Shown piece after piece: positions 1-63,575 of a stretch of 63,575 nt of DNA. How positions within the stretch are numbered: the first letter of the stretch is position 1; each line of letters begins with the position of its first letter. Source of the stretch: Bacteroidota bacterium (GTDB lineage: Bacteria > Bacteroidota > Bacteroidia > UKL13-3); NCBI GenBank assembly GCA_027491355.1, contig JAIXWI010000010.1:1-63575 (forward strand), read 5' to 3'. The position numbers and the translations under genes were made by a program. The notes below the pieces were generated by a model, which ran no database searches, had not been told where the DNA came from, and saw only the letters and a program-made list of their open reading frames with translations.

Positions 1-269
1 CATATAATACTGATTACTAATATTTTATGTGTTTTTAGAGGTGTCCGTTTTTTATTAGATGTTTCCTAAACATTTGATATAAATCCATTCAAACACTGAT
101 ATAATATTTTGATTATTAATGTATTAGTTGTAAAAATCACGGGGTAAAAAATTGAGATTGCAATTTTGTAGTGCAAATAGTTCAAGTTTTACCCTCAATT
201 TTAAAATTTAACTTAGTATCTGGAGAGGGGAACTGTATTCATTTTAATTAATTTCAATTAGGGATGAAA
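1..269. other. Gene-free left edge
   Basis: Very AT-rich sequence with no open reading frame I can support on either strand and no tRNA fold. It lies downstream of the FISUMP gene terminator. I see no repeat, promoter match or gene remnant I would defend here; a gene may begin just outside the window. Confidence 0.5.
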
Positions 270-304
270 TAAAAAAACTCCCAGCCTTCTGAGGACAGGG
301 AGTT
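270..304 (-). terminator. Intrinsic terminator of the FISUMP gene
   Basis: The arms AACTCCC (276-282) and GGGAGTT (298-304) form a 7-bp stem. Read on the minus strand the stem is followed by a run of T. It lies about 37 bases beyond the stop codon of the minus-strand gene at 341. Confidence 0.8.
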
Positions 305-340
305 GTATGAATGAGAGGGAATTAGTTATTTTGATTTTTT

Positions 341-2146
341 TTAATAATCCCTAATGCAACGGACGGAAAGGCCACGTGCCCTGTTTAAGTTAGATATGTT
401 GTCAACAAGGCTATTGAGGATTAACAGGTACCACGCGTTGCTACCAGCCACAGTGCTGCTCCAATAGCTTCCATTGCTTCCCACAGCGCCTAGGGCTCCA
501 TTAGTGTTGCTGCGGCCGCCAGGCAATGGAAATTTTAAAGGTGAATTTAATGCACCTGAACTGTTATTTTGAGTCCAGCTGTTTCTTTCTACCTCTAATT
601 CAGCAATAGTAGGGATTCTATAACCCATGGGGCAAGGATTGTTCACGCCGTTAACTCCCTGCCATAATTTATCGTTTTGAATACTATGCCAATCAAAAGG
701 ACTATTGGGTGACAAAATAAAATTTGCGTTGTTGGGTTGGTCTGTAGAACTTAAACTACTTGTTGTGCCTGAATTTCTACATTGGTGTCCATCAGCTTTT
801 CTTCCCCATTGGTAGGAATCTCCATAAGCCGCAGGGTCTGCACTACTGGTTGCCGCTTGGCTTGCACCCAAATTTCTATCCATCCAGGTTTTACCTGTTA
901 AAGGGTTGGTGACGTTTACAATAGCTGTTGCAGTGCTGTTACAGAATACAGTTCCTATAGGCCATGTTGGAGTAGGTGGTGTGGTTAATACTGTTCTTTG
1001 TAAAGTGCATGTTTTATTTCCCATAAAAATAGTAAATGAAGCAATGCCCGCACTTGTTGGAGTGCCCGTAATATTTAATGAAAGTGTTCCGTTACCTGAA
1101 TTCAATGCACCTGACGCCAATGTTGCTGTCATACCTAAAACCCCAGTTGAGGCTATTGTTTGTGTAGGATAATTTGCAGAATTCCCACCTGAATATGACA
1201 AAGTTGATTGTTGATTTGCCGAAAAATTAGCGTATAATGATCCCGAATGAAGGGTGTCTGCACAATTAAAATTTGTAATGGAAGCTATTATAACAGATCT
1301 CTGAATAACACAAGTTTTATTTCCAATTTGCAATAAAAATGATGCTGTCCCTGCCATATTAGGTATGCCAGAAATATTTAAAATTAAAACCCCATTTCCT
1401 GTATTTAAAGTACCGGCTGCTAATGTTGCAGTTAAACCTGTTACACCTGAAGAGGGAATAATTTGTGAAGCATATACCCCGCCGTTTCCTCCTGCATAAC
1501 TGACACTTGAAATACAATTGATAGAAGAGAAATTACTTGTAATAACTCCCGAATGAGTAGTATCTGTACAATTAAAACTAGCAATTTTTGCAGGACATTG
1601 GCCATTTAATACCCATACAATATCACCATTACAGTTCATTAAAGTTTGCCCATGTTGGCTTCCACTTGGAACCCCATTTAATGCTATATTTGCTGTATCT
1701 GATTTTTTTGAATTAACAGAATTTTCTGAATTCATTGAATACAAGGCATAAGGCACACTCAACAATTGACTAATGCCTGTTAAAGTATAATTAGTTCCGC
1801 CATTGGGGTCAGTTTCTGTTTTAACAAAATAAGGCCCATTTGACCAATCAATATTTGAAAAGGAATCACTTACAATTGTGCCTGTACCAATTTCTATAGC
1901 TATTAAACCATTGGCATTAGTAGTGGTTTTTTGGATTTCTGTGTAAACCGAAGTACCCGTTGCGCTGCCTTGCAAAATGCTTATGCGCATGCCCACTGCA
2001 TGGTTACTTACTACTAAATTGCTACTATTGCGTATAACAGCTTGGTAGCTCATTTTATTGGGGGCTTGGGCGAATAAAACATTCCCAAGCAATAATAAAA
2101 AGCTCAAATGGAGTATGTAATTTTTTAACTTTTGTTTCATAAGCAT
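341..2146 (-). CDS. Secreted FISUMP-domain protein with tandem repeats
   Basis: This is a 601-residue exported protein. Residues 1-26 form a signal peptide ending in LFAQ, which predicts delivery to the periplasm or beyond. Residues about 30-140 match the N-terminal module common in Bacteroidota surface proteins (MSYQAVIRN at its start). Two tandem repeats of about 95 residues follow (roughly 192-287 and 293-387), each with a conserved GNKTC near its end. The C-terminal part has the hallmarks of the Fibrobacter succinogenes major paralogous domain: WMDRNLGASQAA, YQWGRKADGHQ and a final SVRCIRDY. No catalytic motif is visible, so an adhesin or surface role is only inferred. The gene is monocistronic, with a good promoter at 2172-2201 and its own terminator. 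Confidence 0.85.
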   Translation of the reverse strand: MLMKQKLKNYILHLSFLLLLGNVLFAQAPNKMSYQAVIRNSSNLVVSNHAVGMRISILQGSATGTSVYTEIQKTTTNANGLIAIEIGTGTIVSDSFSNIDWSNGPYFVKTETDPNGGTNYTLTGISQLLSVPYALYSMNSENSVNSKKSDTANIALNGVPSGSQHGQTLMNCNGDIVWVLNGQCPAKIASFNCTDTTHSGVITSNFSSINCISSVSYAGGNGGVYASQIIPSSGVTGLTATLAAGTLNTGNGVLILNISGIPNMAGTASFLLQIGNKTCVIQRSVIIASITNFNCADTLHSGSLYANFSANQQSTLSYSGGNSANYPTQTIASTGVLGMTATLASGALNSGNGTLSLNITGTPTSAGIASFTIFMGNKTCTLQRTVLTTPPTPTWPIGTVFCNSTATAIVNVTNPLTGKTWMDRNLGASQAATSSADPAAYGDSYQWGRKADGHQCRNSGTTSSLSSTDQPNNANFILSPNSPFDWHSIQNDKLWQGVNGVNNPCPMGYRIPTIAELEVERNSWTQNNSSGALNSPLKFPLPGGRSNTNGALGAVGSNGSYWSSTVAGSNAWYLLILNSLVDNISNLNRARGLSVRCIRDY

Positions 2147-2171
2147 TCAATTGACTTTTTAACAATCAATA

Positions 2172-2201
2172 CAAATATAAAACAAAGTATCCTATTCCAA
2201 A
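2172..2201 (-). promoter_or_regulatory. Bacteroidota-type promoter of the FISUMP gene
   Basis: On the minus strand TTTG (2201-2198) is followed after 18 bases by TATATTTG (2179-2172). This fits the Bacteroidota primary sigma consensus TTTG / TAnnTTTG. The leader to the start codon at 2146 would be about 20 bases. Confidence 0.7.
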
Positions 2202-2378
2202 TTTATCTGCTAATCAAAGTATTTCATATAGTTATTAAGCCATTTTATATGACCAGAATATTAGTGAATTTAGTGATAATAAAATCCACAAGAACAATTC
2301 AAAATGGCTTTCTAATACTTACTAAATTTTTGATATACAGTTCACACTAAATTAGGTTTGTGTGAGCACAGAATTCTA

Positions 2379-3587
2379 TTAACTTAACCTCTTCATTCTG
2401 GCCATAAAAAAGCCATCAAATCCGCTTTCAGAAGGAAGAATGGTTTTCATTTCTTCTAATTCAAAATTGGGATGAGAAGCCAAAAAGCGTTCTACTTGTT
2501 TTTCATTTTCACTTGGAAAAATACTACAAGTAGCGTACACCATTTTACCTCCAACTTTTACCATAGAAGAATAGTTAGATACAATTTCTTGTTGGGTATG
2601 TTGTAAGCGCTCAATAAAGCCCGCATCTAATTTCCATTTGGCATCTGGATTGCGTTTCAATACACCCATTCCAGAACAAGGCACATCTAACAACAAACGG
2701 TCTGCAGTATCAGCTAATTTCTTGATGGTTTTAGGCCCTTCTATTAAACGTGGCTCCACATTGCTCACTCCTGCCCTTCTTCCACGTTTTTTCATTTCAT
2801 CTAATTTCCATTGCTCGGTATCCATGGAAATGATTCTTCCTTTATTGCCCATTACAGCTGCTAAGTGAAGGGTTTTACCACCTGCACCAGCACATGCATC
2901 TATCACACGCATACCAGGTTCTATCTGTAAAAAAGGAACAACTAATTGTGAGGAGGCATCTTGCACTTCAAATAAACCCTCTTTAAATTCAGGTGTAATG
3001 AATAAATTTTGTCTTTGGTCTAATCGCAAGCCATCTTTACAACCTTCTATCACATGGGTTTTGATTTCTCTTGAAGCCAAACTGGTAATCAGTTGTTCTT
3101 TGCTCGTTTTTAACAAATTAACTCTGATGACAACCGGAGCCGTATCATTTAATGCTTCCGCTTCTTTGTTCCATTGTTTACCCAATTCTTTTACGCCCAT
3201 TTCATCCATCCAATCAGGAAATGAATAAATGAATTTTCTTTTGGTTTTGAGTTGGTTATAGGTATGTTCAATTTTCTTTGGATCAACATTTCTGAATTCT
3301 TGCCAATCTGGAATTCTGACACCTTTTACAACCTGCCAAGTTCCAAACAAAGTAAACAAATTAGGTTCATTCAATTCATGAGTCTCCAAACCAGCACAAG
3401 TGGTAATCAGACGCCAAAACCGTACCATTTCGTATGTATTTTCAGCAATGAATGCACGGTCTCTTGCACCCCATCTATTGTCTGATTTTAATAACCTTTC
3501 CAATACCTTATCGGCATACTTAGATTCTTCAAAAATCTGGTAGATGGCGCTGTTTACAGCTTTGATTAAATTGAGATGAAATTTCAA
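2379..3587 (-). CDS. rsmB: RsmB-family rRNA (cytosine-C5)-methyltransferase
   Basis: A SAM-dependent RNA m5C methyltransferase of the RsmB/NOP2 family, probably modifying 16S rRNA. The SAM-binding loop DACAGAGGKT is at residues 230-239. The two family cysteines are present in DVPCSG (Cys304) and ATCS (Cys354); one forms the covalent RNA adduct and the other releases it. The N-terminal part is helical like the NusB-type domain of RsmB but short. Translation appears to begin at a TTG codon, because no upstream ATG is in frame before the parE stop. It sits 18 bases downstream of parE and is probably co-transcribed. The exact rRNA position modified cannot be read from sequence. Confidence 0.85.
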   Translation of the reverse strand: MKFHLNLIKAVNSAIYQIFEESKYADKVLERLLKSDNRWGARDRAFIAENTYEMVRFWRLITTCAGLETHELNEPNLFTLFGTWQVVKGVRIPDWQEFRNVDPKKIEHTYNQLKTKRKFIYSFPDWMDEMGVKELGKQWNKEAEALNDTAPVVIRVNLLKTSKEQLITSLASREIKTHVIEGCKDGLRLDQRQNLFITPEFKEGLFEVQDASSQLVVPFLQIEPGMRVIDACAGAGGKTLHLAAVMGNKGRIISMDTEQWKLDEMKKRGRRAGVSNVEPRLIEGPKTIKKLADTADRLLLDVPCSGMGVLKRNPDAKWKLDAGFIERLQHTQQEIVSNYSSMVKVGGKMVYATCSIFPSENEKQVERFLASHPNFELEEMKTILPSESGFDGFFMARMKRLS

Positions 3588-3605
3588 ATTCTTAGTTTTG
3601 AGGGT

Positions 3606-5489
3606 TTATACAAAATCTTCTTCTTCCTCTAAATCATATACCATGTCTTTTTCGATGCGCAAATTGTCTATGATAAAGTTTTGTCTGTCCATGGTATTTT
3701 TACCCATGTAATATTCTAATAATTTTTGAATGGGCTGGTCGTTCATCAACACCACGGGTTGTAAACGCATTTCTTCACCAATAAACAAACCAAATTCTTC
3801 GGGTGATATTTCGCCTAATCCTTTGAAACGTGTGATTTCGGCTTTGATGCCTAGTTCAGAAATGGCTGCTTGTCGTTCTTGGTCATTGTAACAATAAATT
3901 GTTTTTTGTTTGTTCCTGACTCTAAACAATGGCGTTTCTAAAATAAACAAATGGTTATTTTTTACAAGGTCAGGGAAGAACTGTAAGAAGAAAGTCAATA
4001 ACAACAAGCGGATATGCATGCCATCTACATCCGCATCAGTTGCAATGACAATGCGGTTATACCTTAAATCTTCAATGCTTTCCTCAATATTGAGTGCATG
4101 TTGTAACAAATTGAATTCTTCATTTTCATACACCACTTTTTTGGTCAGACCATAACAATTCAATGGTTTTCCTCTCAAGCTAAATACAGCTTGGGTTTCA
4201 ACTTGTCTTGATTTGGTAATAGAACCACTGGCACTATCCCCTTCGGTAATGAACAAGGTGGTTTCATACTTACGGTCATCTTTGCTTTCATTCAAATGAA
4301 ACCTGCAATCTCTCAATTTTTTATTGTGCAGGTTTGCTTTTTTAGCTCTTTCATTGGCAAGTTTTTTAATACCCGCCATTTCTTTGCGCTCTCTTTCACT
4401 TTGCAAAATTCTCCGTTGCAATGCATCAGCAGTTTCAGGATGTTTGTGTAAAAAATCATCGAGTGATTTCTTAAGAAAATCAATCACAAACTGCTTCACT
4501 GTTGGCGAATCAGTAGGTGCCATATTGGTTGAGCCCAATTTGGTTTTGGTTTGACTTTCAAATACAGGTTCTTGCACGCGAATACTAACTGCAGCAATGA
4601 TACTTGCTCTGATATCTGCCAAGTCAAAATCTTTTTTATAAAATTCTCTAACAGTTTTGGCAAATGCCTCTCTGAAAGCATTTAAATGTGTTCCACCTTG
4701 CGTAGTATGCTGACCATTTACAAATGAATAATATTCTTCACCATATTGGTTTTCGTGGGTCACTGCTACTTCAATATCCTCTCCTTTTAAATGAATGATT
4801 GGATAGCGGAGCGCTTCTTCGTTGGTTTTTCTTTTGAGTAAATCCAACAACCCATCTTTTGACAAAAACTTTTGGTCATTGAACCAAATTACCAAACCCG
4901 CATTTAGGTAAACATAATTCCAAATCATGTTTTCAATGTATTCATTGATATACCTGAAATGCTTAAAAATGGTATCATCTGCAATAAATGTAACCAAAGT
5001 TCCATTAGGCTCAATGGTATCTTCTAACGGATAATCATTGACCAATTGTCCCTTTTCAAATGATGCCGCTTTGGTTTTACCATCGCGGTAAGATTGTACC
5101 CTAAAAGAAGATGACAAAGCATTGACAGCTTTGGTTCCAACCCCATTTAAACCTACAGATTTTTTGAAAGCAGCTGAATCGTATTTACCACCTGTGTTGA
5201 TTTGAGAAACACATTCTATTACTTTTCCAAGTGGAATACCTCTTCCATAATCACGAATAGAAACTTTGTTTTCATTTAACTTGATATCAATTTGTTTGCC
5301 ATTTCCCATGACAAACTCATCAATGCAATTGTCTATGACTTCTTTTAATAGGATATAAATACCATCATCCATTGAGCTACCATCACCCAATTTTCCAATG
5401 TACATACCGGGCCTTAAACGGATATGTTCTCTCCAATCTAAAGACCGAATACTGCTTTCGTCATATTTAACTGTTTCGTCTGCTGCCAT
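3606..5489 (-). CDS. parE: DNA topoisomerase IV subunit B (ATPase)
   Basis: ATPase and TOPRIM subunit of the type IIA topoisomerase that decatenates chromosomes. The GHKL ATPase region shows catalytic Glu50, RDYGRGIP (79-86) and [14 protein letters not shown] (113-126). The TOPRIM motifs are EGDSASG (416-422) and TDADVDG (484-490). At 627 residues, with the ending [14 protein letters not shown], it resembles Bacteroidota ParE rather than GyrB, although the two families are close. The partner gene parC, often adjacent in this phylum, is not in this window; rsmB follows instead. A near-consensus TATTTTTA element lies about 20 bases upstream of the start. Confidence 0.88.
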
Positions 5490-5595
5490 TGTTATGCTTT
5501 TATCATTGTAAAAATAAGACTCCCACTACAAATTAGACATTCATCTTATACACAAGATTGTGGAAGAACAAAGCTTTTGTTGGAAATGGAATACA

Positions 5596-8289
5596 TCAAA
5601 TACCAAGTGCTTTTAAACTTTGTTCCAATACTTGAATTTTTTGAATGGCGTCTTGCTTTTTTTGCTTTTCTTTTTCTACCAATTCAGGCTTGGCGTTGCT
5701 TACAAATTTTTCATTACTCAATTTTGCGTCAACTGATTTCATGAAACCTTGTAAGTAGCCAATCTCTTGTTCTATTCTAATTTTTTCAGCCTGAACATCT
5801 ATTTCTAAATTCAAGGCAACCAAAATTTCATCGGTTCCAACTGGTAATGAAACCAAATTACCTGTAGCATTGGCATTTTTATTGAATGTCATTTCACCAA
5901 TATTGGCCAATTTCTTCAGTAAAAAAGCGTTGTTTGAGTAGCTGCTTTCATCGGTAGCTTTGACAACAATAGTAAGTGCTTCTTTAGGGCTCAAGCCCTT
6001 GGCATTCCTTAGGTTCCTGATTGCTGTAATGGTTTCAAAAACCAATGAAAGGTCAACTTTCCTTACCGTTTGCGACTTTGGATACGTTGCCAAACAAATA
6101 CTTTCGCTTGCAGTTCTTTGTTTGAGTTGTTGCCAAATCTCTTCACTCACAAATGGCATGAATGGATGCAATAATTTCAACAACTGTTCAAAACATCCTA
6201 TGGCTTGCAAATAAGTAGACTCATTGATTGGCTGTTGGTAAGCTGGTTTGATCATTTCTAAATACCAAGCACAGAAATCATCCCAAATGAGTTTATAAAC
6301 CTGCATCAACACCTCGCTCAATTTGTATTCATTGAACTTGGTTTCAATTTCAGCCAATACTTCATTGAACCTGTATTCAAACCACAAAGAACTGTTTTGG
6401 TTACTCTTCAAAATTTCTTCAGAAAATTGGCTATCTGGTAATACTTCCCAAGATTTCACAAGCTTAAAAGCATTCCAAATTTTGTTGCCAAAATTTCGTC
6501 CTTGTTCAACCAAACCTTCGTCAAATAAAATATCATTTCCAGCAGGAGAGCACAACAACATTCCCATGCGTACACCATCTGCTCCATATTGTGCAATGAG
6601 GTCTAGTGGATCTGGTGAATTACCCAAACTTTTGCTCATTTTACGACGTTGTTTGTCTCTTACAATACCAGTAAAATAAACATTCTTGAAAGGTTTTTCT
6701 CCTCTCCATTCATAACCCGCCATGATCATTCTTGCAACCCAGAAAAACATAATTTCAGGAGCAGTTACCAAGTCATTGGTTGGGAAATAATAGCTGATGT
6801 CTTTGTTTTTTGGATCTTCAAAACCATCAAAAACAGAAATTGGCCATAACCAAGAACTGAACCAAGTATCCAATACATCTTCGTCTTGTACCAATTTACC
6901 CTTGAAATCAACCCCTAATTTTGCCAATGCACTGGCTTCGTCTTTTGCAACAACCAATAAATTTCCTTGTTCATCGTACCAAGCAGGAATTTGCTGCCCC
7001 CACCACAATTGTCTGGAAATACACCAATCTTTGATGTTTTCAATCCAATGTCTGTAAGTATTTTTTAAATTGGCTGGATGGAATTGAATTTCATCGTTCA
7101 TAACCGCATCCAAAACTTGAGGGTTTTTCTCCATGAATTGCTTCATGTTTACCCACCATTGCAGAGTCAATCTTGGTTCAATAACTGCACCTGTTCTTTC
7201 GCTGGTTCCTACTTGATTTTTGTACTCTTCAACTTTTTCTAGGTAACCCGCTTCTTCTAAATCTATTGCAATTTGCTTACGAACAGCAAACCTGTCTTTA
7301 CCAATGTATCTTTGGTCTGCGCTTAGCTCATTCAAGAAGCCTTCTTCCGTAAGAATATCAATCACTTCTAATTGGTATTTTTTACCCAATTCATAGTCGT
7401 TTTTATCGTGAGCTGGCGTTACTTTTAAGCAACCAGTTCCAAAATCAATGGCAACATATTCATCTGCAATTACAGGAACCTCTCTATCAGTAAACGGTAC
7501 TTTAACCTTAGCTCCAATTAAATGCGCATACCTTTCATCGTTTGGATTGATGGCAATTGCAGTGTCTGCTAAAATGGTTTCAGGTCTGGTAGTAGCAATG
7601 ACAACATAGTCCTTAAGCCAAGCATTCTCATGCCTTGGTTTTGCAGCAGTGCCTTGAACAATTGGATATTTCAAGAAATACAATTTTGAAACAACCTCTT
7701 TGTAAATGACTTCTTCATCACTCAATGCAGTTTTACCTTGAGGGTCCCAGTTGACCATCCTCAATTCTCTGTAAATCAAACCCTTTTCATACAAGTCTAC
7801 AAATACTTCAGTAACAGCGTTGCTCAGCTTTTCTTCCATGGTGAAACGGGTACGACTCCAATCGCAACTGGCTCCTAATTTTTTAAGCTGTTCAAGAATA
7901 ATCCCACCATATTTGTCTTTCCATTCCCAAGCATGTGCCAAGAAATCTGTTCTACTCAAATCAGATTTTTTAATACCTTTTTCTCTCAATAATTGTACTA
8001 CTTTAGCTTCAGTAGCAATGGAAGCATGATCTGTACCCGGAACCCAACATGCATTTTTACCCTGCATCCTGGCCCTGCGAATCAAAACATCTTGAATGGT
8101 ATTGTTTAACATATGACCCATGTGCAGCACACCCGTTACATTTGGTGGAGGAATGACCATTGTAAAAGGTTCTCTGTGGTCAGGAACTGACTTAAAAAAA
8201 TCGTTTTCTATCCAATATTGGTACCATTTGTCTTCAAAAGAAGCAGGGTTAAACTTGGCAGCTTCTGTAGGTTGTGGTTGATGACTCAT
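5596..8289 (-). CDS. valS: Valyl-tRNA synthetase
   Basis: Class I aminoacyl-tRNA synthetase that charges tRNA-Val. The HIGH-type signature is in PPPNVTGVLHMGHML and the KMSKS loop in KMSKSLGNSPDP. The editing domain contains TTRPETILADTA. The C-terminal end is a coiled coil rich in Lys and Glu, as in other ValRS. I choose the ATG at 8289 (MSHQPQP, 897 residues) over one 15 codons upstream, because the upstream residues are unlike the family and a TAAATTCG element (8303-8296) lies 6 bases before this ATG. It stands alone between the rplS terminator and parE. Confidence 0.95.
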   Translation of the reverse strand: MSHQPQPTEAAKFNPASFEDKWYQYWIENDFFKSVPDHREPFTMVIPPPNVTGVLHMGHMLNNTIQDVLIRRARMQGKNACWVPGTDHASIATEAKVVQLLREKGIKKSDLSRTDFLAHAWEWKDKYGGIILEQLKKLGASCDWSRTRFTMEEKLSNAVTEVFVDLYEKGLIYRELRMVNWDPQGKTALSDEEVIYKEVVSKLYFLKYPIVQGTAAKPRHENAWLKDYVVIATTRPETILADTAIAINPNDERYAHLIGAKVKVPFTDREVPVIADEYVAIDFGTGCLKVTPAHDKNDYELGKKYQLEVIDILTEEGFLNELSADQRYIGKDRFAVRKQIAIDLEEAGYLEKVEEYKNQVGTSERTGAVIEPRLTLQWWVNMKQFMEKNPQVLDAVMNDEIQFHPANLKNTYRHWIENIKDWCISRQLWWGQQIPAWYDEQGNLLVVAKDEASALAKLGVDFKGKLVQDEDVLDTWFSSWLWPISVFDGFEDPKNKDISYYFPTNDLVTAPEIMFFWVARMIMAGYEWRGEKPFKNVYFTGIVRDKQRRKMSKSLGNSPDPLDLIAQYGADGVRMGMLLCSPAGNDILFDEGLVEQGRNFGNKIWNAFKLVKSWEVLPDSQFSEEILKSNQNSSLWFEYRFNEVLAEIETKFNEYKLSEVLMQVYKLIWDDFCAWYLEMIKPAYQQPINESTYLQAIGCFEQLLKLLHPFMPFVSEEIWQQLKQRTASESICLATYPKSQTVRKVDLSLVFETITAIRNLRNAKGLSPKEALTIVVKATDESSYSNNAFLLKKLANIGEMTFNKNANATGNLVSLPVGTDEILVALNLEIDVQAEKIRIEQEIGYLQGFMKSVDAKLSNEKFVSNAKPELVEKEKQKKQDAIQKIQVLEQSLKALGI

Positions 8290-8295
8290 TTGTAT

Positions 8296-8303
8296 CGAAT
8301 TTA
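8296..8303 (-). promoter_or_regulatory. Candidate -7 element of valS
   Basis: TAAATTCG on the minus strand fits the TAnnTT(T/C)G pattern seen before many genes here and is identical to the element before dnaE. It ends 6 bases from the chosen valS start, so the leader would be very short or absent. I see no TTTG at the right distance upstream. Confidence 0.4.
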
Positions 8304-8330
8304 TTTTATTGATTGTTGTAAAAAGAATAA

Positions 8331-8366
8331 ACAAAAGCCCCGACTCATCTATTGTGAACCGGGGCT
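8331..8366 (-). terminator. Intrinsic terminator of rplS
   Basis: AGCCCCG (8336-8342) pairs with CGGGGCT (8360-8366). On the minus strand the stem is followed by TTTTG. It lies just past the rplS stop and before the valS promoter region, separating the two transcripts. Confidence 0.8.
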
Positions 8367-8388
8367 GTTTGCTTAAGTTATTTTTATC

Positions 8389-8736
8389 TTACCCTCTTCT
8401 TTCTTTAACTTTAGCCTTTTTGCCTTTGGCATCACGCAAATAGAACAAACGCGCTCTACGCACTTTACCACGACCGACCAGTTCAATTTTGTCGATGTTT
8501 AAGCTATATAAAGGAAAAATACGCTCTACGCCAACTCCGTTAGAAATTTTACGTACTGTAATGGTTTCATTCAAACCAGCGTTTCTGCGTTGCAAAACAA
8601 TACCTTGGTACTGTTGGATACGCTCTTTGTTACCCTCACGAATTTTGTAATGTACATTTACAGTGTCACCAGCTCTGAAAGCTGGGAAGTTTTTTTCTTG
8701 GGTAAACTCTTGTTCAACAAATTTTATCGCGTCCAT
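8389..8736 (-). CDS. rplS: 50S ribosomal protein L19
   Basis: A 115-residue large-subunit protein at the 30S-50S interface. Family motifs include [23 protein letters not shown]-type [14 protein letters not shown] and the basic end [20 protein letters not shown]. Full length for the family. It follows trmD at a distance of 83 bases. A TATTTTCG element (8777-8770) in that gap suggests it also has its own promoter, with a leader of about 33 bases. A clear terminator follows. Confidence 0.96.
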
Positions 8737-8769
8737 GATTCTAGTGTCTTTGTTCTAAATTTAGGACTG

Positions 8770-8777
8770 CGAAAATA
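8770..8777 (-). promoter_or_regulatory. Candidate -7 element of rplS
   Basis: TATTTTCG on the minus strand in the trmD-rplS gap matches the TAnnTTCG variant of the local promoter pattern. It would let L19 be transcribed independently of trmD. Confidence 0.4.
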
Positions 8778-8819
8778 AGCATTAAAGATTAAAATCAAAC
8801 ACCTTTTTATAAAATATTT

Positions 8820-9524
8820 TTAAATATCCGTTTTAGTAGTGGATAAATCTTCATTAAACAGGTCAGGACGGCGTTCTTTGGTTCGTTCTATGCTCTGTTC
8901 ATGTCGCCATTCATCTATTTTAGCCTGATGTCCGGATAATAGGACATCGGGCACTGTCCATCCTTTGTAATTTGCTGGACGTGTATAAACCGGCGGACTG
9001 ATTAAATCGTCTTGAAAAGAATCGCTCAGGGCTGAACTTTCATCACCCAAAACACCCGGAATAAGCCTAACAATGGCGTCAACCATTACAGCTGCAGGCA
9101 GTTCACCTCCTGTTAATACAAAATCTCCTAAAGAAAGTTCACGGGTAACCAAATGGGTTCTCACCCTCTCGTCAACACCTTTATAATGCCCACATAAAAA
9201 AACCAAATGCTTTTTGCCTGACAATTGATTGGCAATTTTTTGAGTAAATGGCTCCCCATCAGGGCTCATGTAAATAACTTCATCTGTTTCGCCTTGAAGC
9301 TGAATTGCTTCCAGGCATTTGTCAATGGGTTGAATGCCCATTACCATACCGGCCCCACCTCCAAACGGATAATCATCCACCTTTTTATGTTTGTTTTCTG
9401 AATAATCTCTGATGTTGTGCAATTGAATTTGAACCAAGTCTTGAGCAACAGCTCTTTTAAGAATTGATTCACTCAATGGTCCTTGAAAAATTTCAGGAAA
9501 AAGGGTGAGGATGTCTATTCTCAT
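8820..9524 (-). CDS. trmD: tRNA (guanine37-N1)-methyltransferase
   Basis: SPOUT-class enzyme that makes m1G37 next to the anticodon and prevents +1 frameshifting. Recognised from the N-terminus [13 protein letters not shown], the [13 protein letters not shown] loop, [12 protein letters not shown] and the trefoil-knot SAM site [15 protein letters not shown]. Length 234 residues is normal. It belongs to the classic rpsP-rimM-trmD-rplS set but is separated from rimM by an opposite-strand gene, so it must have its own promoter. A TAGATTGC element ends 4 bases before its ATG. Confidence 0.95.
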
Positions 9525-9528
9525 GGTT

Positions 9529-9536
9529 GCAATCTA
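9529..9536 (-). promoter_or_regulatory. Candidate -7 element of trmD
   Basis: TAGATTGC on the minus strand is a loose match (TAnnTTGC) to the local -7 pattern and lies 4 bases before the trmD ATG. It is needed because rimM upstream is cut off by an opposite-strand gene. Confidence 0.35.
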
Positions 9537-9577
9537 CAAAAAAGAATCTCAACCATACTAATTTAACAGATTTTAAA

Positions 9578-9585
9578 TACATTTG
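9578..9585 (+). promoter_or_regulatory. -7 element just before the outer-membrane protein gene
   Basis: TACATTTG is a perfect TAnnTTTG match and ends 3 bases before the ATG at 9589. Transcription should start at or within a few bases of the start codon. No TTTG is found at the usual -33 distance. Confidence 0.5.
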
Positions 9586-9588
9586 GGT

Positions 9589-10218
9589 ATGAAGCTATTT
9601 AAAACCCTTTTGGTTGTGTGCTTACCATTTGCATTGTTTAGCCAATCCTTGAATCATGTTCAAAAAAATCAGTTAAAAATGGCAACTGATAAAGGAAAAG
9701 CTGTTAATTACAATGCCTTAGGAATTGGAGTTTTTCCATCTTCAGAATTGATGGCTGGAGGAAACCATGTCAATTATCGAAGATATGGATTTGGTATCAG
9801 CTGGCGAGTTGGAGTACAAGCAATCTTGGACATCCGGAAAATGAATATTAGTAATATCTCAATTGACAATGCTGGTAAGAATTCCTGGCTAACAGGCAAC
9901 CACATCAACCAATATGCATACAGCATTAATTTTAACTATGTAAAAGCATTAACCAAAAAAATTCCTTTTTACATGGGTGCAGGGCTAACGAGGATCCGCA
10001 CACTCAGCGAGGTAAATGCTTATGGCAATCCTTTAATAAAAGAATGGATCATGAATGAGAAAGAAACAGGTTTTGCCCTGAATTTTGGTGCGGGTGTTTT
10101 TCTACCAATCACCAGTAGGCTCATTTTAAATGTAGGCTATGACTACCAACCACAAACCATGTTTATAGGTATTTGTATTGCCAGCCCTTACAATTGGGAG
10201 GATATAGACCTCTGGTAG
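9589..10218 (+). CDS. Predicted outer-membrane beta-barrel protein
   Basis: A 209-residue exported protein of unknown function. The signal peptide is residues 1-18 (MKLFKTLLVVCLPFALFSQ). The mature part has alternating, glycine- and aromatic-rich strands such as YGFGISWRVGVQA, YSINFNYVKAL and FALNFGAGVFLP, and it ends in an aromatic residue, which fits a small outer-membrane barrel. I start at the ATG at 9589 rather than a TTG two codons upstream. It is transcribed opposite to its neighbours and splits the rimM-trmD pair. Its stop codon directly abuts the rimM stop with no base between them. Confidence 0.7.
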   Translation: MKLFKTLLVVCLPFALFSQSLNHVQKNQLKMATDKGKAVNYNALGIGVFPSSELMAGGNHVNYRRYGFGISWRVGVQAILDIRKMNISNISIDNAGKNSWLTGNHINQYAYSINFNYVKALTKKIPFYMGAGLTRIRTLSEVNAYGNPLIKEWIMNEKETGFALNFGAGVFLPITSRLILNVGYDYQPQTMFIGICIASPYNWEDIDLW

Positions 10219-10728
10219 TTATAAATTCAAAATGCCCTCGGGCAGTTCAACATCAATGATACGGTCAACTTCATCGAGTCCTAAAACTATGGGTTCTACA
10301 GCTGGAATGAGACATTCATTTCCAAGATAGGTAGTTTTGAGTAATACCTGCATGGGCATTTCAATGACTTCCTCTACCCTACCAATGCTTCCGTGTTGCA
10401 CATCTATGATTTCAAAACCAATCAATTGATCTGAAATTTCTTTGTGCCTTCTTAAGCCTTTTTTTCTTGGCAATAAAAACGAAAGTCCAACCAAATCAAT
10501 GGCTTTGTCAACTGTATCAATATCCTTGAAATGTAATATGTATTCTGTGGGACTGATTTGCTTGAGCTCATTGATATAAAACGGAACGGGCTTTTCTCGG
10601 ATTTCGAGAAAAGCCCATTCTGTTATTTTTTCCTTTTGAAGCAATTGTATTTTAACAGCTCCAAAATTTCCATGCGTTTTGAGAACCGAGCCAACTAGAT
10701 CAAAATCTTTTCTGTTGATGGTTTTCAA
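10219..10728 (-). CDS. rimM: Ribosome maturation factor RimM
   Basis: 16S rRNA processing factor that binds S19 and helps 30S head assembly. The N-terminal barrel begins DLVGSVLKTHGNFGAVKI and the PRC-barrel region contains IGFEIIDVQHGSIGRVEEV. I place the start at a TTG (10728), 7 bases after the rpsP stop, giving 169 residues, the usual family length. A longer reading begins inside rpsP, but its extra 57 Lys/Leu/Gln-rich residues are the out-of-frame image of the S16 tail. The coding sequence contains a perfect 12-bp hairpin at 10588-10616. The gene is co-transcribed with rpsP. Confidence 0.9.
   Translation of the reverse strand: MKTINRKDFDLVGSVLKTHGNFGAVKIQLLQKEKITEWAFLEIREKPVPFYINELKQISPTEYILHFKDIDTVDKAIDLVGLSFLLPRKKGLRRHKEISDQLIGFEIIDVQHGSIGRVEEVIEMPMQVLLKTTYLGNECLIPAVEPIVLGLDEVDRIIDVELPEGILNL
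10588..10616. repeat. Perfect 12-bp inverted repeat inside rimM
   Basis: GGGCTTTTCTCG (10588-10599) and CGAGAAAAGCCC (10605-10616) are exactly complementary around a 5-base loop. It lies fully inside coding sequence and would form a strong mRNA hairpin. No T run follows it on the rimM strand, so it is not an ordinary terminator. Confidence 0.9.
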
Positions 10729-10735
10729 TTGAATC

Positions 10736-11302
10736 TTATTCTGCAGGTGTTTCTGTTGCTTCTGCAGCTGGTGCTTCTTCAGTTGCTTCCATAGCAGGCG
10801 CTTCTTCTGTTGCAGCTTCAGCAGCTTGTGCTTCAGCATTGGCAGCAGCAATTTTAGCCGCAATTTTCTCTGCTCTTGCAGCACTTGCTTTTGCTTCATC
10901 AGCTAATTTAGCAGCCAATTTGTCTTTAGCACCTGAACTAACACGGTTTTTGTGTTGCTCAATTTTGGTAATTTTTTCATTTTCCCAAGCAGCAAATTTT
11001 GCGTCTGCTTGTTCTTGTGTAATGGCTCCTTTAGCAACACCAAGACTCAAGTGTCTTTTCATCATGGCACCTTTGTAAGAAAGGATGGCACGACAAGTGT
11101 CTGTTGGCTGAGCGCCATTTTGTAACCAATAAACCGCACGATCAACATCTAGATCAATCGTTGCCGGTTGAGTTTGAGGAAGGTATGAACCAATTTTCTC
11201 GATAAATTTACCATCCCTCGGAGCACGTGAATCCGCCACCACTACGTGGTAAAAAGGTGCTTTAGAGCGTCCTTGACGCTGTAACCTGATTTTTACTGAC
11301 AT
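10736..11302 (-). CDS. rpsP: 30S ribosomal protein S16 with long acidic tail
   Basis: Small-subunit assembly protein. The conserved core covers about residues 1-85 ([39 protein letters not shown]). The protein is 188 residues, about twice the E. coli length. The extra part is a Lys/Ala helix-like stretch followed by an Ala/Glu/Thr-rich acidic tail with repeated EEAPA units. Long tails of this kind are known in Bacteroidota S16. It heads the transcript that includes rimM. A near-match CATTTTTG lies about 47 bases upstream of the start. Confidence 0.95.
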
Positions 11303-11428
11303 ATGTTTTTTGTTTTAACCCAATGGTCTCCAGTTCCATTAGGGGGTGGCAAAAATGCAAACTTTTCAAATAAAAAACAAACAAAATCAAGATTTTAAGC
11401 CTGTTTTGAAAAGAATTTTTAGACACTG

Positions 11429-11974
11429 TTAAGGGTTAATTCGGACAATTTTGTATTGCCCTCCCCTTATTTGAAACCACAACTGACCATCATTTCCAAT
11501 CATGGCACCAGCTTTGTTTCTGTATATCTCCATAGGATTTTGATGTAAAATTTGTTCTACAAAATCTGGCCCAAATATGAGGTCGAAATCTCGTATAAAA
11601 TCTGCTCTACTTGGATAGCCAGGAATTGGAAAGGCAATTACACCTGCAATTCTTTCCTTGTTGCGGTCCATAACATCCCATTGAAAATGCTCAAAAAACT
11701 TGATGAACCTTTTTGCATTTGGAAAGCCTGCTTGGTCCCAGCTCATGCAAATGGTACTGTCTCTGAACAATTGTCTTTTACTTTGATAAGGATTGGCTAA
11801 GGTATAATCTATGACTTCGGCATTTAATCCTGGAATAGAACCTCCTGTTGGTTTAGACCTAAAGGTTCGGGTAATTTTAGTACTGTCTGTACGTAATTCA
11901 ATGTGTGCAATGGGCTCATTACAAGCCATCGACATGTACATCATTGCAACTATTCCTACTAAAACCCTTTTCAT
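11429..11974 (-). CDS. Predicted lipoprotein of unknown function
   Basis: A 181-residue protein with a lipoprotein signal: a hydrophobic N-terminus and a lipobox-like MSMAC (Cys18). The mature part has no motif I recognise; it contains ELRTDSTKITRTFRS and ends with a WFQIRGGQYKIVRINP stretch that looks like a beta strand pair. Its ATG directly follows the purB stop (TAAATG), so it is almost certainly co-transcribed and translationally coupled with purB. This proximity alone does not imply a purine role. Confidence 0.65.
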   Translation of the reverse strand: MKRVLVGIVAMMYMSMACNEPIAHIELRTDSTKITRTFRSKPTGGSIPGLNAEVIDYTLANPYQSKRQLFRDSTICMSWDQAGFPNAKRFIKFFEHFQWDVMDRNKERIAGVIAFPIPGYPSRADFIRDFDLIFGPDFVEQILHQNPMEIYRNKAGAMIGNDGQLWFQIRGGQYKIVRINP

Positions 11975-13327
11975 TTAAATACCTGTGTAATTATGGGGTG
12001 TAACATTGAGCAATTCAAGTTTTACTTGCTCAGTTACCTGCAAGGTATGGATAAAATTTCTAATTTGCTCAGGCCCTATGTGTTCATTGGTTCTGGTAAG
12101 CGCTTTCAAGGCCTCGTATGGTTTTTCGTAGCCTTCTCGTCTTAAAATGGTTTGAATGGCTTCTGCCACCACAGCCCAGTTTTGTTCTAAATCTGCATGC
12201 AACTTACTTTCATTCAATAAAAGTTTGTTCAAACCTTTTAAAATTGACTGCAATGCAATGATTTGATGCGCCAATGGCACACCTAAATTTCTAAGTACAG
12301 TACTGTCAGTTAGATCACGTTGTAACCTCGACACAGGTAATTTTTCAGCCAAATGAGAGAACAATGCATTGGCAATTCCTAAATTACCCTCTGCGTTTTC
12401 AAAGTCAATTGGGTTTACTTTATGAGGCATGGCACTTGAACCAACTTCACCAGCTTTTAGTTGTTGCTTGAAATATTCCATTGAAACATATTGCCATACA
12501 TCTTTACAAAAATCCAATAAAATAGTATTGATGCGCATGTTGGCATGGCAAAATGCAGCCAAATGATCGTAATGTTCAATTTGAGTGGTGTATTGTGAAC
12601 GACTCAAACTTAAAGTATGGTTAACAAACGTATTGGCAAATTGAACCCAGTTGATAGTAGGATAAGCCACATGATGGGCATTAAAATTACCTGTTGCCCC
12701 ACCAAATTTTGCTGAAAATGGCACTTGTTTCAATGCTTTAAGCTGTATATCAAGCCTTTCAACAAACACTTTCCATTCCTTACCTAACAATGTTGGTGAA
12801 GCTGGTTGACCATGGGTTTTGGCCAACATTGGAATCTTAGCCCAATCTTCAGCTTGGTGCTTCATTTTATCAAAAACCTGCTCCATCATAGGAAGCAATT
12901 CTTGTTCAAAAGCATTTTTCAAACTCAACGGTATCGCAGTATTGTTGATGTCTTGAGAGGTCAATCCAAAATGTATGAACTCAGCTGCTTGGCTGATATT
13001 CATTTGTTCGAAAGCTTCTTTTAAAAAATATTCAACTGCTTTGACATCATGATTGGTGGTTTTCTCAATTTCTTTGATGCGAAGGGCGTCTGATTCACTG
13101 AAATTGAGGTAAAGGTTTTTCAATTGTTGTTCATAGGTAGCTATATCAAAAGTAGCCAGTTGAGGCAATGGGAGTTTGCACAAGGCAATAAAGTACTCCA
13201 CCTCTACAAGAACCCTGTATTTAATCAACCCAAATTCGCTAAAATAATTTCCTAAATTTTTAGTAAGCCTTTTGTACCTGCCATCAACAGGACTGATTGC
13301 GTAGAGTTCAGCGTTTGAATTGTTCAT
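11975..13327 (-). CDS. purB: Adenylosuccinate lyase
   Basis: Cleaves SAICAR to AICAR and adenylosuccinate to AMP, giving fumarate in both steps of purine synthesis. The fumarate lyase superfamily signature is GSSAMPHKVNPIDFENAEGN, and TSQDINNTA and KTHGQPASPT are further active-site regions. I use the ATG at 13327 (MNNSNAELYAISPVDGRY, 450 residues) because the family begins with this sequence and the promoter lies just upstream. The downstream lipoprotein gene starts on the next base after the stop. Confidence 0.96.
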   Translation of the reverse strand: MNNSNAELYAISPVDGRYKRLTKNLGNYFSEFGLIKYRVLVEVEYFIALCKLPLPQLATFDIATYEQQLKNLYLNFSESDALRIKEIEKTTNHDVKAVEYFLKEAFEQMNISQAAEFIHFGLTSQDINNTAIPLSLKNAFEQELLPMMEQVFDKMKHQAEDWAKIPMLAKTHGQPASPTLLGKEWKVFVERLDIQLKALKQVPFSAKFGGATGNFNAHHVAYPTINWVQFANTFVNHTLSLSRSQYTTQIEHYDHLAAFCHANMRINTILLDFCKDVWQYVSMEYFKQQLKAGEVGSSAMPHKVNPIDFENAEGNLGIANALFSHLAEKLPVSRLQRDLTDSTVLRNLGVPLAHQIIALQSILKGLNKLLLNESKLHADLEQNWAVVAEAIQTILRREGYEKPYEALKALTRTNEHIGPEQIRNFIHTLQVTEQVKLELLNVTPHNYTGI

Positions 13328-13343
13328 TGTGTTGAATAAAATG

Positions 13344-13351
13344 CAAAAATA
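13344..13351 (-). promoter_or_regulatory. -7 element of purB
   Basis: TATTTTTG on the minus strand is a perfect TAnnTTTG match, 16 bases before the purB ATG. A TTTG lies 23 bases further upstream (13378-13375), a little beyond the usual spacing. Confidence 0.6.
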
Positions 13352-13395
13352 AGCCAAACTATTTGAACTGAAAGCAAAAAAACAATCCTTTTTGG

Positions 13396-13427
13396 TTTGT
13401 ATTGATTAGCGTTATCTATGTAATTTG
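13396..13427 (+). promoter_or_regulatory. Candidate promoter of sppA
   Basis: TTTG (13396-13399) and TAATTTG (13421-13427) are 21 bases apart. The -7 part is one base shorter than the usual pattern. It is back to back with the purB promoter. Confidence 0.4.
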
Positions 13428-13457
13428 CTTTGTATATTTACAGCCAATTCAATTGCA

Positions 13458-15227
13458 ATGAAACAATTTTTAAAATTTACACTGGCCAGTATGTTTGGTT
13501 TTTTACTCGCAGGATTTGTAGGATTTGTATTATTAATAAGTGCTGTTAGTGCATTGACGAGTGGCTTGAGCGAAGAAACTGAAATGATTCAAGTGCCGGA
13601 TAACAGTGTGCTTCATTTAAAAATCAACTATAGCATACCTGAAAGGGGCAGCAAAGGAAATGTAGATTTGAGTATGTTTGGTATGCCTGGTTTTGGAAAA
13701 GAACAGGGTCTTCAAGACCTTATTAAAGTTGTTAACGATGCAGCAATTGATGAACATATCAAAGGCATTTATTTAGAGTTAGATTTGAGTAGTCAAAGTT
13801 TTGCCATAGTTGAAGAGCTCAGAAAAGCTTTATTGGCCTTCAAGAAGCACAATAAATTCATTGTTGCTTATGCTGAAATGATAGATGAATATGGTTATTA
13901 TCTTGCAGCAACAGCTAACAAAATTTATTTGAATCCAAACGGCACATTGGTTCTGAATGGCTTGGCCTCTGAAGTGGTTTACTTGAAAGATGCACTCGAT
14001 AAAATTGGTTTAGAGCCACAATTAATCAGACATGGTAAATTCAAATCGGCAGGTGAACCATTCATTGCCAACAAAATGAGCAATGAAAACAGGGCGCAAA
14101 TTGAAAGTTATTTAGGCTCATTGTACCATCATTTTGTAGCACAAATAGCCTTAGACCGTAAAAAGGACAACGCTTTTGTGCACAAGGTTATCAATGAGTT
14201 GAAAATACAACAAACCCATCAAGCTGTTGAACTTGGAATGATTGACGGTGTTTTGTATGATGACCAAGTAAAAGAGGAAATTCAAAAACTTTGCCTACAA
14301 CCTACAGAAAAAGAGCCGCATTTTATTTTGGCAAGCAAATACAAAAACTCAAGTGTAAAACCTGCTTCATCAGCCAATCAAATTGCCATTTTATATTGCA
14401 ATGGAGAAATTGTTTCGGGTAAAAGCAGCGATGGCAATATTGGGTCAATCTCTATTTGCGAACAACTCAAAAGAATCAGAAAAGATGAAAACATCAAAGC
14501 ATTGGTATTGCGCATCAATTCACCAGGCGGAAGTGCCCTTGCCTCAGATGTAATGTGGAGAGAAATTGAATTGGTAAAAAAATCAAAGCCAGTTGTTGTT
14601 TCCATGGGAAGTGTTGCTGCGAGTGGGGGGTATTATATTGCTGCACCAGCCAATTGGATCATTGCTCAACCCAATACCATTACTGGTTCAATTGGCGTAT
14701 TTGGCATGCTGCTCAATGCACAAAATTTATTAGAGAATAAATTAGGTGTACACATAGAAACTGTGAAATTTGGTGAATACGCCGATTTAGGAATGCCCAA
14801 CAGGCCTTTGAACCCCTCTGAAAAACAAGTCATCCAAAATGGCGTAGATTTAATTTACACTGATTTTATTAAGAAGGTAGCACAAGGCAGAAAAATCAGT
14901 GAAGCAAAAGTAGACTCCATTGCTCAAGGTAGGGTTTGGAGCGGCAAAGATGCACTGAAAATTGGCTTAGTTGATGAATTAGGTGGTTTGGACAGAGCTA
15001 TAGCAGTTGCTGCAGAAAAAGCTAAATTAACTGAATTCAGAACCATACAATTGCCAGGGTTGAAAGAACCAATTGAACAGTTATTTGAAAGTTTTAGCAG
15101 CGAGGCAGAAGCATTTGTTTTGAAACAACAACTAGGACCACAGTATACTTGGTTTCAAACAATTAAAAAGCAATGCAAATACCAAGGCATCCAAACTAGA
15201 ATGGATCATACCTTGAGCATTCACTAA
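13458..15227 (+). CDS. sppA: Signal peptide peptidase SppA, 67K type
   Basis: Membrane-anchored serine protease that degrades cleaved signal peptides. One N-terminal membrane segment (about residues 8-33) is followed by two tandem S49 domains. The general-base Lys is in RHGKFKSAGEPF (about residue 193) of the first domain and the nucleophile Ser in GSVAASGGYYIA (about residue 388) of the second, which is the E. coli SppA arrangement. I start at the ATG at 13458 (589 residues). The stop abuts the ffh stop on the other strand with no gap. Confidence 0.93.
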   Translation: MKQFLKFTLASMFGFLLAGFVGFVLLISAVSALTSGLSEETEMIQVPDNSVLHLKINYSIPERGSKGNVDLSMFGMPGFGKEQGLQDLIKVVNDAAIDEHIKGIYLELDLSSQSFAIVEELRKALLAFKKHNKFIVAYAEMIDEYGYYLAATANKIYLNPNGTLVLNGLASEVVYLKDALDKIGLEPQLIRHGKFKSAGEPFIANKMSNENRAQIESYLGSLYHHFVAQIALDRKKDNAFVHKVINELKIQQTHQAVELGMIDGVLYDDQVKEEIQKLCLQPTEKEPHFILASKYKNSSVKPASSANQIAILYCNGEIVSGKSSDGNIGSISICEQLKRIRKDENIKALVLRINSPGGSALASDVMWREIELVKKSKPVVVSMGSVAASGGYYIAAPANWIIAQPNTITGSIGVFGMLLNAQNLLENKLGVHIETVKFGEYADLGMPNRPLNPSEKQVIQNGVDLIYTDFIKKVAQGRKISEAKVDSIAQGRVWSGKDALKIGLVDELGGLDRAIAVAAEKAKLTEFRTIQLPGLKEPIEQLFESFSSEAEAFVLKQQLGPQYTWFQTIKKQCKYQGIQTRMDHTLSIH

Positions 15228-16556
15228 CTATTTCATAAAGGGCATACCACGTAAGCTTCTTCCTGCTCCCTGTAATTTCCCAATGCTCTTCATCATTTTA
15301 CGCATTTCTTCAAATTGCTTGAGCAATTGGTTCACTTGTTGGATGTCTGTTCCACTTCCTGTTGCTATTCTTTTGCGCCTTGATCCATTGATTAAATCGG
15401 GATTTTTACGTTCTATTGGGGTCATAGAGTTGATGATGGCCTCAATGCCTTTGAAAGCGTCGTCACTGATATCCAAATCTTTGATTGATTTACCAACTCC
15501 AGGAATCATGCCCATCAAATCTTTGAGGTTACCCATTTTTTTGATTTGTTGAATTTGGGTATAAAAGTCTTCGAACGTGAATTGGTCTTTTAATAATTTC
15601 TTTTGAAGTTTTTCAGCTTCTTCTTCGTCAAAAACTGATTGGGCTTTTTCTACCAAACTAACAATATCGCCCATTCCTAAAATTCTTTGGGCCATGCGGT
15701 CTGGGTGGAAAACATCTAATGCTTCCATTTTCTCGCCCATACCCATGAATTTAATCGGTTTGTTTACTACCGATTTAATAGACAAAGCAGCACCACCTCT
15801 GGTGTCACCATCTAATTTGGTTAAAATAACACCCGTAAAATCTAATACATCATTGAAGGCTTTAGCCGTATTAACAGCATCCTGACCAGTCATTGCATCC
15901 ACAACAAACAAAATTTCTTGGGGTTGAACGGCATTTTTGATGTCGCCAATCTCTTTCATCATTTCTTCATCAATGCTCAAACGACCAGCGGTGTCAATGA
16001 TTAGCACTTTTGAACCAGCTTCTTTAGCTGCTTTCAAAGCTTCTTTGGCAATGTCTATAGGATTTTTACTATTTTCGTTGGCATATACAGGAACATTCAA
16101 TTGTTCACCTAAAACTTTTAACTGAGCAATCGCTGCAGGTCTGTATACGTCACAGGCTGCCAACATTACTGATTTGCCTTTTTTACTCAAATAATTGGCA
16201 AGTTTAGCACTGTGAGTGGTTTTACCAGAACCTTGTAATCCAGCCATTAAAATGATGCTAGGATTGCCATTCAGGTTAATATCTTGGGTGGTTCCGCCCA
16301 ATAAAGCAGTCAATTCATCGCTCACAATTTTAACCATTAACTGACCAGGGGTGACACTTGTTAGCACATTGGCTCCCAAAGCCTTTTCCTTTACAGTATC
16401 GGTAAATTGTTTAGCTATTTTAAAATTCACATCGGCATCAATCAATGCTTTTCTGATTTCCTTTACGGTTTCAGCTACGTTGATTTCACTAATCTTACCC
16501 TGTCCTTTGAGCACTTTAAAAGCTCTGTCTAACCTGCTGCTTAAATTTTCGAACAT
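15228..16556 (-). CDS. ffh: Signal recognition particle GTPase Ffh
   Basis: SRP54 homologue that binds nascent membrane-protein signals and delivers ribosomes to FtsY and SecYEG. The NG domain shows P-loop GLQGSGKTTHSAKLA, DTAGR and TKLDGDTRGGAA. The C-terminal M domain binds 4.5S RNA through the SGSG-like RIATGSGTDIQQ and is unusually short of methionine brush at the very end (GRSLRGMPFMK). At 442 residues it has normal length. It is monocistronic with a strong promoter at 16577-16607. Confidence 0.96.
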   Translation of the reverse strand: MFENLSSRLDRAFKVLKGQGKISEINVAETVKEIRKALIDADVNFKIAKQFTDTVKEKALGANVLTSVTPGQLMVKIVSDELTALLGGTTQDINLNGNPSIILMAGLQGSGKTTHSAKLANYLSKKGKSVMLAACDVYRPAAIAQLKVLGEQLNVPVYANENSKNPIDIAKEALKAAKEAGSKVLIIDTAGRLSIDEEMMKEIGDIKNAVQPQEILFVVDAMTGQDAVNTAKAFNDVLDFTGVILTKLDGDTRGGAALSIKSVVNKPIKFMGMGEKMEALDVFHPDRMAQRILGMGDIVSLVEKAQSVFDEEEAEKLQKKLLKDQFTFEDFYTQIQQIKKMGNLKDLMGMIPGVGKSIKDLDISDDAFKGIEAIINSMTPIERKNPDLINGSRRKRIATGSGTDIQQVNQLLKQFEEMRKMMKSIGKLQGAGRSLRGMPFMK

Positions 16557-16576
16557 TTATTTTAAAAATTGATTGG

Positions 16577-16607
16577 CAAAAATAAGCATTCCTTTAGCAT
16601 ACTCAAA
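16577..16607 (-). promoter_or_regulatory. Promoter of ffh
   Basis: Minus-strand TTTG (16607-16604), 19-base spacer, then TATTTTTG (16584-16577). This is a full match to the Bacteroidota promoter pattern, 20 bases before the ffh start. Confidence 0.7.
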
Positions 16608-16700
16608 CAAAAAAAACTCAAGCCAAAATGGGTACAAAATGTGGGTTTTGTATGCTTTAAATTGCAGTATTTTGGTCAAAAATTAGAACGCTACTCAATT

Positions 16701-18941
16701 ATGAACAAAATCAAACAAATGAAACGCATTTTAGTAACAGCTCTTTTAATTGGTTGTACCCAAGCAAATGCTCAAGATAAAATGCTCAGCATAGAAGATG
16801 CCGTTTTGAAACAAAGAACAGTCCTTGCACCTGAAAAACTAAATCAATTACAATGGATTCCAGGTACCGACAAATTTGGTTTTACAAGCAAACAAAACAA
16901 TGTTGAAATATTACTTACCGAAGACGCTACAACATTAAAAATAGACACCATTTTAAACATTCAAACATTTAATTATGCTTGGAGAAACCTAAACAAAGAA
17001 GCCAAGGATATGGCTAAATTTCCTGCCATCACATTTGTTAATGGCAGTACCTTCAGGTTTCAATTTAACAATGCAATTTACCATTTTAACCTGACTCAAA
17101 ACACTTGTGAACTTTTGGCAAAAGCACCATTTAATGCTGAAAACCTAGATTATGAACCTAACAGTCAAAATTTAGCATACACACTCAATAACCAACTTTG
17201 GTTGCACCAAGGTAAAACCGCTGAGAAAAATTTCAATCAAACAGCTGAAGATAAAAGAGAAATAATTACTACTGATGGTTCTCCTACCCTTCATTATGGC
17301 AAAGCTGTTCACCGAAACGAATTTGGCATCAACAAGGGAACATTTTTCTCTAATTCAGGTAAACAACTTGCCTTTTATAAAATGAACGAAGAAATGGTGA
17401 GCGATTACCAAACCATGAATTTTGATGCGCTAGATACCAATCACCTCAATTTAACCAAACCAAGTAAATTTCATTCATTCAAATACCCAATGGCAGGAAA
17501 CACAAGTCATGAGGTAAAAGTATTGGTTTATGATAGTCAAAACAAAAGAACAGTTGAATTACAAACTGGCTTACCTGCAGAACAATATTTAACCAATATT
17601 GCATGGAGTCCAAATGATGAATTCATATACATAGCACATGTAAATAGGGCGCAAAATGAAATGAATTTAAAACAATACGATGCTAAAACAGGTGCATTTA
17701 TTCGCCTTTTGTTTACAGAAAAACATGACAAATATGTTGAACCTGAAAAACCTATTTTATTTACCAAAAACAACACAGGCAACTTTATTTGGATGAGTGA
17801 AAGAGATGGTTTTAACCATTTGTATTTATACAATAAAAAAGGTGAGTTAATAAGGCAATTGACCAAGGGTAGTTTTGCGGTAACTGATATTTTAGGTTTC
17901 AATGAAAATGGTGAAAAATTGTTTTATGCCGCATACACAGACCAAGGTATGCACAGGTTCAGTTATGTATTGGATTTAAAAACAGCACAATCACATGTCA
18001 TTAATGGAAACCCAGGCGTACATCAAACATACATCAATAGCAAAGGAACTCATGCTTTAGATCAATTCAGCAATTTGTATACACCCAGAAGGATTGTACT
18101 GCACGAAACCAATGGTAAAGAGTTGGCAACTATTTTGAATGCCACAAATCCACTGAAAGATTATAAAAAATGTGAAATTCAAACATTTACTATTGCTTCA
18201 ACCGATAAAACAGTTCCATTGAACTGCAGAATGATTTTGCCACCTCAATTTGACGCTACAAAAAAATATCCTGTCATTGTATATGTATATGGCGGACCTC
18301 ATGTGCAATTAATATCTGACAGTTGGTTAGGCCAGGCTGATATGTGGCTCTATTACATGGCTCAACAAGGTTACATTACTTTTAGCTTAGACAACAGAGG
18401 CTCATTAAACAGAGGTTTAAATTTTGAAAATGCCATCCATAGAAACTTAGGTAAACTTGAATTAGAAGACCAATTGGCAGGTATTCAATTTTTAAAATCA
18501 AAACCTTATGTAGACAGTAGCAAAATGGGTGTTTTTGGTTGGAGTTTTGGCGGATTCATGAGCACCAGTTTGATGTTAAAAACACCTGATATTTTTAAAG
18601 CTGGAGTTGCAGGTGGACCTGTCATTGACTGGCGTTATTATGAAATCATGTATACTGAGCGATACATGGACCAACCTCAAGAAAATCCTTTAGGCTATCA
18701 ACAAGCTGATTTATTAGGATATACCAAAAACTTAAAAGGTAAATTACTAATGATTCATGGCACCTCAGACGATGTGGTGCTATGGCAACATAGCCTTCAA
18801 TTTGTTAAAAAATGTGTTGAAGATGGTATACTCATAGATTACTTTGTTTATCCCGAACACCTCCACAATGTAATGGGCAATGACCGTGTGCATTTGATGA
18901 GGAAAATTACTCAATATTTCAATGAGAATTTAGCCAAATAA
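16701..18941 (+). CDS. Dipeptidyl peptidase IV-type S9 serine peptidase
   Basis: Exported prolyl-oligopeptidase-family peptidase that removes dipeptides from peptide N-termini. A signal peptide is followed by a beta-propeller-like region (DPP-IV N-terminal domain) and an alpha/beta-hydrolase domain. The catalytic triad is visible: Ser in GWSFGGF (about residue 614), Asp in GTSDDVV (about 690) and His in PEHLHNV (about 720). I start at the ATG at 16701 (746 residues); an ATG at 16722 (MKRILVTALL) is also possible and makes a more typical signal peptide. The next gene's ATG overlaps its stop by one base. Confidence 0.9.
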   Translation: MNKIKQMKRILVTALLIGCTQANAQDKMLSIEDAVLKQRTVLAPEKLNQLQWIPGTDKFGFTSKQNNVEILLTEDATTLKIDTILNIQTFNYAWRNLNKEAKDMAKFPAITFVNGSTFRFQFNNAIYHFNLTQNTCELLAKAPFNAENLDYEPNSQNLAYTLNNQLWLHQGKTAEKNFNQTAEDKREIITTDGSPTLHYGKAVHRNEFGINKGTFFSNSGKQLAFYKMNEEMVSDYQTMNFDALDTNHLNLTKPSKFHSFKYPMAGNTSHEVKVLVYDSQNKRTVELQTGLPAEQYLTNIAWSPNDEFIYIAHVNRAQNEMNLKQYDAKTGAFIRLLFTEKHDKYVEPEKPILFTKNNTGNFIWMSERDGFNHLYLYNKKGELIRQLTKGSFAVTDILGFNENGEKLFYAAYTDQGMHRFSYVLDLKTAQSHVINGNPGVHQTYINSKGTHALDQFSNLYTPRRIVLHETNGKELATILNATNPLKDYKKCEIQTFTIASTDKTVPLNCRMILPPQFDATKKYPVIVYVYGGPHVQLISDSWLGQADMWLYYMAQQGYITFSLDNRGSLNRGLNFENAIHRNLGKLELEDQLAGIQFLKSKPYVDSSKMGVFGWSFGGFMSTSLMLKTPDIFKAGVAGGPVIDWRYYEIMYTERYMDQPQENPLGYQQADLLGYTKNLKGKLLMIHGTSDDVVLWQHSLQFVKKCVEDGILIDYFVYPEHLHNVMGNDRVHLMRKITQYFNENLAK

Positions 18942-19984
18942 TGGAACAAACGCTATTGGCATACCAATCCTCTTATGAAAATGGCTTGCTCATTTTAAAC
19001 GGCATTTTATTGCTGATTTTGGTGTTTCGCACCTATTTGGTTTTAAAAAACAAACAAACCCGTAGTTGGCTTTGGAATGGACAGGCGAGCAGTTTTGTTT
19101 TGTCAATTAAAATGATTTTTCTTCTTGCTCAGATTTGTATTTGGATAGCCATTCCACATTTATTTTTGTTTGTTTCCACCTTCAGAATATTTGTACATGA
19201 ATGGTTGAATCAATTGTTTATTTTTTTATGGTTAGCCATTGCAGCTCAAGAAATGGTGCTGTGTTTAACTTATTCAGACAAATTAAAAACTGAATTTGTA
19301 AAACGTATCTTGTTCTTTTTACTAAGTGTTTTCTGGTTTCTTGGATTTGGTCTCTCGTCTTTATTAGCAGAACGGATATGGTCAATTCCGTTAGCAGATC
19401 ATACCATTCAAATAGGATTTCCGGTTAAAGGTACTTGGCGCGTTATGCATGGGGGTGGCAGTATTACAACCAATGTACATGGCATTGACTCTTCAGAAGC
19501 ATATGCTTTAGATTTGATTCAAGTCAATGATGCAGGTTTATTTTTTGAAAATGGTGGCATGGCATTGACAGATGTCTTTGGATTCAAAGCTCCTATTTTC
19601 GCCCCAGTTTCTGGTAAAATTGTAAGCCTGATTGATTCACTGAACAACCAATCCGTATTACAACCACTTGATACTTTAAATCCCAATGGCAATCAATTGA
19701 CCATTTTAACCAATGATGGCTATTTGGTAAAATTTTCTCACATAGACAAATCATATGGAGGAATTCAATTGGGTAATGACGTGATAAAAGGCCAGCAAAT
19801 AGCCACGTGTGGAAGTTCAGGAAATACCCCTTGGCCTTTGTTACAGGTTCAAGTGAATCACTTACAAAACAAGGCTTCTGTTCCATTTCAATTTGAACAA
19901 GTGGCAATGAAGCGTTGGGGATTTTGGCAAATACCTGCAAATAGTTATTTAATGAGAAACGACTTTGTTAAACCCATCAACTAA
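18941..19984 (+). CDS. Membrane protein with degenerate M23 peptidase domain
   Basis: A 347-residue protein. The N-terminal half has about four hydrophobic segments. The second half has an M23 (LytM-like) fold: VHGIDSSEAYALDL carries the first His and Asp of the metal site, and VSGKIVSLIDS, HIDKSYGGIQLG and KGQQIATCGSSGNT follow the family order. Where active enzymes carry HxH (usually HLHFQV), this protein reads LLQVQV, so both final metal or catalytic histidines are absent. I infer a non-hydrolytic, perhaps regulatory or wall-binding protein. It overlaps the upstream peptidase stop by one base and is followed directly by another membrane protein, so an operon is likely. Confidence 0.65.
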   Translation: MEQTLLAYQSSYENGLLILNGILLLILVFRTYLVLKNKQTRSWLWNGQASSFVLSIKMIFLLAQICIWIAIPHLFLFVSTFRIFVHEWLNQLFIFLWLAIAAQEMVLCLTYSDKLKTEFVKRILFFLLSVFWFLGFGLSSLLAERIWSIPLADHTIQIGFPVKGTWRVMHGGGSITTNVHGIDSSEAYALDLIQVNDAGLFFENGGMALTDVFGFKAPIFAPVSGKIVSLIDSLNNQSVLQPLDTLNPNGNQLTILTNDGYLVKFSHIDKSYGGIQLGNDVIKGQQIATCGSSGNTPWPLLQVQVNHLQNKASVPFQFEQVAMKRWGFWQIPANSYLMRNDFVKPIN

Positions 19985-20875
19985 ATGCAATTCAAACTCA
20001 TTCAAGCATTGATTGGTCAGTTAGACCCACTTGCAATTGGAATTGCTGCCTTAAGTATACTCTTTCTTTATTTTGGATTGAAGAGTAAATTTATACGAAC
20101 TGCTAGTTTTCAGCAATATGCCATTTCAATATATGCCTTGTTTTTTTATCTGATAGGCTGTGTGGCTTTCATTGGCATGAATGCAGTTGCTCAATTCTTT
20201 TACCTAAGAGATTCATTTTATTTAGGATTGTATTGGCTGGTTCCATTTGCTGTTTTGTGTGCTTTTTGTGGTGTTTTATTGGGTTATATGGTACATCTTT
20301 TTGCTCAAAAAATTGCACCTGAATTTGAATTAAAACTAATCCATGCCAGTTTGTTCTTGTTAGTACCCCTTTTTTTATACCTCTTTTTGATTAAACCATA
20401 CAACGAAATGGTTCATTATGCTTTTGGACCCAATGTTAAAAAACAAGAGCCGATTGTTATCAATGAAAATGAATTCAAACAACTTGAAAGCATTCCCAAC
20501 CAGGTGTACACTCCAGCAATTCCAATAGAAATGAATGATAGCATAGGCATTTTTGTATCAGGTAAACAATTGAAATTCCAGGTCGTATCAAATGGTTTTT
20601 CATTTCAATATGCCATGATGCATGGTAACCCGAGTGCTATCTATTACCTTGAAAGTAAAGCTGCTCAATACCTTTGTTTGTTGATCATTCATAGCACACT
20701 AGATGCCATAGCAGAACTTTGGGTCATAGACAGAACAGGAATGCTTGTTTACCGAAAATCATATACCAGCAGACCCAATCTACTTCAAATTGGTGCAGAC
20801 GGCAATACATTGTTGCTGAGTAAACAAATTGGAACACAATACCCTAAAAACATTGAGGCTTTAAATTTAAACTAA
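19985..20875 (+). CDS. Membrane protein of unknown function
   Basis: A 296-residue protein I do not recognise. About four membrane segments lie in residues 1-140 (for example LAIGIAALSILFLYFGL and LIHASLFLLVPLFLYLFLI). They are followed by a soluble, probably extracytoplasmic domain of about 150 residues with LWVIDRTGMLVYRKSY, which could be a small beta-propeller-like fold. It starts on the base after the upstream stop, so translation is coupled to the M23-like gene. Its stop shares bases with the nth stop (CTAA). Confidence 0.6.
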   Translation: MQFKLIQALIGQLDPLAIGIAALSILFLYFGLKSKFIRTASFQQYAISIYALFFYLIGCVAFIGMNAVAQFFYLRDSFYLGLYWLVPFAVLCAFCGVLLGYMVHLFAQKIAPEFELKLIHASLFLLVPLFLYLFLIKPYNEMVHYAFGPNVKKQEPIVINENEFKQLESIPNQVYTPAIPIEMNDSIGIFVSGKQLKFQVVSNGFSFQYAMMHGNPSAIYYLESKAAQYLCLLIIHSTLDAIAELWVIDRTGMLVYRKSYTSRPNLLQIGADGNTLLLSKQIGTQYPKNIEALNLN

Positions 20876-21516
20876 GCTTTTTGCTGCTTTTTGAAATAAT
20901 TACAATACAACTGAATCCCACAGGCTTGACAATTGGGTTGTCGTGCCATGCAAACATACCTACCATGTAATATCAACCAATGATGTGCAGTTGCAATGTG
21001 TTCGGTTGGAATGTATTTTACCAATTGTTGTTCAACAGCCAAAGGAGTTTTGGCATTTTTGGTCAGACCAATTCGGTTACTTACTCTAAAAACATGGGTA
21101 TCTACTGCCATTGCAGGTTGATCATACACAACACTCACAATCACATTGGCTGTTTTACGTCCCACACCAGGTAATTTAATTAAGTCATTGATTTGACTTG
21201 GAACTACTGAGTTAAAATCATGTACCAACATATTGGCCATACCAATTAAGTGTTTGGTTTTGTTATTCGGATAACTGATGGTTTGTATATAAGGAAAAAG
21301 GGTTTCAAAATTGGTTTGAGCTAATTTTTCAGGACTTGGAAAATCTCTGAAAATAGCTGGAGTAACCATATTTACACGTTTATCAGTACACTGGGCCGAC
21401 AAAATAACCGCAACCAACAATTCAAAAGGATTGGAATAGCTCAATTCTGTTTGGGCCTCGGGTTGGTGTTTCAAGAAATAACTGATTACCTGTTCGTACT
21501 TTTCCTTTATTTTCAT
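20872..21516 (-). CDS. nth: Endonuclease III (base-excision DNA glycosylase)
   Basis: Removes oxidised pyrimidines and cuts abasic sites. The helix-hairpin-helix LPGVGRKTAN carries the catalytic Lys (about 121) and AVDTHVFRVSNR carries the Asp (about 139). A complete 4Fe-4S loop follows: Cys at about 189, 196, 199 and 205, spacing C-x6-C-x2-C-x5-C. I start at the ATG at 21516 (214 residues) rather than the TTG one codon upstream. The -7 element TAAATTTG ends 4 bases before this ATG. Confidence 0.96.
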   Translation of the reverse strand: MKIKEKYEQVISYFLKHQPEAQTELSYSNPFELLVAVILSAQCTDKRVNMVTPAIFRDFPSPEKLAQTNFETLFPYIQTISYPNNKTKHLIGMANMLVHDFNSVVPSQINDLIKLPGVGRKTANVIVSVVYDQPAMAVDTHVFRVSNRIGLTKNAKTPLAVEQQLVKYIPTEHIATAHHWLILHGRYVCMARQPNCQACGIQLYCNYFKKQQKA

Positions 21517-21520
21517 CAAT

Positions 21521-21551
21521 CAAATTTAGTTGCAATCCAGTAACTTGCCAA
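21521..21551 (-). promoter_or_regulatory. Promoter of nth, close to the start codon
   Basis: Minus-strand TTG (21551-21549), 20-base spacer, TAAATTTG (21528-21521), then 4 bases to the ATG. Transcription should begin at the start codon itself, predicting a leaderless mRNA. Confidence 0.6.
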
Positions 21552-21568
21552 CAATAAAATTGAAAGAA

Positions 21569-22081
21569 ATGTACCGGTTACCCCTTCTATTATTGCTATT
21601 TTTTGGCCTCTCAAGATGTTTGATTTTTGCCCAAGAAAGTGGCATCAAACCCGCAAGCATTTCCACAATTTGGTATTCAAATAAAACCATCCATTTGCAG
21701 CCAAAACAGGGACAGTTGCAGCCTTATCAGCTCCAAAGAGGAAACAATTGGGTATTTCAATACACCTATAAAGCTGCAGACATTGTTGAAATTGCAGATG
21801 ATGAGTTTTCAGAAACAATTGTTTTAGCAATCAAACCAACCAAACTAAAAAAAATAAATCAGAAAATTTCTGCAACCAAAAACACCGTCATTTATTTGAA
21901 ATCCTGTTTTTGCAGAGATGCTGGCCCAGTATCTGTTCTCAAAGGAAAAATAAAAGGATATCAATTAGATGAGCAAACTTGGCACTTAGAAATAACATTA
22001 AAAATGCCAACAGTTAACCAAATACAGCCAGCACAAAAGTTCAAAAAAATTAAAGGAGATTTTAAGTTACAAGTTCAATAA
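21569..22081 (+). CDS. Exported protein of unknown function
   Basis: A 170-residue protein with a signal peptide (MYRLPLLLLLFFGLSRCLIFAQ). The ATG at 21569 is chosen because the 13 upstream in-frame codons precede the signal peptide and would start at TTG. The mature part is basic and beta-rich with a CFCRDAGPVSVLKGKIKGY stretch that looks like a small barrel; no family is recognised. It is 2 bases from the GNAT gene and probably co-transcribed. A TAACTTGC element lies at 21541-21548. Confidence 0.6.
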   Translation: MYRLPLLLLLFFGLSRCLIFAQESGIKPASISTIWYSNKTIHLQPKQGQLQPYQLQRGNNWVFQYTYKAADIVEIADDEFSETIVLAIKPTKLKKINQKISATKNTVIYLKSCFCRDAGPVSVLKGKIKGYQLDEQTWHLEITLKMPTVNQIQPAQKFKKIKGDFKLQVQ

Positions 22082-22083
22082 AA

Positions 22084-22575
22084 ATGCAAAATCAATTTTA
22101 CATTAGAGATGGAGTATTATCCGATGCTCCAATCATTTTAGCTTTTATTCATGGAATAGCTGAATTTGAACAATTGAGTCATGAAGTTCAAGCAAGCATA
22201 AATACCATAGAAGCACATTTTTTTGGCGAAACACCATATGTAAAATGTTTATTAGCTTTTGAAAATGATATTGCTGTTGGCTTTGCATTGTATTATTTGA
22301 ACTATTCTAGCTTTGTGGCCAAACCAGGATTGTACCTAGAAGATTTATACATCGTTCCAACTCACAGACACAAGGGATATGGCAAACAATTGATGCAACA
22401 ATTGATAGCAAAAGCAAACCAATTGAAATGCGGAAGAATGGAATGGAATGTGTTAAAATGGAATCAAAAAGCCATTGATTGGTACGAGAAACTCGGCGCT
22501 CAAGCATTATCAGAATGGACCACTTACCGATTGAATGAAAAAGACTTAAAAACGTTGAATGATGAGGGCAATTAA
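22084..22575 (+). CDS. GNAT acetyltransferase, diamine/spermidine-type
   Basis: A 163-residue N-acetyltransferase. The acetyl-CoA loop is in HRHKGYGKQLMQQL. The surrounding LYLEDLYIVP and VLKWNQKAIDWYEKLGA closely resemble the polyamine N1-acetyltransferase (SSAT) branch of GNAT enzymes, so the substrate may be a diamine or polyamine. That assignment rests on motif memory only. The stop shares the bases TTAA with the stop of the convergent MFS gene. Confidence 0.8.
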   Translation: MQNQFYIRDGVLSDAPIILAFIHGIAEFEQLSHEVQASINTIEAHFFGETPYVKCLLAFENDIAVGFALYYLNYSSFVAKPGLYLEDLYIVPTHRHKGYGKQLMQQLIAKANQLKCGRMEWNVLKWNQKAIDWYEKLGAQALSEWTTYRLNEKDLKTLNDEGN

Positions 22576-23792
22576 TCTAATTCTATATAGTTTAAGTCTT
22601 TACTAAAACTTTCTTGCACATAACTAATAGCAAGCCACGCAATTAAAATACATACCAACCCTACAATCATGGCAGCATGGTTGATGGCTATGCTTTGAGA
22701 GAGATAAGTATAGCTCAAGGTAATTGGAACCACTGCACCTCTTACAAAATTCGGGACAGTATTGGCAACCGTTGATCGGATATTGGTACCAAACTGTTCG
22801 GCGGCTATGGTAACAAACAAAGCCCAATAACCTGTTGCAAAACCCAATAAGTATGCCATGAACTTAAAATAAAATAAGCTCACATGAGTATTGTACAAGA
22901 AAACGACAAACAAAACCAAAGATAAAATCAAGTAAAGTTTTACAACTTTCTTTCTACTTTTTAAATACTGACTCAATAAACCACTGAGTAAATCACCTGA
23001 TGACAATCCTAAATAGGCAAACATGACTGCATCTGCAACCAATAGTCCGGGTGTTTGATAGAAATCAGCAAACCTGTTCGATAAATTCACCAATACCCCT
23101 ATGGTGAACCAAATAGGTAAGCCAATACCAATACAAGCCAAATATTTGAGCGCATTCTCTTTTTTGATTAACAATTTTATGCTTCCTTTTTTAACTGAAG
23201 TATTTGCTTTTAAACTCTGGTACATGCCACTTTCAAAAGCGCTTGCTCTTAAAAAAAGTAAAGCCAAACCCAATACCCCGCCAACTATGTATGTTGCCTG
23301 CCATGAAAACATTTTACCAACTACTCCTGCTAAAACAGCACCTAAGGCACCAAATGTTACAATAATGAGTGTTCCATAACCCCTCTTTTCTTTCTCCATA
23401 TTTTCAGCCACCAAGGTTATGCCCGCTCCTAATTCACCTGCCAATCCTATTCCTGCAATAAAACGTGCAATGCCGTATTGAAATATATCCACTACAAAAG
23501 CATTGGCAATATTGGCAACAGAGTATAAAAAAATAGACCCAAATAACACAGCCACCCTACCCTTTTTATCGCCTATGATTCCCCAAATCAAACCACCAAT
23601 TAACATGCCTGTCATTTGAAGATTAAACAATAAAATTTCATGGCTTTTGAGTGTTTCCCCATCAGCTCCTAGTGCTACAAGACTTGAATTCTTAACCACA
23701 TTGAACACAATCAAATCATAGATATCTACAAAATAACCCAATGCAGCAATGGTCACCAACCAGAAGTTCTTATGTTGAAGGAGTTGTTTCAT
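22572..23792 (-). CDS. MFS transporter, metabolite:proton symporter type
   Basis: A 406-residue inner-membrane protein with about 12 hydrophobic segments. The opening LVTIAALGYFVDIYDLIVFNV and the loop GDKKGRVAVLFGS match the sugar/metabolite-proton symporter branch of the major facilitator superfamily. The substrate is unknown. It lies 4 bases downstream of msrC on the same strand, so the two may be co-transcribed. Confidence 0.82.
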   Translation of the reverse strand: MKQLLQHKNFWLVTIAALGYFVDIYDLIVFNVVKNSSLVALGADGETLKSHEILLFNLQMTGMLIGGLIWGIIGDKKGRVAVLFGSIFLYSVANIANAFVVDIFQYGIARFIAGIGLAGELGAGITLVAENMEKEKRGYGTLIIVTFGALGAVLAGVVGKMFSWQATYIVGGVLGLALLFLRASAFESGMYQSLKANTSVKKGSIKLLIKKENALKYLACIGIGLPIWFTIGVLVNLSNRFADFYQTPGLLVADAVMFAYLGLSSGDLLSGLLSQYLKSRKKVVKLYLILSLVLFVVFLYNTHVSLFYFKFMAYLLGFATGYWALFVTIAAEQFGTNIRSTVANTVPNFVRGAVVPITLSYTYLSQSIAINHAAMIVGLVCILIAWLAISYVQESFSKDLNYIELD

Positions 23793-23796
23793 TTGT

Positions 23797-24300
23797 TTAA
23801 AAATTTGATAGCCTTTTCAATTGTTCTAAATGTGGAGTCAACAAGGTCAGTAATTTTTGTAAGCCCTCCAAATCATCTTGGTTAAAATCGTTGATTAAAT
23901 TGCTATCAATGTCTAATACTGCTATTACATTTTCTTGGTAACAAAGAGGCAATACAATTTCCGACAATGAGGCTTCACTACATGCAATATGCCCAGGAAA
24001 TTGATGTACATCGGGCACTATAACTGGTTGTTGGGTTTGCCATACATGTCCACAAACACCTTTTCCAAATGCAATTCTGGTACAAGCAACTGGACCTTGA
24101 AATGGCCCCAAAACCAATTGGTCGTTTTTTACAATATAAAAGCCAATCCACCACCAATTGAATTCCTGTTTTAAGGCACTACAAAAGTTGGCCAGATTGG
24201 CTATGATATCTGTTTCATTGGCCAGCAATGCTTGCATACCCTGATACAGATGCTTGTATTTTTCTATTTTGGTTGCTTGGAGTGAACCGAGCTGATGCAT
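23797..24300 (-). CDS. msrC: Free methionine-(R)-sulfoxide reductase (GAF)
   Basis: Reduces free Met-R-sulfoxide as part of oxidative stress repair. A 167-residue single GAF domain. All three family cysteines are present: VACTRI (Cys73), GVCGH (Cys83) and HIACSEAS (Cys107), with the same 10 and 24 residue spacing as E. coli fRMsr. LVLGPFQGPVACTRI and VIVPDVHQFPGHIAC are near-signature sequences. It is adjacent to a small lipoprotein gene (1 base) and the MFS gene. Confidence 0.93.
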   Translation of the reverse strand: MHQLGSLQATKIEKYKHLYQGMQALLANETDIIANLANFCSALKQEFNWWWIGFYIVKNDQLVLGPFQGPVACTRIAFGKGVCGHVWQTQQPVIVPDVHQFPGHIACSEASLSEIVLPLCYQENVIAVLDIDSNLINDFNQDDLEGLQKLLTLLTPHLEQLKRLSNF

Positions 24301-24301
24301 A

Positions 24302-24511
24302 TTACTTAACTGCAGCAGAATCTATGACAGCAGAAGTACTGTCTGAGTTGCTCTCTTCACCAGCAGTTACATTTGCTCTGTTAATTGAGTAACCAGATTC
24401 GTCTGATTTGTATTTTTCGTTGTCTTTCAAGGTATTTTGTGCTTCCTCTGTTCCATAATGACAAGCAGAAAGTGTACCTGCTAATGCTAAAATTGCAACT
24501 ATTTTTTTCAT
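24302..24511 (-). CDS. Small lipoprotein
   Basis: A 69-residue protein with a clear lipoprotein signal, LAGTLSACHYG (Cys17). The mature part is short, hydrophilic and rich in Ser, Glu and Asp, and appears unstructured. Function is unknown. It is directly upstream of msrC with one base between them. A TATATTCG element (24538-24531) lies about 20 bases before the start. Confidence 0.7.
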   Translation of the reverse strand: MKKIVAILALAGTLSACHYGTEEAQNTLKDNEKYKSDESGYSINRANVTAGEESNSDSTSAVIDSAAVK

Positions 24512-24555
24512 GTTTTTTTATTTGCGTTTACGAATATATTAAAATTATAAGAGAG

Positions 24556-25488
24556 TTATTTAAGTTCAAAATCGGATTCACCAATTTTGAATCCTTCACA
24601 GAATATTTCAGCCTTATACTTTCCTTTAAACAATGGTGTACCAGCATTCCAATACACAGCTACTTGTTGCGCTACTTGATTGAATTCAATAGTCTTTTTG
24701 GTACTATACAAAGACTCCTCATTTTGGTATAAGAATGTACCTGAACCTGCAGATTGGTTGTAAACTGTAGCACCGTCTGGTCCAACAATTTTTAAATAAA
24801 TGTCTTTGTTGCCTTTGTCAGATACAAAATTCTCAGCAATGGTAAAGCTTACTTTAATTTGCTCTGTTTGTGTAGCTTTTTGTGTTTCTTTTTCTTTGCC
24901 ATTGCTCCTGAGCTTGATACCTGTTACCAACACATTTTGAGTAATCAGCTTTGCGCCAATTGCTACCTTGTTACTCAACCTGGCATTGTCCATACTGAGG
25001 TCTTCGTATTTTCTTTTTTGTTTGCCAATATCAGTTTTCAAGGTTTCATTTTCTTTGTTCAAACCTACAATTACAGTATTCAAAGAGTCTATTTGACCTA
25101 AGTATTTTCTTTTGTAGTAACGTAATAAATCCAGTTCATCTTTGGCTTTTTCAAGTTCTTCTTTAGTGACCTTCCCTGCCCTCAGTAGGGTTTGAATACG
25201 TTTGGCAAATTGTTGTAAAGAATCGTTCTTTTGACCAAGAAACTGATCCAATTGGGCATTTCTACCCTTGAATTGGTCTAATTCCAAAGCAGTTTGTTTG
25301 AGCAAAGTATCTAATTCCATTCTGGTAGAATCTGAAGAAACCAAACGTTCTTCGGTTACTAATAACTTTTTATCTGTTTGGAAATAGTTCATGACAAAAA
25401 ATCCAAGCAGCAAAAGCGTTAGTATATTGGTAACAATCAAAAAAATGATGATTGTTCTACATTTTTTACAGTTATCTTTCTGTTCCAT
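24556..25488 (-). CDS. Single-pass membrane coiled-coil protein
   Basis: A 310-residue protein of unknown function. The N-terminus MEQKDNCKKCRT is cytoplasmic with a CxxC pair. One membrane helix follows (IIIFLIVTNILTLLLLGFF), then a long coiled coil (about residues 45-180) and a C-terminal beta-rich domain (about 185-310) starting near VLVTGIKLRSNGK. I start at the ATG at 25488 because TATTTTTG ends 4 bases upstream; the longer reading adds 27 residues lacking family features. Its layout resembles envelope scaffold proteins, but no family is recognised. Confidence 0.65.
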   Translation of the reverse strand: MEQKDNCKKCRTIIIFLIVTNILTLLLLGFFVMNYFQTDKKLLVTEERLVSSDSTRMELDTLLKQTALELDQFKGRNAQLDQFLGQKNDSLQQFAKRIQTLLRAGKVTKEELEKAKDELDLLRYYKRKYLGQIDSLNTVIVGLNKENETLKTDIGKQKRKYEDLSMDNARLSNKVAIGAKLITQNVLVTGIKLRSNGKEKETQKATQTEQIKVSFTIAENFVSDKGNKDIYLKIVGPDGATVYNQSAGSGTFLYQNEESLYSTKKTIEFNQVAQQVAVYWNAGTPLFKGKYKAEIFCEGFKIGESDFELK

Positions 25489-25492
25489 ACCG

Positions 25493-25500
25493 CAAAAATA
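25493..25500 (-). promoter_or_regulatory. -7 element just before the coiled-coil protein gene
   Basis: TATTTTTG (perfect TAnnTTTG) ends 4 bases before the ATG at 25488, predicting a leaderless message. No TTTG at the usual distance upstream. Confidence 0.5.
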
Positions 25501-25626
25501 AGTTTTAACGCTGTAAAATAAATTCCTGTTTTCCACCAATGTGGAGAGTTCAAAAAAATATTGATTCAAAAGTTCGTTACAATGCAGTTGAATTCTTTAT
25601 AATTGTTCAGTTGATATTTAAATTAC

Positions 25627-26169
25627 ATGCAGGTACAAACGCTATTCATAGAAGGTCCGTTGGTCATACAACCTACTATTTTCAAAGATACTCGAGGATA
25701 TTTTTATGAAAGTTACAACGAAAACAACTTTCATAAAATTGGCATAAAACACCATTTTGTACAAGACAATCAAAGTTGTTCTCAAAAAGGGACAATCAGG
25801 GGTTTACACTTTCAAGCGCCACCCTTTGATCAGGGTAAATTGGTAAGGGTGGTTCGTGGTGCAGTCATAGATGTAATTGTTGACATCCGAAAAAATTCAG
25901 CAACATACGGAAAACATTACAGTATTGAATTGAACGAGGACAACCATACGCAATTTTGGATACCTCCAGGATTTGCACATGGTTTTGAAACCTTGTCAGA
26001 CAATACCCTATTTTTGTATAAATGTACCAATCTATATGACAAATCAAGTGAAGGTGGATTGCTATGGAACGACCCTGAAATTGGTATCAAATGGCAAGCT
26101 CAACAGCCAATTATCTCAGAAAAAGATTCCCAATTACCTTTGCTCAAAAATTTAAGCAGTCCTTTTTAA
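25627..26169 (+). CDS. rfbC: dTDP-4-dehydrorhamnose 3,5-epimerase
   Basis: Cupin epimerase of the dTDP-L-rhamnose pathway, which supplies surface polysaccharide. Motifs: DTRGYFYESYNENNF, FVQDNQSCSQKGTIRGLHFQ (with the catalytic His), and WIPPGFAHGFETLS. The late Tyr in CTNLYD fits the acid catalyst. At 180 residues it is normal length. The other rhamnose genes (rfbA, rfbB, rfbD) are not here. Tryptophan dioxygenase follows 9 bases later. Confidence 0.93.
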   Translation: MQVQTLFIEGPLVIQPTIFKDTRGYFYESYNENNFHKIGIKHHFVQDNQSCSQKGTIRGLHFQAPPFDQGKLVRVVRGAVIDVIVDIRKNSATYGKHYSIELNEDNHTQFWIPPGFAHGFETLSDNTLFLYKCTNLYDKSSEGGLLWNDPEIGIKWQAQQPIISEKDSQLPLLKNLSSPF

Positions 26170-26178
26170 AATTTAATT

Positions 26179-27120
26179 ATGCATACCAATCCAATAGATG
26201 ATACAGTTTTAGATTTGATAACCAAAATCAAAGCTAAATATGAAAAAAACGGTCAGGATTTTAAAGCTTACCTTGAAGGCTTGTTGTACCAAGAATATAC
26301 CAATTACTGGGATTACATTCAGGTTGATACATTATTGAGTTTACAAAAACCCAAAACAGATATTCCTGATGAACTTATTTTTATCATGTACCATCAAATA
26401 ACTGAATTGTATTTCAAGTTAACTATCCATGAAATCAATCAGTTACAAGCATTGAAAGGTAAATTAACCGCTCAATTTTTCATTGAACGCTTGAACCGCA
26501 TGAATGCCTACTTTAAAAACCTCACCCAATCTTTTGAGATAATGATTCAGGGCATGGAACCTGAGCAATTCTTGAAATTCAGGATGAGTTTATTACCTGC
26601 CAGTGGATTCCAATCGGCACAATACCGTTTAATTGAAATCAGCGCCACCCCCATTTGTAATTTGGTCCATAAAGACAGACGAGAGGCTTTTACCAACAAA
26701 TCAGTTGCCGAACAATTGGAAGCCATTTATTGGAAATCTGGTGCAACAGAATTGGAAACAGGAAAAAAAACATTGACCTTGACCCAATTTGAAGCCAAGT
26801 ATGCCGATGAATTTCTGATTCATGCACAATCAAACGAATCTAAAAATTTATGGATGTTGTACAAGGCTATGCCTATAGAAGATCAAGAAAAAGTAGCATT
26901 AAAAACAGCGCTCAAGGCATTTGATAAAGCTGTTAACATTGATTGGCCATTGGTACATTACAAATCGGCAGTGAGGTATTTACAAAAAAATCAAACCGAT
27001 GTGGCTGCCACTGGCGGAACCAATTGGCAGAAATATTTGCCTCCGCGTTTTCAATTCAGAATTTTTTACCCTGAATTGTACAGTCAAGAAGAAATCAATA
27101 CCTGGGGAACTAATCACTAA
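26179..27120 (+). CDS. kynA: Tryptophan 2,3-dioxygenase
   Basis: Haem enzyme that opens the indole ring of tryptophan to N-formylkynurenine, the first step of the kynurenine route. Motifs: ELIFIMYHQITELYFKLTIH (distal His), MSLLPASGFQSAQYRLIEI (substrate and haem contacts), and VHYKSAVRYL followed by AATGGTNWQKYLPP (proximal His and the TGGT loop). Length 313. It is 9 bases from rfbC and 3 bases from the next small gene, so a four-gene transcript is likely. Confidence 0.9.
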   Translation: MHTNPIDDTVLDLITKIKAKYEKNGQDFKAYLEGLLYQEYTNYWDYIQVDTLLSLQKPKTDIPDELIFIMYHQITELYFKLTIHEINQLQALKGKLTAQFFIERLNRMNAYFKNLTQSFEIMIQGMEPEQFLKFRMSLLPASGFQSAQYRLIEISATPICNLVHKDRREAFTNKSVAEQLEAIYWKSGATELETGKKTLTLTQFEAKYADEFLIHAQSNESKNLWMLYKAMPIEDQEKVALKTALKAFDKAVNIDWPLVHYKSAVRYLQKNQTDVAATGGTNWQKYLPPRFQFRIFYPELYSQEEINTWGTNH

Positions 27121-27123
27121 TAA

Positions 27124-27504
27124 ATGAACAAAAGCAATGCATTTAAACTGCTGTTCGCATTAATAGCTCTTGCATTCAACGCAAAGAACTTATCGGCACA
27201 AGTAATCAGTGAAAACGGACTGGGTAAAACATTTTATGACCCTGAAAAGAAACAAGTAAAAGAAATTTACCACTATATTTTGGAATATACTTTTGCAGGT
27301 AGCGCTTTAACAGATCAAGATAAAAAATACGAAAAATCAGAAGCCATTAAAAATGGTCCTTATACATGCTATCACCCCAATGGTAAACTCAAACAAAGTG
27401 GTTATTACAACCGCAATAACAAAGACAGTATCTGGAAATACTACAATACCAAAGGGCAGTTAATTAAAACTGAAACCTACAGAAACACTCAATTGGTTCA
27501 ATAA
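27124..27504 (+). CDS. Exported MORN-like repeat protein
   Basis: A 126-residue protein with a signal peptide ending in LSAQ. The C-terminal half has two units of the toxin-antitoxin YwqK/MORN type: GPYTCYHPNGKLKQSGYY and SIWKYYNTKGQLIKTETY. These units often occur in secreted Bacteroidota proteins and bind nothing known here. It is 3 bases downstream of the tryptophan dioxygenase gene. Confidence 0.65.
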   Translation: MNKSNAFKLLFALIALAFNAKNLSAQVISENGLGKTFYDPEKKQVKEIYHYILEYTFAGSALTDQDKKYEKSEAIKNGPYTCYHPNGKLKQSGYYNRNNKDSIWKYYNTKGQLIKTETYRNTQLVQ

Positions 27505-27516
27505 TTACAACACCCA

Positions 27517-27942
27517 ATGAAAAGGTATTTAAGCCATTTATTCTTCATGATTGCATTTTGGGGTTCCCAACAATTGTATGCCCAAATAAAAGTCAACTTA
27601 GAGGTTGGCAAAACCATCCACATTGCCCCTTGTAAAAATAAGCGTACAAACTTCAAAGGGATTGATGTGTATGCACGCACCACACCCTATGCTAAAAACG
27701 ACATCGATTTAAAAACAGGAGACGGATTGGTTGCAGCTTTCTTTAATAAAAATGCCAGTATTGATGCCAAAAGGTTACCTTGTTCAATGGGTGGCAAACG
27801 TTATAAAATTGCAGCCCTTCAAGAATATGAAACAGAACATGGCATTAAGAAGATTGTCATCTGTTATACCAATTACGATTTAACATTGATTTGGATTGAC
27901 TTGGATGAGGCCATCAAGGCCAATGAGATTCTCTGGAAATAA
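27517..27942 (+). CDS. Exported protein of unknown function
   Basis: A 141-residue protein with a signal peptide (ending QLYAQ). Two cysteines (in IAPCKNKR and LPCSMGG) could form a disulfide. No family is recognised. It is probably the last gene of the rfbC transcript. Its stop directly abuts the corA stop with no base between, leaving no room for a terminator. Confidence 0.6.
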   Translation: MKRYLSHLFFMIAFWGSQQLYAQIKVNLEVGKTIHIAPCKNKRTNFKGIDVYARTTPYAKNDIDLKTGDGLVAAFFNKNASIDAKRLPCSMGGKRYKIAALQEYETEHGIKKIVICYTNYDLTLIWIDLDEAIKANEILWK

Positions 27943-28878
27943 TTAGAACAAGTTCTTCTTCCTAAAGAAAAACACTCCGCTTACAGATATTAAAACAGCC
28001 ATTACAATGACAATCCAGAAGGCATAAGGATTTTGTTGGAAAGGCAATTCAACATTCATTCCATATATACTTGCAACCAAAATGGGCAATGAAAGTATAA
28101 TGGTAACTGAAGTTAAAAAACGTATGGTAATATTGAGGTTGTTTGAAATAATGGAAGAGTGAGCACCCATCATATTACCTAAAATGTTGCTATAAATATT
28201 TGCCATTTCTATGGCCTGTCTGGTTTCAATGTTAACATCTTCAATGAGTTCTTTTTCACGTTCTTTAGCCCAATCAGGCAAATTGAGTCTTTGTAACCTG
28301 AGCATCATCAACTCATTTGCTTTCAAAGATGTACTAAAATAAACCAAGCTTTTTTCAAGGTACAAGAGTTCTAACAATTCCCTATTTCTGGTAGATCTGT
28401 GTAAACTGTGTTCAATGTCATTGGCCTTGTTATTGATGTCTTTAAGGTTCTTCAAATACATGACTGAAGATTTAAAGAACAGCTGCATTACAAAACGTTC
28501 CCTGAATTGAGTGTAAAAATTCTTTACCTTGTTTTCTTTGAAACCTTGAATCAATTCAGTTGGTCTGCTACAAACTGTAATAATTAAATCTCTTTTGAGT
28601 ACAATTCCTAATGGGATTGTGGTATATGGTAAATCTTCACCTTGGTCGTTAATAACGGGTATTCGACAAACTATGAGCATGCAATTTTTATGACTTTCAA
28701 CCCTTGCATTTTCGTCTGGGTCAAGCGGATCATTGAATACCTCAGGTGGAAGGAGTAATTGAGCTGATAATGAATTGACTTCTTTTCCAGTAGGACTGAC
28801 AACATGAATCCAACAATCCTTTTCAGGTTTGTCTAATTCTAAAAGATGGTTGTAAGAACTTTTGAAAATTTGAATCAT
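27943..28878 (-). CDS. corA: CorA-type magnesium/cobalt transporter
   Basis: Pentameric inner-membrane divalent cation channel. The signature YGMN is at about residue 270, in the loop after the first of two C-terminal membrane helices (SVTIILSLPILVASIYGMN, AFWIVIVMAVLISVSGVFFF). The N-terminal 240 residues form the cytoplasmic funnel, with the long helix containing NIYSNILGNMMGAHSS. Length 311 is normal. It is monocistronic, with TATATTTG upstream at 28914-28907. Confidence 0.93.
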   Translation of the reverse strand: MIQIFKSSYNHLLELDKPEKDCWIHVVSPTGKEVNSLSAQLLLPPEVFNDPLDPDENARVESHKNCMLIVCRIPVINDQGEDLPYTTIPLGIVLKRDLIITVCSRPTELIQGFKENKVKNFYTQFRERFVMQLFFKSSVMYLKNLKDINNKANDIEHSLHRSTRNRELLELLYLEKSLVYFSTSLKANELMMLRLQRLNLPDWAKEREKELIEDVNIETRQAIEMANIYSNILGNMMGAHSSIISNNLNITIRFLTSVTIILSLPILVASIYGMNVELPFQQNPYAFWIVIVMAVLISVSGVFFFRKKNLF

Positions 28879-28906
28879 TGCTACAAAATTGAGCTATTTA
28901 AACGTT

Positions 28907-28914
28907 CAAATATA
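28907..28914 (-). promoter_or_regulatory. -7 element of corA
   Basis: TATATTTG on the minus strand, a perfect TAnnTTTG match, 28 bases before the corA start. No TTTG seen at the right spacing. Confidence 0.5.
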
Positions 28915-28984
28915 CAACCCAATTTTGATTAAGTATTATTTAACAGTTAATTTTAGGGTTTCAATGTTTTTATACAATTTAATA

Positions 28985-28992
28985 TAACTTGC
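28985..28992 (+). promoter_or_regulatory. Candidate -7 element of rnhA
   Basis: TAACTTGC resembles the local -7 pattern and ends 5 bases before the GTG start at 28998. The same octamer precedes the gene at 21569. Confidence 0.35.
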
Positions 28993-28997
28993 AAGCC

Positions 28998-29498
28998 GTG
29001 AATGTTACTATTTATACTGATGGATCAGCAAGAGGTAACCCCGGAAGAGGTGGCTATGGTGTTGTCTTGAAAAGTGGTGTTCACTTTAAAGAAATGTGCG
29101 AAGGGTTTCGTTTAACAACCAATAACCGCATGGAATTATTAGCTGTTATTGTTGCTTTAGAAACTTTAAAGTTTGAACAATTAACTGTGCATGTATACAC
29201 TGACAGCAAATATGTGTGTGAAGCCATTGAAAAAAATTGGCTCAACAATTGGCTCAGGACAGATTTTAAGGGTAAAAAGAACAAAGACCTTTGGTTGCGA
29301 TACCATCAAATTGCAAAAAAACACATTGTAAAGTTTCATTGGATCAAAGGACATGCCGGGCACGCCATGAATGAACGCTGCGATGAACTTGCAACTCAAG
29401 CTGCTGATGGTAAAAACTTAAAAATTGACCATGTATATGAACAAGTTCAGCAAGCAGCAAACAACTCAAATTCAAGTCAAAAACATCCTTTATTCTAA
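28998..29498 (+). CDS. rnhA: Ribonuclease HI
   Basis: Cuts the RNA strand of RNA-DNA hybrids. The DEDD catalytic set is intact: YTDGSARGNPGRGG (Asp8), NNRMELLA (Glu), YTDSKYV (Asp) and NERCDELA (Asp). I start at the GTG at 28998 (166 residues, MNVTIYTDGS), which fits the family N-terminus; a TTG three codons upstream is the alternative. The last 20 residues (QAANNSNSSQKHPLF) are a loose tail. Confidence 0.95.
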   Translation: MNVTIYTDGSARGNPGRGGYGVVLKSGVHFKEMCEGFRLTTNNRMELLAVIVALETLKFEQLTVHVYTDSKYVCEAIEKNWLNNWLRTDFKGKKNKDLWLRYHQIAKKHIVKFHWIKGHAGHAMNERCDELATQAADGKNLKIDHVYEQVQQAANNSNSSQKHPLF

Positions 29499-29533
29499 TT
29501 TTATTTGTATATTGACTGTCAAATGAACACGGT

Positions 29534-30367
29534 ATGCTCAACATTCTTGTTCCAAACGACTACTCTCCAGAAGCAAAAAATGCGCTCAAATACGCTGTTG
29601 AGTTTGCCAAGCAAACAAATAGTCAACTGATATTGTACCATGCAATACCTGAGGTAATACCTATCAACGAAATTCCACTCGATCATTTTTACACTGACGA
29701 ACAAGAAGAAAAACTATTACTCTTTGAATCTTTTCAAAATTTTTGCTTAGCTGAAAACATCGTATACACCAAAAAACCTATAGCATTTGTAAATTACTGT
29801 GAACATGTTGCAGACGGTATCATTGAAGCCGTTCAACAAACAAATGCCGACATGGTTATCATGGGAACGCATGGAGCTAGTGGCTGGACAAGGTATTTTT
29901 GGGGAAGCAATACTTCCCAATTGGTTACCAAATGTACTTTTCCTGTATTGGTAGTTCCCTATCCTTTTTTATTCCAACCCATTTATCATATTGTTTATGC
30001 TTCAGACCTTCAGCAAATTGAAGAAGAACTTGATATGATGGTTCCTTTTTCTAAAATTTTCCATGCGGTTTTGGATGTTTTTTATTTTGATTACGCATCG
30101 GCCGAGAGTGAAATGATGATGATGGAAGCAGAGCAATACATCAGAAAACACACTTACCAAAACATCAGAATGAGTATAAAAAAAGGAAAACCAGATTTGC
30201 CTATCGACGAACAATTGCAGCAAAACATTGATACAGGAAATACCCAAATAGTTGCATTGTTTAAAGGAGAACATTCTTGGCTAGATTATATCATGGCGGG
30301 GTCCAATGTCCAAAAAATTGTCATGTCGAGTACCATACCTGTTTTGGTGATGAATAAAATAGCTTAA
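29534..30367 (+). CDS. Universal stress protein, tandem UspA domains
   Basis: A 277-residue soluble protein. The first UspA domain (about 1-145) has the opening MLNILVPNDYSPEAKNAL and an ATP-loop-like MGTHGASGWTRYFWGSNTS. The second domain (about 150-277) is degenerate: it lacks the G-x2-G-x9-G(S/T) loop, reading ALFKGEHSWLDYIMAGSN. Role in stress survival is inferred from the family. It is 35 bases from rnhA. Confidence 0.85.
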   Translation: MLNILVPNDYSPEAKNALKYAVEFAKQTNSQLILYHAIPEVIPINEIPLDHFYTDEQEEKLLLFESFQNFCLAENIVYTKKPIAFVNYCEHVADGIIEAVQQTNADMVIMGTHGASGWTRYFWGSNTSQLVTKCTFPVLVVPYPFLFQPIYHIVYASDLQQIEEELDMMVPFSKIFHAVLDVFYFDYASAESEMMMMEAEQYIRKHTYQNIRMSIKKGKPDLPIDEQLQQNIDTGNTQIVALFKGEHSWLDYIMAGSNVQKIVMSSTIPVLVMNKIA

Positions 30368-30374
30368 GGCTGCT

Positions 30375-30382
30375 TATCTTTG
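30375..30382 (+). promoter_or_regulatory. -7 element before the glycosyltransferase gene
   Basis: TATCTTTG, a perfect TAnnTTTG match, 21 bases before the ATG at 30404. No TTTG at the standard distance. Confidence 0.5.
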
Positions 30383-30403
30383 AGCTTGGTTAACCCCCAA
30401 AAC

Positions 30404-31399
30404 ATGCATAAAAAAATCTTGGTCATTCGTTTCAGTTCAATTGGAGATATTGTATTGTGTACACCTGTGCCAAGATTGTTAAAATTTGCATTTCCAGATG
30501 CGGAAATACATTTTTTAACCAAACCTGGCTACCAAGACTTGCTACAAGAAAATCCGTACATCCATCAAATTCATTTATTAGACAAGCATCCAATTTTAAA
30601 AGCTTTTGAACTCAAGCAACTTGGTTTTGATTGCCTCATTGATTTACATGTGAATTCGAGGACCCGCTTCTTCAAAAGCATATTAGACATTCCCACGTAC
30701 GATTTTCCAAAGATTAATCTTGAAAAATGGATTGCAGTGCATTTTAAACTACCAGCTTTACCTCCTATTCACATTGTTGACAGGTACCTGCAAACACTAG
30801 AAATTTTTGGTATCAAAAACGATGGTAAAGGTCTGGATTTTTACAGTCATCAAAACGAACTCAATTTCTGTAAAAAATTGTTGCCCAATAGCCATCAAAT
30901 GTTTATTGCTTGGGCAATTGGGGCTCAACACAAAACCAAACAATTTCCTTCAAATAAAATCATTTCAATTTTGAAGCAATGTCAATTACCAATTGTATTG
31001 CTTGGTGGTAAAGAAGATGGTGAAATGGCCTCAAAAATTTCAACTCTGTTTCCAGAGCAAGTGATCCATTTTTGTGGTAAATTAACTATCAAACAAAGTG
31101 CTGCTATGCTTTCGTTGAGTAAATTTGTTGTGAGTAACGATACAGGGTTGATGCACATTGCTGCTGCACTTCAAAAACCTATCATCAGTATTTGGGGGAA
31201 TACCATACCAGCATTGGGAATGTCAGCGTATTATGGCAATTCAACTGTTGCACATGCAATCATAGAACAATCAGATTTAACCTGTAGGCCTTGTTCAAAA
31301 ATAGGCCATGACGCATGCCCTCAAAAACATTTCAATTGCATGCTTTCATTGGATGAACAAAAAATATTGAGCAACATGCATCAATTTTGGGATGCATAA
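30404..31399 (+). CDS. Glycosyltransferase family 9 (heptosyltransferase-like)
   Basis: A 331-residue GT-B enzyme of the LPS heptosyltransferase family. N-terminus MHKKILVIRFSSIGDIVLC is the family opening; the sugar-nucleotide half has VSNDTGLMHIAAALQKPII, with the D-x3-H-x-A motif, and a Cys cluster in RPCSKIGHDACPQKHFNC. It probably adds a core sugar to LPS in the cytoplasm. I choose the ATG at 30404; the -7 element TATCTTTG at 30375 overlaps the alternative upstream reading start. Confidence 0.88.
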   Translation: MHKKILVIRFSSIGDIVLCTPVPRLLKFAFPDAEIHFLTKPGYQDLLQENPYIHQIHLLDKHPILKAFELKQLGFDCLIDLHVNSRTRFFKSILDIPTYDFPKINLEKWIAVHFKLPALPPIHIVDRYLQTLEIFGIKNDGKGLDFYSHQNELNFCKKLLPNSHQMFIAWAIGAQHKTKQFPSNKIISILKQCQLPIVLLGGKEDGEMASKISTLFPEQVIHFCGKLTIKQSAAMLSLSKFVVSNDTGLMHIAAALQKPIISIWGNTIPALGMSAYYGNSTVAHAIIEQSDLTCRPCSKIGHDACPQKHFNCMLSLDEQKILSNMHQFWDA

Positions 31400-31436
31400 T
31401 TTTATCAACACGCTTCAACCTTCATTCTCAAACTTG

Positions 31437-31444
31437 TAAATTCG
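31437..31444 (+). promoter_or_regulatory. Candidate -7 element of dnaE
   Basis: TAAATTCG matches the TAnnTT(T/C)G pattern and is identical to the element in front of valS. It lies 32 bases before the dnaE start. Confidence 0.35.
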
Positions 31445-31476
31445 CATGGTTACTAATTGCACTACCAATATAAGCC

Positions 31477-34400
31477 ATGACGAAATTTTCTCATTTACAT
31501 GTTCACACACAATTCTCATTGCTAGATGGTGCAGCAGACATCGAAAAACTTTATAAAAAAGCCATTCAAGACAACATGCCAGCCATGGCTATCACAGACC
31601 ATGGTAACATGTTTGGTGCATTTGAATTTGTAGCTGAAGCCTACAAACACAAACACGATGATGGTACACTCAAGGTTAAACCCATAGTGGGCTGTGAATT
31701 TTATGTAGTAAATGACCGCACCAAAAGACAATTTACCAAAGACGATAAGGACATTCGTTACCACCAATTGTTGTTAGCAAAAAATGCTGAAGGCTATCAA
31801 AACCTCATCAAACTTTGTTCACTCGGTTACATGGAGGGTTTGTATGGTAAATACCCACGAATAGACAAATCGCTCATTTTAAAATACCACAAAGGACTCA
31901 TTGCAACCACCTGTTGTATTGGGGCATCGGTGCCAAAAGCCATTTTAAAAAAAGGAGAGGCTGCTGGTGAAGAAGAATTCAAATGGTGGCTAGATATTTT
32001 TGGAGAAGATTACTATATAGAATTGCAAAGGCATGACATTGCTGACCAAAATAAAGTCAATGAGGTATTGCTAAAGTTTGCCGATAAATACAATGTGAAA
32101 ATTATTGCATCCAATGATTCTCATTATGTAGACCAACAAGATGCCAATGCACACGATATTTTACTTTGTATCAATACCAATGAAAAACAAAGTACGCCGG
32201 CAATGAAAGATTTTTCGGATGATGATGTGCAAATGAAAGGCAAACGATTTGCTTTTGCCAATGACCAATTTTATTTCAAGACCACTGATGAAATGAGTAA
32301 ACTCTTCAGTGACATTCCACAGGCCATTGACAATACCAATGAAATAGTCAGTAAAATTGAAACACTCAACCTCAAAAGAGATATTTTATTACCCAATTAC
32401 GAAATTCCATCAAACTTTTTAACTCAAGACGACTACCTCTACCACCTTTGTTATGAAGGCGCTAAAAACAGGTACAAAGAAATTACGCCTGAAGTAGAAG
32501 AAAGACTCAATTTTGAATTGCACACCATTAAAACAATGGGTTTTGCTGGTTATTTCTTAATTGTTGCTGATTTTATTCAGGCAGGACGTGACCTAGGTGT
32601 TTTTATAGGACCCGGCAGGGGTTCAGCAGCAGGTTCTGCTGTAGCCTATTGCATTGGTATTACCAATATTGACCCCATCAAATACGACTTACTTTTTGAG
32701 CGTTTTTTAAATCCAGACCGTAAGTCAATGCCCGATATTGATACCGATTTTGATGATTTAGGCCGACAAAAAGTAATAGATTATGTCATTAAAAAATATG
32801 GCAGAAACCAAGTTGCTCAAATCATCACATACGGCACAATGGCTGCCAAATCAAGCATCAAGGATGTTGCAAGGGTCATGGATTTGCCATTGCCTGAATC
32901 GATACAGCTGGCTAATTTGGTACCAAGTAAGCCAGGTATTTCGCTTAACAGAGTATTACACGCTAACATTGATGGTGACAAAGGACTCAAAGACAAAGAA
33001 GGACTTGACAGTACAGAATTAGAAGCAGTTAATAAAATCAGAGAAATTTATGCTGGTACTGATTTAAAGGCTACAGTTTTAAAAGAAGCCGTAAAACTAG
33101 AAGGCTCCGTTAGAGGTACTGGAGTGCATGCTGCAGGTTTAATCATTGCTCCCAAAGATTTAACTGAAATTGTGCCTGTTGCTATTGCCAAAGATTCCAA
33201 TGATTTAGTTGTTACCCAATTTGAAGGCAAAGTCATTGAGGATGCAGGGGTCATTAAGATGGACTTCTTGGGATTAAAAAACTTGAGCATTCTTAAAAAT
33301 GCTTTGTTGTTTATCAAGAAAAACAAAAACATTGACATCGTGCTAGATGAGATTCCTTTGGATGATGCCAAAACCTATGAGATTTTTCAAAAAGGCGAAA
33401 CGAATGGTATTTTCCAATTTGAAAGTGCGGGTATGCAAAAATACTTGAAAGACCTGAAACCCGATCAATTCAGTGATTTGATTGCCATGAACGCATTGTT
33501 CAGACCTGGACCGTTGCAATACATTCCTACTTTTATAAACAGAAAACACGGAAAAGAACCCATAACTTATGATTTACCTGAGTTAGAAGAGTACCTCAAA
33601 GACACCTATGGTGTAACTGTTTATCAAGAACAAGTAATGTTACTTTCTCAGAAACTAGCCGGATTTACAAAAGGTGATGCAGACGTTCTTAGAAAGGCAA
33701 TGGGTAAAAAAGACAAGAAAACCCTTGACAAAATGAAAGGCAAATTCATTGATGGAGCCACCAACAAAGGATTGCCAATTGATAAATTAGAAAAAATTTG
33801 GACCGACTGGGAAGCCTTTGCACAATATGCATTCAACAAATCACATTCAACTTGTTATGCTTATGTTGCTTTTCATACAGCTTATTTAAAAACCCATTAT
33901 CCTGCAGAATACATGGCAGCTGTATTGGGCAATTCGAGCACCAATATAGAAGATGTTTCATTCTTTATGGAAGAATGCAAACGCATGGGTCTAAATGTTT
34001 TAGGCCCTGATATCAATGAGTCTGAATTAAACTTTTCTGTGAATGCACAAGGAATCATTCGCTTTGGCATGAGTGCCATTAAAGGAGTTGGTGAAGCAGC
34101 AGTAGAATCAATTATTGAAGAAAGAAACAAAAATGGGCCTTATACCTCCATTTTTAATTTAACCAAAAGGGTTAACCTCAGAGCTGTAAACAAAAGAACA
34201 TTAGAATCTTTGGCAATTGCTGGTGGATTCGACTGCTTTAAAGGCATTCACCGTGCACAATATTTTGCAACGGGTCAAGACGGCTTAAATACCATTGAAA
34301 AAGCCATTCGTTATGGCAATTCAGTTCAAAACAATGAATCGAGTAATTCAATGAGTTTGTTTGGAGCTGTGAACGAAATCAATATTCCTGAACCTCCAAT

Positions 34401-35064
34401 TCTTGGATGTGAACCATGGCCATTGATGCACGAACTCAAAGAAGAAAAAGAACTCATTGGTATCTATTTATCCGGGCATCCGCTTGACCCCTACCAATTA
34501 GAAATAGACAAATTGGTTACCCATTCATTGAAAGATTTGAGTGATTTGGCACCATTGAGAAACAAAGAAATCAGGATTGCAGGCATTGTAGCCACTGCCG
34601 ACCACAAGGTATCAAAACAAGGTAAAAATTACGGCAGTATAACGGTTGAAGACTTTAGCGGAACTTACAATTTTGCTTTGTTCAATCAAGATTATATCAA
34701 CAACAGCAAGTACATGGTCAATGGCTATTTCTTGTTTATCAAAGGCCGGGTTCAAAACAAATGGAACAAAGAAGATGAATTTGAACTCAAAATCAGTTCA
34801 ATTGATATGCTGAGCGATGTCCGAGACAAATATTTTACAAAAATCAATTGTGCAATAGATATCCACCAAATGAACCCTGAAACAGTTAAAACTTTAAGTG
34901 AATTAGGGAAAAAGTACCCTGGTAACTGTAACCTCTTTATTCAGTTAATAGACCATACTGACGAACAAAGCATTCAGTTACTTTCAACAAAATCTAAAAT
35001 AGAACCAAACAATGAGGTTTTAGCTTTGTTAGACAACCATCAAATCAATTATAAATTAAATTAA
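31477..35064 (+). CDS. dnaE: DNA polymerase III alpha subunit
   Basis: Replicative polymerase, 1195 residues. Domains in order: N-terminal PHP (FSHLHVHTQFSLLDGA, AITDHGNMFG), palm with catalytic PDIDTDFDD at about 419-427, the fingers and beta-binding regions (FNKSHSTCYAYVAFHTAYLK), a tandem HhH (NKRTLESLAIAGGFD) and a C-terminal OB fold (IRIAGIVATADHKVSKQGKN). The PHP metal ligands look largely kept. No exonuclease domain, so it is DnaE and not PolC. It precedes trxA, which has its own promoter. Confidence 0.96.
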   Translation: MTKFSHLHVHTQFSLLDGAADIEKLYKKAIQDNMPAMAITDHGNMFGAFEFVAEAYKHKHDDGTLKVKPIVGCEFYVVNDRTKRQFTKDDKDIRYHQLLLAKNAEGYQNLIKLCSLGYMEGLYGKYPRIDKSLILKYHKGLIATTCCIGASVPKAILKKGEAAGEEEFKWWLDIFGEDYYIELQRHDIADQNKVNEVLLKFADKYNVKIIASNDSHYVDQQDANAHDILLCINTNEKQSTPAMKDFSDDDVQMKGKRFAFANDQFYFKTTDEMSKLFSDIPQAIDNTNEIVSKIETLNLKRDILLPNYEIPSNFLTQDDYLYHLCYEGAKNRYKEITPEVEERLNFELHTIKTMGFAGYFLIVADFIQAGRDLGVFIGPGRGSAAGSAVAYCIGITNIDPIKYDLLFERFLNPDRKSMPDIDTDFDDLGRQKVIDYVIKKYGRNQVAQIITYGTMAAKSSIKDVARVMDLPLPESIQLANLVPSKPGISLNRVLHANIDGDKGLKDKEGLDSTELEAVNKIREIYAGTDLKATVLKEAVKLEGSVRGTGVHAAGLIIAPKDLTEIVPVAIAKDSNDLVVTQFEGKVIEDAGVIKMDFLGLKNLSILKNALLFIKKNKNIDIVLDEIPLDDAKTYEIFQKGETNGIFQFESAGMQKYLKDLKPDQFSDLIAMNALFRPGPLQYIPTFINRKHGKEPITYDLPELEEYLKDTYGVTVYQEQVMLLSQKLAGFTKGDADVLRKAMGKKDKKTLDKMKGKFIDGATNKGLPIDKLEKIWTDWEAFAQYAFNKSHSTCYAYVAFHTAYLKTHYPAEYMAAVLGNSSTNIEDVSFFMEECKRMGLNVLGPDINESELNFSVNAQGIIRFGMSAIKGVGEAAVESIIEERNKNGPYTSIFNLTKRVNLRAVNKRTLESLAIAGGFDCFKGIHRAQYFATGQDGLNTIEKAIRYGNSVQNNESSNSMSLFGAVNEINIPEPPILGCEPWPLMHELKEEKELIGIYLSGHPLDPYQLEIDKLVTHSLKDLSDLAPLRNKEIRIAGIVATADHKVSKQGKNYGSITVEDFSGTYNFALFNQDYINNSKYMVNGYFLFIKGRVQNKWNKEDEFELKISSIDMLSDVRDKYFTKINCAIDIHQMNPETVKTLSELGKKYPGNCNLFIQLIDHTDEQSIQLLSTKSKIEPNNEVLALLDNHQINYKLN

Positions 35065-35075
35065 GCCTGACAAAA

Positions 35076-35106
35076 TTGGTAAAATTTTCAAATGGCATTT
35101 ATCTTG
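35076..35106 (+). promoter_or_regulatory. Candidate promoter of trxA
   Basis: TTG (35076-35078), a 21-base spacer, then TATCTTG (35100-35106), a near match to TAnnTTTG, 30 bases before the trxA start. Confidence 0.45.
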
Positions 35107-35135
35107 CAATCAAAAATAAACGAATATAAAAAGCT

Positions 35136-35456
35136 ATGGCATTAGAAATAACAGACAGTAACTTCCAGGAAGTGGTACTGAATTCAAGTAAACCGGTATT
35201 GGTAGACTTTTGGGCAGAATGGTGCGGCCCTTGCAGAATGGTTGGACCAGTAGTAGAAGAACTTGCAAAAGAATACGAAGGCAAAGCCGTTATTGGAAAA
35301 GTAAACGTAGATTTCAACCCTAAAGTGGCTACAGACTTTGGCATCATGAGCATTCCAGCTTTGTTGTTTTTTAAAGACGGCAAATTGGTAGACAAACAAG
35401 TAGGTGCAGTTCCTAAACATGTTTTAGCAGGTAAATTAGACGCTCAATTGGCTTAA
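35136..35456 (+). CDS. trxA: Thioredoxin
   Basis: A 106-residue cytoplasmic disulfide reductase. The active site WAEWCGPCRMVGP and the cis-proline loop SIPALLFFKDGK are typical. Full length with no signal peptide. It has its own promoter and a strong terminator immediately after. Confidence 0.97.
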   Translation: MALEITDSNFQEVVLNSSKPVLVDFWAEWCGPCRMVGPVVEELAKEYEGKAVIGKVNVDFNPKVATDFGIMSIPALLFFKDGKLVDKQVGAVPKHVLAGKLDAQLA

Positions 35457-35475
35457 TTGCAGCATACACTCAAAC

Positions 35476-35515
35476 AAAAGGTGGTTAGGAATTCCTATAC
35501 CACCTTTTGTTTTTA
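35476..35515 (+). terminator. Intrinsic terminator of trxA
   Basis: AAAAGGTGGT (35476-35485) pairs with ACCACCTTTT (35499-35508), with an inner self-complementary AGGAATTCCT. The stem is followed by GTTTTT. Confidence 0.85.
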
Positions 35516-35552
35516 AACACTTATCTTTACAAAGTCCGTAAGCTCCTCCACA

Positions 35553-36458
35553 ATGACAGCAAAAGAGCCAATAAACTTACTTCAAATTCCAAACATTGAA
35601 TTTTTAGCCAATCAAGTTGTTGAAGGATTTATTACTGGTTTACATAAAAGTCCGTACCATGGTTTTTCTGTTGAATTTGCCGAACACAGGCAATACAATA
35701 CAGGAGAAAACAGCAAACATATTGACTGGAAATTATACGGTAGAACCGACAAGTTATTTGTAAAGAAATTTGAAGAAGAAACCAATTTAAGGTGTCAGCT
35801 TGTCATAGATACATCAGGATCGATGTATTATCCTGAAAAAAGTTTCAGTAAGTTAAACTTTTCGTTAGTTGCTGCTGCAGTGTTGATTCAATTGTTAAAG
35901 CGACAAAGAGATGCAAGTGGTATCAGTTTGTTTGATGAAAAATTGTATTTAAACACACCTGCAAAAAGCAACGCGGTACACCTCAAATATTTGATGACCA
36001 GTTTGCAACAAACGCTCCATAAAAACAAACCAACACTCAAACAAAGTCAAATAGCTAAAAACTTACACATACTGGCTGAGCAGTTACACAAACGCTCATT
36101 GGTGGTTATTTTCAGTGATTTTTTTGAAACCGATTTTGAAGCCTTAAAACTGGCCTTGCAACACCTTAAATTTAACAAACACGAGGTTATTCTATTCCAT
36201 GTAGGAGATGCCTCAACTGAGGCTGAATTTGAATTCTCCAATCAGCCACATTTGTTCATTGATAGCGAAACAGGTGAGCAAGTTAAACTGCATCCAACAG
36301 CAATTAAAAAGGCATACATTGAACTGATGAATCAACATAAATCTTTGCTCAAAACAGCTTGTATGCAATTTAAAATTGACTATGTAGAGGCTTTTGTTAA
36401 AGCTGATTTTAACCAAATATTGTATCCCTTTTTGAAAAAAAGAGCCAAACTGAGTTAA
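35553..36458 (+). CDS. DUF58-family protein with vWA-like domain
   Basis: A 301-residue protein. The DUF58 signature is near the N-terminus (YNTGENSKHIDWKLYGRTDKLFVKKFEEE). A vWA-like metal site follows in IDTSGSM (D-x-S-x-S style). Such proteins usually sit beside a MoxR AAA ATPase and help assemble or regulate membrane complexes; no MoxR gene is next to it here. A TATCTTTA element (35522-35529) lies upstream. The ispE ATG is one base past its stop, so translation is probably coupled. Confidence 0.85.
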   Translation: MTAKEPINLLQIPNIEFLANQVVEGFITGLHKSPYHGFSVEFAEHRQYNTGENSKHIDWKLYGRTDKLFVKKFEEETNLRCQLVIDTSGSMYYPEKSFSKLNFSLVAAAVLIQLLKRQRDASGISLFDEKLYLNTPAKSNAVHLKYLMTSLQQTLHKNKPTLKQSQIAKNLHILAEQLHKRSLVVIFSDFFETDFEALKLALQHLKFNKHEVILFHVGDASTEAEFEFSNQPHLFIDSETGEQVKLHPTAIKKAYIELMNQHKSLLKTACMQFKIDYVEAFVKADFNQILYPFLKKRAKLS

Positions 36459-36459
36459 C

Positions 36460-37287
36460 ATGATTGATTTCCCGAATTGCAAAATAAACCTCGGATTGCA
36501 TGTATTTGAACAAAGACCAGATAACTACCATCCACTTGAAACTGTTTTTTTACCAGTACCAATTTGTGATGCACTTGAATTTGTTAAAACTACCAACCCC
36601 AATCACTCAACTTCCATTCAATTTTACGGATTAGCGATTGCTGGTGAACCCGAATCAAATTTGGTTTACAAAGCATGGAAATTGTTACACAACAATTATG
36701 GCATTGACCCTGTTGATGGGGCATTGTTCAAGCACATACCCATGGGAGCTGGCCTTGGAGGAGGATCAGCTGATGGGGCATTTGCACTAAAAATATTGAA
36801 CCAACTTTTTGAACTGAATTTGAGTGAGGATACCTTAATAGAATTAGCATTGCAATTAGGCAGTGACTGTCCTTTTTTCATTTTGAACAAACCAGTTTTT
36901 GCAAGCGCCAGGGGTGAAATCATGGAACCAATTGCAATCAACCTAAAAGGGTATTGTTTGGTTTTGATTAATCCTGGCATACATGTCAGTACGGCAAAAG
37001 CCTTTGGAATGGTCCCTAAAAGAAAAGTAAATGAGATGGGGCAGTTGATGCCCATCATAAAAGGTCCTATTGAAGACTGGAAACACCAGCTGTGCAATGA
37101 TTTTGAAAAAGCGCTATTCCCGTTGCATCCAGAACTAGGACAAATCAAGACTCAGTTGTATGAGTTAGGAGCTGTATATGCCTCCATGACTGGAAGTGGT
37201 TCAACCATGTATGGCCTATTCAAAACCCACATAGATTCTAAAAAACATTTTAAAGATTACGAATTCGTAACAGAAATTAGTTTGTAA
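36460..37287 (+). CDS. ispE: 4-diphosphocytidyl-2-C-methyl-D-erythritol kinase
   Basis: GHMP kinase of the non-mevalonate (MEP) isoprenoid route. N-terminus [18 protein letters not shown] is family-typical, the ATP loop is [17 protein letters not shown] (about residues 89-105), and [12 protein letters not shown] is the third GHMP motif. At 275 residues it is full length. The stop region overlaps the convergent ABC gene by 11 bases. Confidence 0.95.
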
Positions 37288-37975
37288 CAGCGTTCATCGA
37301 ATCGCTTTCAATCAAACCATCCCGCAACCTTACTATTCTCTTGGCTCTTTTGGCAATGTCTTCTTCGTGTGTAACAATGATTACTGTATTTCCTTGTTGG
37401 TGAATTTCCTCTAACAAATCCATGATTTCGTGAGATGTTTTGGTATCTAAATTTCCAGTGGGTTCATCAGCTAAGATGATGGCAGGTTTATTTACTAAGG
37501 CTCTGGCAATGGCCACACGTTGTCTTTGTCCGCCGGATAACTCATTGGGCTTGTGGTCTACCCTATCTGCCAAACCAACACTGTTCAGAGAAGTTTTGGC
37601 CATTTGGAGTCGTTCTTTTTTACCTATTCCAGCATATACAAGTGGTAATGCCACATTTTCAAGCGAGGTATTTCTTGCCAATAAATTAAAGGTTTGAAAA
37701 ATGAAACCAATTTCTTTGTTCCTGATTTGAGCTAGTTCGTTATCGCTCATGTGACTGACATCCGTACCATTTAAAAAATAAGTTCCCCTTGAAGGCGTAT
37801 CCAAACAACCCAAAATGTTCATCAAAGTAGACTTTCCGGAACCAGATGGCCCCATTAAAGCTACATATTCTCCTTTGTTTATTTGTAAATCAACGCTTCG
37901 CAGAGCCTCCACCACTACATCTCCAATGACGTATGTTTTACCAATTCCCTTAATTGCCAGTACTGCCTGAGACAT
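37277..37975 (-). CDS. ABC transporter ATPase, LolD/MacB type
   Basis: A 232-residue ABC ATPase. Walker [13 protein letters not shown]-loop QTFNLLARN, signature [15 protein letters not shown] and Walker [12 protein letters not shown] are all intact. Sequence type is that of LolD, FtsE and MacB families, which move lipoproteins or substrates through a periplasmic channel. No permease gene is adjacent, so the partner must lie elsewhere. It is the last gene of the pyrE-plsC-gatC transcript, with 1 base between it and gatC. Confidence 0.85.
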
Positions 37976-37976
37976 A

Positions 37977-38267
37977 CTATTTATCTAAAACTTTGGGTAC
38001 TCTGAAATAATCTGAATCTTTTGCTGGAGCATTTTTCAATGCATCTGCTCTTTGTATAGTGGTTTCTGGTTTGTCCTCTCTGAGTATATTTTCTGACTCG
38101 GTCATAAAAATCAAAGGATCAACACCATTGGTATCAATAGCATTTAATTTCTCAAAATATGATAAGATCCTTGTCAAATCTTGTTTGATTGCAATCCTAT
38201 CTTCTCCTTTAAATTCAAGCTTTGCCAAGTCACAAAGCCTGTCTATTGTTTCATCATTGATATCCAT
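37977..38267 (-). CDS. gatC: Glutamyl-tRNA(Gln) amidotransferase subunit C
   Basis: A 96-residue structural subunit of GatCAB, which converts mischarged Glu-tRNA-Gln or Asp-tRNA-Asn. Family features: the N-terminal helix [14 protein letters not shown], the middle [19 protein letters not shown], and the ending [15 protein letters not shown] start at the ATG at 38267; this overlaps the plsC end by 14 bases, consistent with coupling. gatA and gatB are not adjacent. Confidence 0.88.
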
Positions 38268-39003
38268 ACTCGTGCAATTTAATATTAATTGAATCAAACA
38301 CCTGCATTTTTAATGCTTCAACATCTGCAAGTGTTAACCCTTGTGTTGCTATAGGCTTGTGTACATACTGAGTGACGAATCCTGGTCTACCTGTTATTTT
38401 TTTACTGTCATCAAAAATTAAGTGATTGCCCAATATGCTAACAGGCAAAATAGGAATTTGCTTTTCAATGGCTAGCTTAAAAGGACCATCCTTAAACTTG
38501 ATCATTTTCGGGACCTGAGCAGAAATAGTGCCTTCAGGAAAGATGACCAAACTTCTGCCACTCTCAAAAAAACGTGTTGCTTTGATGTATGCTTCAGCAG
38601 CTTTTCGAGCATTTTTTCTGTCAACAGCAATGTCAATGGTTTTGAACCAAATATTGAACAAAGGAATTTTCAACAATTCTGCTTTTGCCATAAAGCTAAA
38701 ATCGAGTTGTTTCAAACCAACTGTTAAGGTGGCTATGTCTACATAAGAAGTGTGGTTAGGTGTTATAATATAGGATTGCTTTCCATTTATAGGTTCTTCA
38801 AAAATGGTTTTAACCCTTACCAAGCCCAAAAACATCAACCAATTTCCCCAAAACCTTCTAATTCTGTGACCTAACGGATACCTGGCTGCATTTGCCAATG
38901 CATACCTTAAAAATGGATAAATCAGGAAAAACAGCAACATGGCTATGGTTCCCAAATAAATAATATAGGCTATGCGTAGAGGATTTCTAGTAATTTTTGC
39001 CAT
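38254..39003 (-). CDS. plsC: 1-acyl-sn-glycerol-3-phosphate acyltransferase
   Basis: Membrane-bound LPA acyltransferase making phosphatidic acid. The catalytic NHTSYVD motif (NHx4D, in TPNHTSYVDIATL) and FPEGTIS (motif III) are present. Two hydrophobic segments lie at the N-terminus. At 249 residues it is normal. It lies 7 bases downstream of pyrE. Confidence 0.92.
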   Translation of the reverse strand: MAKITRNPLRIAYIIYLGTIAMLLFFLIYPFLRYALANAARYPLGHRIRRFWGNWLMFLGLVRVKTIFEEPINGKQSYIITPNHTSYVDIATLTVGLKQLDFSFMAKAELLKIPLFNIWFKTIDIAVDRKNARKAAEAYIKATRFFESGRSLVIFPEGTISAQVPKMIKFKDGPFKLAIEKQIPILPVSILGNHLIFDDSKKITGRPGFVTQYVHKPIATQGLTLADVEALKMQVFDSINIKLHEYGYQ

Positions 39004-39010
39004 GTGCTTT

Positions 39011-39652
39011 TTATTGACCCCAAGTTGATGGATTTGCTCTCCATTGGCTTAATACGAGCGATTGTTCACGACTGATTAAACCTTTATTAGCCGCTAACTG
39101 AATGAGCACATCGTAATTTGACAATGCCGCATAAGCACAATTTGAATCATCAAAAGCTTGTTGTGCTGCATCAAAACCATAAGTAAAAATACAAGCCAAA
39201 CCAACAACCTCTATACCTTGTTCTCTAAGGCTATGAACTGCTTGTAAGCTACTTTTACCGGTTGAAACCAAATCTTCTATGACAACAACTTTTGCTTGGG
39301 TTGAAATGTCTCCTTCTAATTGTTTCCCCATACCATGTTTTTTGGGTTCAGACCTTACATATCCAAATGGTAATTGCAATTCATCTGCAATGAGGGCTCC
39401 AGGCGCTATCCCTGCTGTTGCCACACCAACTATTGCAGTAACACTTGGATACTTTTGCAATACCATTTTGGCCATTTCTTTTTTGATAAAATTTCTGACT
39501 TCAGGGTGAGACAACGAAAGTCTGTTGTCTGAATAAATTGGACTTTTCCAACCACTGGCCCAAGTAAAAGGATTTTCTGGTTGTAATTGAATGGCATGTA
39601 TTTCCAACAAATATTCTGCTATCTTTGATGCTACCTCTGATTGATTATTCAT
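39011..39652 (-). CDS. pyrE: Orotate phosphoribosyltransferase
   Basis: Makes orotidine 5'-phosphate from orotate and PRPP in pyrimidine synthesis. The PRPP loop is VVVIEDLVSTGKSSLQAV; WKSPIYSDNRLS is the family N-terminal motif. I start at the ATG at 39652 (MNNQSEVASK, 213 residues) because its -7 element ends 4 bases upstream; a longer reading adds 35 residues that would overlap the divergent NUDIX gene. It heads an operon with plsC, gatC and an ABC ATPase. Confidence 0.95.
   Translation of the reverse strand: MNNQSEVASKIAEYLLEIHAIQLQPENPFTWASGWKSPIYSDNRLSLSHPEVRNFIKKEMAKMVLQKYPSVTAIVGVATAGIAPGALIADELQLPFGYVRSEPKKHGMGKQLEGDISTQAKVVVIEDLVSTGKSSLQAVHSLREQGIEVVGLACIFTYGFDAAQQAFDDSNCAYAALSNYDVLIQLAANKGLISREQSLVLSQWRANPSTWGQ
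39620..39627 (+). promoter_or_regulatory. -7 element of the NUDIX gene, inside pyrE
   Basis: TATCTTTG, a perfect TAnnTTTG match, lies inside the pyrE coding region, 32 bases before the NUDIX ATG at 39660. Confidence 0.5.
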
Positions 39653-39656
39653 AAGG

Positions 39657-39664
39657 CAAATGTA
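39657..39664 (-). promoter_or_regulatory. -7 element of pyrE, overlapping the NUDIX start codon
   Basis: TACATTTG on the minus strand ends 4 bases before the pyrE ATG and contains the NUDIX ATG (39660-39662) in its complement. Predicts a leaderless pyrE message. Confidence 0.5.
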
Positions 39665-40274
39665 TAAAATTTTCATAAACGATAAGCCATTCATCCTTTG
39701 TAAAACTGAAGAAGCAGCTTCTTTTTCAAATGAATTGGAAGTTTTATCACATCCCAATCCTGCTTTTTACATGGATTGGATCAGAGCCATTGAGAGCACA
39801 CACCACAAAGGAACCTGTGTCATTTGTGATGAACCTACTGAATTGTTTGAAAAAGTTAAATCCAATTTTAAAACCATTCAAGCTGCAGGAGGGCTTGTTT
39901 TTAACAATAAAAACCAAGTATTGCTAATAAAAAGACTTGGTTTGTGGGACCTTCCTAAAGGAAAAATTGACCAAGGTGAGAACAAATATGAGAGTGCAAT
40001 TCGTGAAGTAGAGGAAGAATGTGGCATGAAAGAATTGACAATTCTTGATGAATATCCTTGCAGTTTTCATACCTATAAACTTCAGGGCCACCGTTTTTTG
40101 AAACAAACTTTTTGGTTCAAAATGCAAAGTTCATTCCAAGGCAAACTAGTTCCACAAATAGAAGAGAACATTACAGAGGTTAAATGGTTCAATTGGGATA
40201 CACTCAATCCAGGAGCACTAGACACCTACCAATCTATCAGAGAAGTTTTGTACGCTGCAAAAAAAATAAATTAA
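39660..40274 (+). CDS. NUDIX hydrolase
   Basis: A 204-residue protein. The Nudix box starts at GKIDQGENKYESAIREVEEE (the G-x5-E-x7-REVxEE pattern), with LWDLPKG before it. The N-terminal 70 residues, including CVICDEP, are extra relative to minimal NUDIX proteins. Substrate is unknown. It starts 7 bases from the divergent pyrE start, and its stop shares TTAA with the coaD stop. Confidence 0.88.
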   Translation: MYKIFINDKPFILCKTEEAASFSNELEVLSHPNPAFYMDWIRAIESTHHKGTCVICDEPTELFEKVKSNFKTIQAAGGLVFNNKNQVLLIKRLGLWDLPKGKIDQGENKYESAIREVEEECGMKELTILDEYPCSFHTYKLQGHRFLKQTFWFKMQSSFQGKLVPQIEENITEVKWFNWDTLNPGALDTYQSIREVLYAAKKIN

Positions 40275-40732
40275 TCCAAATTAACAGCTGCAGGAATGAA
40301 GCCTGCAACATCTCCCCCATTTCTGATTAAATCTCTTACAACAGAGGAGCTGATTGGTGTAAAAGCAGGATCACACATTAAAAAAACCGTTTCAGCCTCT
40401 GGATAAATGAGCTTATTCATCTGAGCTATGTTTTTTTCGTAGTCAAAATCAGCCATGTTACGAATGCCTCTGAGTATATAATTGGCATTAATTTTTTTAC
40501 AATAGGTTACGGTCAATCCCTCGTAAAATGAAGATTTAACTTTAGGTTCATTTTTGAAGATTTCTTCAATCCATTGCAATCTTTTTTCTACCGGATACAG
40601 AGTTGTTTTACTGATGTTGTGTCCTATGCCTACAATGATTTCATCAAACAGAGGCAATGCTCTTTCTATGATATTGACATGCCCAACTGTAATTGGGTCA
40701 AAAGTGCCTGGAAATAATGCAATACGTTTCAT
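40271..40732 (-). CDS. coaD: Phosphopantetheine adenylyltransferase
   Basis: Fourth step of coenzyme A synthesis. The nucleotidyltransferase (T/H)xGH loop is LFPGTFDPITVGHVNIIERA, and the second motif is MCDPAFTPISSSVVRD with the ISST-like ISSS. At 153 residues it is normal. It follows rsmD, overlapping it by 4 bases. Confidence 0.95.
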   Translation of the reverse strand: MKRIALFPGTFDPITVGHVNIIERALPLFDEIIVGIGHNISKTTLYPVEKRLQWIEEIFKNEPKVKSSFYEGLTVTYCKKINANYILRGIRNMADFDYEKNIAQMNKLIYPEAETVFLMCDPAFTPISSSVVRDLIRNGGDVAGFIPAAVNLD

Positions 40733-41283
40733 ATATGATGATTGAATGAAATAGCTTTAAAAAATGAAAAGGTGGATTGTCCGTACTTTCTTGCTTCAAA
40801 AAAACCTATTTGATGGCTCAAATCCAAACTTGAACCATGTTCTACAATTAACAATCCATTTGGTTTCAATATTTTTTTCTCGAAAACCAATTCAGGTATT
40901 TTTACAATATCCGACAATGCGTAGGGTGGATCTGCAAATATCAAATCAAAGGTTTGTGTCATGTTTTTAAGCGCCGTAAACACATCTTGTTTGCGAACAT
41001 GAATTTGACTAAGTGTCAATTTTTGAGCAGTTTCCTTTACAAACTTGTAACAGCCAAAATCTTTGTCAATGCTCAAAACCAATGCAGCCCCCCTACTCGC
41101 CAATTCATAACTAATATTGCCAGTTCCAGTGAATAAATCAAGGGCTTCAATTCCTTCAATTTCTATGGAATGTTGCAAAATATTGAACAAACTTTCTTTA
41201 GAGCGGTCTGTAGTTGGCCTAACAGGTAAATTGTTTGGGGCTTGAATCAATAAGCCTTTTTTAGCACCTCCAATTATTCGCAC
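40729..41283 (-). CDS. rsmD: 16S rRNA (guanine966-N2)-methyltransferase
   Basis: SAM-dependent enzyme modifying helix 31 of 16S rRNA. Motifs: MRIIGGAKKGLLI, VRPTTDRSKESLFNILQ, ALDLFTGTGNISYELASRGA (SAM loop) and the N6/N2 catalytic DPPYAL (in DLIFADPPYAL). It overlaps the DUF3822 gene by 10 bases upstream and coaD by 4 bases downstream. DUF3822-rsmD-coaD is a common Bacteroidota block. Confidence 0.94.
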   Translation of the reverse strand: MRIIGGAKKGLLIQAPNNLPVRPTTDRSKESLFNILQHSIEIEGIEALDLFTGTGNISYELASRGAALVLSIDKDFGCYKFVKETAQKLTLSQIHVRKQDVFTALKNMTQTFDLIFADPPYALSDIVKIPELVFEKKILKPNGLLIVEHGSSLDLSHQIGFFEARKYGQSTFSFFKAISFNHHI

Positions 41284-42140
41284 AACAAACAGCTAGTTTC
41301 TATAAAATAATGGTGAGCAGGTAATTGGTGAAATGAAACAGGATAAGCCACTCCTTTGGGTTTGGCCCCGAAAGCTATAGATTTCACATAATTAGCCAAC
41401 AGATTGGTAATATCTGATAAAATAGGAACTTGTCCGTACAACAAAACTTCAGCCTCTTGATTCAATTCTAATTGTTTGGCAACAGCTAAAACAAAGTAAG
41501 CAATGTCATTTTCATTGTTAAAAGGAAATGTATTGTAAAATTTAATTTGGTGATTAATACATGCAATGGCAATGTATGTTGGATGAACCAAAACATGCAA
41601 TTTGTTACTGGCATTCGGAAAAGACTGTAAGTCGAGCGCTTTTAAAAATATCAATGAATCGTGCAGCACTTGAACACCCGGTAATTGTTCATTTAAAAAC
41701 CTGATTAAATCATTTTTAACATTGAATAAAGCTGCTGTTCTAAGAGATGACATTTTGAATTCAAAAACTCCTGAGGCTGGAAATTGCTTTTGGTTCAGTT
41801 TGAAGTATGCAGTTGCATCTGCTGCATGTAACAATGGTTCTGGCACCAGTGTACTGGCATCATTACAAACAATGGCTTTAACAAAAGCAAAATTACCTTT
41901 TAACAAATTAGTCAACTGCTCAGAATGTTTGAGCGCTTCGTAATCACATGCAAATACAGAAAAATGAATGGGAAACAACAATTGTAATTGTAGTACTTGT
42001 TTTTGTGCTTGGTTAACAATAACCAAAGCTATGTGTTCATTACTTAAAATTACATACAAACCATACTGAGCGCGATCTGCTTCGTGGTATACATTATCGG
42101 TATAAACCTGAACATTGAATTGAATGCCTGTTGTTTCCAT
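41274..42140 (-). CDS. DUF3822-family protein
   Basis: A 288-residue cytoplasmic protein with no known activity. Recognised from genomic position next to rsmD and features of the family, such as FVLAVAKQLELNQEAEVLLYG, which resembles the actin/ASKHA-like fold predicted for it. No motif assigns a reaction. It heads the rsmD-coaD transcript, with TACTTTG upstream at 42152-42158 as a weak -7 candidate. Confidence 0.75.
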   Translation of the reverse strand: METTGIQFNVQVYTDNVYHEADRAQYGLYVILSNEHIALVIVNQAQKQVLQLQLLFPIHFSVFACDYEALKHSEQLTNLLKGNFAFVKAIVCNDASTLVPEPLLHAADATAYFKLNQKQFPASGVFEFKMSSLRTAALFNVKNDLIRFLNEQLPGVQVLHDSLIFLKALDLQSFPNASNKLHVLVHPTYIAIACINHQIKFYNTFPFNNENDIAYFVLAVAKQLELNQEAEVLLYGQVPILSDITNLLANYVKSIAFGAKPKGVAYPVSFHQLPAHHYFIETSCLLCE

Positions 42141-42236
42141 AGCGATTGAGCTGCAAAGTAGATTTTTTTTTTGAATTGTGATAGCTATTGGCTAATTCTA
42201 AAGCTTAATGAATGAGACAGATTACCAAGAAAGCTT

Positions 42237-42244
42237 TATTTTTG
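42237..42244 (+). promoter_or_regulatory. -7 element before the thioesterase gene
   Basis: TATTTTTG, a perfect TAnnTTTG match, lies 15 bases before the chosen ATG at 42260 and inside the longer alternative reading, which supports the shorter start. Confidence 0.5.
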
Positions 42245-42259
42245 AACAAAATTAATCGC

Positions 42260-42697
42260 ATGTTTGAAGCCAAAGACCCTGATTTTAAAAATAGGATACT
42301 GCATAAAATGAGTGAAAATCATTTCATGCAGTTCATTGATTTCAAACTTGATCAACTAGAGGCTGGTTGCGTAACGGGCCATTTAAATGCACAAAAACAC
42401 CACCTTCAACAAAACAACTTTTTACATGGGGGTGTCATTGCAACTTTGGCAGATCTGGCAGCTGGATTTGCTGCTTTTAGTTTGGTAAACCCTCAGCAAA
42501 CAGTAGTCACCAGTGATTTGAAAATTGCATATTTGAACCCTGGAATAGGCCAACAATTTCAAGTGAAAGGTTGGGTCATTAAATCGGGCCAAAAACTCAT
42601 TTTTGGAGAAGCTGAAATTACTTATCCAAAACCAGATGGTAGTGTTTGTTTGGTTGCTAAAGGCTATTGTACTTTTGCCGTTATTGACATCACTTAA
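42260..42697 (+). CDS. PaaI-family hotdog thioesterase
   Basis: A 145-residue acyl-CoA thioesterase-type protein. The hotdog helix carries NNFLHGGVIATLADLAAGFAA with the HGG motif and an Asp nucleophile or base. I start at the ATG at 42260 (MFEAKDPDF) because the -7 element lies just upstream and the family begins near here; an ATG at 42212 gives 16 more residues. Substrate is unknown. Its stop shares TTAA with the upp stop. Confidence 0.82.
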   Translation: MFEAKDPDFKNRILHKMSENHFMQFIDFKLDQLEAGCVTGHLNAQKHHLQQNNFLHGGVIATLADLAAGFAAFSLVNPQQTVVTSDLKIAYLNPGIGQQFQVKGWVIKSGQKLIFGEAEITYPKPDGSVCLVAKGYCTFAVIDIT

Positions 42698-43347
42698 TTT
42701 GCACTGATTTTATCGCCAAAACACAAATCTCCGGCATCTCCTAAACCTGGCACTATGTATTGCTGATCATTGAGGCCTTGGTCAATGGCTGCACAATAAA
42801 TGTGTACATTGGGGAATGCTTGTTGTATGGTTTGAATACCTGTTTCAGTTGCCAATACAGATGCTATGTAAATTGATTGTGGCTTGCCCAATTTGAGCAA
42901 TTGCGTCAAACAACTGACAATGCTCTGTCCTGTTGCCAACATAGGATCAATCAATATGAGGGTTTTGCCTTCAATGTTGGGAGAGGCCAAATATTCAACA
43001 CGGATTTCAAACCCCTGTTCTATATGGTGTCTGTATGCTGTTATGAAGCCACAATCTGCGACATCAAAATAATTTAAAAATCCAGCATGTAAAGGTAAAC
43101 CAGCCCTCAAAATAGTAGCTAAAACCGGTTGATGGCTTAGTTCACGAACTTGCATCTTGGCCAAAGGTGTTTGAATTTCTTCAGAATGTATTGGTAATTT
43201 TTTACTGATTTCATAGGCCATTATTTCTCCTATACGCTCCAGATTTCTTCTAAAACGCATGCGGTCTTGGTGAATTGAAGTATTTCTGATTTGACTTAAA
43301 AAAGTTTCGAGAATTGAATAGTCTAGCGTTAAATTGAATACAGACAT
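42694..43347 (-). CDS. upp: Uracil phosphoribosyltransferase
   Basis: Salvages uracil to UMP. The PRPP loop is LILIDPMLATGQSIV, the uracil-binding ending is YIVPGLGDAGDLCFG. At 217 residues it is normal. It is monocistronic. The promoter element TATTTTTG lies 23 bases before the start. Confidence 0.95.
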   Translation of the reverse strand: MSVFNLTLDYSILETFLSQIRNTSIHQDRMRFRRNLERIGEIMAYEISKKLPIHSEEIQTPLAKMQVRELSHQPVLATILRAGLPLHAGFLNYFDVADCGFITAYRHHIEQGFEIRVEYLASPNIEGKTLILIDPMLATGQSIVSCLTQLLKLGKPQSIYIASVLATETGIQTIQQAFPNVHIYCAAIDQGLNDQQYIVPGLGDAGDLCFGDKISAN

Positions 43348-43369
43348 TTTGCTTTTTTTAGATTATCTC

Positions 43370-43377
43370 CAAAAATA
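43370..43377 (-). promoter_or_regulatory. -7 element of upp
   Basis: TATTTTTG on the minus strand, a perfect TAnnTTTG match, in the divergent gap with the beta-CASP gene. Confidence 0.5.
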
Positions 43378-43422
43378 GCCGAATTATCGGTTAATTTGCA
43401 GCATTAGAGAGCAAAACACAGG

Positions 43423-44832
43423 ATGAGATTATATTTTTGGGGAGCAGCAAGGCAAGTAACTGGCAGTATGTATTTACTTGAAATGAATGATGGATTCAGG
43501 CTCCTGGTAGATTGTGGAATGGATTATGAAATCAAAAAGAACCCTGTTCAAAACCAAAAAATATTCCCTTTCGAAGCCAGCTCTATCCATGCGGTTTTAT
43601 TGACCCATGCACACATAGACCATTCAGGAAACTTACCAATTTTAGTAAAAGAAGGTTTCAAAGGGCCTATCTATTGTACATCGGCAACCGCAGATTTGAG
43701 CGCTTACTTACTTTATGACTCTTGTCATATTCAACAGGGAGATTATATCAGGGCCCTGGCACGCAGCAAAAAGAACAGAAGGCACTTGGTTCAAAAACCG
43801 CTCTACTCAGAAAAGCATGTAAGCGATACTGTTAAGTTTTTTGAGCGCATTCAATTAGATCAAAGCTTTGAACCTCACAGAGGAATAACAGTTCAATTTC
43901 AAGAAGCTGGTCATTTATTAGGAGCTGCAGGTATTCGTATCCAAATAAATGAGAATGGCAAAACACACCGTTTTGGATTTACTGGTGATTTAGGAAGAAA
44001 ACAGAGCAAGTTATTAAGAGACGGAATCCCTTTTGAAAATATTGATTACTTGATTTCAGAAGGAACCTATGGTGGAAGGAAGCACCTCAATAAAAACACG
44101 CCTGAACAAGAATTGGCATCATACATAACAGCTACCTGCGTTACTCAAAGAGGGAAACTAATCATTCCAGCATTCAGTGTGGGCAGAACCCAATCTATTG
44201 TATTTACCATTCACCAATTAAAAGCAAGTGGAATCATTCCAGCATCGTTAAAAGTATTTGTTGACAGTCCTTTGGCCATCAAATCTACACCTGTATACGA
44301 TAAACACCCAGAGTTACTCAATAAAGAAGCACTTGATTTTAAACACAAACATGGTGCTTTGTTTGAACATGAACATACCCATTATTTAGATACTAAAAAT
44401 GCACATGAGGCCCTTGCTGTCTATTACGACCCCTGCATCATCATTTCGGCAGCAGGTATGGTTGAAGGTGGACGTATACAAGAACATGTCATGAACCATA
44501 TTGAGCACCCAACTGCTACTATTTTGATAGCAGGTTTCTGTGCAGAGGGAACTTTGGGGTATCGCCTTTTACTGGGTCAACCCACTATCAGAATCAAAGA
44601 CAAAGACAAGCGTGTACATGCCAGAATAGCCAAAATAGATGTATTCAGTTCGCACCCAGACCACGATGAAATATTAGAATTCATTTATGCCTGTCAACCC
44701 AAACAACTGAAAACTGTCTTTTTAATACATGGAGAATTGCCTCAATTAGAAGCACTCAAAAGTGCAGTCCTCCAAATCGGTTCTAATACCGTTGAAATAC
44801 CCAAACAAGGTCAGTTTTACGAGTTTAATTAA
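43423..44832 (+). CDS. Beta-CASP metallo-beta-lactamase RNA hydrolase
   Basis: A 469-residue metallo-hydrolase of the RNA-processing beta-CASP branch (Ysh1/CPSF73-like). Metal site motif 2 is LLTHAHIDHSGNLP, motif 3 in EAGHLLGA, motif 4 in FTGDLGR. The beta-CASP motifs follow: SEGTYGGRKH (A), SAAGMVEGGRIQEHV (B) and SSHPDHDEI (C). It likely cleaves RNA endonucleolytically or as an exonuclease. An EamA transporter gene begins 2 bases after the stop, so it probably heads the plus-strand run down to polX. Confidence 0.88.
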   Translation: MRLYFWGAARQVTGSMYLLEMNDGFRLLVDCGMDYEIKKNPVQNQKIFPFEASSIHAVLLTHAHIDHSGNLPILVKEGFKGPIYCTSATADLSAYLLYDSCHIQQGDYIRALARSKKNRRHLVQKPLYSEKHVSDTVKFFERIQLDQSFEPHRGITVQFQEAGHLLGAAGIRIQINENGKTHRFGFTGDLGRKQSKLLRDGIPFENIDYLISEGTYGGRKHLNKNTPEQELASYITATCVTQRGKLIIPAFSVGRTQSIVFTIHQLKASGIIPASLKVFVDSPLAIKSTPVYDKHPELLNKEALDFKHKHGALFEHEHTHYLDTKNAHEALAVYYDPCIIISAAGMVEGGRIQEHVMNHIEHPTATILIAGFCAEGTLGYRLLLGQPTIRIKDKDKRVHARIAKIDVFSSHPDHDEILEFIYACQPKQLKTVFLIHGELPQLEALKSAVLQIGSNTVEIPKQGQFYEFN

Positions 44833-44834
44833 AG

Positions 44835-45791
44835 ATGTTAGCAACACAAGCATTGGGTTTATTTGCAGCTTTAGGAACAGTCTTATGTTGGACTGTTGGC
44901 ACATTTGCATTTACTGATGCCAGTAAAAAAATGGCTCCTTCTGCTGTAAATAGAGTTAGACTGGTTTGGGCAAGCATTTTATTGAGTTTAACTTGTGTGT
45001 TAATTGATAAAACTTCAATCGTGGATTTGTTTACACAAACGAGTCCAACTGCTTATTTATGGTTCGGACTGTCTGGTATCATTGGTTTGAGTCTTGGCGA
45101 TTATTTTGCTTTTACAGCTTATCAATTAATTGGCAGTGCTAAAACAGCTTTGATGAGTTGTATTGCTCCTGCAGCTGCGCTTATTTTCGGTTATTTCATG
45201 CTAGATGAAACGCTTTCTTGGATTGGTATAATGGGCATTTTTATCTCCATGTCAGGCATACTTCTTTTGGTTTATGCTCACCATCACAAACAAGATTCCG
45301 TTAACCACAATAAGAGAGCAATCTCCAAAGGTTTTGTATTTGCATTTTTAGGCGCTATTTGCCAAGGAGTTGGCTTGGTTTTAGCAAAAAATGGTTTTGA
45401 AACAGCTACCCAAACAATATCTGCCGTTCATGCAACATGGATCAGGATGTTTATAGCAACGATGGTTTTATATGGTTTTACTGGTTTAAAGAAACAGTCT
45501 TTGATAGAATTTAAACAAGTTTTAACACAGAAACATTTATTCAAACCTATAATAATTGGTTCCATATTTGGGCCTGTAATTGGAGTAAGTTTGTCATTGC
45601 TCGCAACACAGTATTTAACGGCTGGCATTACACAAACAATGCTAAGTTTATTACCAGCATCTGTTACATTAACAAGTATTTGTTTCTTCAAAGAAAAACT
45701 CAATTGGGGTATTCTTATTTCGCTAATCATTTCACTTTGTGGAGTTTTTGTGTTAATTTGGAGAACACAGATTTCAGATTTTATTTTCTAA
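44835..45791 (+). CDS. EamA/DMT-family transporter
   Basis: A 318-residue inner-membrane protein with about 10 hydrophobic segments forming two EamA repeats (about 8-140 and 160-315). Each repeat ends with the typical FGYFMLDETLSWIGIMGIFI and ICFFKEKLNWGILISLIIS pattern. It probably exports a small metabolite; the substrate is unknown. It is 2 bases downstream of the beta-CASP gene. Confidence 0.85.
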   Translation: MLATQALGLFAALGTVLCWTVGTFAFTDASKKMAPSAVNRVRLVWASILLSLTCVLIDKTSIVDLFTQTSPTAYLWFGLSGIIGLSLGDYFAFTAYQLIGSAKTALMSCIAPAAALIFGYFMLDETLSWIGIMGIFISMSGILLLVYAHHHKQDSVNHNKRAISKGFVFAFLGAICQGVGLVLAKNGFETATQTISAVHATWIRMFIATMVLYGFTGLKKQSLIEFKQVLTQKHLFKPIIIGSIFGPVIGVSLSLLATQYLTAGITQTMLSLLPASVTLTSICFFKEKLNWGILISLIISLCGVFVLIWRTQISDFIF

Positions 45792-45795
45792 TATT

Positions 45796-46257
45796 ATGGA
45801 TATGACAAATAACCCTGACATAGAGGCTTATTTAGAAAAATTGGCTCCTGAACGCCTTACAGCCATTCAAAAACTTAGGCAAGTTTTTCATAAAAATTTA
45901 CCCAATGGCTTTGAAGAACAAATGAGTTACGGCATGATTGGTTATGTAGTACCTCATGCTTTGTATCCAGCAGGTTACCATTGCGACCCTAAGCTGCCTT
46001 TGCCTTTTATAACAATGGCTTCTCAAAAACAATTTATAGCCATTTACCACATGGGTATATACATGGACCAACAACTTTTAGATTGGTTTATTGCAGCACA
46101 TGCAAAAGCCAGTTCCCAAAAATTAGACTTGGGTAAAAGCTGTATCCGTTACAAAAAACCTGAACATATTCCTTTTGAATTGATAGGTGATTTGGCAGCT
46201 AAAATGAGCCCAGAACAATGGATTTTAAAATATACCAGTCAATTGAAAAAGAAATGA
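45796..46257 (+). CDS. DUF1801-family protein
   Basis: A 153-residue soluble protein of the DUF1801 (YdhG-like) fold. Family features: ERLTAIQKLRQVFHKNLP, EEQMSYGMIGYVVPH, and KLDLGKSCIRYKKPEHIP near the end. No enzymatic activity is known for the family. It starts 4 bases after the transporter stop and overlaps the next gene by 4 bases (ATGA). Confidence 0.8.
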   Translation: MDMTNNPDIEAYLEKLAPERLTAIQKLRQVFHKNLPNGFEEQMSYGMIGYVVPHALYPAGYHCDPKLPLPFITMASQKQFIAIYHMGIYMDQQLLDWFIAAHAKASSQKLDLGKSCIRYKKPEHIPFELIGDLAAKMSPEQWILKYTSQLKKK

Positions 46258-47906
46258 ACAATTCTGAAATAGCAGAAATACTAGAACTATATGCGAAATT
46301 AAGCGAATTACATGAAGGCAACCCTTTTAAAATTAAAGCATTAGCTGCAGCTGCATTTCAGTTAGACAAGTACCCGATTCCTCTGGCAACCCTCAGCTTA
46401 TCAGAAATAGAAAAGGTTCAAGGTATTGGTAAAAGCCTTGCACAAACCATACACGCATTCATTCAACAAAATAGTTTACCTGAACTCGAACAACTGATTG
46501 AACAAACGCCTCTGGGCATCAGAGAAATCATGCAAATAAAGGGTTTAGGCCCTAAAAAAGTACGCTTGATTTGGAAAGAACTGGGAATTGAAAACATTGG
46601 CGAGTTGCTTTATGCTTGCAAGGAAAACAGGCTCCTGCATTTAAAAGGATTTGGTGAAAAGACACAAGCCAGTGTTATGCAACAAATTTATTTCAGAATG
46701 GAAAATGCAGACAAATTCCATTATGCAAGGGCTGAAAAAATTGCATTTGAACTTGTAAAAAACTTGGAGTTAAGCTTTCAAAAAGTTTCACTTACCGGGG
46801 CAATTAGAAGAGCCTGCGAAACATTAGAACAAATTGAAATGGTTGTTGCAACACCATCAATTGATGCACTCCAAAACCATTTAACAAAAGCTGATGGGTT
46901 TCAATTCAAGCAAATTTTAGATGAAAAACTCATCGGAAATTATCATAGCTTTCCTGTTTGCATTCATACCTGTTCAGTTGCAGCATTTTATTTGAAATTA
47001 TTTGAAACTACTGGAACAACGAAGCACCAGGCAGCCTATCCTGTGCTAAAAGACAACACTCAATTATTTGAGAGTGAGGCTGCCATCTACGAGCAACTTC
47101 AAATGGCATTCATAGAACCTGAAATGCGTGAAAATGAAGCAATCATTTCATTGGCCATACAAAACAAATTACCTGTATTGATAACAGGTACAGACCTTAA
47201 AGGCCCCTTACACAACCACAGTGTTTGGAGTGACGGACAAAACACCATAGAAGAAATGGCCTTGTGGTGTATGCAAAAAGGATATGCCTACTTAGGAATG
47301 GCAGACCACAGTAAATCTGCCTTTTACGCTAACGGCTTGTCTATTGAAAGGGTTTATGCTCAACAAGATGAAATTGATAAATTGAATAAGAAGTATCCCC
47401 ATTTTAAAATTTTAAAAGGCATTGAATCAGATATTTTGAACGATGGGAGTCTTGATTACCCTGATGAAGTACTTTCTACCTTTGACTATGTTGTTGCATC
47501 AGTTCACAGTAACCTTAAAATGACCGAGGAAAAAGCAATGGCTCGACTCATAAAAGCCATTGAAAATCCTTATACCCATATTTTGGGTCACCCTACTGGA
47601 CGTTTATTGCTCATGCGAGAAGGTTATCCTGTTAACCATAAAAAAATCATTGATGCTTGTGCAGCAAATGGCGTTCACATTGAAATCAATGCCAATCCTT
47701 ACCGACTCGATTTAGACTGGAGACATATTTCCTATGCCATTGAAAAAGGAGTTTTATTGAGTATCAACCCAGATGCACACAATACAGATGGATTGCTAGA
47801 TTTACACTTCGGAATTTTAGCAGCTAGGAAAGGTGGTTTGGAAAAGATTGGATGCTTGAACACCCTTCATATTGACGATTTAATGCTAAAACTGTATAAA
47901 AAATAA
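46254..47906 (+). CDS. polX: PolX/PHP protein with degenerate polymerase site
   Basis: A 550-residue family X protein. N-terminal HhH domain (KVQGIGKSLAQTIHAFI, QIKGLGPKKVRLIWKEL), then a palm-like region. In active PolX the palm motif is GSxRRGxxxxGDxDxL with two metal Asp; here it reads GAIRRACETLEQIEMV (about residues 180-195), so both Asp are replaced. The PHP domain (about 314-550) is intact: GPLHNHSVWSDG, ADHS, GIESDI, SVHS, GHPTGR and NPDAH. I infer a phosphodiesterase or exonuclease role without polymerase activity. The ATG overlaps the upstream stop. Confidence 0.85.
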   Translation: MNNSEIAEILELYAKLSELHEGNPFKIKALAAAAFQLDKYPIPLATLSLSEIEKVQGIGKSLAQTIHAFIQQNSLPELEQLIEQTPLGIREIMQIKGLGPKKVRLIWKELGIENIGELLYACKENRLLHLKGFGEKTQASVMQQIYFRMENADKFHYARAEKIAFELVKNLELSFQKVSLTGAIRRACETLEQIEMVVATPSIDALQNHLTKADGFQFKQILDEKLIGNYHSFPVCIHTCSVAAFYLKLFETTGTTKHQAAYPVLKDNTQLFESEAAIYEQLQMAFIEPEMRENEAIISLAIQNKLPVLITGTDLKGPLHNHSVWSDGQNTIEEMALWCMQKGYAYLGMADHSKSAFYANGLSIERVYAQQDEIDKLNKKYPHFKILKGIESDILNDGSLDYPDEVLSTFDYVVASVHSNLKMTEEKAMARLIKAIENPYTHILGHPTGRLLLMREGYPVNHKKIIDACAANGVHIEINANPYRLDLDWRHISYAIEKGVLLSINPDAHNTDGLLDLHFGILAARKGGLEKIGCLNTLHIDDLMLKLYKK

Positions 47907-47985
47907 AATAAATCGACTAAATATGTGAATAAATTTTAGAAATAATAAAATTAATAATAATTTCGTATCACTATTTAAGTACCCT

Positions 47986-48474
47986 ATGTTGAAAAAATTT
48001 ACCATCTTAAGTTTCATACTTTTCATTGTTTCTCATCAAATCAAAGCGCAAGACAATACTGCCGCAAACTTTGAAAATCAGCTTAACCTACTGAGAAACA
48101 AAATTCAAACACAGCAAAAACTTATCCACAAAAATGCAGAAACATTGCGTTTACAGGATGATAAAATTGTCGAGTTAAACAACCAATTGTCAACATTGAA
48201 AAATGCTCAATCAGAGCAGTTAACCTCTTTTGAATCCAAGATTTCAGGAATTTTAGGTGATTACAACACTAAAATAGATGATCAAAATAAAGTAATTGAA
48301 GACTTAAAGGCTTCATTGAGTAAAAAAGATTTCAATTTATACTTATACATAGCAATTGCATTGTGTGTTGCTCTAGTTCTCTTTGTTTATTTCATGAAAA
48401 TGGCAACCCAAAAAGCCATCACACAACAAAGCAAAAATTGGTCAGATTTCTTAACCTACATCGTAAAAAGATAA
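47986..48474 (+). CDS. Exported coiled-coil protein with one membrane helix
   Basis: A 162-residue protein of unknown function that opens the variant motor cluster. A signal peptide (ending QIKAQ) precedes a periplasmic coiled coil (about 25-110). A membrane helix (NLYLYIAIALCVALVLFVYF, about 116-137) is followed by a short cytoplasmic tail. Its place corresponds to gldK in the classic gldKLMN order, but it has none of the SUMF fold of GldK. A TAATTTCG element upstream (about 47958) is a plausible -7. GldL-like follows after 9 bases. Confidence 0.6.
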   Translation: MLKKFTILSFILFIVSHQIKAQDNTAANFENQLNLLRNKIQTQQKLIHKNAETLRLQDDKIVELNNQLSTLKNAQSEQLTSFESKISGILGDYNTKIDDQNKVIEDLKASLSKKDFNLYLYIAIALCVALVLFVYFMKMATQKAITQQSKNWSDFLTYIVKR

Positions 48475-48483
48475 CTTAATTAT

Positions 48484-48984
48484 ATGGCAATCAAAGCAAA
48501 AGGAAAATTAGATCCGATAACCTTTATCTATGGTTTCGGTGCAGCAGTCATTTTGGTAGGATCTATGTTTAAATTCATTGGATGGGATTATGCCAATGAA
48601 TTGTTTATTGCCGGTTTGGCAATTGAAGCGGTGGTTTTTATCATTTCTGCTTTTGAAAGAAAAGTAGATGACAAAGAATACCATTGGGAAAATGTGTTTC
48701 CACAATTAGAACAAGAAAACACTGGAAACAGTCCTGATACCAGCTCTTATGCAAAAGCAATGGAACAATTGTCTGAAAGTATCAAAAGTTTTTCAGGAGA
48801 AATCACCCATTTGAATCAGTCACTAGCTCATATCAATAAAGATATGCAGGCTAACAATGAGTTAACCAAAGCAATGAATGATAAAGTTCAAGAATTGAAC
48901 AAACAAATGGAAGAGTATGCGGGATACATGCAACAAATGAATGCCAAATACAAAGACTTTCTATCAGGTGGTAAATCAATGTAA
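48484..48984 (+). CDS. gldL: GldL-like motor protein
   Basis: A 166-residue inner-membrane protein of the GldL family, whose founder forms the proton channel ring of the T9SS/gliding motor. Two membrane helices are seen: VILVGSMFKFIGWD region and GLAIEAVVFIISAFE. Glu48 in the second helix aligns with the essential Glu49 of Flavobacterium GldL, and Glu58 with Glu59; Lys30 aligns with Lys27. The family His of the first loop is replaced by Gly33. The rest is a cytoplasmic coiled coil (about 80-160), shorter than usual. The stop overlaps the next ATG by one base. Confidence 0.82.
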   Translation: MAIKAKGKLDPITFIYGFGAAVILVGSMFKFIGWDYANELFIAGLAIEAVVFIISAFERKVDDKEYHWENVFPQLEQENTGNSPDTSSYAKAMEQLSESIKSFSGEITHLNQSLAHINKDMQANNELTKAMNDKVQELNKQMEEYAGYMQQMNAKYKDFLSGGKSM

Positions 48985-50381
48985 TGGCAGGTTCAACAGT
49001 TAAAATACATCGCTCAAGGGCACTGAGTTTTAAGAAATTATCATTCTTATACTTGGTGTTTATTGTGTTTTATTTTTTCTCAACCTCTGGTGAATACATC
49101 AAGCAATACCAATCCATGAACAAGACTCAAGTCATGCTCAATGGAATTTTACAAGCGGAGTTAGAAAAAATAGACTGCAAGAACTTGGAAGATATTGCAT
49201 TGAAAAACAAGACCATCGATTTATACAACCAACTTGAAAACATCCACAAAGATTTACAAGATTACATTGGGAATTCTATCACTCAAGATGAAAAGCTTAA
49301 AGAAACAAAATTCAGCAAACAATTTGTAGAAAATGGAAATTATGACAATTTAAAGTCAGCAATTTTAAATTATGCTGAAATGTTTCCTGCTGAACAAAAG
49401 CAATCTATGATTTCAGCGTTTGGAATAACAGCTGAGAACAAAAACAAATTGTTTACCAATATTCCCAATGGTTTTATGGGTAATGTATTTAAAAATTACC
49501 AAACAATTGTACTTAAAAACGCCATTCGGTTTTTGAATGAAAAAACACCAAAAAATGAAGTTGCACCAAAAAATCCTAAAGTAGATTTAGCTAACAAAAC
49601 GCAGCCGTTTCTTCAGTCTTTAAAATCCATATATTACTTGGGAGAGCAGGTACAATTTTCACTTTTTAGTAACAATGGTAGCCAACCTAAACTTCAAATC
49701 AATGAGGTTCAAATTGCGGTAAAAGCAATGAATGAAAACACTTATACTGCGATTTGGAAACCAACAAAACCAGGTTTTTATACTGTTGTAGCTGCTAATG
49801 ATTTAAATACACAGTCTCAACAAATTGAGGTAAAATCTCTCGATTTAAAATTCCTAGAAAACACTCAAGAATTGGTTTGTTTCATGAACGAACCATTTAC
49901 ACTTACGCCATATTTATCCAAAAATATAAACATCCGTGAATTAAAGTTCGTTTCAAAAGAAGCAAAAATTGAAATAGAAGAAAATCATTTAAAAATCACA
50001 CCTATTGTAGAGGGTCGCTTTAGTTTGGCTGTAAAGCTCGGGGATAAATTGATTGAAAATCTGTCCTTGTTTTCTAAAATTAATACCGCACCTACTGTAC
50101 TCATTAAAGATAAATACAATCAACTTACAAAAACCGCTAATGCACATGCTTTAACCAGTGACCATTCTGTTTGGCAAGTAGTTGCGTTTAACATGGTTTG
50201 TATTGAACCCGATGGAAAAAAACAAACTTTCCATTCAAACAACCGATTTTTAAATACTGAAATGTTGGAATGTCAAAAAAATATGCCTGAAGGTGCTAGT
50301 ATCATATTTGAACAAATAAAATTATTGTACAACGATGGTATCAAGACAACATCTGGCAGACCTGTTTATATTCAAAAATAA
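48984..50381 (+). CDS. GldM-like protein, first copy (no conserved Arg)
   Basis: A 465-residue protein related to GldM, the periplasm-spanning shaft of the gliding/T9SS motor. One membrane helix (LSFLYLVFIVFYFFS, about 19-33) follows a short cytoplasmic N-terminus. A helical region then covers about 40-200, and beta-rich domains about 210-465. At the position of the essential Arg9 of Flavobacterium GldM (motif RxKxIxLMYLV) this copy has Ser15 (SFKKLSFLYLV); the nearest Arg is at 12. It starts on the last base of the GldL-like gene and ends on the first base of the second GldM-like gene. Confidence 0.75.
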   Translation: MAGSTVKIHRSRALSFKKLSFLYLVFIVFYFFSTSGEYIKQYQSMNKTQVMLNGILQAELEKIDCKNLEDIALKNKTIDLYNQLENIHKDLQDYIGNSITQDEKLKETKFSKQFVENGNYDNLKSAILNYAEMFPAEQKQSMISAFGITAENKNKLFTNIPNGFMGNVFKNYQTIVLKNAIRFLNEKTPKNEVAPKNPKVDLANKTQPFLQSLKSIYYLGEQVQFSLFSNNGSQPKLQINEVQIAVKAMNENTYTAIWKPTKPGFYTVVAANDLNTQSQQIEVKSLDLKFLENTQELVCFMNEPFTLTPYLSKNINIRELKFVSKEAKIEIEENHLKITPIVEGRFSLAVKLGDKLIENLSLFSKINTAPTVLIKDKYNQLTKTANAHALTSDHSVWQVVAFNMVCIEPDGKKQTFHSNNRFLNTEMLECQKNMPEGASIIFEQIKLLYNDGIKTTSGRPVYIQK

Positions 50382-51784
50382 TGTCTGCATACGTTAAAAT
50401 AAAAAGAAGTAAAAATTTAAGGTTCAAGCTCATTAGCTTGATGTACCTTGTATTTTTAATGTTGTCGTTGATTCAGATACCAACTGATTGGCTTGCTAGC
50501 AATGCATTCATATATCCATATTTGAACTACCCAAAAACCAGCTATGATGCTGAAATGATTCAAGTAACAGCGGCAAAATTAAAAGCTATTGAGCCACAAA
50601 TGCATGTTGCCCTCGGTGTAGATTCAATAACTAAAGCCATCAAAGAGCCCAATGCATATGCTCCTACAGATATGTATTTTATCAAAAATGGCCAAGCAGA
50701 GCCGGTATTCAATGCACTGATTGATTTAAAAGATTGGGTAAACAATGTCAATACCGATTCTGTAATCACATCCAATTTTGCATACTTATTTGAAGAAGAT
50801 TTAAAAAATGGCCTACAAAAAAATAATTTAAAAAGTTGGCAAAATTGGAAATGGAAACATGTTCCCGTTACAATGGCAGTAAACCTGTTTGAAGAAATTA
50901 AATTAAGAATTGACTTACTTGCTGCTGCTGTTCAACCAATTGACAAAAACAGTAGCAATGAAGAAACATCCAATGTATTCAACAGTCAAGAAAACCCTAA
51001 ACTGGTTCTTTTAAGCGAAAATGGGAAACTGAGAATTGGAGAGACCCTCAAATTCCATTTGTATGCTGATAGTTTGGTTGATCTTAAAATTAGAAAAAAC
51101 AATGTAGTTTTAGAGAACCAGCATCAATTTAATTCAGATACCGTACTTTTCAAACCTACTCAATCAGGAAATTACACCATTGACATTACTGGAACCAGAC
51201 TTCATGAAGTATTTGATGTAAATGTAGTGCCTGCAAGTATTTTGTCTGACAAAAACAGTACACTAAGAATTGCATACAAAGGCATTCAATACAAACAATC
51301 ATTACCTACTGGACTAAATTCAGCTTCTTTGTATGTTAATGGATTGAACAAGGGTAAGATTGAATCATCCAAGCAATTGAATTTTGTACCAAATCAAATT
51401 GGATGGAATGTTTTAGAGCTAAAATCTGCAAACAATGTATTGCTCTTAGACTCAATTTACGTAAAGCCATTGCCAGAACCCTATGTTTTAATTGAAGATT
51501 TACCAAATTTCAGTATCAGTAAAAAACGTTTAGAGCAACAAACTACTTTGAAACTTTTTGCAACTCATCCTTCATTTGAAAAACAAACCTACCAAATAGA
51601 ATCTTTTGAGTATGAAATTCCTGGTACATCCATCAATTCCGATAAAGTACAAGGAGCATTGTTTCCAGTAACAGAAGCATTGAAAAAAAGCAATGTTTCC
51701 TATATCATCTTTTCAAAACTTGTTATCAAACAGGGCAATGAAAGTAAAACGTTAACCGAACCCATTGTAGTTAAAATTCTTTAA
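50381..51784 (+). CDS. GldM-like protein, second copy (Arg retained)
   Basis: A 467-residue paralogue of the preceding gene: both begin with VKIxRS and share LMYLVF/FLYLVF after a basic stretch. Here the position equivalent to GldM Arg9 is Arg14 (RFKLISLMYLV). One membrane helix (about 17-33), a helical region to about 190, then beta domains follow. I infer that it forms a heterodimer with the first copy. Its stop is 2 bases from the next gene. It could instead be an independent homodimer. Confidence 0.75.
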   Translation: MSAYVKIKRSKNLRFKLISLMYLVFLMLSLIQIPTDWLASNAFIYPYLNYPKTSYDAEMIQVTAAKLKAIEPQMHVALGVDSITKAIKEPNAYAPTDMYFIKNGQAEPVFNALIDLKDWVNNVNTDSVITSNFAYLFEEDLKNGLQKNNLKSWQNWKWKHVPVTMAVNLFEEIKLRIDLLAAAVQPIDKNSSNEETSNVFNSQENPKLVLLSENGKLRIGETLKFHLYADSLVDLKIRKNNVVLENQHQFNSDTVLFKPTQSGNYTIDITGTRLHEVFDVNVVPASILSDKNSTLRIAYKGIQYKQSLPTGLNSASLYVNGLNKGKIESSKQLNFVPNQIGWNVLELKSANNVLLLDSIYVKPLPEPYVLIEDLPNFSISKKRLEQQTTLKLFATHPSFEKQTYQIESFEYEIPGTSINSDKVQGALFPVTEALKKSNVSYIIFSKLVIKQGNESKTLTEPIVVKIL

Positions 51785-51786
51785 CC

Positions 51787-53841
51787 ATGAAACACACTAT
51801 TCGTATCCTATTTATATTTACACTCTGTTTTCAAGCATTCAATTTGAAAGCTCAAGACACAATTGTAATTGAACAATCAAAAGTTATTTCCAAAGGTCAG
51901 AGTTTTGAGGTAGCTGCAGGCACTACAATTGTTTTCATGCCAGGTGCTAAAATTTGGGTAGAAGGAAGTTTGAACTTAGCTGGTACTGCAGCAAAACCAA
52001 TTACAATCATTTCAAAAGATGCCAAAGAACCAGGTTCTGGTATTGTCATCAACGGTCAATCCTATCAACAAAATATTCAAATTGCCTATACCCATTTTGT
52101 TTCATTAGAACAAGCAATCAGGTTTGACCCCTTTTGGGCAAGAAAAATTGTAGATCTTGACCATGTAAAAGTAAGTCAGTCTGTTTACAATGAATCAAGT
52201 ATTTATGTAGCTGCTCCTTTTATTGACCACAATTACCCGCCTATTCGATTTTCTATTTCAGGCTTAGATTATTTTAACAACAATGCTGGTGTTTTCATTG
52301 AAGAATTCGGAAACAAATCTGTTCAATTCAATTTGAGTAACTTGAATTTCTTTGAAAATAAACTATCAACTTCAAACGAGGCAAGCGGTATTTTTAATTT
52401 ACAATTGACCGAAGCAACACAAAAACAAAAAAACCAACTGGACCAGCTAGCATTTAACCGAAACTTTCAAGGAAACAATGAAATTGGTTTAGCTGTTTTT
52501 GGCAATCAAGACACCATAACTGTTCAATCTGCAATGGGTGTTAATGGCACTATACCTGTTATAGATGCCAAATCAGATCCAAGACTTCCAACAGTTTCAA
52601 TTCAAAAACTAGACAATATCGTGTCTATGCAACGCGATAAATGCTTGATTCAAAAAATAACACACCAAAGAAATCAAATTGTTATACATTCAAATGCTGC
52701 ATGTGCAGTGAGCTACTTGAAAGACAGCAATGCAATGAATGTTCCATTCACAGTTAATAGAAATAAAGACAGCATCACTCTCAATTACACAGGAAATGCA
52801 ATTCCTGAAAAACTATGGATGAATGAAGAATTTTGGGCAATAGTACCTCCTCTCTCTCAGCTAGATTCTTCAAATGCTTTACAAAAACCTGAAAACAAAT
52901 TAGAAGAAAAAAAGGCACACGGATTTTGGGCCGATTCGTCTATGCTCAAAGAACTGAATTTATTTAAACCAAGCCTTGAAATTGGCATGTTTACTGGTAT
53001 TGCAGCATACATTGGAGACATCAAACCAAAATTTGGATTACCTGCAAATTACCATCTTTCCAATGGTATCAATATACAGTACCACCATAACAAACATGTT
53101 TCTTATCAATTCACATTTAACAGGGCTGATATTGGCTCTGATGACCCAACTGGCTTGTATTTGGCCTATTCTTCTTTGCCAATTTATGTAGACAAAGGGT
53201 CTGTAGCATGGAAAGTTCCAAGCTATAGAATGAACTTTAGAACAGAAATTTATGCTTTTGAATTGGGTACTACTTATTATTTTAATAGGTATATCATGGA
53301 AGACAAATCCGCAGCAAATTTGAAGGGTAAATGGGTAAACGGAATTGGAATGGGTATTGGTATTTTCAGGTTTGACCCATATAGGTACACTGTGTATAGC
53401 AAATATGCAGATGAGATACAGTGGGTTAGTTTAAGAGAAATGGGAACCGAAGGGCAAAATTTCTTACCTGGAAGGTCACAGTATGGAAAATATGCCATGA
53501 ACTTGAACTTGCATTATGAACTGAATTTTTGCTATGAACGTTGGAAATTCAAAACTGAATTGAGAGGAGTCATTACCTCAACCAATTATTTAGATGATAT
53601 GGGTGATGGTTATTACTATGGAAATGATTACCAAAAATGGGCTGCAACAGTGCCAGAATGGGGAAATTATGTAGATAAAAACGGTAATTCAGTGCCAATG
53701 GTACAAGTTTTTCCTGATTTTGGTAAAGTAGCTTCCAAAAGAACTTACAGCCTCCTACCTGATGGGTATGTACAATTCCATATGGGCTTAAGTTATGACA
53801 TTGGAGCTCCATGGAAAACAAACAAAAAAGCAAAAAAATAA
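51787..53841 (+). CDS. Outer-membrane protein: beta-helix-like plus barrel
   Basis: A 684-residue protein with a signal peptide (ending LKAQ). The first part (about 25-370) has a right-handed beta-helix character (KPITIISKDAKEPGSGIVI, YTHFVSLEQAIRFD, YFNNNAGVFIEEF). The last 290 residues resemble a DUF6089-type outer-membrane barrel, with IGMFTGIAAYIGDIKP, GTEGQNFLPGRSQYG, TNYLDDMGDGYYYG and LSYDIGAPW at the end. It sits where gldN would be, immediately after the two GldM-like genes (2 bases), so I infer it is the outer-membrane partner of this motor. Confidence 0.7.
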   Translation: MKHTIRILFIFTLCFQAFNLKAQDTIVIEQSKVISKGQSFEVAAGTTIVFMPGAKIWVEGSLNLAGTAAKPITIISKDAKEPGSGIVINGQSYQQNIQIAYTHFVSLEQAIRFDPFWARKIVDLDHVKVSQSVYNESSIYVAAPFIDHNYPPIRFSISGLDYFNNNAGVFIEEFGNKSVQFNLSNLNFFENKLSTSNEASGIFNLQLTEATQKQKNQLDQLAFNRNFQGNNEIGLAVFGNQDTITVQSAMGVNGTIPVIDAKSDPRLPTVSIQKLDNIVSMQRDKCLIQKITHQRNQIVIHSNAACAVSYLKDSNAMNVPFTVNRNKDSITLNYTGNAIPEKLWMNEEFWAIVPPLSQLDSSNALQKPENKLEEKKAHGFWADSSMLKELNLFKPSLEIGMFTGIAAYIGDIKPKFGLPANYHLSNGINIQYHHNKHVSYQFTFNRADIGSDDPTGLYLAYSSLPIYVDKGSVAWKVPSYRMNFRTEIYAFELGTTYYFNRYIMEDKSAANLKGKWVNGIGMGIGIFRFDPYRYTVYSKYADEIQWVSLREMGTEGQNFLPGRSQYGKYAMNLNLHYELNFCYERWKFKTELRGVITSTNYLDDMGDGYYYGNDYQKWAATVPEWGNYVDKNGNSVPMVQVFPDFGKVASKRTYSLLPDGYVQFHMGLSYDIGAPWKTNKKAKK

Positions 53842-53956
53842 TTTCAGCAAGAAACCTACAATTCAAATGAATGGGTTACTTTTTGAGTTATTTATTTCAT
53901 AGTCAACAACGTATTTTCTCAAAAATATCATTATTTCGTAGGTAAGCTTTCGCTTC

Positions 53957-56401
53957 ATGAACAAAATCCTACAAGTACTCATCTTTGTATTATTCTATTG
54001 CTATCCATTTGGATTGGTTCAATCACAACCTTGTGTAAACACATTGGTAAATGAGCCAGTTCCTTCAAAATGTTTCGAAATAGTTAGTATGTTGGTAGAT
54101 GCTTGCGACGGCAGCAATGAGGGTAAAAACGAAATGATTCGCCTCAAAATAGGCCCGAACCCTCTATTGGTATCTTCTTTAGCTCCAGGACCTTGTACCC
54201 CAGGAGTAACTGTTAACTGGGGTTCAGGATCCGGATCCAACCCTTTTTTAGGATGGGCAAATTTTAATATTGCTGATAACATAAAAATTGACACCATCAA
54301 CAAGCGCATCAAAGCTGCCGGTAATTGCGGTATATTAATACCTAGAAATAAAACAGATTTTATTCCAGCAGGTGCAAGTTTAATCATTGTTACAAGTACT
54401 GCCTACAACCCAACAGCTCATGACTTCAGTGGTTTACAAGACACATTGTATGTAATCCTACAAGTTGCAGATGCCTCTGGCAATCAAGGTGGACATTTTG
54501 CTAACTTCAATGCATCATCAGCAACCAGAAAATTGGTAATGCTTTATGGAACCTGTGGTGACACTGTCTTGTATGACATCAGTAAGTTATTGAATCAAAG
54601 TCTTGTAAAAGGTCAAGAAGATGGGGCAACTGTAAATTACAGTTTCAATGGAAATGCAACATACAGCAATTCGGGATGCAAAATACCAATCACCCAACAA
54701 TCTATTGATGCTGGTATTGTTCCACCAATTATTTGTGCAGGCGGCAGCATCAGTTTAAATGGTAGCTATACAGGAAACCACTGTTTTGCATGGAGAGCAG
54801 AAAATACAGCAGCTGGAACATTTGCAGACAGCTTGAATTTATTCACCACTTTTAACCTCAAAAAAAGTTTTATTGGCACCTGTAAATTGTATTTGGTTGC
54901 TAAATTAAATTGTAAAGATTACAAGGATTCAGTTAGCATAACCGTACTCACACCTACCGATAGCATCCGCATCCAAGCTATGGATACCATTTGGTGTGCA
55001 TACAAACAAATTCCTATTAAAACAATCAGCACCAGCAATGCTGCTGTATTTTGGAGCAGTTCTGGATCGGGCAAAATTGATTTCCCGAATCAGTTCAATA
55101 TAGTTTACACCCCAGATACTTTAAAAGATACAGGAATAGTTGTGTTCAAAGTGACACAAAATACTGCATGTGGAACCATAGAAGACAGCATTCGATTGAC
55201 TTTTGTTGCTGCTGATGCCACATTTAATCCTGATCAAATGATTGTTTGTAGGGGTGATGAAGCATTTTATTTGAATCCGAAACAAGTAGGTGGAGTTTTC
55301 TATGGCCCAACAGGGATGTTAGATAAACTGCAATTCAATCCTACAGATACTGGTATTTACAAGCTTACCTATGTTGTATCTGTATTGGGTTGTTCAGATA
55401 CTGTTACTAAAGAAATTAAGGTCAACGGATTTTATACGGATCAAGTGAATACCTTGAACCCAAGTTGTTTTGGCATGCAAAATGGTAGCATACAAATTGA
55501 TTTGCTTGCAGGTAAACCTCCTTTTGTTTTTCAATGGAACAACCAAATAAACGGGTTGAACCAAATGCAGCATTTAAAAGCAGGAAACTACCACATTCAA
55601 ATTACAGACAATGACAATTGCAGAGATACCTTTACAGTGCAATTGAATGAACCACAAGTTCTGAAATTGAATAAAAACTTGACACAACCTACATGTGGAA
55701 TGAATAACGGCAGTATTTTAGTTCAAGTGATTGGTGGTACCCTTCCCTATCAATATTCACTCAACAATATGCCAATTTTTACTAATAGTATTGAGCAGTT
55801 AAATTCTGGTAAATACATTTTAACTGTAGTTGACAATCAAGCATGTGTAATTGTTGATACAAGCGAATTACAAACCTCTACTCCTGTTATCATTGCAACA
55901 AATGTACTAACAGATACTTGTAATGCTTACAAAGGCTCAGTAAGTGTAAACATTCAAAGTGGTGTTGGCCCTTTTAGCTACAATTGGACCCCATACTATG
56001 CGCCTAATCCAAGTCAAAATAATATAGCTGGTAAAAGTGCTGGTATGGTAGTTGTAACAGACGCAAATCGTTGCATTGACACCGCATATTATGAGGTTCC
56101 CGATGTTTGTAAAAATCAAATTTGGATTGCCAATGCATTTCTCCCTTCAAATGCTAACAATACAAACATTCAGTTCGGGCCAGTAACAGCTTTTCCTGAA
56201 AGTATTTTGCGTTATCGGTTCAGCATATATAACCGATGGGGACAACTTGTTTTTGAAAGTACAGATTACAAAAATCGTTGGGATGGACGTGTGAATGGTA
56301 TTGAAGCTGCCTCAGATGTTTACTTCTATGAATTACAAGTTCGCTTCCAAAACGAAAGTTCAGAGGAGCTATTGAAAGGGAATGTGACCCTTATCAGGTA
56401 A
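53957..56401 (+). CDS. Giant secreted protein with CHU_C type B sorting domain
   Basis: An 814-residue protein with a signal peptide (ending VQSQP). An N-terminal domain contains the KCFEIVSMLVDACDGSNEGKNEM motif pattern (about 38-60) found in CHU_C-type proteins. Middle units of SprB-repeat type follow (for example NPSCFGMQNGSIQIDLLAG and TQPTCGMNNGSILVQVIGG, about 500-650). The last 90 residues are the gliding-motility-associated C-terminal domain: NAFLPSNANNTN, RFSIYNRWGQLVFEST, NRWDGRVNG, DVYFYELQV. Proteins with this ending are exported by type IX secretion. It is 115 bases after the motor cluster and could be its cargo. Confidence 0.85.
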   Translation: MNKILQVLIFVLFYCYPFGLVQSQPCVNTLVNEPVPSKCFEIVSMLVDACDGSNEGKNEMIRLKIGPNPLLVSSLAPGPCTPGVTVNWGSGSGSNPFLGWANFNIADNIKIDTINKRIKAAGNCGILIPRNKTDFIPAGASLIIVTSTAYNPTAHDFSGLQDTLYVILQVADASGNQGGHFANFNASSATRKLVMLYGTCGDTVLYDISKLLNQSLVKGQEDGATVNYSFNGNATYSNSGCKIPITQQSIDAGIVPPIICAGGSISLNGSYTGNHCFAWRAENTAAGTFADSLNLFTTFNLKKSFIGTCKLYLVAKLNCKDYKDSVSITVLTPTDSIRIQAMDTIWCAYKQIPIKTISTSNAAVFWSSSGSGKIDFPNQFNIVYTPDTLKDTGIVVFKVTQNTACGTIEDSIRLTFVAADATFNPDQMIVCRGDEAFYLNPKQVGGVFYGPTGMLDKLQFNPTDTGIYKLTYVVSVLGCSDTVTKEIKVNGFYTDQVNTLNPSCFGMQNGSIQIDLLAGKPPFVFQWNNQINGLNQMQHLKAGNYHIQITDNDNCRDTFTVQLNEPQVLKLNKNLTQPTCGMNNGSILVQVIGGTLPYQYSLNNMPIFTNSIEQLNSGKYILTVVDNQACVIVDTSELQTSTPVIIATNVLTDTCNAYKGSVSVNIQSGVGPFSYNWTPYYAPNPSQNNIAGKSAGMVVVTDANRCIDTAYYEVPDVCKNQIWIANAFLPSNANNTNIQFGPVTAFPESILRYRFSIYNRWGQLVFESTDYKNRWDGRVNGIEAASDVYFYELQVRFQNESSEELLKGNVTLIR

Positions 56402-56479
56402 AAAAAATTGCCATTAAAATTTTCATAGAACTATAAATCAGGCGAATTGGGAGTATTTGCTTTTTTTTATCAAAAAAGG

Positions 56480-56510
56480 TTTGCTAAAAACAAGAGTATT
56501 TTTATATTTG
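56480..56510 (+). promoter_or_regulatory. Promoter of the tRNA-Gly/tRNA-Leu unit
   Basis: TTTG (56480-56483), a 19-base spacer and TATATTTG (56503-56510): a complete Bacteroidota promoter match, ending 11 bases before tRNA-Gly. Confidence 0.75.
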
Positions 56511-56521
56511 CACTCCCATAT

Positions 56522-56594
56522 GCGAGAGTAGCTCAGTTGGTAGAGCATCACCTTGCCAAGGTGAGGGTCGCGGGTTCGAGTCTCGTCTCTCGCT
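56522..56594 (+). tRNA. tRNA-Gly (anticodon GCC)
   Basis: A 73-base cloverleaf. The acceptor GCGAGAG pairs with CTCTCGC, the anticodon stem TCACC/GGTGA encloses loop TTGCCAA, and the T arm carries GGTTCGAGTC. The 3' CCA is not encoded; CAA follows the discriminator T. Confidence 0.97.
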
Positions 56595-56601
56595 CAATCA
56601 G

Positions 56602-56630
56602 AAAAGTTATGGAAATCCATAACTTTTTTT
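56602..56630 (+). terminator. Terminator-like hairpin between two tRNAs
   Basis: AAAAGTTATGGA (56602-56613) pairs perfectly with TCCATAACTTTT (56616-56627) around 2 bases, followed by TTT. It lies 7 bases after tRNA-Gly and 7 bases before tRNA-Leu, so it separates genes that otherwise share one promoter. It may be a partial terminator or a processing site. Confidence 0.7.
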
Positions 56631-56637
56631 GTGAAGC

Positions 56638-56722
56638 GCCCGGGTGGTGGAATTGGTAGACACGCAGGACTTAAAATCCTGTATCCTCAACAGATGTGCG
56701 GGTTCAAGTCCCGCCCCGGGTA
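56638..56722 (+). tRNA. tRNA-Leu (anticodon TAA)
   Basis: An 85-base class II cloverleaf with a long variable arm. The acceptor GCCCGGG pairs with CCCGGGT (one G-T), the anticodon loop CTTAAAA carries TAA, and the T arm is GGTTCAAGTCC. CCA is not encoded. Confidence 0.96.
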
Positions 56723-56723
56723 C

Positions 56724-56757
56724 AAAAAAGCCTCATCAATTGATGAGGCTTTTTTTA
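56724..56757 (+). terminator. Terminator after tRNA-Leu
   Basis: AAAAAAGCCTCATCAA and TTGATGAGGCTTTTTT form a fully palindromic hairpin (56724-56755) with a T run. It could serve both strands, the other being the methyltransferase gene end at 56823. Confidence 0.9.
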
Positions 56758-56822
56758 TGAATTGCTTCATTTACTTTAATCAATTCTGTTGTATACTATT
56801 GGAATTAATACATATTGACATT

Positions 56823-57632
56823 CTACTTCACCGCCGTAATCAGCATGAACAGGCCCTGTTTAGGGAAGAATGTTTTAATGATCCAGCGTGGGAATAATGC
56901 CTTTGCAATTGTCAAGACCAAACCTTTGTGACGCTGCCCAGCATTGGAACTGAGTAGATCACCATGGGTTAAAACGGTGTCTATTTCTACCTTTGAAAAA
57001 TCTTTGAATAACAATTTTGCTTCTGCAACTGAATAGGCTTTGGTTCCGGGGCTTTCTAAATAAGTTGCATATATTTCTTTCAAACTGGTGAAAGGTTTCA
57101 ATTTCAATAGTGCATAACGTAACCAAAGCATATAGCCCACCATTGAATATGTATGGTAGATCATGATTTTTGCAGTAGCTCCAGGTTTTAAAATTCGATG
57201 AATTTCTTCAACAGCTTTTGGCGTATTGGGCGAATGGTGGATGACTCCCCATGAATAAACAGCATCAAATTGATTGTCTGAATAAGGCAATTGCTCGGCA
57301 TCAGCTACTTGTAAATTGGTTTTGAGCCCTAGTAAATCAAATCGCTTTTGGGTATGTTGTATGGCTCTTTCTGTTAAATCACAGCCATAAAGTATGGCAC
57401 CGCTTTCAGCTATTTTTTGGTGGTCAGCACCAAGGCCTACACCTATTTCTAAAACATGTTTATTTCTAAAACTTTCAAATTCACCAAAACTTAAAATAAA
57501 CGGCTCCAATTGATACCTAATTTTAAGCTGGTTATTGAACTGACTTACTTCGTCGTTTCCTTTTAAATACAGCTCCTCTCCGCAAGAAGCAGCATTCCAA
57601 AATTCTTTGACCATTTTTTTGTCAGTTTCCAT
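56823..57632 (-). CDS. SAM-dependent class I methyltransferase
   Basis: A 269-residue methyltransferase. The SAM-binding motif I is LEIGVGLGADHQKIAESGA, motif II is in YGCDLTERAIQ, and IHRILKPGATAKIMIYH marks motif III. This is the Methyltransf_11 style of small-molecule or lipid methyltransferase; the substrate is unknown. I start at the ATG at 57632 rather than a TTG three codons upstream. No good promoter match is visible. Its 3' end faces the tRNA-Leu terminator. Confidence 0.82.
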   Translation of the reverse strand: METDKKMVKEFWNAASCGEELYLKGNDEVSQFNNQLKIRYQLEPFILSFGEFESFRNKHVLEIGVGLGADHQKIAESGAILYGCDLTERAIQHTQKRFDLLGLKTNLQVADAEQLPYSDNQFDAVYSWGVIHHSPNTPKAVEEIHRILKPGATAKIMIYHTYSMVGYMLWLRYALLKLKPFTSLKEIYATYLESPGTKAYSVAEAKLLFKDFSKVEIDTVLTHGDLLSSNAGQRHKGLVLTIAKALFPRWIIKTFFPKQGLFMLITAVK

Positions 57633-57764
57633 TGTTTTCAATTATACCACTTTAAAATTAAGCAATTATGAGCAAAAAAGTAACATTTTTTAAATAAAAA
57701 TTAACAAACAAGTCCGATGACTAAAATACATTAGTTTTGTTTGTAGATTTTTTAAAACTCATTC

Positions 57765-58268
57765 ATGAAACAACTAATTAGTTATTTTGTTCTTTCAACC
57801 CTATTGTTTGCTGTATTCAGCAATGTTTGGGGACAAGCAGATAAAAACAAATTGGTGACATTTCAAACCATCAATAAGGCCCAAATCACTGTTTTTTTGT
57901 TAGACAATGAAAAGGGCTTACAATTTGTTTACCAGCCCTCTTCAGGAAAAACAATTGTATTTCCGAGTCAATTACCTCAAAATAACAATTGGGAACAATT
58001 CACCTATGGCGGTTATTTTAGACCTGGAGGAATTGAAAATGATGGATTGGACTTAAACAATTTATCTTTTCAATTCAATGACCGTATTTATGTGATTTAC
58101 GAAAACTACATCGCTGTAGGAGATGTCAGAGAATTAGGAATGAAGATACTCAACTTGAAAGAAGAAAAAATAGCTGAATACAAAGGACTGTTCAAATCCC
58201 TAAAAGGCTCATTGATTGATTTAAGGTATATTGAAGTAATTCCTAAAAGCACCAATACATTTGAATGA
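57765..58268 (+). CDS. Exported protein of unknown function
   Basis: A 167-residue protein with a signal peptide (ending FSNVWGQA). The mature part has KNKLVTFQTINKAQITVFL and RPGGIENDGLDLNN segments, beta-rich, with no family I recognise. A TAGATTTT element at 57744-57751 is a weak -7 candidate. Its stop is 2 bases from the stop of the convergent paralogue gene. Confidence 0.55.
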   Translation: MKQLISYFVLSTLLFAVFSNVWGQADKNKLVTFQTINKAQITVFLLDNEKGLQFVYQPSSGKTIVFPSQLPQNNNWEQFTYGGYFRPGGIENDGLDLNNLSFQFNDRIYVIYENYIAVGDVRELGMKILNLKEEKIAEYKGLFKSLKGSLIDLRYIEVIPKSTNTFE

Positions 58269-58270
58269 AT

Positions 58271-59104
58271 TTAGAGGCTATAAGCCCTCACAACCATGTA
58301 AATCCAAGCGGTTGTACCCCCATTGTGACCAGATGCAGAAGCGTCAAAAGTGCCATTGGCATTTAGAGGCAATACTTGAGAGGAATACCATTCCCCATAA
58401 TATGGGGAGTAATTGTCTGCATCTCCATGGTAGGTTAATTTGATGCAATTTTTTACAAACCCTGCAGCAAACTGTGTGGAGGGTTGCGATCCTCTATTGC
58501 CAACCCAGTTCAATACATTGGTTACACCTTTCCCTAATAACATATTGAAATGATCTGATGTACCATTGGTAATAAATACATCAACCAATAAATACCTAGC
58601 GTTGGAAGGCACTCCCGAAACACTGATATTTACCGGTGTTCCATTGATAACTGAAAATTCTCTGATCAATGGTGAAGCAAATTCTTGCCATTGAATACTT
58701 GGATTGCCATTGATGGCAATGACTCCATTTACATCAAGCGGATAGGAAGGATTGGTTTTACCAATTCCAACATTTCCACTATTGTAAAAAATGTCTGAAC
58801 CAGATTGAGTCCATTCAGCATTTAAACGCAACCAATTTGGAGCAGCAGCTGTTCCTGCATTGTAATACAAACCTGAATTTCCATCTGTTTGAAAAACCAT
58901 TAACCCAGTGGCAGGATTAGAAATGCTTGCCCTTTGAGCAGCAGTCATTCTGGGTGTTAACAAACCTCTATTTGTGGAACTTATTTCTAACAAAGCAGAG
59001 GGATCGGGAGAATTGGTTCCTATACCTATTTGTGCAATTGTGGTATCCATATTTAAAAAATTGAACACCAAACTCAATGCTATCAAATGTTTTATTCTGT
59101 TCAT
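58271..59104 (-). CDS. Secreted protein of a tandem paralogous pair, copy 2
   Basis: A 277-residue exported protein, clearly paralogous to its upstream neighbour. A signal peptide is followed by the Bacteroidota module QIGIGTNSPDPSALLEISS and LLTPRMTAAQRASI. A linker repeats NVGIGKTNPSYPLDVNG, and the C-terminal 150 residues (from about 130) include RYLLVDVFITNGTSDHFNML and end WIYMVVRAYSL. The fold may be a surface-bound beta domain like those attached to tail-fibre-like proteins in this phylum. Function is unknown. It lies 10 bases from the upstream copy. Confidence 0.65.
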   Translation of the reverse strand: MNRIKHLIALSLVFNFLNMDTTIAQIGIGTNSPDPSALLEISSTNRGLLTPRMTAAQRASISNPATGLMVFQTDGNSGLYYNAGTAAAPNWLRLNAEWTQSGSDIFYNSGNVGIGKTNPSYPLDVNGVIAINGNPSIQWQEFASPLIREFSVINGTPVNISVSGVPSNARYLLVDVFITNGTSDHFNMLLGKGVTNVLNWVGNRGSQPSTQFAAGFVKNCIKLTYHGDADNYSPYYGEWYSSQVLPLNANGTFDASASGHNGGTTAWIYMVVRAYSL

Positions 59105-59114
59105 CTTATTTTTC

Positions 59115-59987
59115 TTATAAACTATAAGCCCTAATTACCAAATAAACCCAGCCAGTAGCAGACACAAACATTCCACTTGCCAATGCATCAAAACCTCCTG
59201 TATTTTTAAGCGGGATGATTTGCGAATTATACCAATTACCAAAATAAGGCGTATACCCGTCCAGTTCACCTTGGTATGTTAATTTTACACAGGCACCTAA
59301 GGCACTTGGTGTCATTGATGATGAAGGCCTTGCTCCTCTACCATTTGTCCAAGAAACAGGGTTGACTCCTAAGTTCTTTCCTAGTAACATATTGAAATCA
59401 TCTGAGGTTGGAAAAGTGATAAATACATCCGCTAAAATGTACCTTGCACCTGCAGGAATACCTGATGGATTGACCGCAATAGTTGAAAAATTATTAAAAC
59501 TAAATTCGTGTACCAAAGGCTCTGCAAAATCAACCCAATTAATGGTTGGATTGGCATTGATGGCTATTTTACCATTTACATCTAGAGGGTAAGTAGGATT
59601 AGCTTTTGAAACACCCACCTTTCCCGATGTAAAATTTAGGCCAGTACTTTCCATTACCCAAGAACTTTGTAATAATTTCCATACAGGAACTGCAGCAGTA
59701 CCCTCGTTATAATAATAGCCTGCTACATCATCTGTTTGATACACCAATAAACCTTTTGCAGGCTGGGTAATTGCAAGGCGTTGATTTTTGGTCATTCTTG
59801 GACTCAGAACACCTTTAGCACTGTGCTTGAGTTCAAGCCTTGAACTGCTATCTGGTGTTTGGGTGCCAATTCCAACTTGGGCGTTGAGGTTGTACGGTAT
59901 GAATTCAATGAATAACAACACCAAGAAAAACCTCGTGAGTTTTTGAAATTGATTACGGCTTAAGAGCAATGATTCAGTTGAAAACAT
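59115..59987 (-). CDS. Secreted protein of a tandem paralogous pair, copy 1
   Basis: A 290-residue paralogue of the next gene with the same layout: signal peptide ending LNAQ, QVGIGTQTPDSSSRLELKH, LSPRMTKNQRLAI, KVGVSKANPTYPLDVNGK, RYILADVFITFPTSDDFNML and the ending WVYLVIRAYSL. The ATG at 59987 is supported by a -7 element 5 bases upstream. It is the first gene of a two-gene transcript. Confidence 0.65.
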   Translation of the reverse strand: MFSTESLLLSRNQFQKLTRFFLVLLFIEFIPYNLNAQVGIGTQTPDSSSRLELKHSAKGVLSPRMTKNQRLAITQPAKGLLVYQTDDVAGYYYNEGTAAVPVWKLLQSSWVMESTGLNFTSGKVGVSKANPTYPLDVNGKIAINANPTINWVDFAEPLVHEFSFNNFSTIAVNPSGIPAGARYILADVFITFPTSDDFNMLLGKNLGVNPVSWTNGRGARPSSSMTPSALGACVKLTYQGELDGYTPYFGNWYNSQIIPLKNTGGFDALASGMFVSATGWVYLVIRAYSL

Positions 59988-59992
59988 TGATT

Positions 59993-60000
59993 CAAAGATA
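59993..60000 (-). promoter_or_regulatory. -7 element just before the paralogous pair
   Basis: TATCTTTG on the minus strand, a perfect TAnnTTTG match, ends 5 bases before the ATG at 59987; predicts a leaderless or nearly leaderless message. Confidence 0.45.
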
Positions 60001-60078
60001 ATGAAATGAGTGAAGTGGTTTTTAAAGAATTCAAAAACAAACTGTGGGTAATCAAGTTAAAAAGACAGTTATAAGAAA

Positions 60079-60102
60079 TAAAAAAGCCCCAATAGGGGCT
60101 TT
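60079..60102 (-). terminator. Terminator of the PfkB kinase gene
   Basis: AAGCCCC (60084-60090) pairs with GGGGCTT (60095-60101) and is followed on the minus strand by a T run. It lies 20 bases beyond the kinase stop. Confidence 0.8.
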
Positions 60103-60123
60103 TGAGATACAAATTAGTTTGAA

Positions 60124-61038
60124 TTAAATGCTAAAATTCACCAATTTTTTGAATGCATTGACGCGTGTGTTCAATTCAGTTTCGCTTAAATCAATGATGC
60201 GTTCTGTTCCAAACTTTTCTACACAGAACGAAGCCATTGCAGAACCAAAAATGATGGCATTTTTCATGCCTTCAAAGCTGATATCTCCAGTTTTAGCAAT
60301 ATAACCAATGAATCCACCTGCAAAAGTATCACCTGCTCCTGTTGGATCAAATACTTCTTCCAAAGGCAAGGCTGGTGCAAAAAATACCTCTGTACCATGG
60401 AACAACAAGGCGCCATTTTCTCCTTTTTTAATGATTAAGTATTTAGGACCCATTGCTTGAATTTTAGCTGCTGCTTTAACCAATGAATATTCTCCCGATA
60501 ACAAACGGGCTTCTTCATCATTGATGGTTAAAACATCTACCATTTTTAGCGTTTCTTTTAAATCGTCTAAAGCAATTTCCATCCAGAAGTTCATGGTATC
60601 CAATACCACTAATTTCGGACGCTTTGTTAAACGTTCTAAAACTGTTTGTTGAATTTTTGGTGTCAAATTACCCAACATTAAATATTCGCAGTTTTGATAA
60701 GCTTCAGGAATAATTGGATCAAAATCAGCCAACACATTCAATTCAGTTACCAAAGTATCGCGCGAATTCATGTCGGTATGGTATTTGCCACTCCAAAAGA
60801 AAGACTTTTCACCTTGCTTAACTTGCAAACCAGTGGTATCCACCCCGTGTTTGTTCAAGTGCTGAATGAACTCCTGAGGAAAATCCTCTCCTACTACAGC
60901 CACCAAATTGGTCGACTTTGTAAAGTAAGAAGCAGCCAAAGAAATGTAAGAAGCAGCCCCACCAACTATTTTATCGGTTTTTCCAAATGGGGTTTCAATT
61001 GCATCAAATGCCACAGAACCAACAACTAATAAACTCAT
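60124..61038 (-). CDS. PfkB-family carbohydrate/nucleoside kinase
   Basis: A 304-residue ribokinase-fold kinase. The first PfkB motif is VGGAASYISLAASYF (about 27-41); the second carries DPTGAGDTFAGGFIGY with the catalytic Asp. Neither motif tells which sugar or nucleoside is used. It is monocistronic with its own terminator; a near-match AATATTTG lies about 26 bases upstream. Confidence 0.85.
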   Translation of the reverse strand: MSLLVVGSVAFDAIETPFGKTDKIVGGAASYISLAASYFTKSTNLVAVVGEDFPQEFIQHLNKHGVDTTGLQVKQGEKSFFWSGKYHTDMNSRDTLVTELNVLADFDPIIPEAYQNCEYLMLGNLTPKIQQTVLERLTKRPKLVVLDTMNFWMEIALDDLKETLKMVDVLTINDEEARLLSGEYSLVKAAAKIQAMGPKYLIIKKGENGALLFHGTEVFFAPALPLEEVFDPTGAGDTFAGGFIGYIAKTGDISFEGMKNAIIFGSAMASFCVEKFGTERIIDLSETELNTRVNAFKKLVNFSI

Positions 61039-61072
61039 ATAATATTTTTTTAAAAAAATTAGGCTACAAATA

Positions 61073-61103
61073 TTGCGTATTTAAATTTCATTTCCTATCA
61101 TTG
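61073..61103 (+). promoter_or_regulatory. Promoter of tRNA-Asn
   Basis: TTG (61073-61075), a 20-base spacer and TATCATTG (61096-61103), one mismatch from TAnnTTTG, ending 19 bases before tRNA-Asn. Confidence 0.5.
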
Positions 61104-61122
61104 CATCCCCGTTCAGGGAAAT

Positions 61123-61196
61123 TCCTTCTTAGCTCAGCTGGTTAGAGCACATGACTGTTAATCATGGGGTCCCTGGTTCGAGCCCAGGAGAGGGAG
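61123..61196 (+). tRNA. tRNA-Asn (anticodon GTT)
   Basis: A 74-base cloverleaf. The acceptor TCCTTCT pairs with AGAGGGA (one T-G), the anticodon loop CTGTTAA carries GTT, and the T arm is GGTTCGAGCC. The 3' CCA is not encoded. Its last 5 bases are included in the direct repeat that also occurs at 63191. Confidence 0.97.
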
Positions 61197-61269
61197 CAAA
61201 ACAAGAAAAGCCATCAGCAATGATGGCTTTTTCTTTGTCCGTCAGTGAGTTAGACGAGTTGCATCTTTT
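61192..61269. repeat. 78-base direct repeat, copy A
   Basis: Aligned without gaps to 63191-63268, it differs at 7 of 78 positions by my count. It begins with the tRNA-Asn acceptor end, contains a terminator hairpin, and ends with GTTGCATCTTTT. Confidence 0.85.
61206..61235 (+). terminator. Terminator after tRNA-Asn
   Basis: AAAGCCATCA (61207-61216) pairs with TGATGGCTTT (61221-61230) around GCAA and is followed by TTCTTTG. Part of repeat copy A. Confidence 0.85.
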
Positions 61270-61306
61270 GGATTTTTATCAGGAGGATTTTTTAAAAAGA
61301 TGCAAC
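61258..61306. repeat. 12-bp inverted repeat upstream of the Crp gene
   Basis: GTTGCATCTTTT (61258-61269) and AAAAGATGCAAC (61295-61306) are exactly complementary around 25 bases. The right arm ends 4 bases before the -7 element of the crp-like gene. Confidence 0.85.
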
Positions 61307-61310
61307 TTAA

Positions 61311-61318
61311 TATCTTTG
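61311..61318 (+). promoter_or_regulatory. -7 element of the crp-like gene
   Basis: TATCTTTG, a perfect TAnnTTTG match, 21 bases before the ATG at 61340. The -33 region overlaps the right arm of the inverted repeat. Confidence 0.55.
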
Positions 61319-61339
61319 ATGTATACTTAACATTTAAGA

Positions 61340-61909
61340 ATGGACAGATTATTCCAACCCTTTATAGACCATTTCTCTGTCAATCAACAACTATCTGATG
61401 AAACAAAAGCAGAAATCTGCTGCCATTTGTCAATCTTAAATTTGAACAAAAAGCACGTTCTCATCAATGAAAATCAACGACACAATTTTGCCTATTTTGT
61501 TATTAAAGGTGCAGTTAGAAGTTACTACTTAAAGGATGGAATAGAAGTGAACACTTGGTTTGCTTTAGAAAATGATATGGTTGGGTCATTGCAAAATTTT
61601 AATGACAAGCCATCAAGAGAAACAATTGAGCTGGTTGAAAATTGCACCCTAATTGCAATCAATATAAAAAAGATAAAACCCTTAATGTTTTCCAACATTC
61701 AGATAGCCAATTTTGTCAATAAAATAATTGAAGAGTACGCCCTATTTTTAGAAGACAAGTTTTACTTTTCTCAAATGGCGAATTCAATTGAAAAATACTT
61801 GACATTGTTAGACAAAGAACCCCAACTTCTCCAACGCATCCCTTTAACATATATCGCTTCATTTCTTGGTATCACTAGAGAAACCTTGAGTCGGTTGAGA
61901 GCAAAATGA
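61340..61909 (+). CDS. Crp/Fnr-family transcription regulator
   Basis: A 189-residue regulator. The N-terminal cyclic-nucleotide-binding fold shows FAYFVIKGAVRSYYL and the C-terminal helix-turn-helix is IPLTYIASFLGITRETLSRL. It lacks the Fnr iron-sulfur cysteine set, and the cNMP contact residues are not clear, so the signal is unknown. It ends only 58 bases before the membrane acyltransferase gene and is inside the repeat-flanked islet. A palindrome downstream of its stop is a candidate binding site. Confidence 0.88.
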   Translation: MDRLFQPFIDHFSVNQQLSDETKAEICCHLSILNLNKKHVLINENQRHNFAYFVIKGAVRSYYLKDGIEVNTWFALENDMVGSLQNFNDKPSRETIELVENCTLIAINIKKIKPLMFSNIQIANFVNKIIEEYALFLEDKFYFSQMANSIEKYLTLLDKEPQLLQRIPLTYIASFLGITRETLSRLRAK

Positions 61910-61914
61910 TTTTG

Positions 61915-61926
61915 TGACATATGTCA
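61915..61926. promoter_or_regulatory. Candidate Crp-type operator before the acyltransferase gene
   Basis: TGACATATGTCA is a perfect 12-base palindrome; extended to the left it reads TGTGA-CATATG-TCAAG, close to the Crp arrangement TGTGA-N6-TCACA. Its centre is near 61920.5. If transcription starts near 61962, as the CATTTTTG element at 61950-61957 suggests, the centre is about 41.5 bases upstream, a class II activator position. Confidence 0.55.
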
Positions 61927-61967
61927 AGTGAAATCATTGTGAAGTACCCCATTTTTGCAGTCTAAAA

Positions 61968-63059
61968 ATGATTGTAAATATGACTTCTACAAAGCAAAAC
62001 AACAGACTTTTGTCCATTGACCTTGCAAGAGGCTTGGCTGTATTTTTTATGATTTCGGTTCATACGCTTGAGGTGTTCGCAAATCAAGAAGTAAAGAACT
62101 CGGTATTTGGACAAATCATAGCATTTCTAGGTGGGCCGCCTGCCGCACCAGTTTTTATGACTTTGATGGGATTTTCATTTATCTATTCAAGTAAATCAGA
62201 ATTAAAACCAAAGCTCTTACGGGGGTTTAAAATATTTTTGAGTGGCTACGTATTAAATGTACTAAGGGGTGTAATTCCTTTTAGCCTTGCATCTTATCTG
62301 AATATGGATGTTGTAAAAACATTCCCAATTGAAAAACTTAATGAGTACACTATTTTAACTACAGTCGATATATTACAGTTTGCTGGTATTGCTCTAATGA
62401 TAATGTCAATTATTCAAGCACTCAATATCAACAAGTACCTGATTTTAGTATCAGCATTTCTGATTAGTATGATTTCGCCATTTCTTTGGGGGATAAAAAT
62501 AGACTTACCAATAATTGACCAAGTGTTAGAATTGTTTTGGGGAGACCAACCAATCGAGTTTAGCTTTATTGCGAATAAAATAGCCTTCCCTGTTTTTCCT
62601 TGGCTTACTTTTCCACTGCTAGGAATGTTTCTTGGTGAAACCGTTAAAAACTCAACAGATGCCAATAGAATCTTTAATTTCGTTGGTTTATCTGGGATAT
62701 TCGTTTTAGCCATTGGTGTTGCTATTTCATTTACTAATTATCAATATCATTTTAACGACTACTACCATAGCCGCCAAGGCGCTATGTTGTTTATGTGTGG
62801 ATTTGTAATGGGTTGGCTGTATTTAACTAAGTTAGTTATAGATAATATACCAACGAATAGTTTTTTTGATTTACTATTTCAATGGAGTAAGGGAGTTACA
62901 AATATTTACTTTATTCAGTGGATTATCATTTTATGGAGTATCGCATTTTTTGGAATTAACAGGAGCTCATTTACAACTACTATTTTGTTAATCTTGATTT
63001 TCACAGGCATCTCACATTTTACTAACCAATTTATTAGAAGTAGACAAAAAAATAAGTAA
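61968..63059 (+). CDS. Membrane acyltransferase, DUF1624/HGSNAT-like
   Basis: A 363-residue inner-membrane protein with about 10 hydrophobic segments. The opening LLSIDLARGLAVFFMISVH carries the family Arg/His region of the heparan-alpha-glucosaminide N-acetyltransferase catalytic domain type, which moves acyl groups across or within the membrane. Substrate is unknown. The start at 61968 could also be the ATG at 61980. It follows the Crp-like gene, with its own promoter and a palindromic operator candidate upstream. The repeat copy B begins 131 bases past its stop. Confidence 0.75.
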   Translation: MIVNMTSTKQNNRLLSIDLARGLAVFFMISVHTLEVFANQEVKNSVFGQIIAFLGGPPAAPVFMTLMGFSFIYSSKSELKPKLLRGFKIFLSGYVLNVLRGVIPFSLASYLNMDVVKTFPIEKLNEYTILTTVDILQFAGIALMIMSIIQALNINKYLILVSAFLISMISPFLWGIKIDLPIIDQVLELFWGDQPIEFSFIANKIAFPVFPWLTFPLLGMFLGETVKNSTDANRIFNFVGLSGIFVLAIGVAISFTNYQYHFNDYYHSRQGAMLFMCGFVMGWLYLTKLVIDNIPTNSFFDLLFQWSKGVTNIYFIQWIIILWSIAFFGINRSSFTTTILLILIFTGISHFTNQFIRSRQKNK

Positions 63060-63190
63060 GTATGGAGAATTTCAATTATTGATTGCTAGGACATTTAACA
63101 TCCTGAAATTTGACACGAAGTTCAACCCTTCAATTTCCTAATGGTCACATACTCTATCATCGCATTATAGTTGCATCTTTCGTCTGTAAG
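63060..63190. other. Gene-free gap before repeat B
   Basis: No gene is seen. It contains CTATCATCGCAT (63154-63165), which matches the tRNA-Asn promoter region CTATCATTGCAT (61095-61106) in 11 of 12 bases, and an additional GTTGCATCTTT (63170-63180). It could be the remnant of a second tRNA-Asn unit whose body has been lost. Confidence 0.5.
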
Positions 63191-63268
63191 GGGAGCCAAA
63201 CTAGACAAGCCATCAGAAATGATGGCTTTTTCTTTGTCCGTCAATGAGTTAGGCTAGTTGCATCTTTT
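63191..63268. repeat. 78-base direct repeat, copy B
   Basis: Second copy of the repeat that follows tRNA-Asn (71 of 78 bases alike). It contains a terminator hairpin (AAGCCATCA/TGATGGCTT at 63207-63228) and ends with GTTGCATCTTTT, but no tRNA precedes it. Confidence 0.85.
63207..63235 (+). terminator. Terminator hairpin in repeat copy B
   Basis: AAGCCATCA (63207-63215) pairs with TGATGGCTT (63220-63228) around GAAA and is followed by a T-rich tail. It could terminate the acyltransferase transcript. Confidence 0.75.
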
Positions 63269-63290
63269 TATTATTTTTATCAAATAATAA
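63268..63290. repeat. 9-bp inverted repeat after repeat B
   Basis: TTATTATTT (63268-63276) and AAATAATAA (63282-63290) are complementary around 5 bases. This occupies the same place relative to the repeat as the 12-bp inverted repeat does in copy A, but with a different sequence. Confidence 0.6.
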
Positions 63291-63297
63291 CAATAAA

Positions 63298-63575
63298 ATG
63301 AAATTCAAATTAGAATATTATTGGTTTTTGATATTTGCCCTTTGTTTTACCGCCTTCAACCAAATTCAAGATAATATTCGCCCTAATTATAGCGGAGATA
63401 ATCCAATAATCAAATATCTTTTAGGTGTTGCGCCTAACTTCTTCCCTGCAATTGGAATACCAGCATTATTTGTTCTAGCTATTCCATACGTATTCAAAAA
63501 GAAGAACTCGGATAATTGGTTTTTTAAAAAGAGACACTTATCCTCAAATTTAATTTCGGTCATAGGATTAGTTGG
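63298..63575 (+). CDS. Partial membrane protein at the window edge
   Basis: An open reading frame of 92 codons with no stop before the window ends. MKFKLEYYWFLIFALCFT begins a first membrane helix and FFPAIGIPALFVLAIPYVF a second. A charged stretch (FKKKNSDNWFFKKRH) lies between the second helix and what may be a third. No family is recognised with confidence. It begins directly after repeat B, in the same relation that the Crp-like gene has to repeat A. Confidence 0.6.
   Translation, partial: MKFKLEYYWFLIFALCFTAFNQIQDNIRPNYSGDNPIIKYLLGVAPNFFPAIGIPALFVLAIPYVFKKKNSDNWFFKKRHLSSNLISVIGLV

Follow-up and report, generated by a model that had tools for sequence, protein, structure and literature searches.

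A putative second GldLM-type motor in Bacteroidota with two unequal GldM homologues and its own outer-membrane partner

GldLM is known as the motor that powers type 9 secretion and gliding. An operon in which a gldL-like gene precedes two gldM-like genes, with neither gldK nor gldN among its members, raises the question of whether it is a displaced piece of this engine or a motor of another kind. Such an operon lies in a stretch of 63,575 nucleotides from an uncultured Bacteroidota bacterium, the whole of which we refer to as the window, and had been proposed in a preliminary description to encode a variant envelope motor. Its five genes (47986–53841, all on the plus strand) are separated, in order, by a 9-base gap, a 1-base overlap, a second 1-base overlap and a 2-base gap, in agreement with the tight spacing given there, and a gene for a CHU_C-domain protein starts 115 bases after the last of them. 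The features are as follows:

47986–48474, plus strand: CC, a coiled-coil membrane protein (alignment, topology)
48484–48984, plus strand: GldL/PorL homologue (TIGR03513, PF22827, tree)
48984–50381, plus strand: MA, the first predicted GldM-type protein (hhalign to GldM and MB, residue counts, domain conservation)
50381–51784, plus strand: MB, the second predicted GldM-type protein (hhalign, AlphaFold model with PDB search, residue counts)
51787–53841, plus strand: OMP, a predicted beta-helix plus PorG/DUF6089-type barrel (model, PDB search, PF19573 bridge, barrel profile, cysteine count)
53957–56401, plus strand: a protein resembling T9SS type B cargo, with a CHU_C domain and three SprB repeats (domain searches; neighbour in genus g1)

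The reading that we favour, with a probability of roughly 60%, is that the operon encodes a second, non-T9SS motor of the GldLM type, in which MA and MB would together form the axle and whose arm would act directly on the OMP.

The GldL homologue scored 85.2 bits against TIGR03513, for which the curated cut-off is 68.3, and matched PF22827 with an E value of 2.8e-22; its build is that of two transmembrane (TM) helices and a cytoplasmic coil. The membrane glutamate reported to be kept was recovered in the alignment, where E48 falls at the position of E49, the proton-channel glutamate, and E58 at that of E59, and Lys30 is also present. Functional roles have been described for both E49 and E59 (PMC8986121). 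In the tree, the module GldL stands apart from canonical GldL with a support of 100.

Neither MA nor MB gave a significant match to Pfam or NCBIfam, both lying below every sequence-family cut-off, and a TIGR03517 search of their own genome found the canonical GldM copy alone and missed them. A PDB sequence search returned only weak GldM/PorM matches (E 0.05–0.5), and profile–profile comparison found the two colinear over their full length with GldM and with each other. In hhalign, MA matched canonical GldM at 94.7% (6e-8), MB matched it at 96.9% (1.9e-10) and the two matched one another at 98.6% (8.7e-16); as unrelated controls, comparisons of the OMP profile with MA or canonical GldM scored about 0.1%. 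The AlphaFold model of MB (pLDDT 75.8, pTM 0.41, with domain orientation uncertain) consists of a TM helix, a helical D1 and three beta domains, and its top PDB matches were GldM 6ey4 and PorM 7cmg and 6ey5, with PorM at a Z of about 11; this fold comparison covers MB, and MA is assigned by profile comparison. Divergent relatives of the module pass the Pfam GldM cut-offs. These results point to MA and MB as GldM homologues over their full length, in keeping with the adjacent GldM-like pair of the preliminary description. Elsewhere, short proteins of about 225–240 amino acids match canonical GldM at two loci without a full-length GldM (L115 2643–4181; L116 6435–7796), and the canonical GldM search returned many partial matches of this short kind on the C-terminal half of the profile.

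CC, previously described as a coiled-coil membrane protein, indeed has a signal peptide, a periplasmic coiled coil and one TM helix (about residues 115–137), as well as a short cytoplasmic tail that contains a conserved W/F, and searches of the curated Pfam and NCBIfam collections placed it in no family. A CC-type protein lies upstream of GldL in the examined two-GldM loci, including distant ones without a profile match, and none was seen in the one-GldM loci. CC is a possible anchor or regulator of GldL, the anchoring role being a guess. Defence had been listed among the potential functions of the operon; PADLOC matches were confined to the coiled coil, with none to MA, MB or OMP, so that the module does not match the ZorA/ZorB/ZorC families of the Zorya defence motor, and this role was rejected as unsupported.

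What is new here is that the two GldMs of the module are unequal. R9 of GldM is the axle arginine. Arginine occupies this position in all 38 MB sequences, in 26 of 26 canonical GldMs and in all six single GldMs, and in none of the 45 MA sequences, while a basic residue at position 12 is found in 43/45 MA and 0/38 MB sequences; the Y17 equivalent is kept in all sequences but one. In the window, Arg14 and Tyr22 of MB match R9 and Y17, and MA, in which Tyr17 is kept, has no R9-equivalent arginine and carries its basic residue a turn of the helix further on, at position 12. We had considered MA as a dead subunit, a view that the basic residue at position 12 led us to soften, since MA need not be inert. 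The last domain (D4) is better conserved in MA than in MB (identity 0.396 versus 0.263), a difference of 0.09–0.18 in 200 of 200 resamples of 22 paired sequences, whereas the TM segment is the better conserved in MB (0.649 versus 0.600). This pattern suggests that the drive helix may reside in MB and the target arm in MA. In a Bacteroidales MAG, the first of two GldMs (L160 8540–10060) carries Gln in place of R9 and a Lys at position 12; it shows the MA swap independently, its duplication being a separate one.

The same residues bear on a reading in which one GldL serves two homodimeric motors, MA2 and MB2, with separate tasks or mutual regulation. Canonical GldM is a homodimer, both MA and MB keep Tyr17 and the TM helix, and MA has its basic residue at position 12, all of which would suit such an arrangement; however, an MA without R9 and an MB with a less conserved tip look complementary, and no complete two-GldM locus was found in which the two are separated or unpaired. 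We consider two homodimeric motors unlikely.

The OMP was said to combine a beta-helix with an outer-membrane barrel, and its model and PDB search recovered both: a signal peptide precedes a beta-helix (residues 25–352), a linker and an 8-stranded barrel (396–673). The beta-helix is predicted to be periplasmic because the barrel has an even number of strands. The match of the window OMP to PorG/DUF6089 is sub-threshold, its relatives pass PF19573, and a profile of its barrel finds separate PorG-like proteins in most genomes of the class. PorG is bound to GldK by a disulfide through a required C-tail cysteine and is thought to carry force (PMC12635249). A C-tail cysteine was found in 0 of 36 OMPs, and we regard the barrel as a predicted relative of PorG that lacks the GldK-binding cysteine. 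In encoding a beta-helix and a PorG-type barrel of its own, the module agrees with the earlier suggestion of a distinct outer-membrane partner. In one distant relative (L238 7991–10196), the OMP is divided between two overlapping frames, one for its beta-helix half and one for its barrel half; either the gene is disrupted or the protein is made in two pieces.

To place the operon relative to the T9SS, we searched its genome (2.44 Mb in 44 contigs) for the canonical genes. A single, complete porP-gldK-gldL-gldM-gldN cluster lies on contig 34; GldM, GldK and GldN each occur once above cut-off, with no extra gldN, and SprA is present. The reported absence of gldK and gldN from the module holds as well. 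With the canonical set complete elsewhere, the window operon is therefore additional and a candidate second motor; homology to GldL and GldM holds, and the clades are separate, which bears out the proposal of a motor distinct from that of the T9SS with GldM doubled. All 27 tested module-bearing genomes also have SprA and GldN, a co-occurrence that fits independence and cooperation alike, and the module could still feed the T9SS. Were it an accessory T9SS motor that drives the usual ring or track of GldK and GldN, the OMP serving in it as another form of PorG, both this co-occurrence and the PorG-type barrel would be expected. Against this, nearly all members of these groups have a T9SS in any case, canonical GldM exceeding the cut-off in 65 of 68 genomes, the tail cysteine of PorG is missing from the OMP, which has its own periplasmic beta-helix, and the genome has no extra gldN; we judge an accessory role to be quite improbable. 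PorG-like genes also stand in tandem beside uppS-like and bamA-like genes at other loci (L241 5271–7051; L242 5628–8240), as two adjacent copies in this genome or as three.

Within the window's family, MA was found in 21 of 64 genomes and MB in 21, spanning three genera. Named genomes contain at least 51 loci, all in MAGs, as counted by a scan with two short peptide patterns that undercounts; 40 of these have two GldMs, 7 reach a contig edge after the first and 4 have one. One-GldM forms, comprising GldL, one GldM and the same OMP, are found as well in other families sampled from the class, and 15 of the 395 class genomes, which belong to five families, contain full-length relatives of the OMP. 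A phylum-wide GldL scan was set aside as a measure of spread, its best scores, bar the window, resembling canonical flavobacterial GldLs. In the GldM tree, module and canonical sequences split at 99, and the MA (97) and MB (96) clades derive from one old duplication, since which the two have remained a pair. The Bacteroidales pair arose separately, with its six rows together at 99 and one shared origin rejected (p 0.025). The sporadic occurrence within the family (21/64), together with the split OMP frame of one distant relative, might suggest a decaying T9SS paralogue without function, but the frames are intact and the functional residues are invariant across deeply diverged lineages, making decay very hard to credit. 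Downstream of a one-GldM module, a gene at L112 10349–12331 encodes PD40 repeats and an OmpA domain with a weak TPR match, a PorE-like architecture.

Of the six-gene order put forward in the preliminary description, five genes recur in other genera and the CHU_C gene does not. The five-gene order is above chance, because it recurs across genera while the flanks vary; no flanking genes are common beyond close relatives, and a promoter scan gave matches no more frequent than in shuffles. The CHU_C/SprB-repeat gene follows the operon as described, but it is a neighbour only in near relatives (L031 and L118) and is not conserved beside the operon in other genera; it was rejected as a component and is a genus-level neighbour outside the conserved module. 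Further along the window (58271–59987, minus strand) are two tandem, similar predicted secreted proteins.

Drawing on the homology, gene order, residue asymmetry and separation from T9SS genes that these comparisons establish, we propose the following mechanism for the second motor. GldL would form a proton-driven ring in the inner membrane, within which one MA and one MB would make up an axle whose arm spans the periplasm; MB would give the drive helix with its conserved arginine, and MA the tip that contacts the target, the better conserved of the two. By pushing directly on the beta-helix that the OMP has in the periplasm, the arm would move or strain the PorG-type outer-membrane barrel, with no ring or track of GldK and GldN involved, and CC would probably anchor or gate GldL. 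The stoichiometry, the MA/MB heterodimer and the contact between arm and OMP are what we infer here, and complex formation, rotation and proton flow in the module are likewise putative. For the stronger form of this reading, the odds seem about even: that the genes of this rotary motor fix its axle as a heterodimer, in which drive helix and target arm belong to different paralogues, that it acts directly on a PorG-type barrel independently of the T9SS track, and that the separate Bacteroidales duplication (Q9 and K12 at one locus) is an early stage of such a division.

The most likely output, which we hold only weakly, would be to exert force on the outer membrane and in this way to move or energise some component of the surface or envelope, in parallel with the T9SS. 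As a special case, the arm might pull on the outer membrane for maintenance or uptake, in the manner of a Tol/Ton-like energiser, rather than move a surface machine. The module stands as a cassette by itself, accompanied by no cargo gene consistently, and there is a precedent in AglRQS, where two axle homologues go with a single ring protein (PMC9389320), although a Pfam search of the module found no TonB-dependent receptor, Pal or peptidoglycan-binding domain; this variant is a minority possibility.

The module resembles the GldLM/PorLM of the T9SS in its GldL family with E49/E59 equivalents, its GldM fold, its adjacent L-M order and the R9 and Y17 kept in MB. It differs in forming a separate clade with two unequal GldMs and no gldK or gldN, adds a beta-helix and barrel partner and a coiled-coil protein, and is present in addition to a complete canonical set. 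The OMP shares with PorG (DUF6089) its family and 8-stranded outer-membrane barrel, but has a fused N-terminal periplasmic beta-helix, lacks the C-tail cysteine and is encoded with the motor. AglRQS of Myxococcus gliding likewise has one ring-protein gene and two different axle-protein genes, a likeness of gene arrangement alone, but belongs to the TolQ/TolR rather than the GldL/GldM lineage, and an axle heterodimer is not established there either (PMC9389320). In the literature that we searched, no description of such a second GldLM-type motor was found. If there is indeed a second GldLM lineage with its own outer-membrane target and without GldK/GldN, the engine would be a reusable part, and the work of this motor family would extend beyond powering type 9 secretion. 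Were the axle indeed composed of two unequal proteins, nature would have supplied a way to test what each of the two axle sites does in a rotary motor, a question that AglRQS still poses too.
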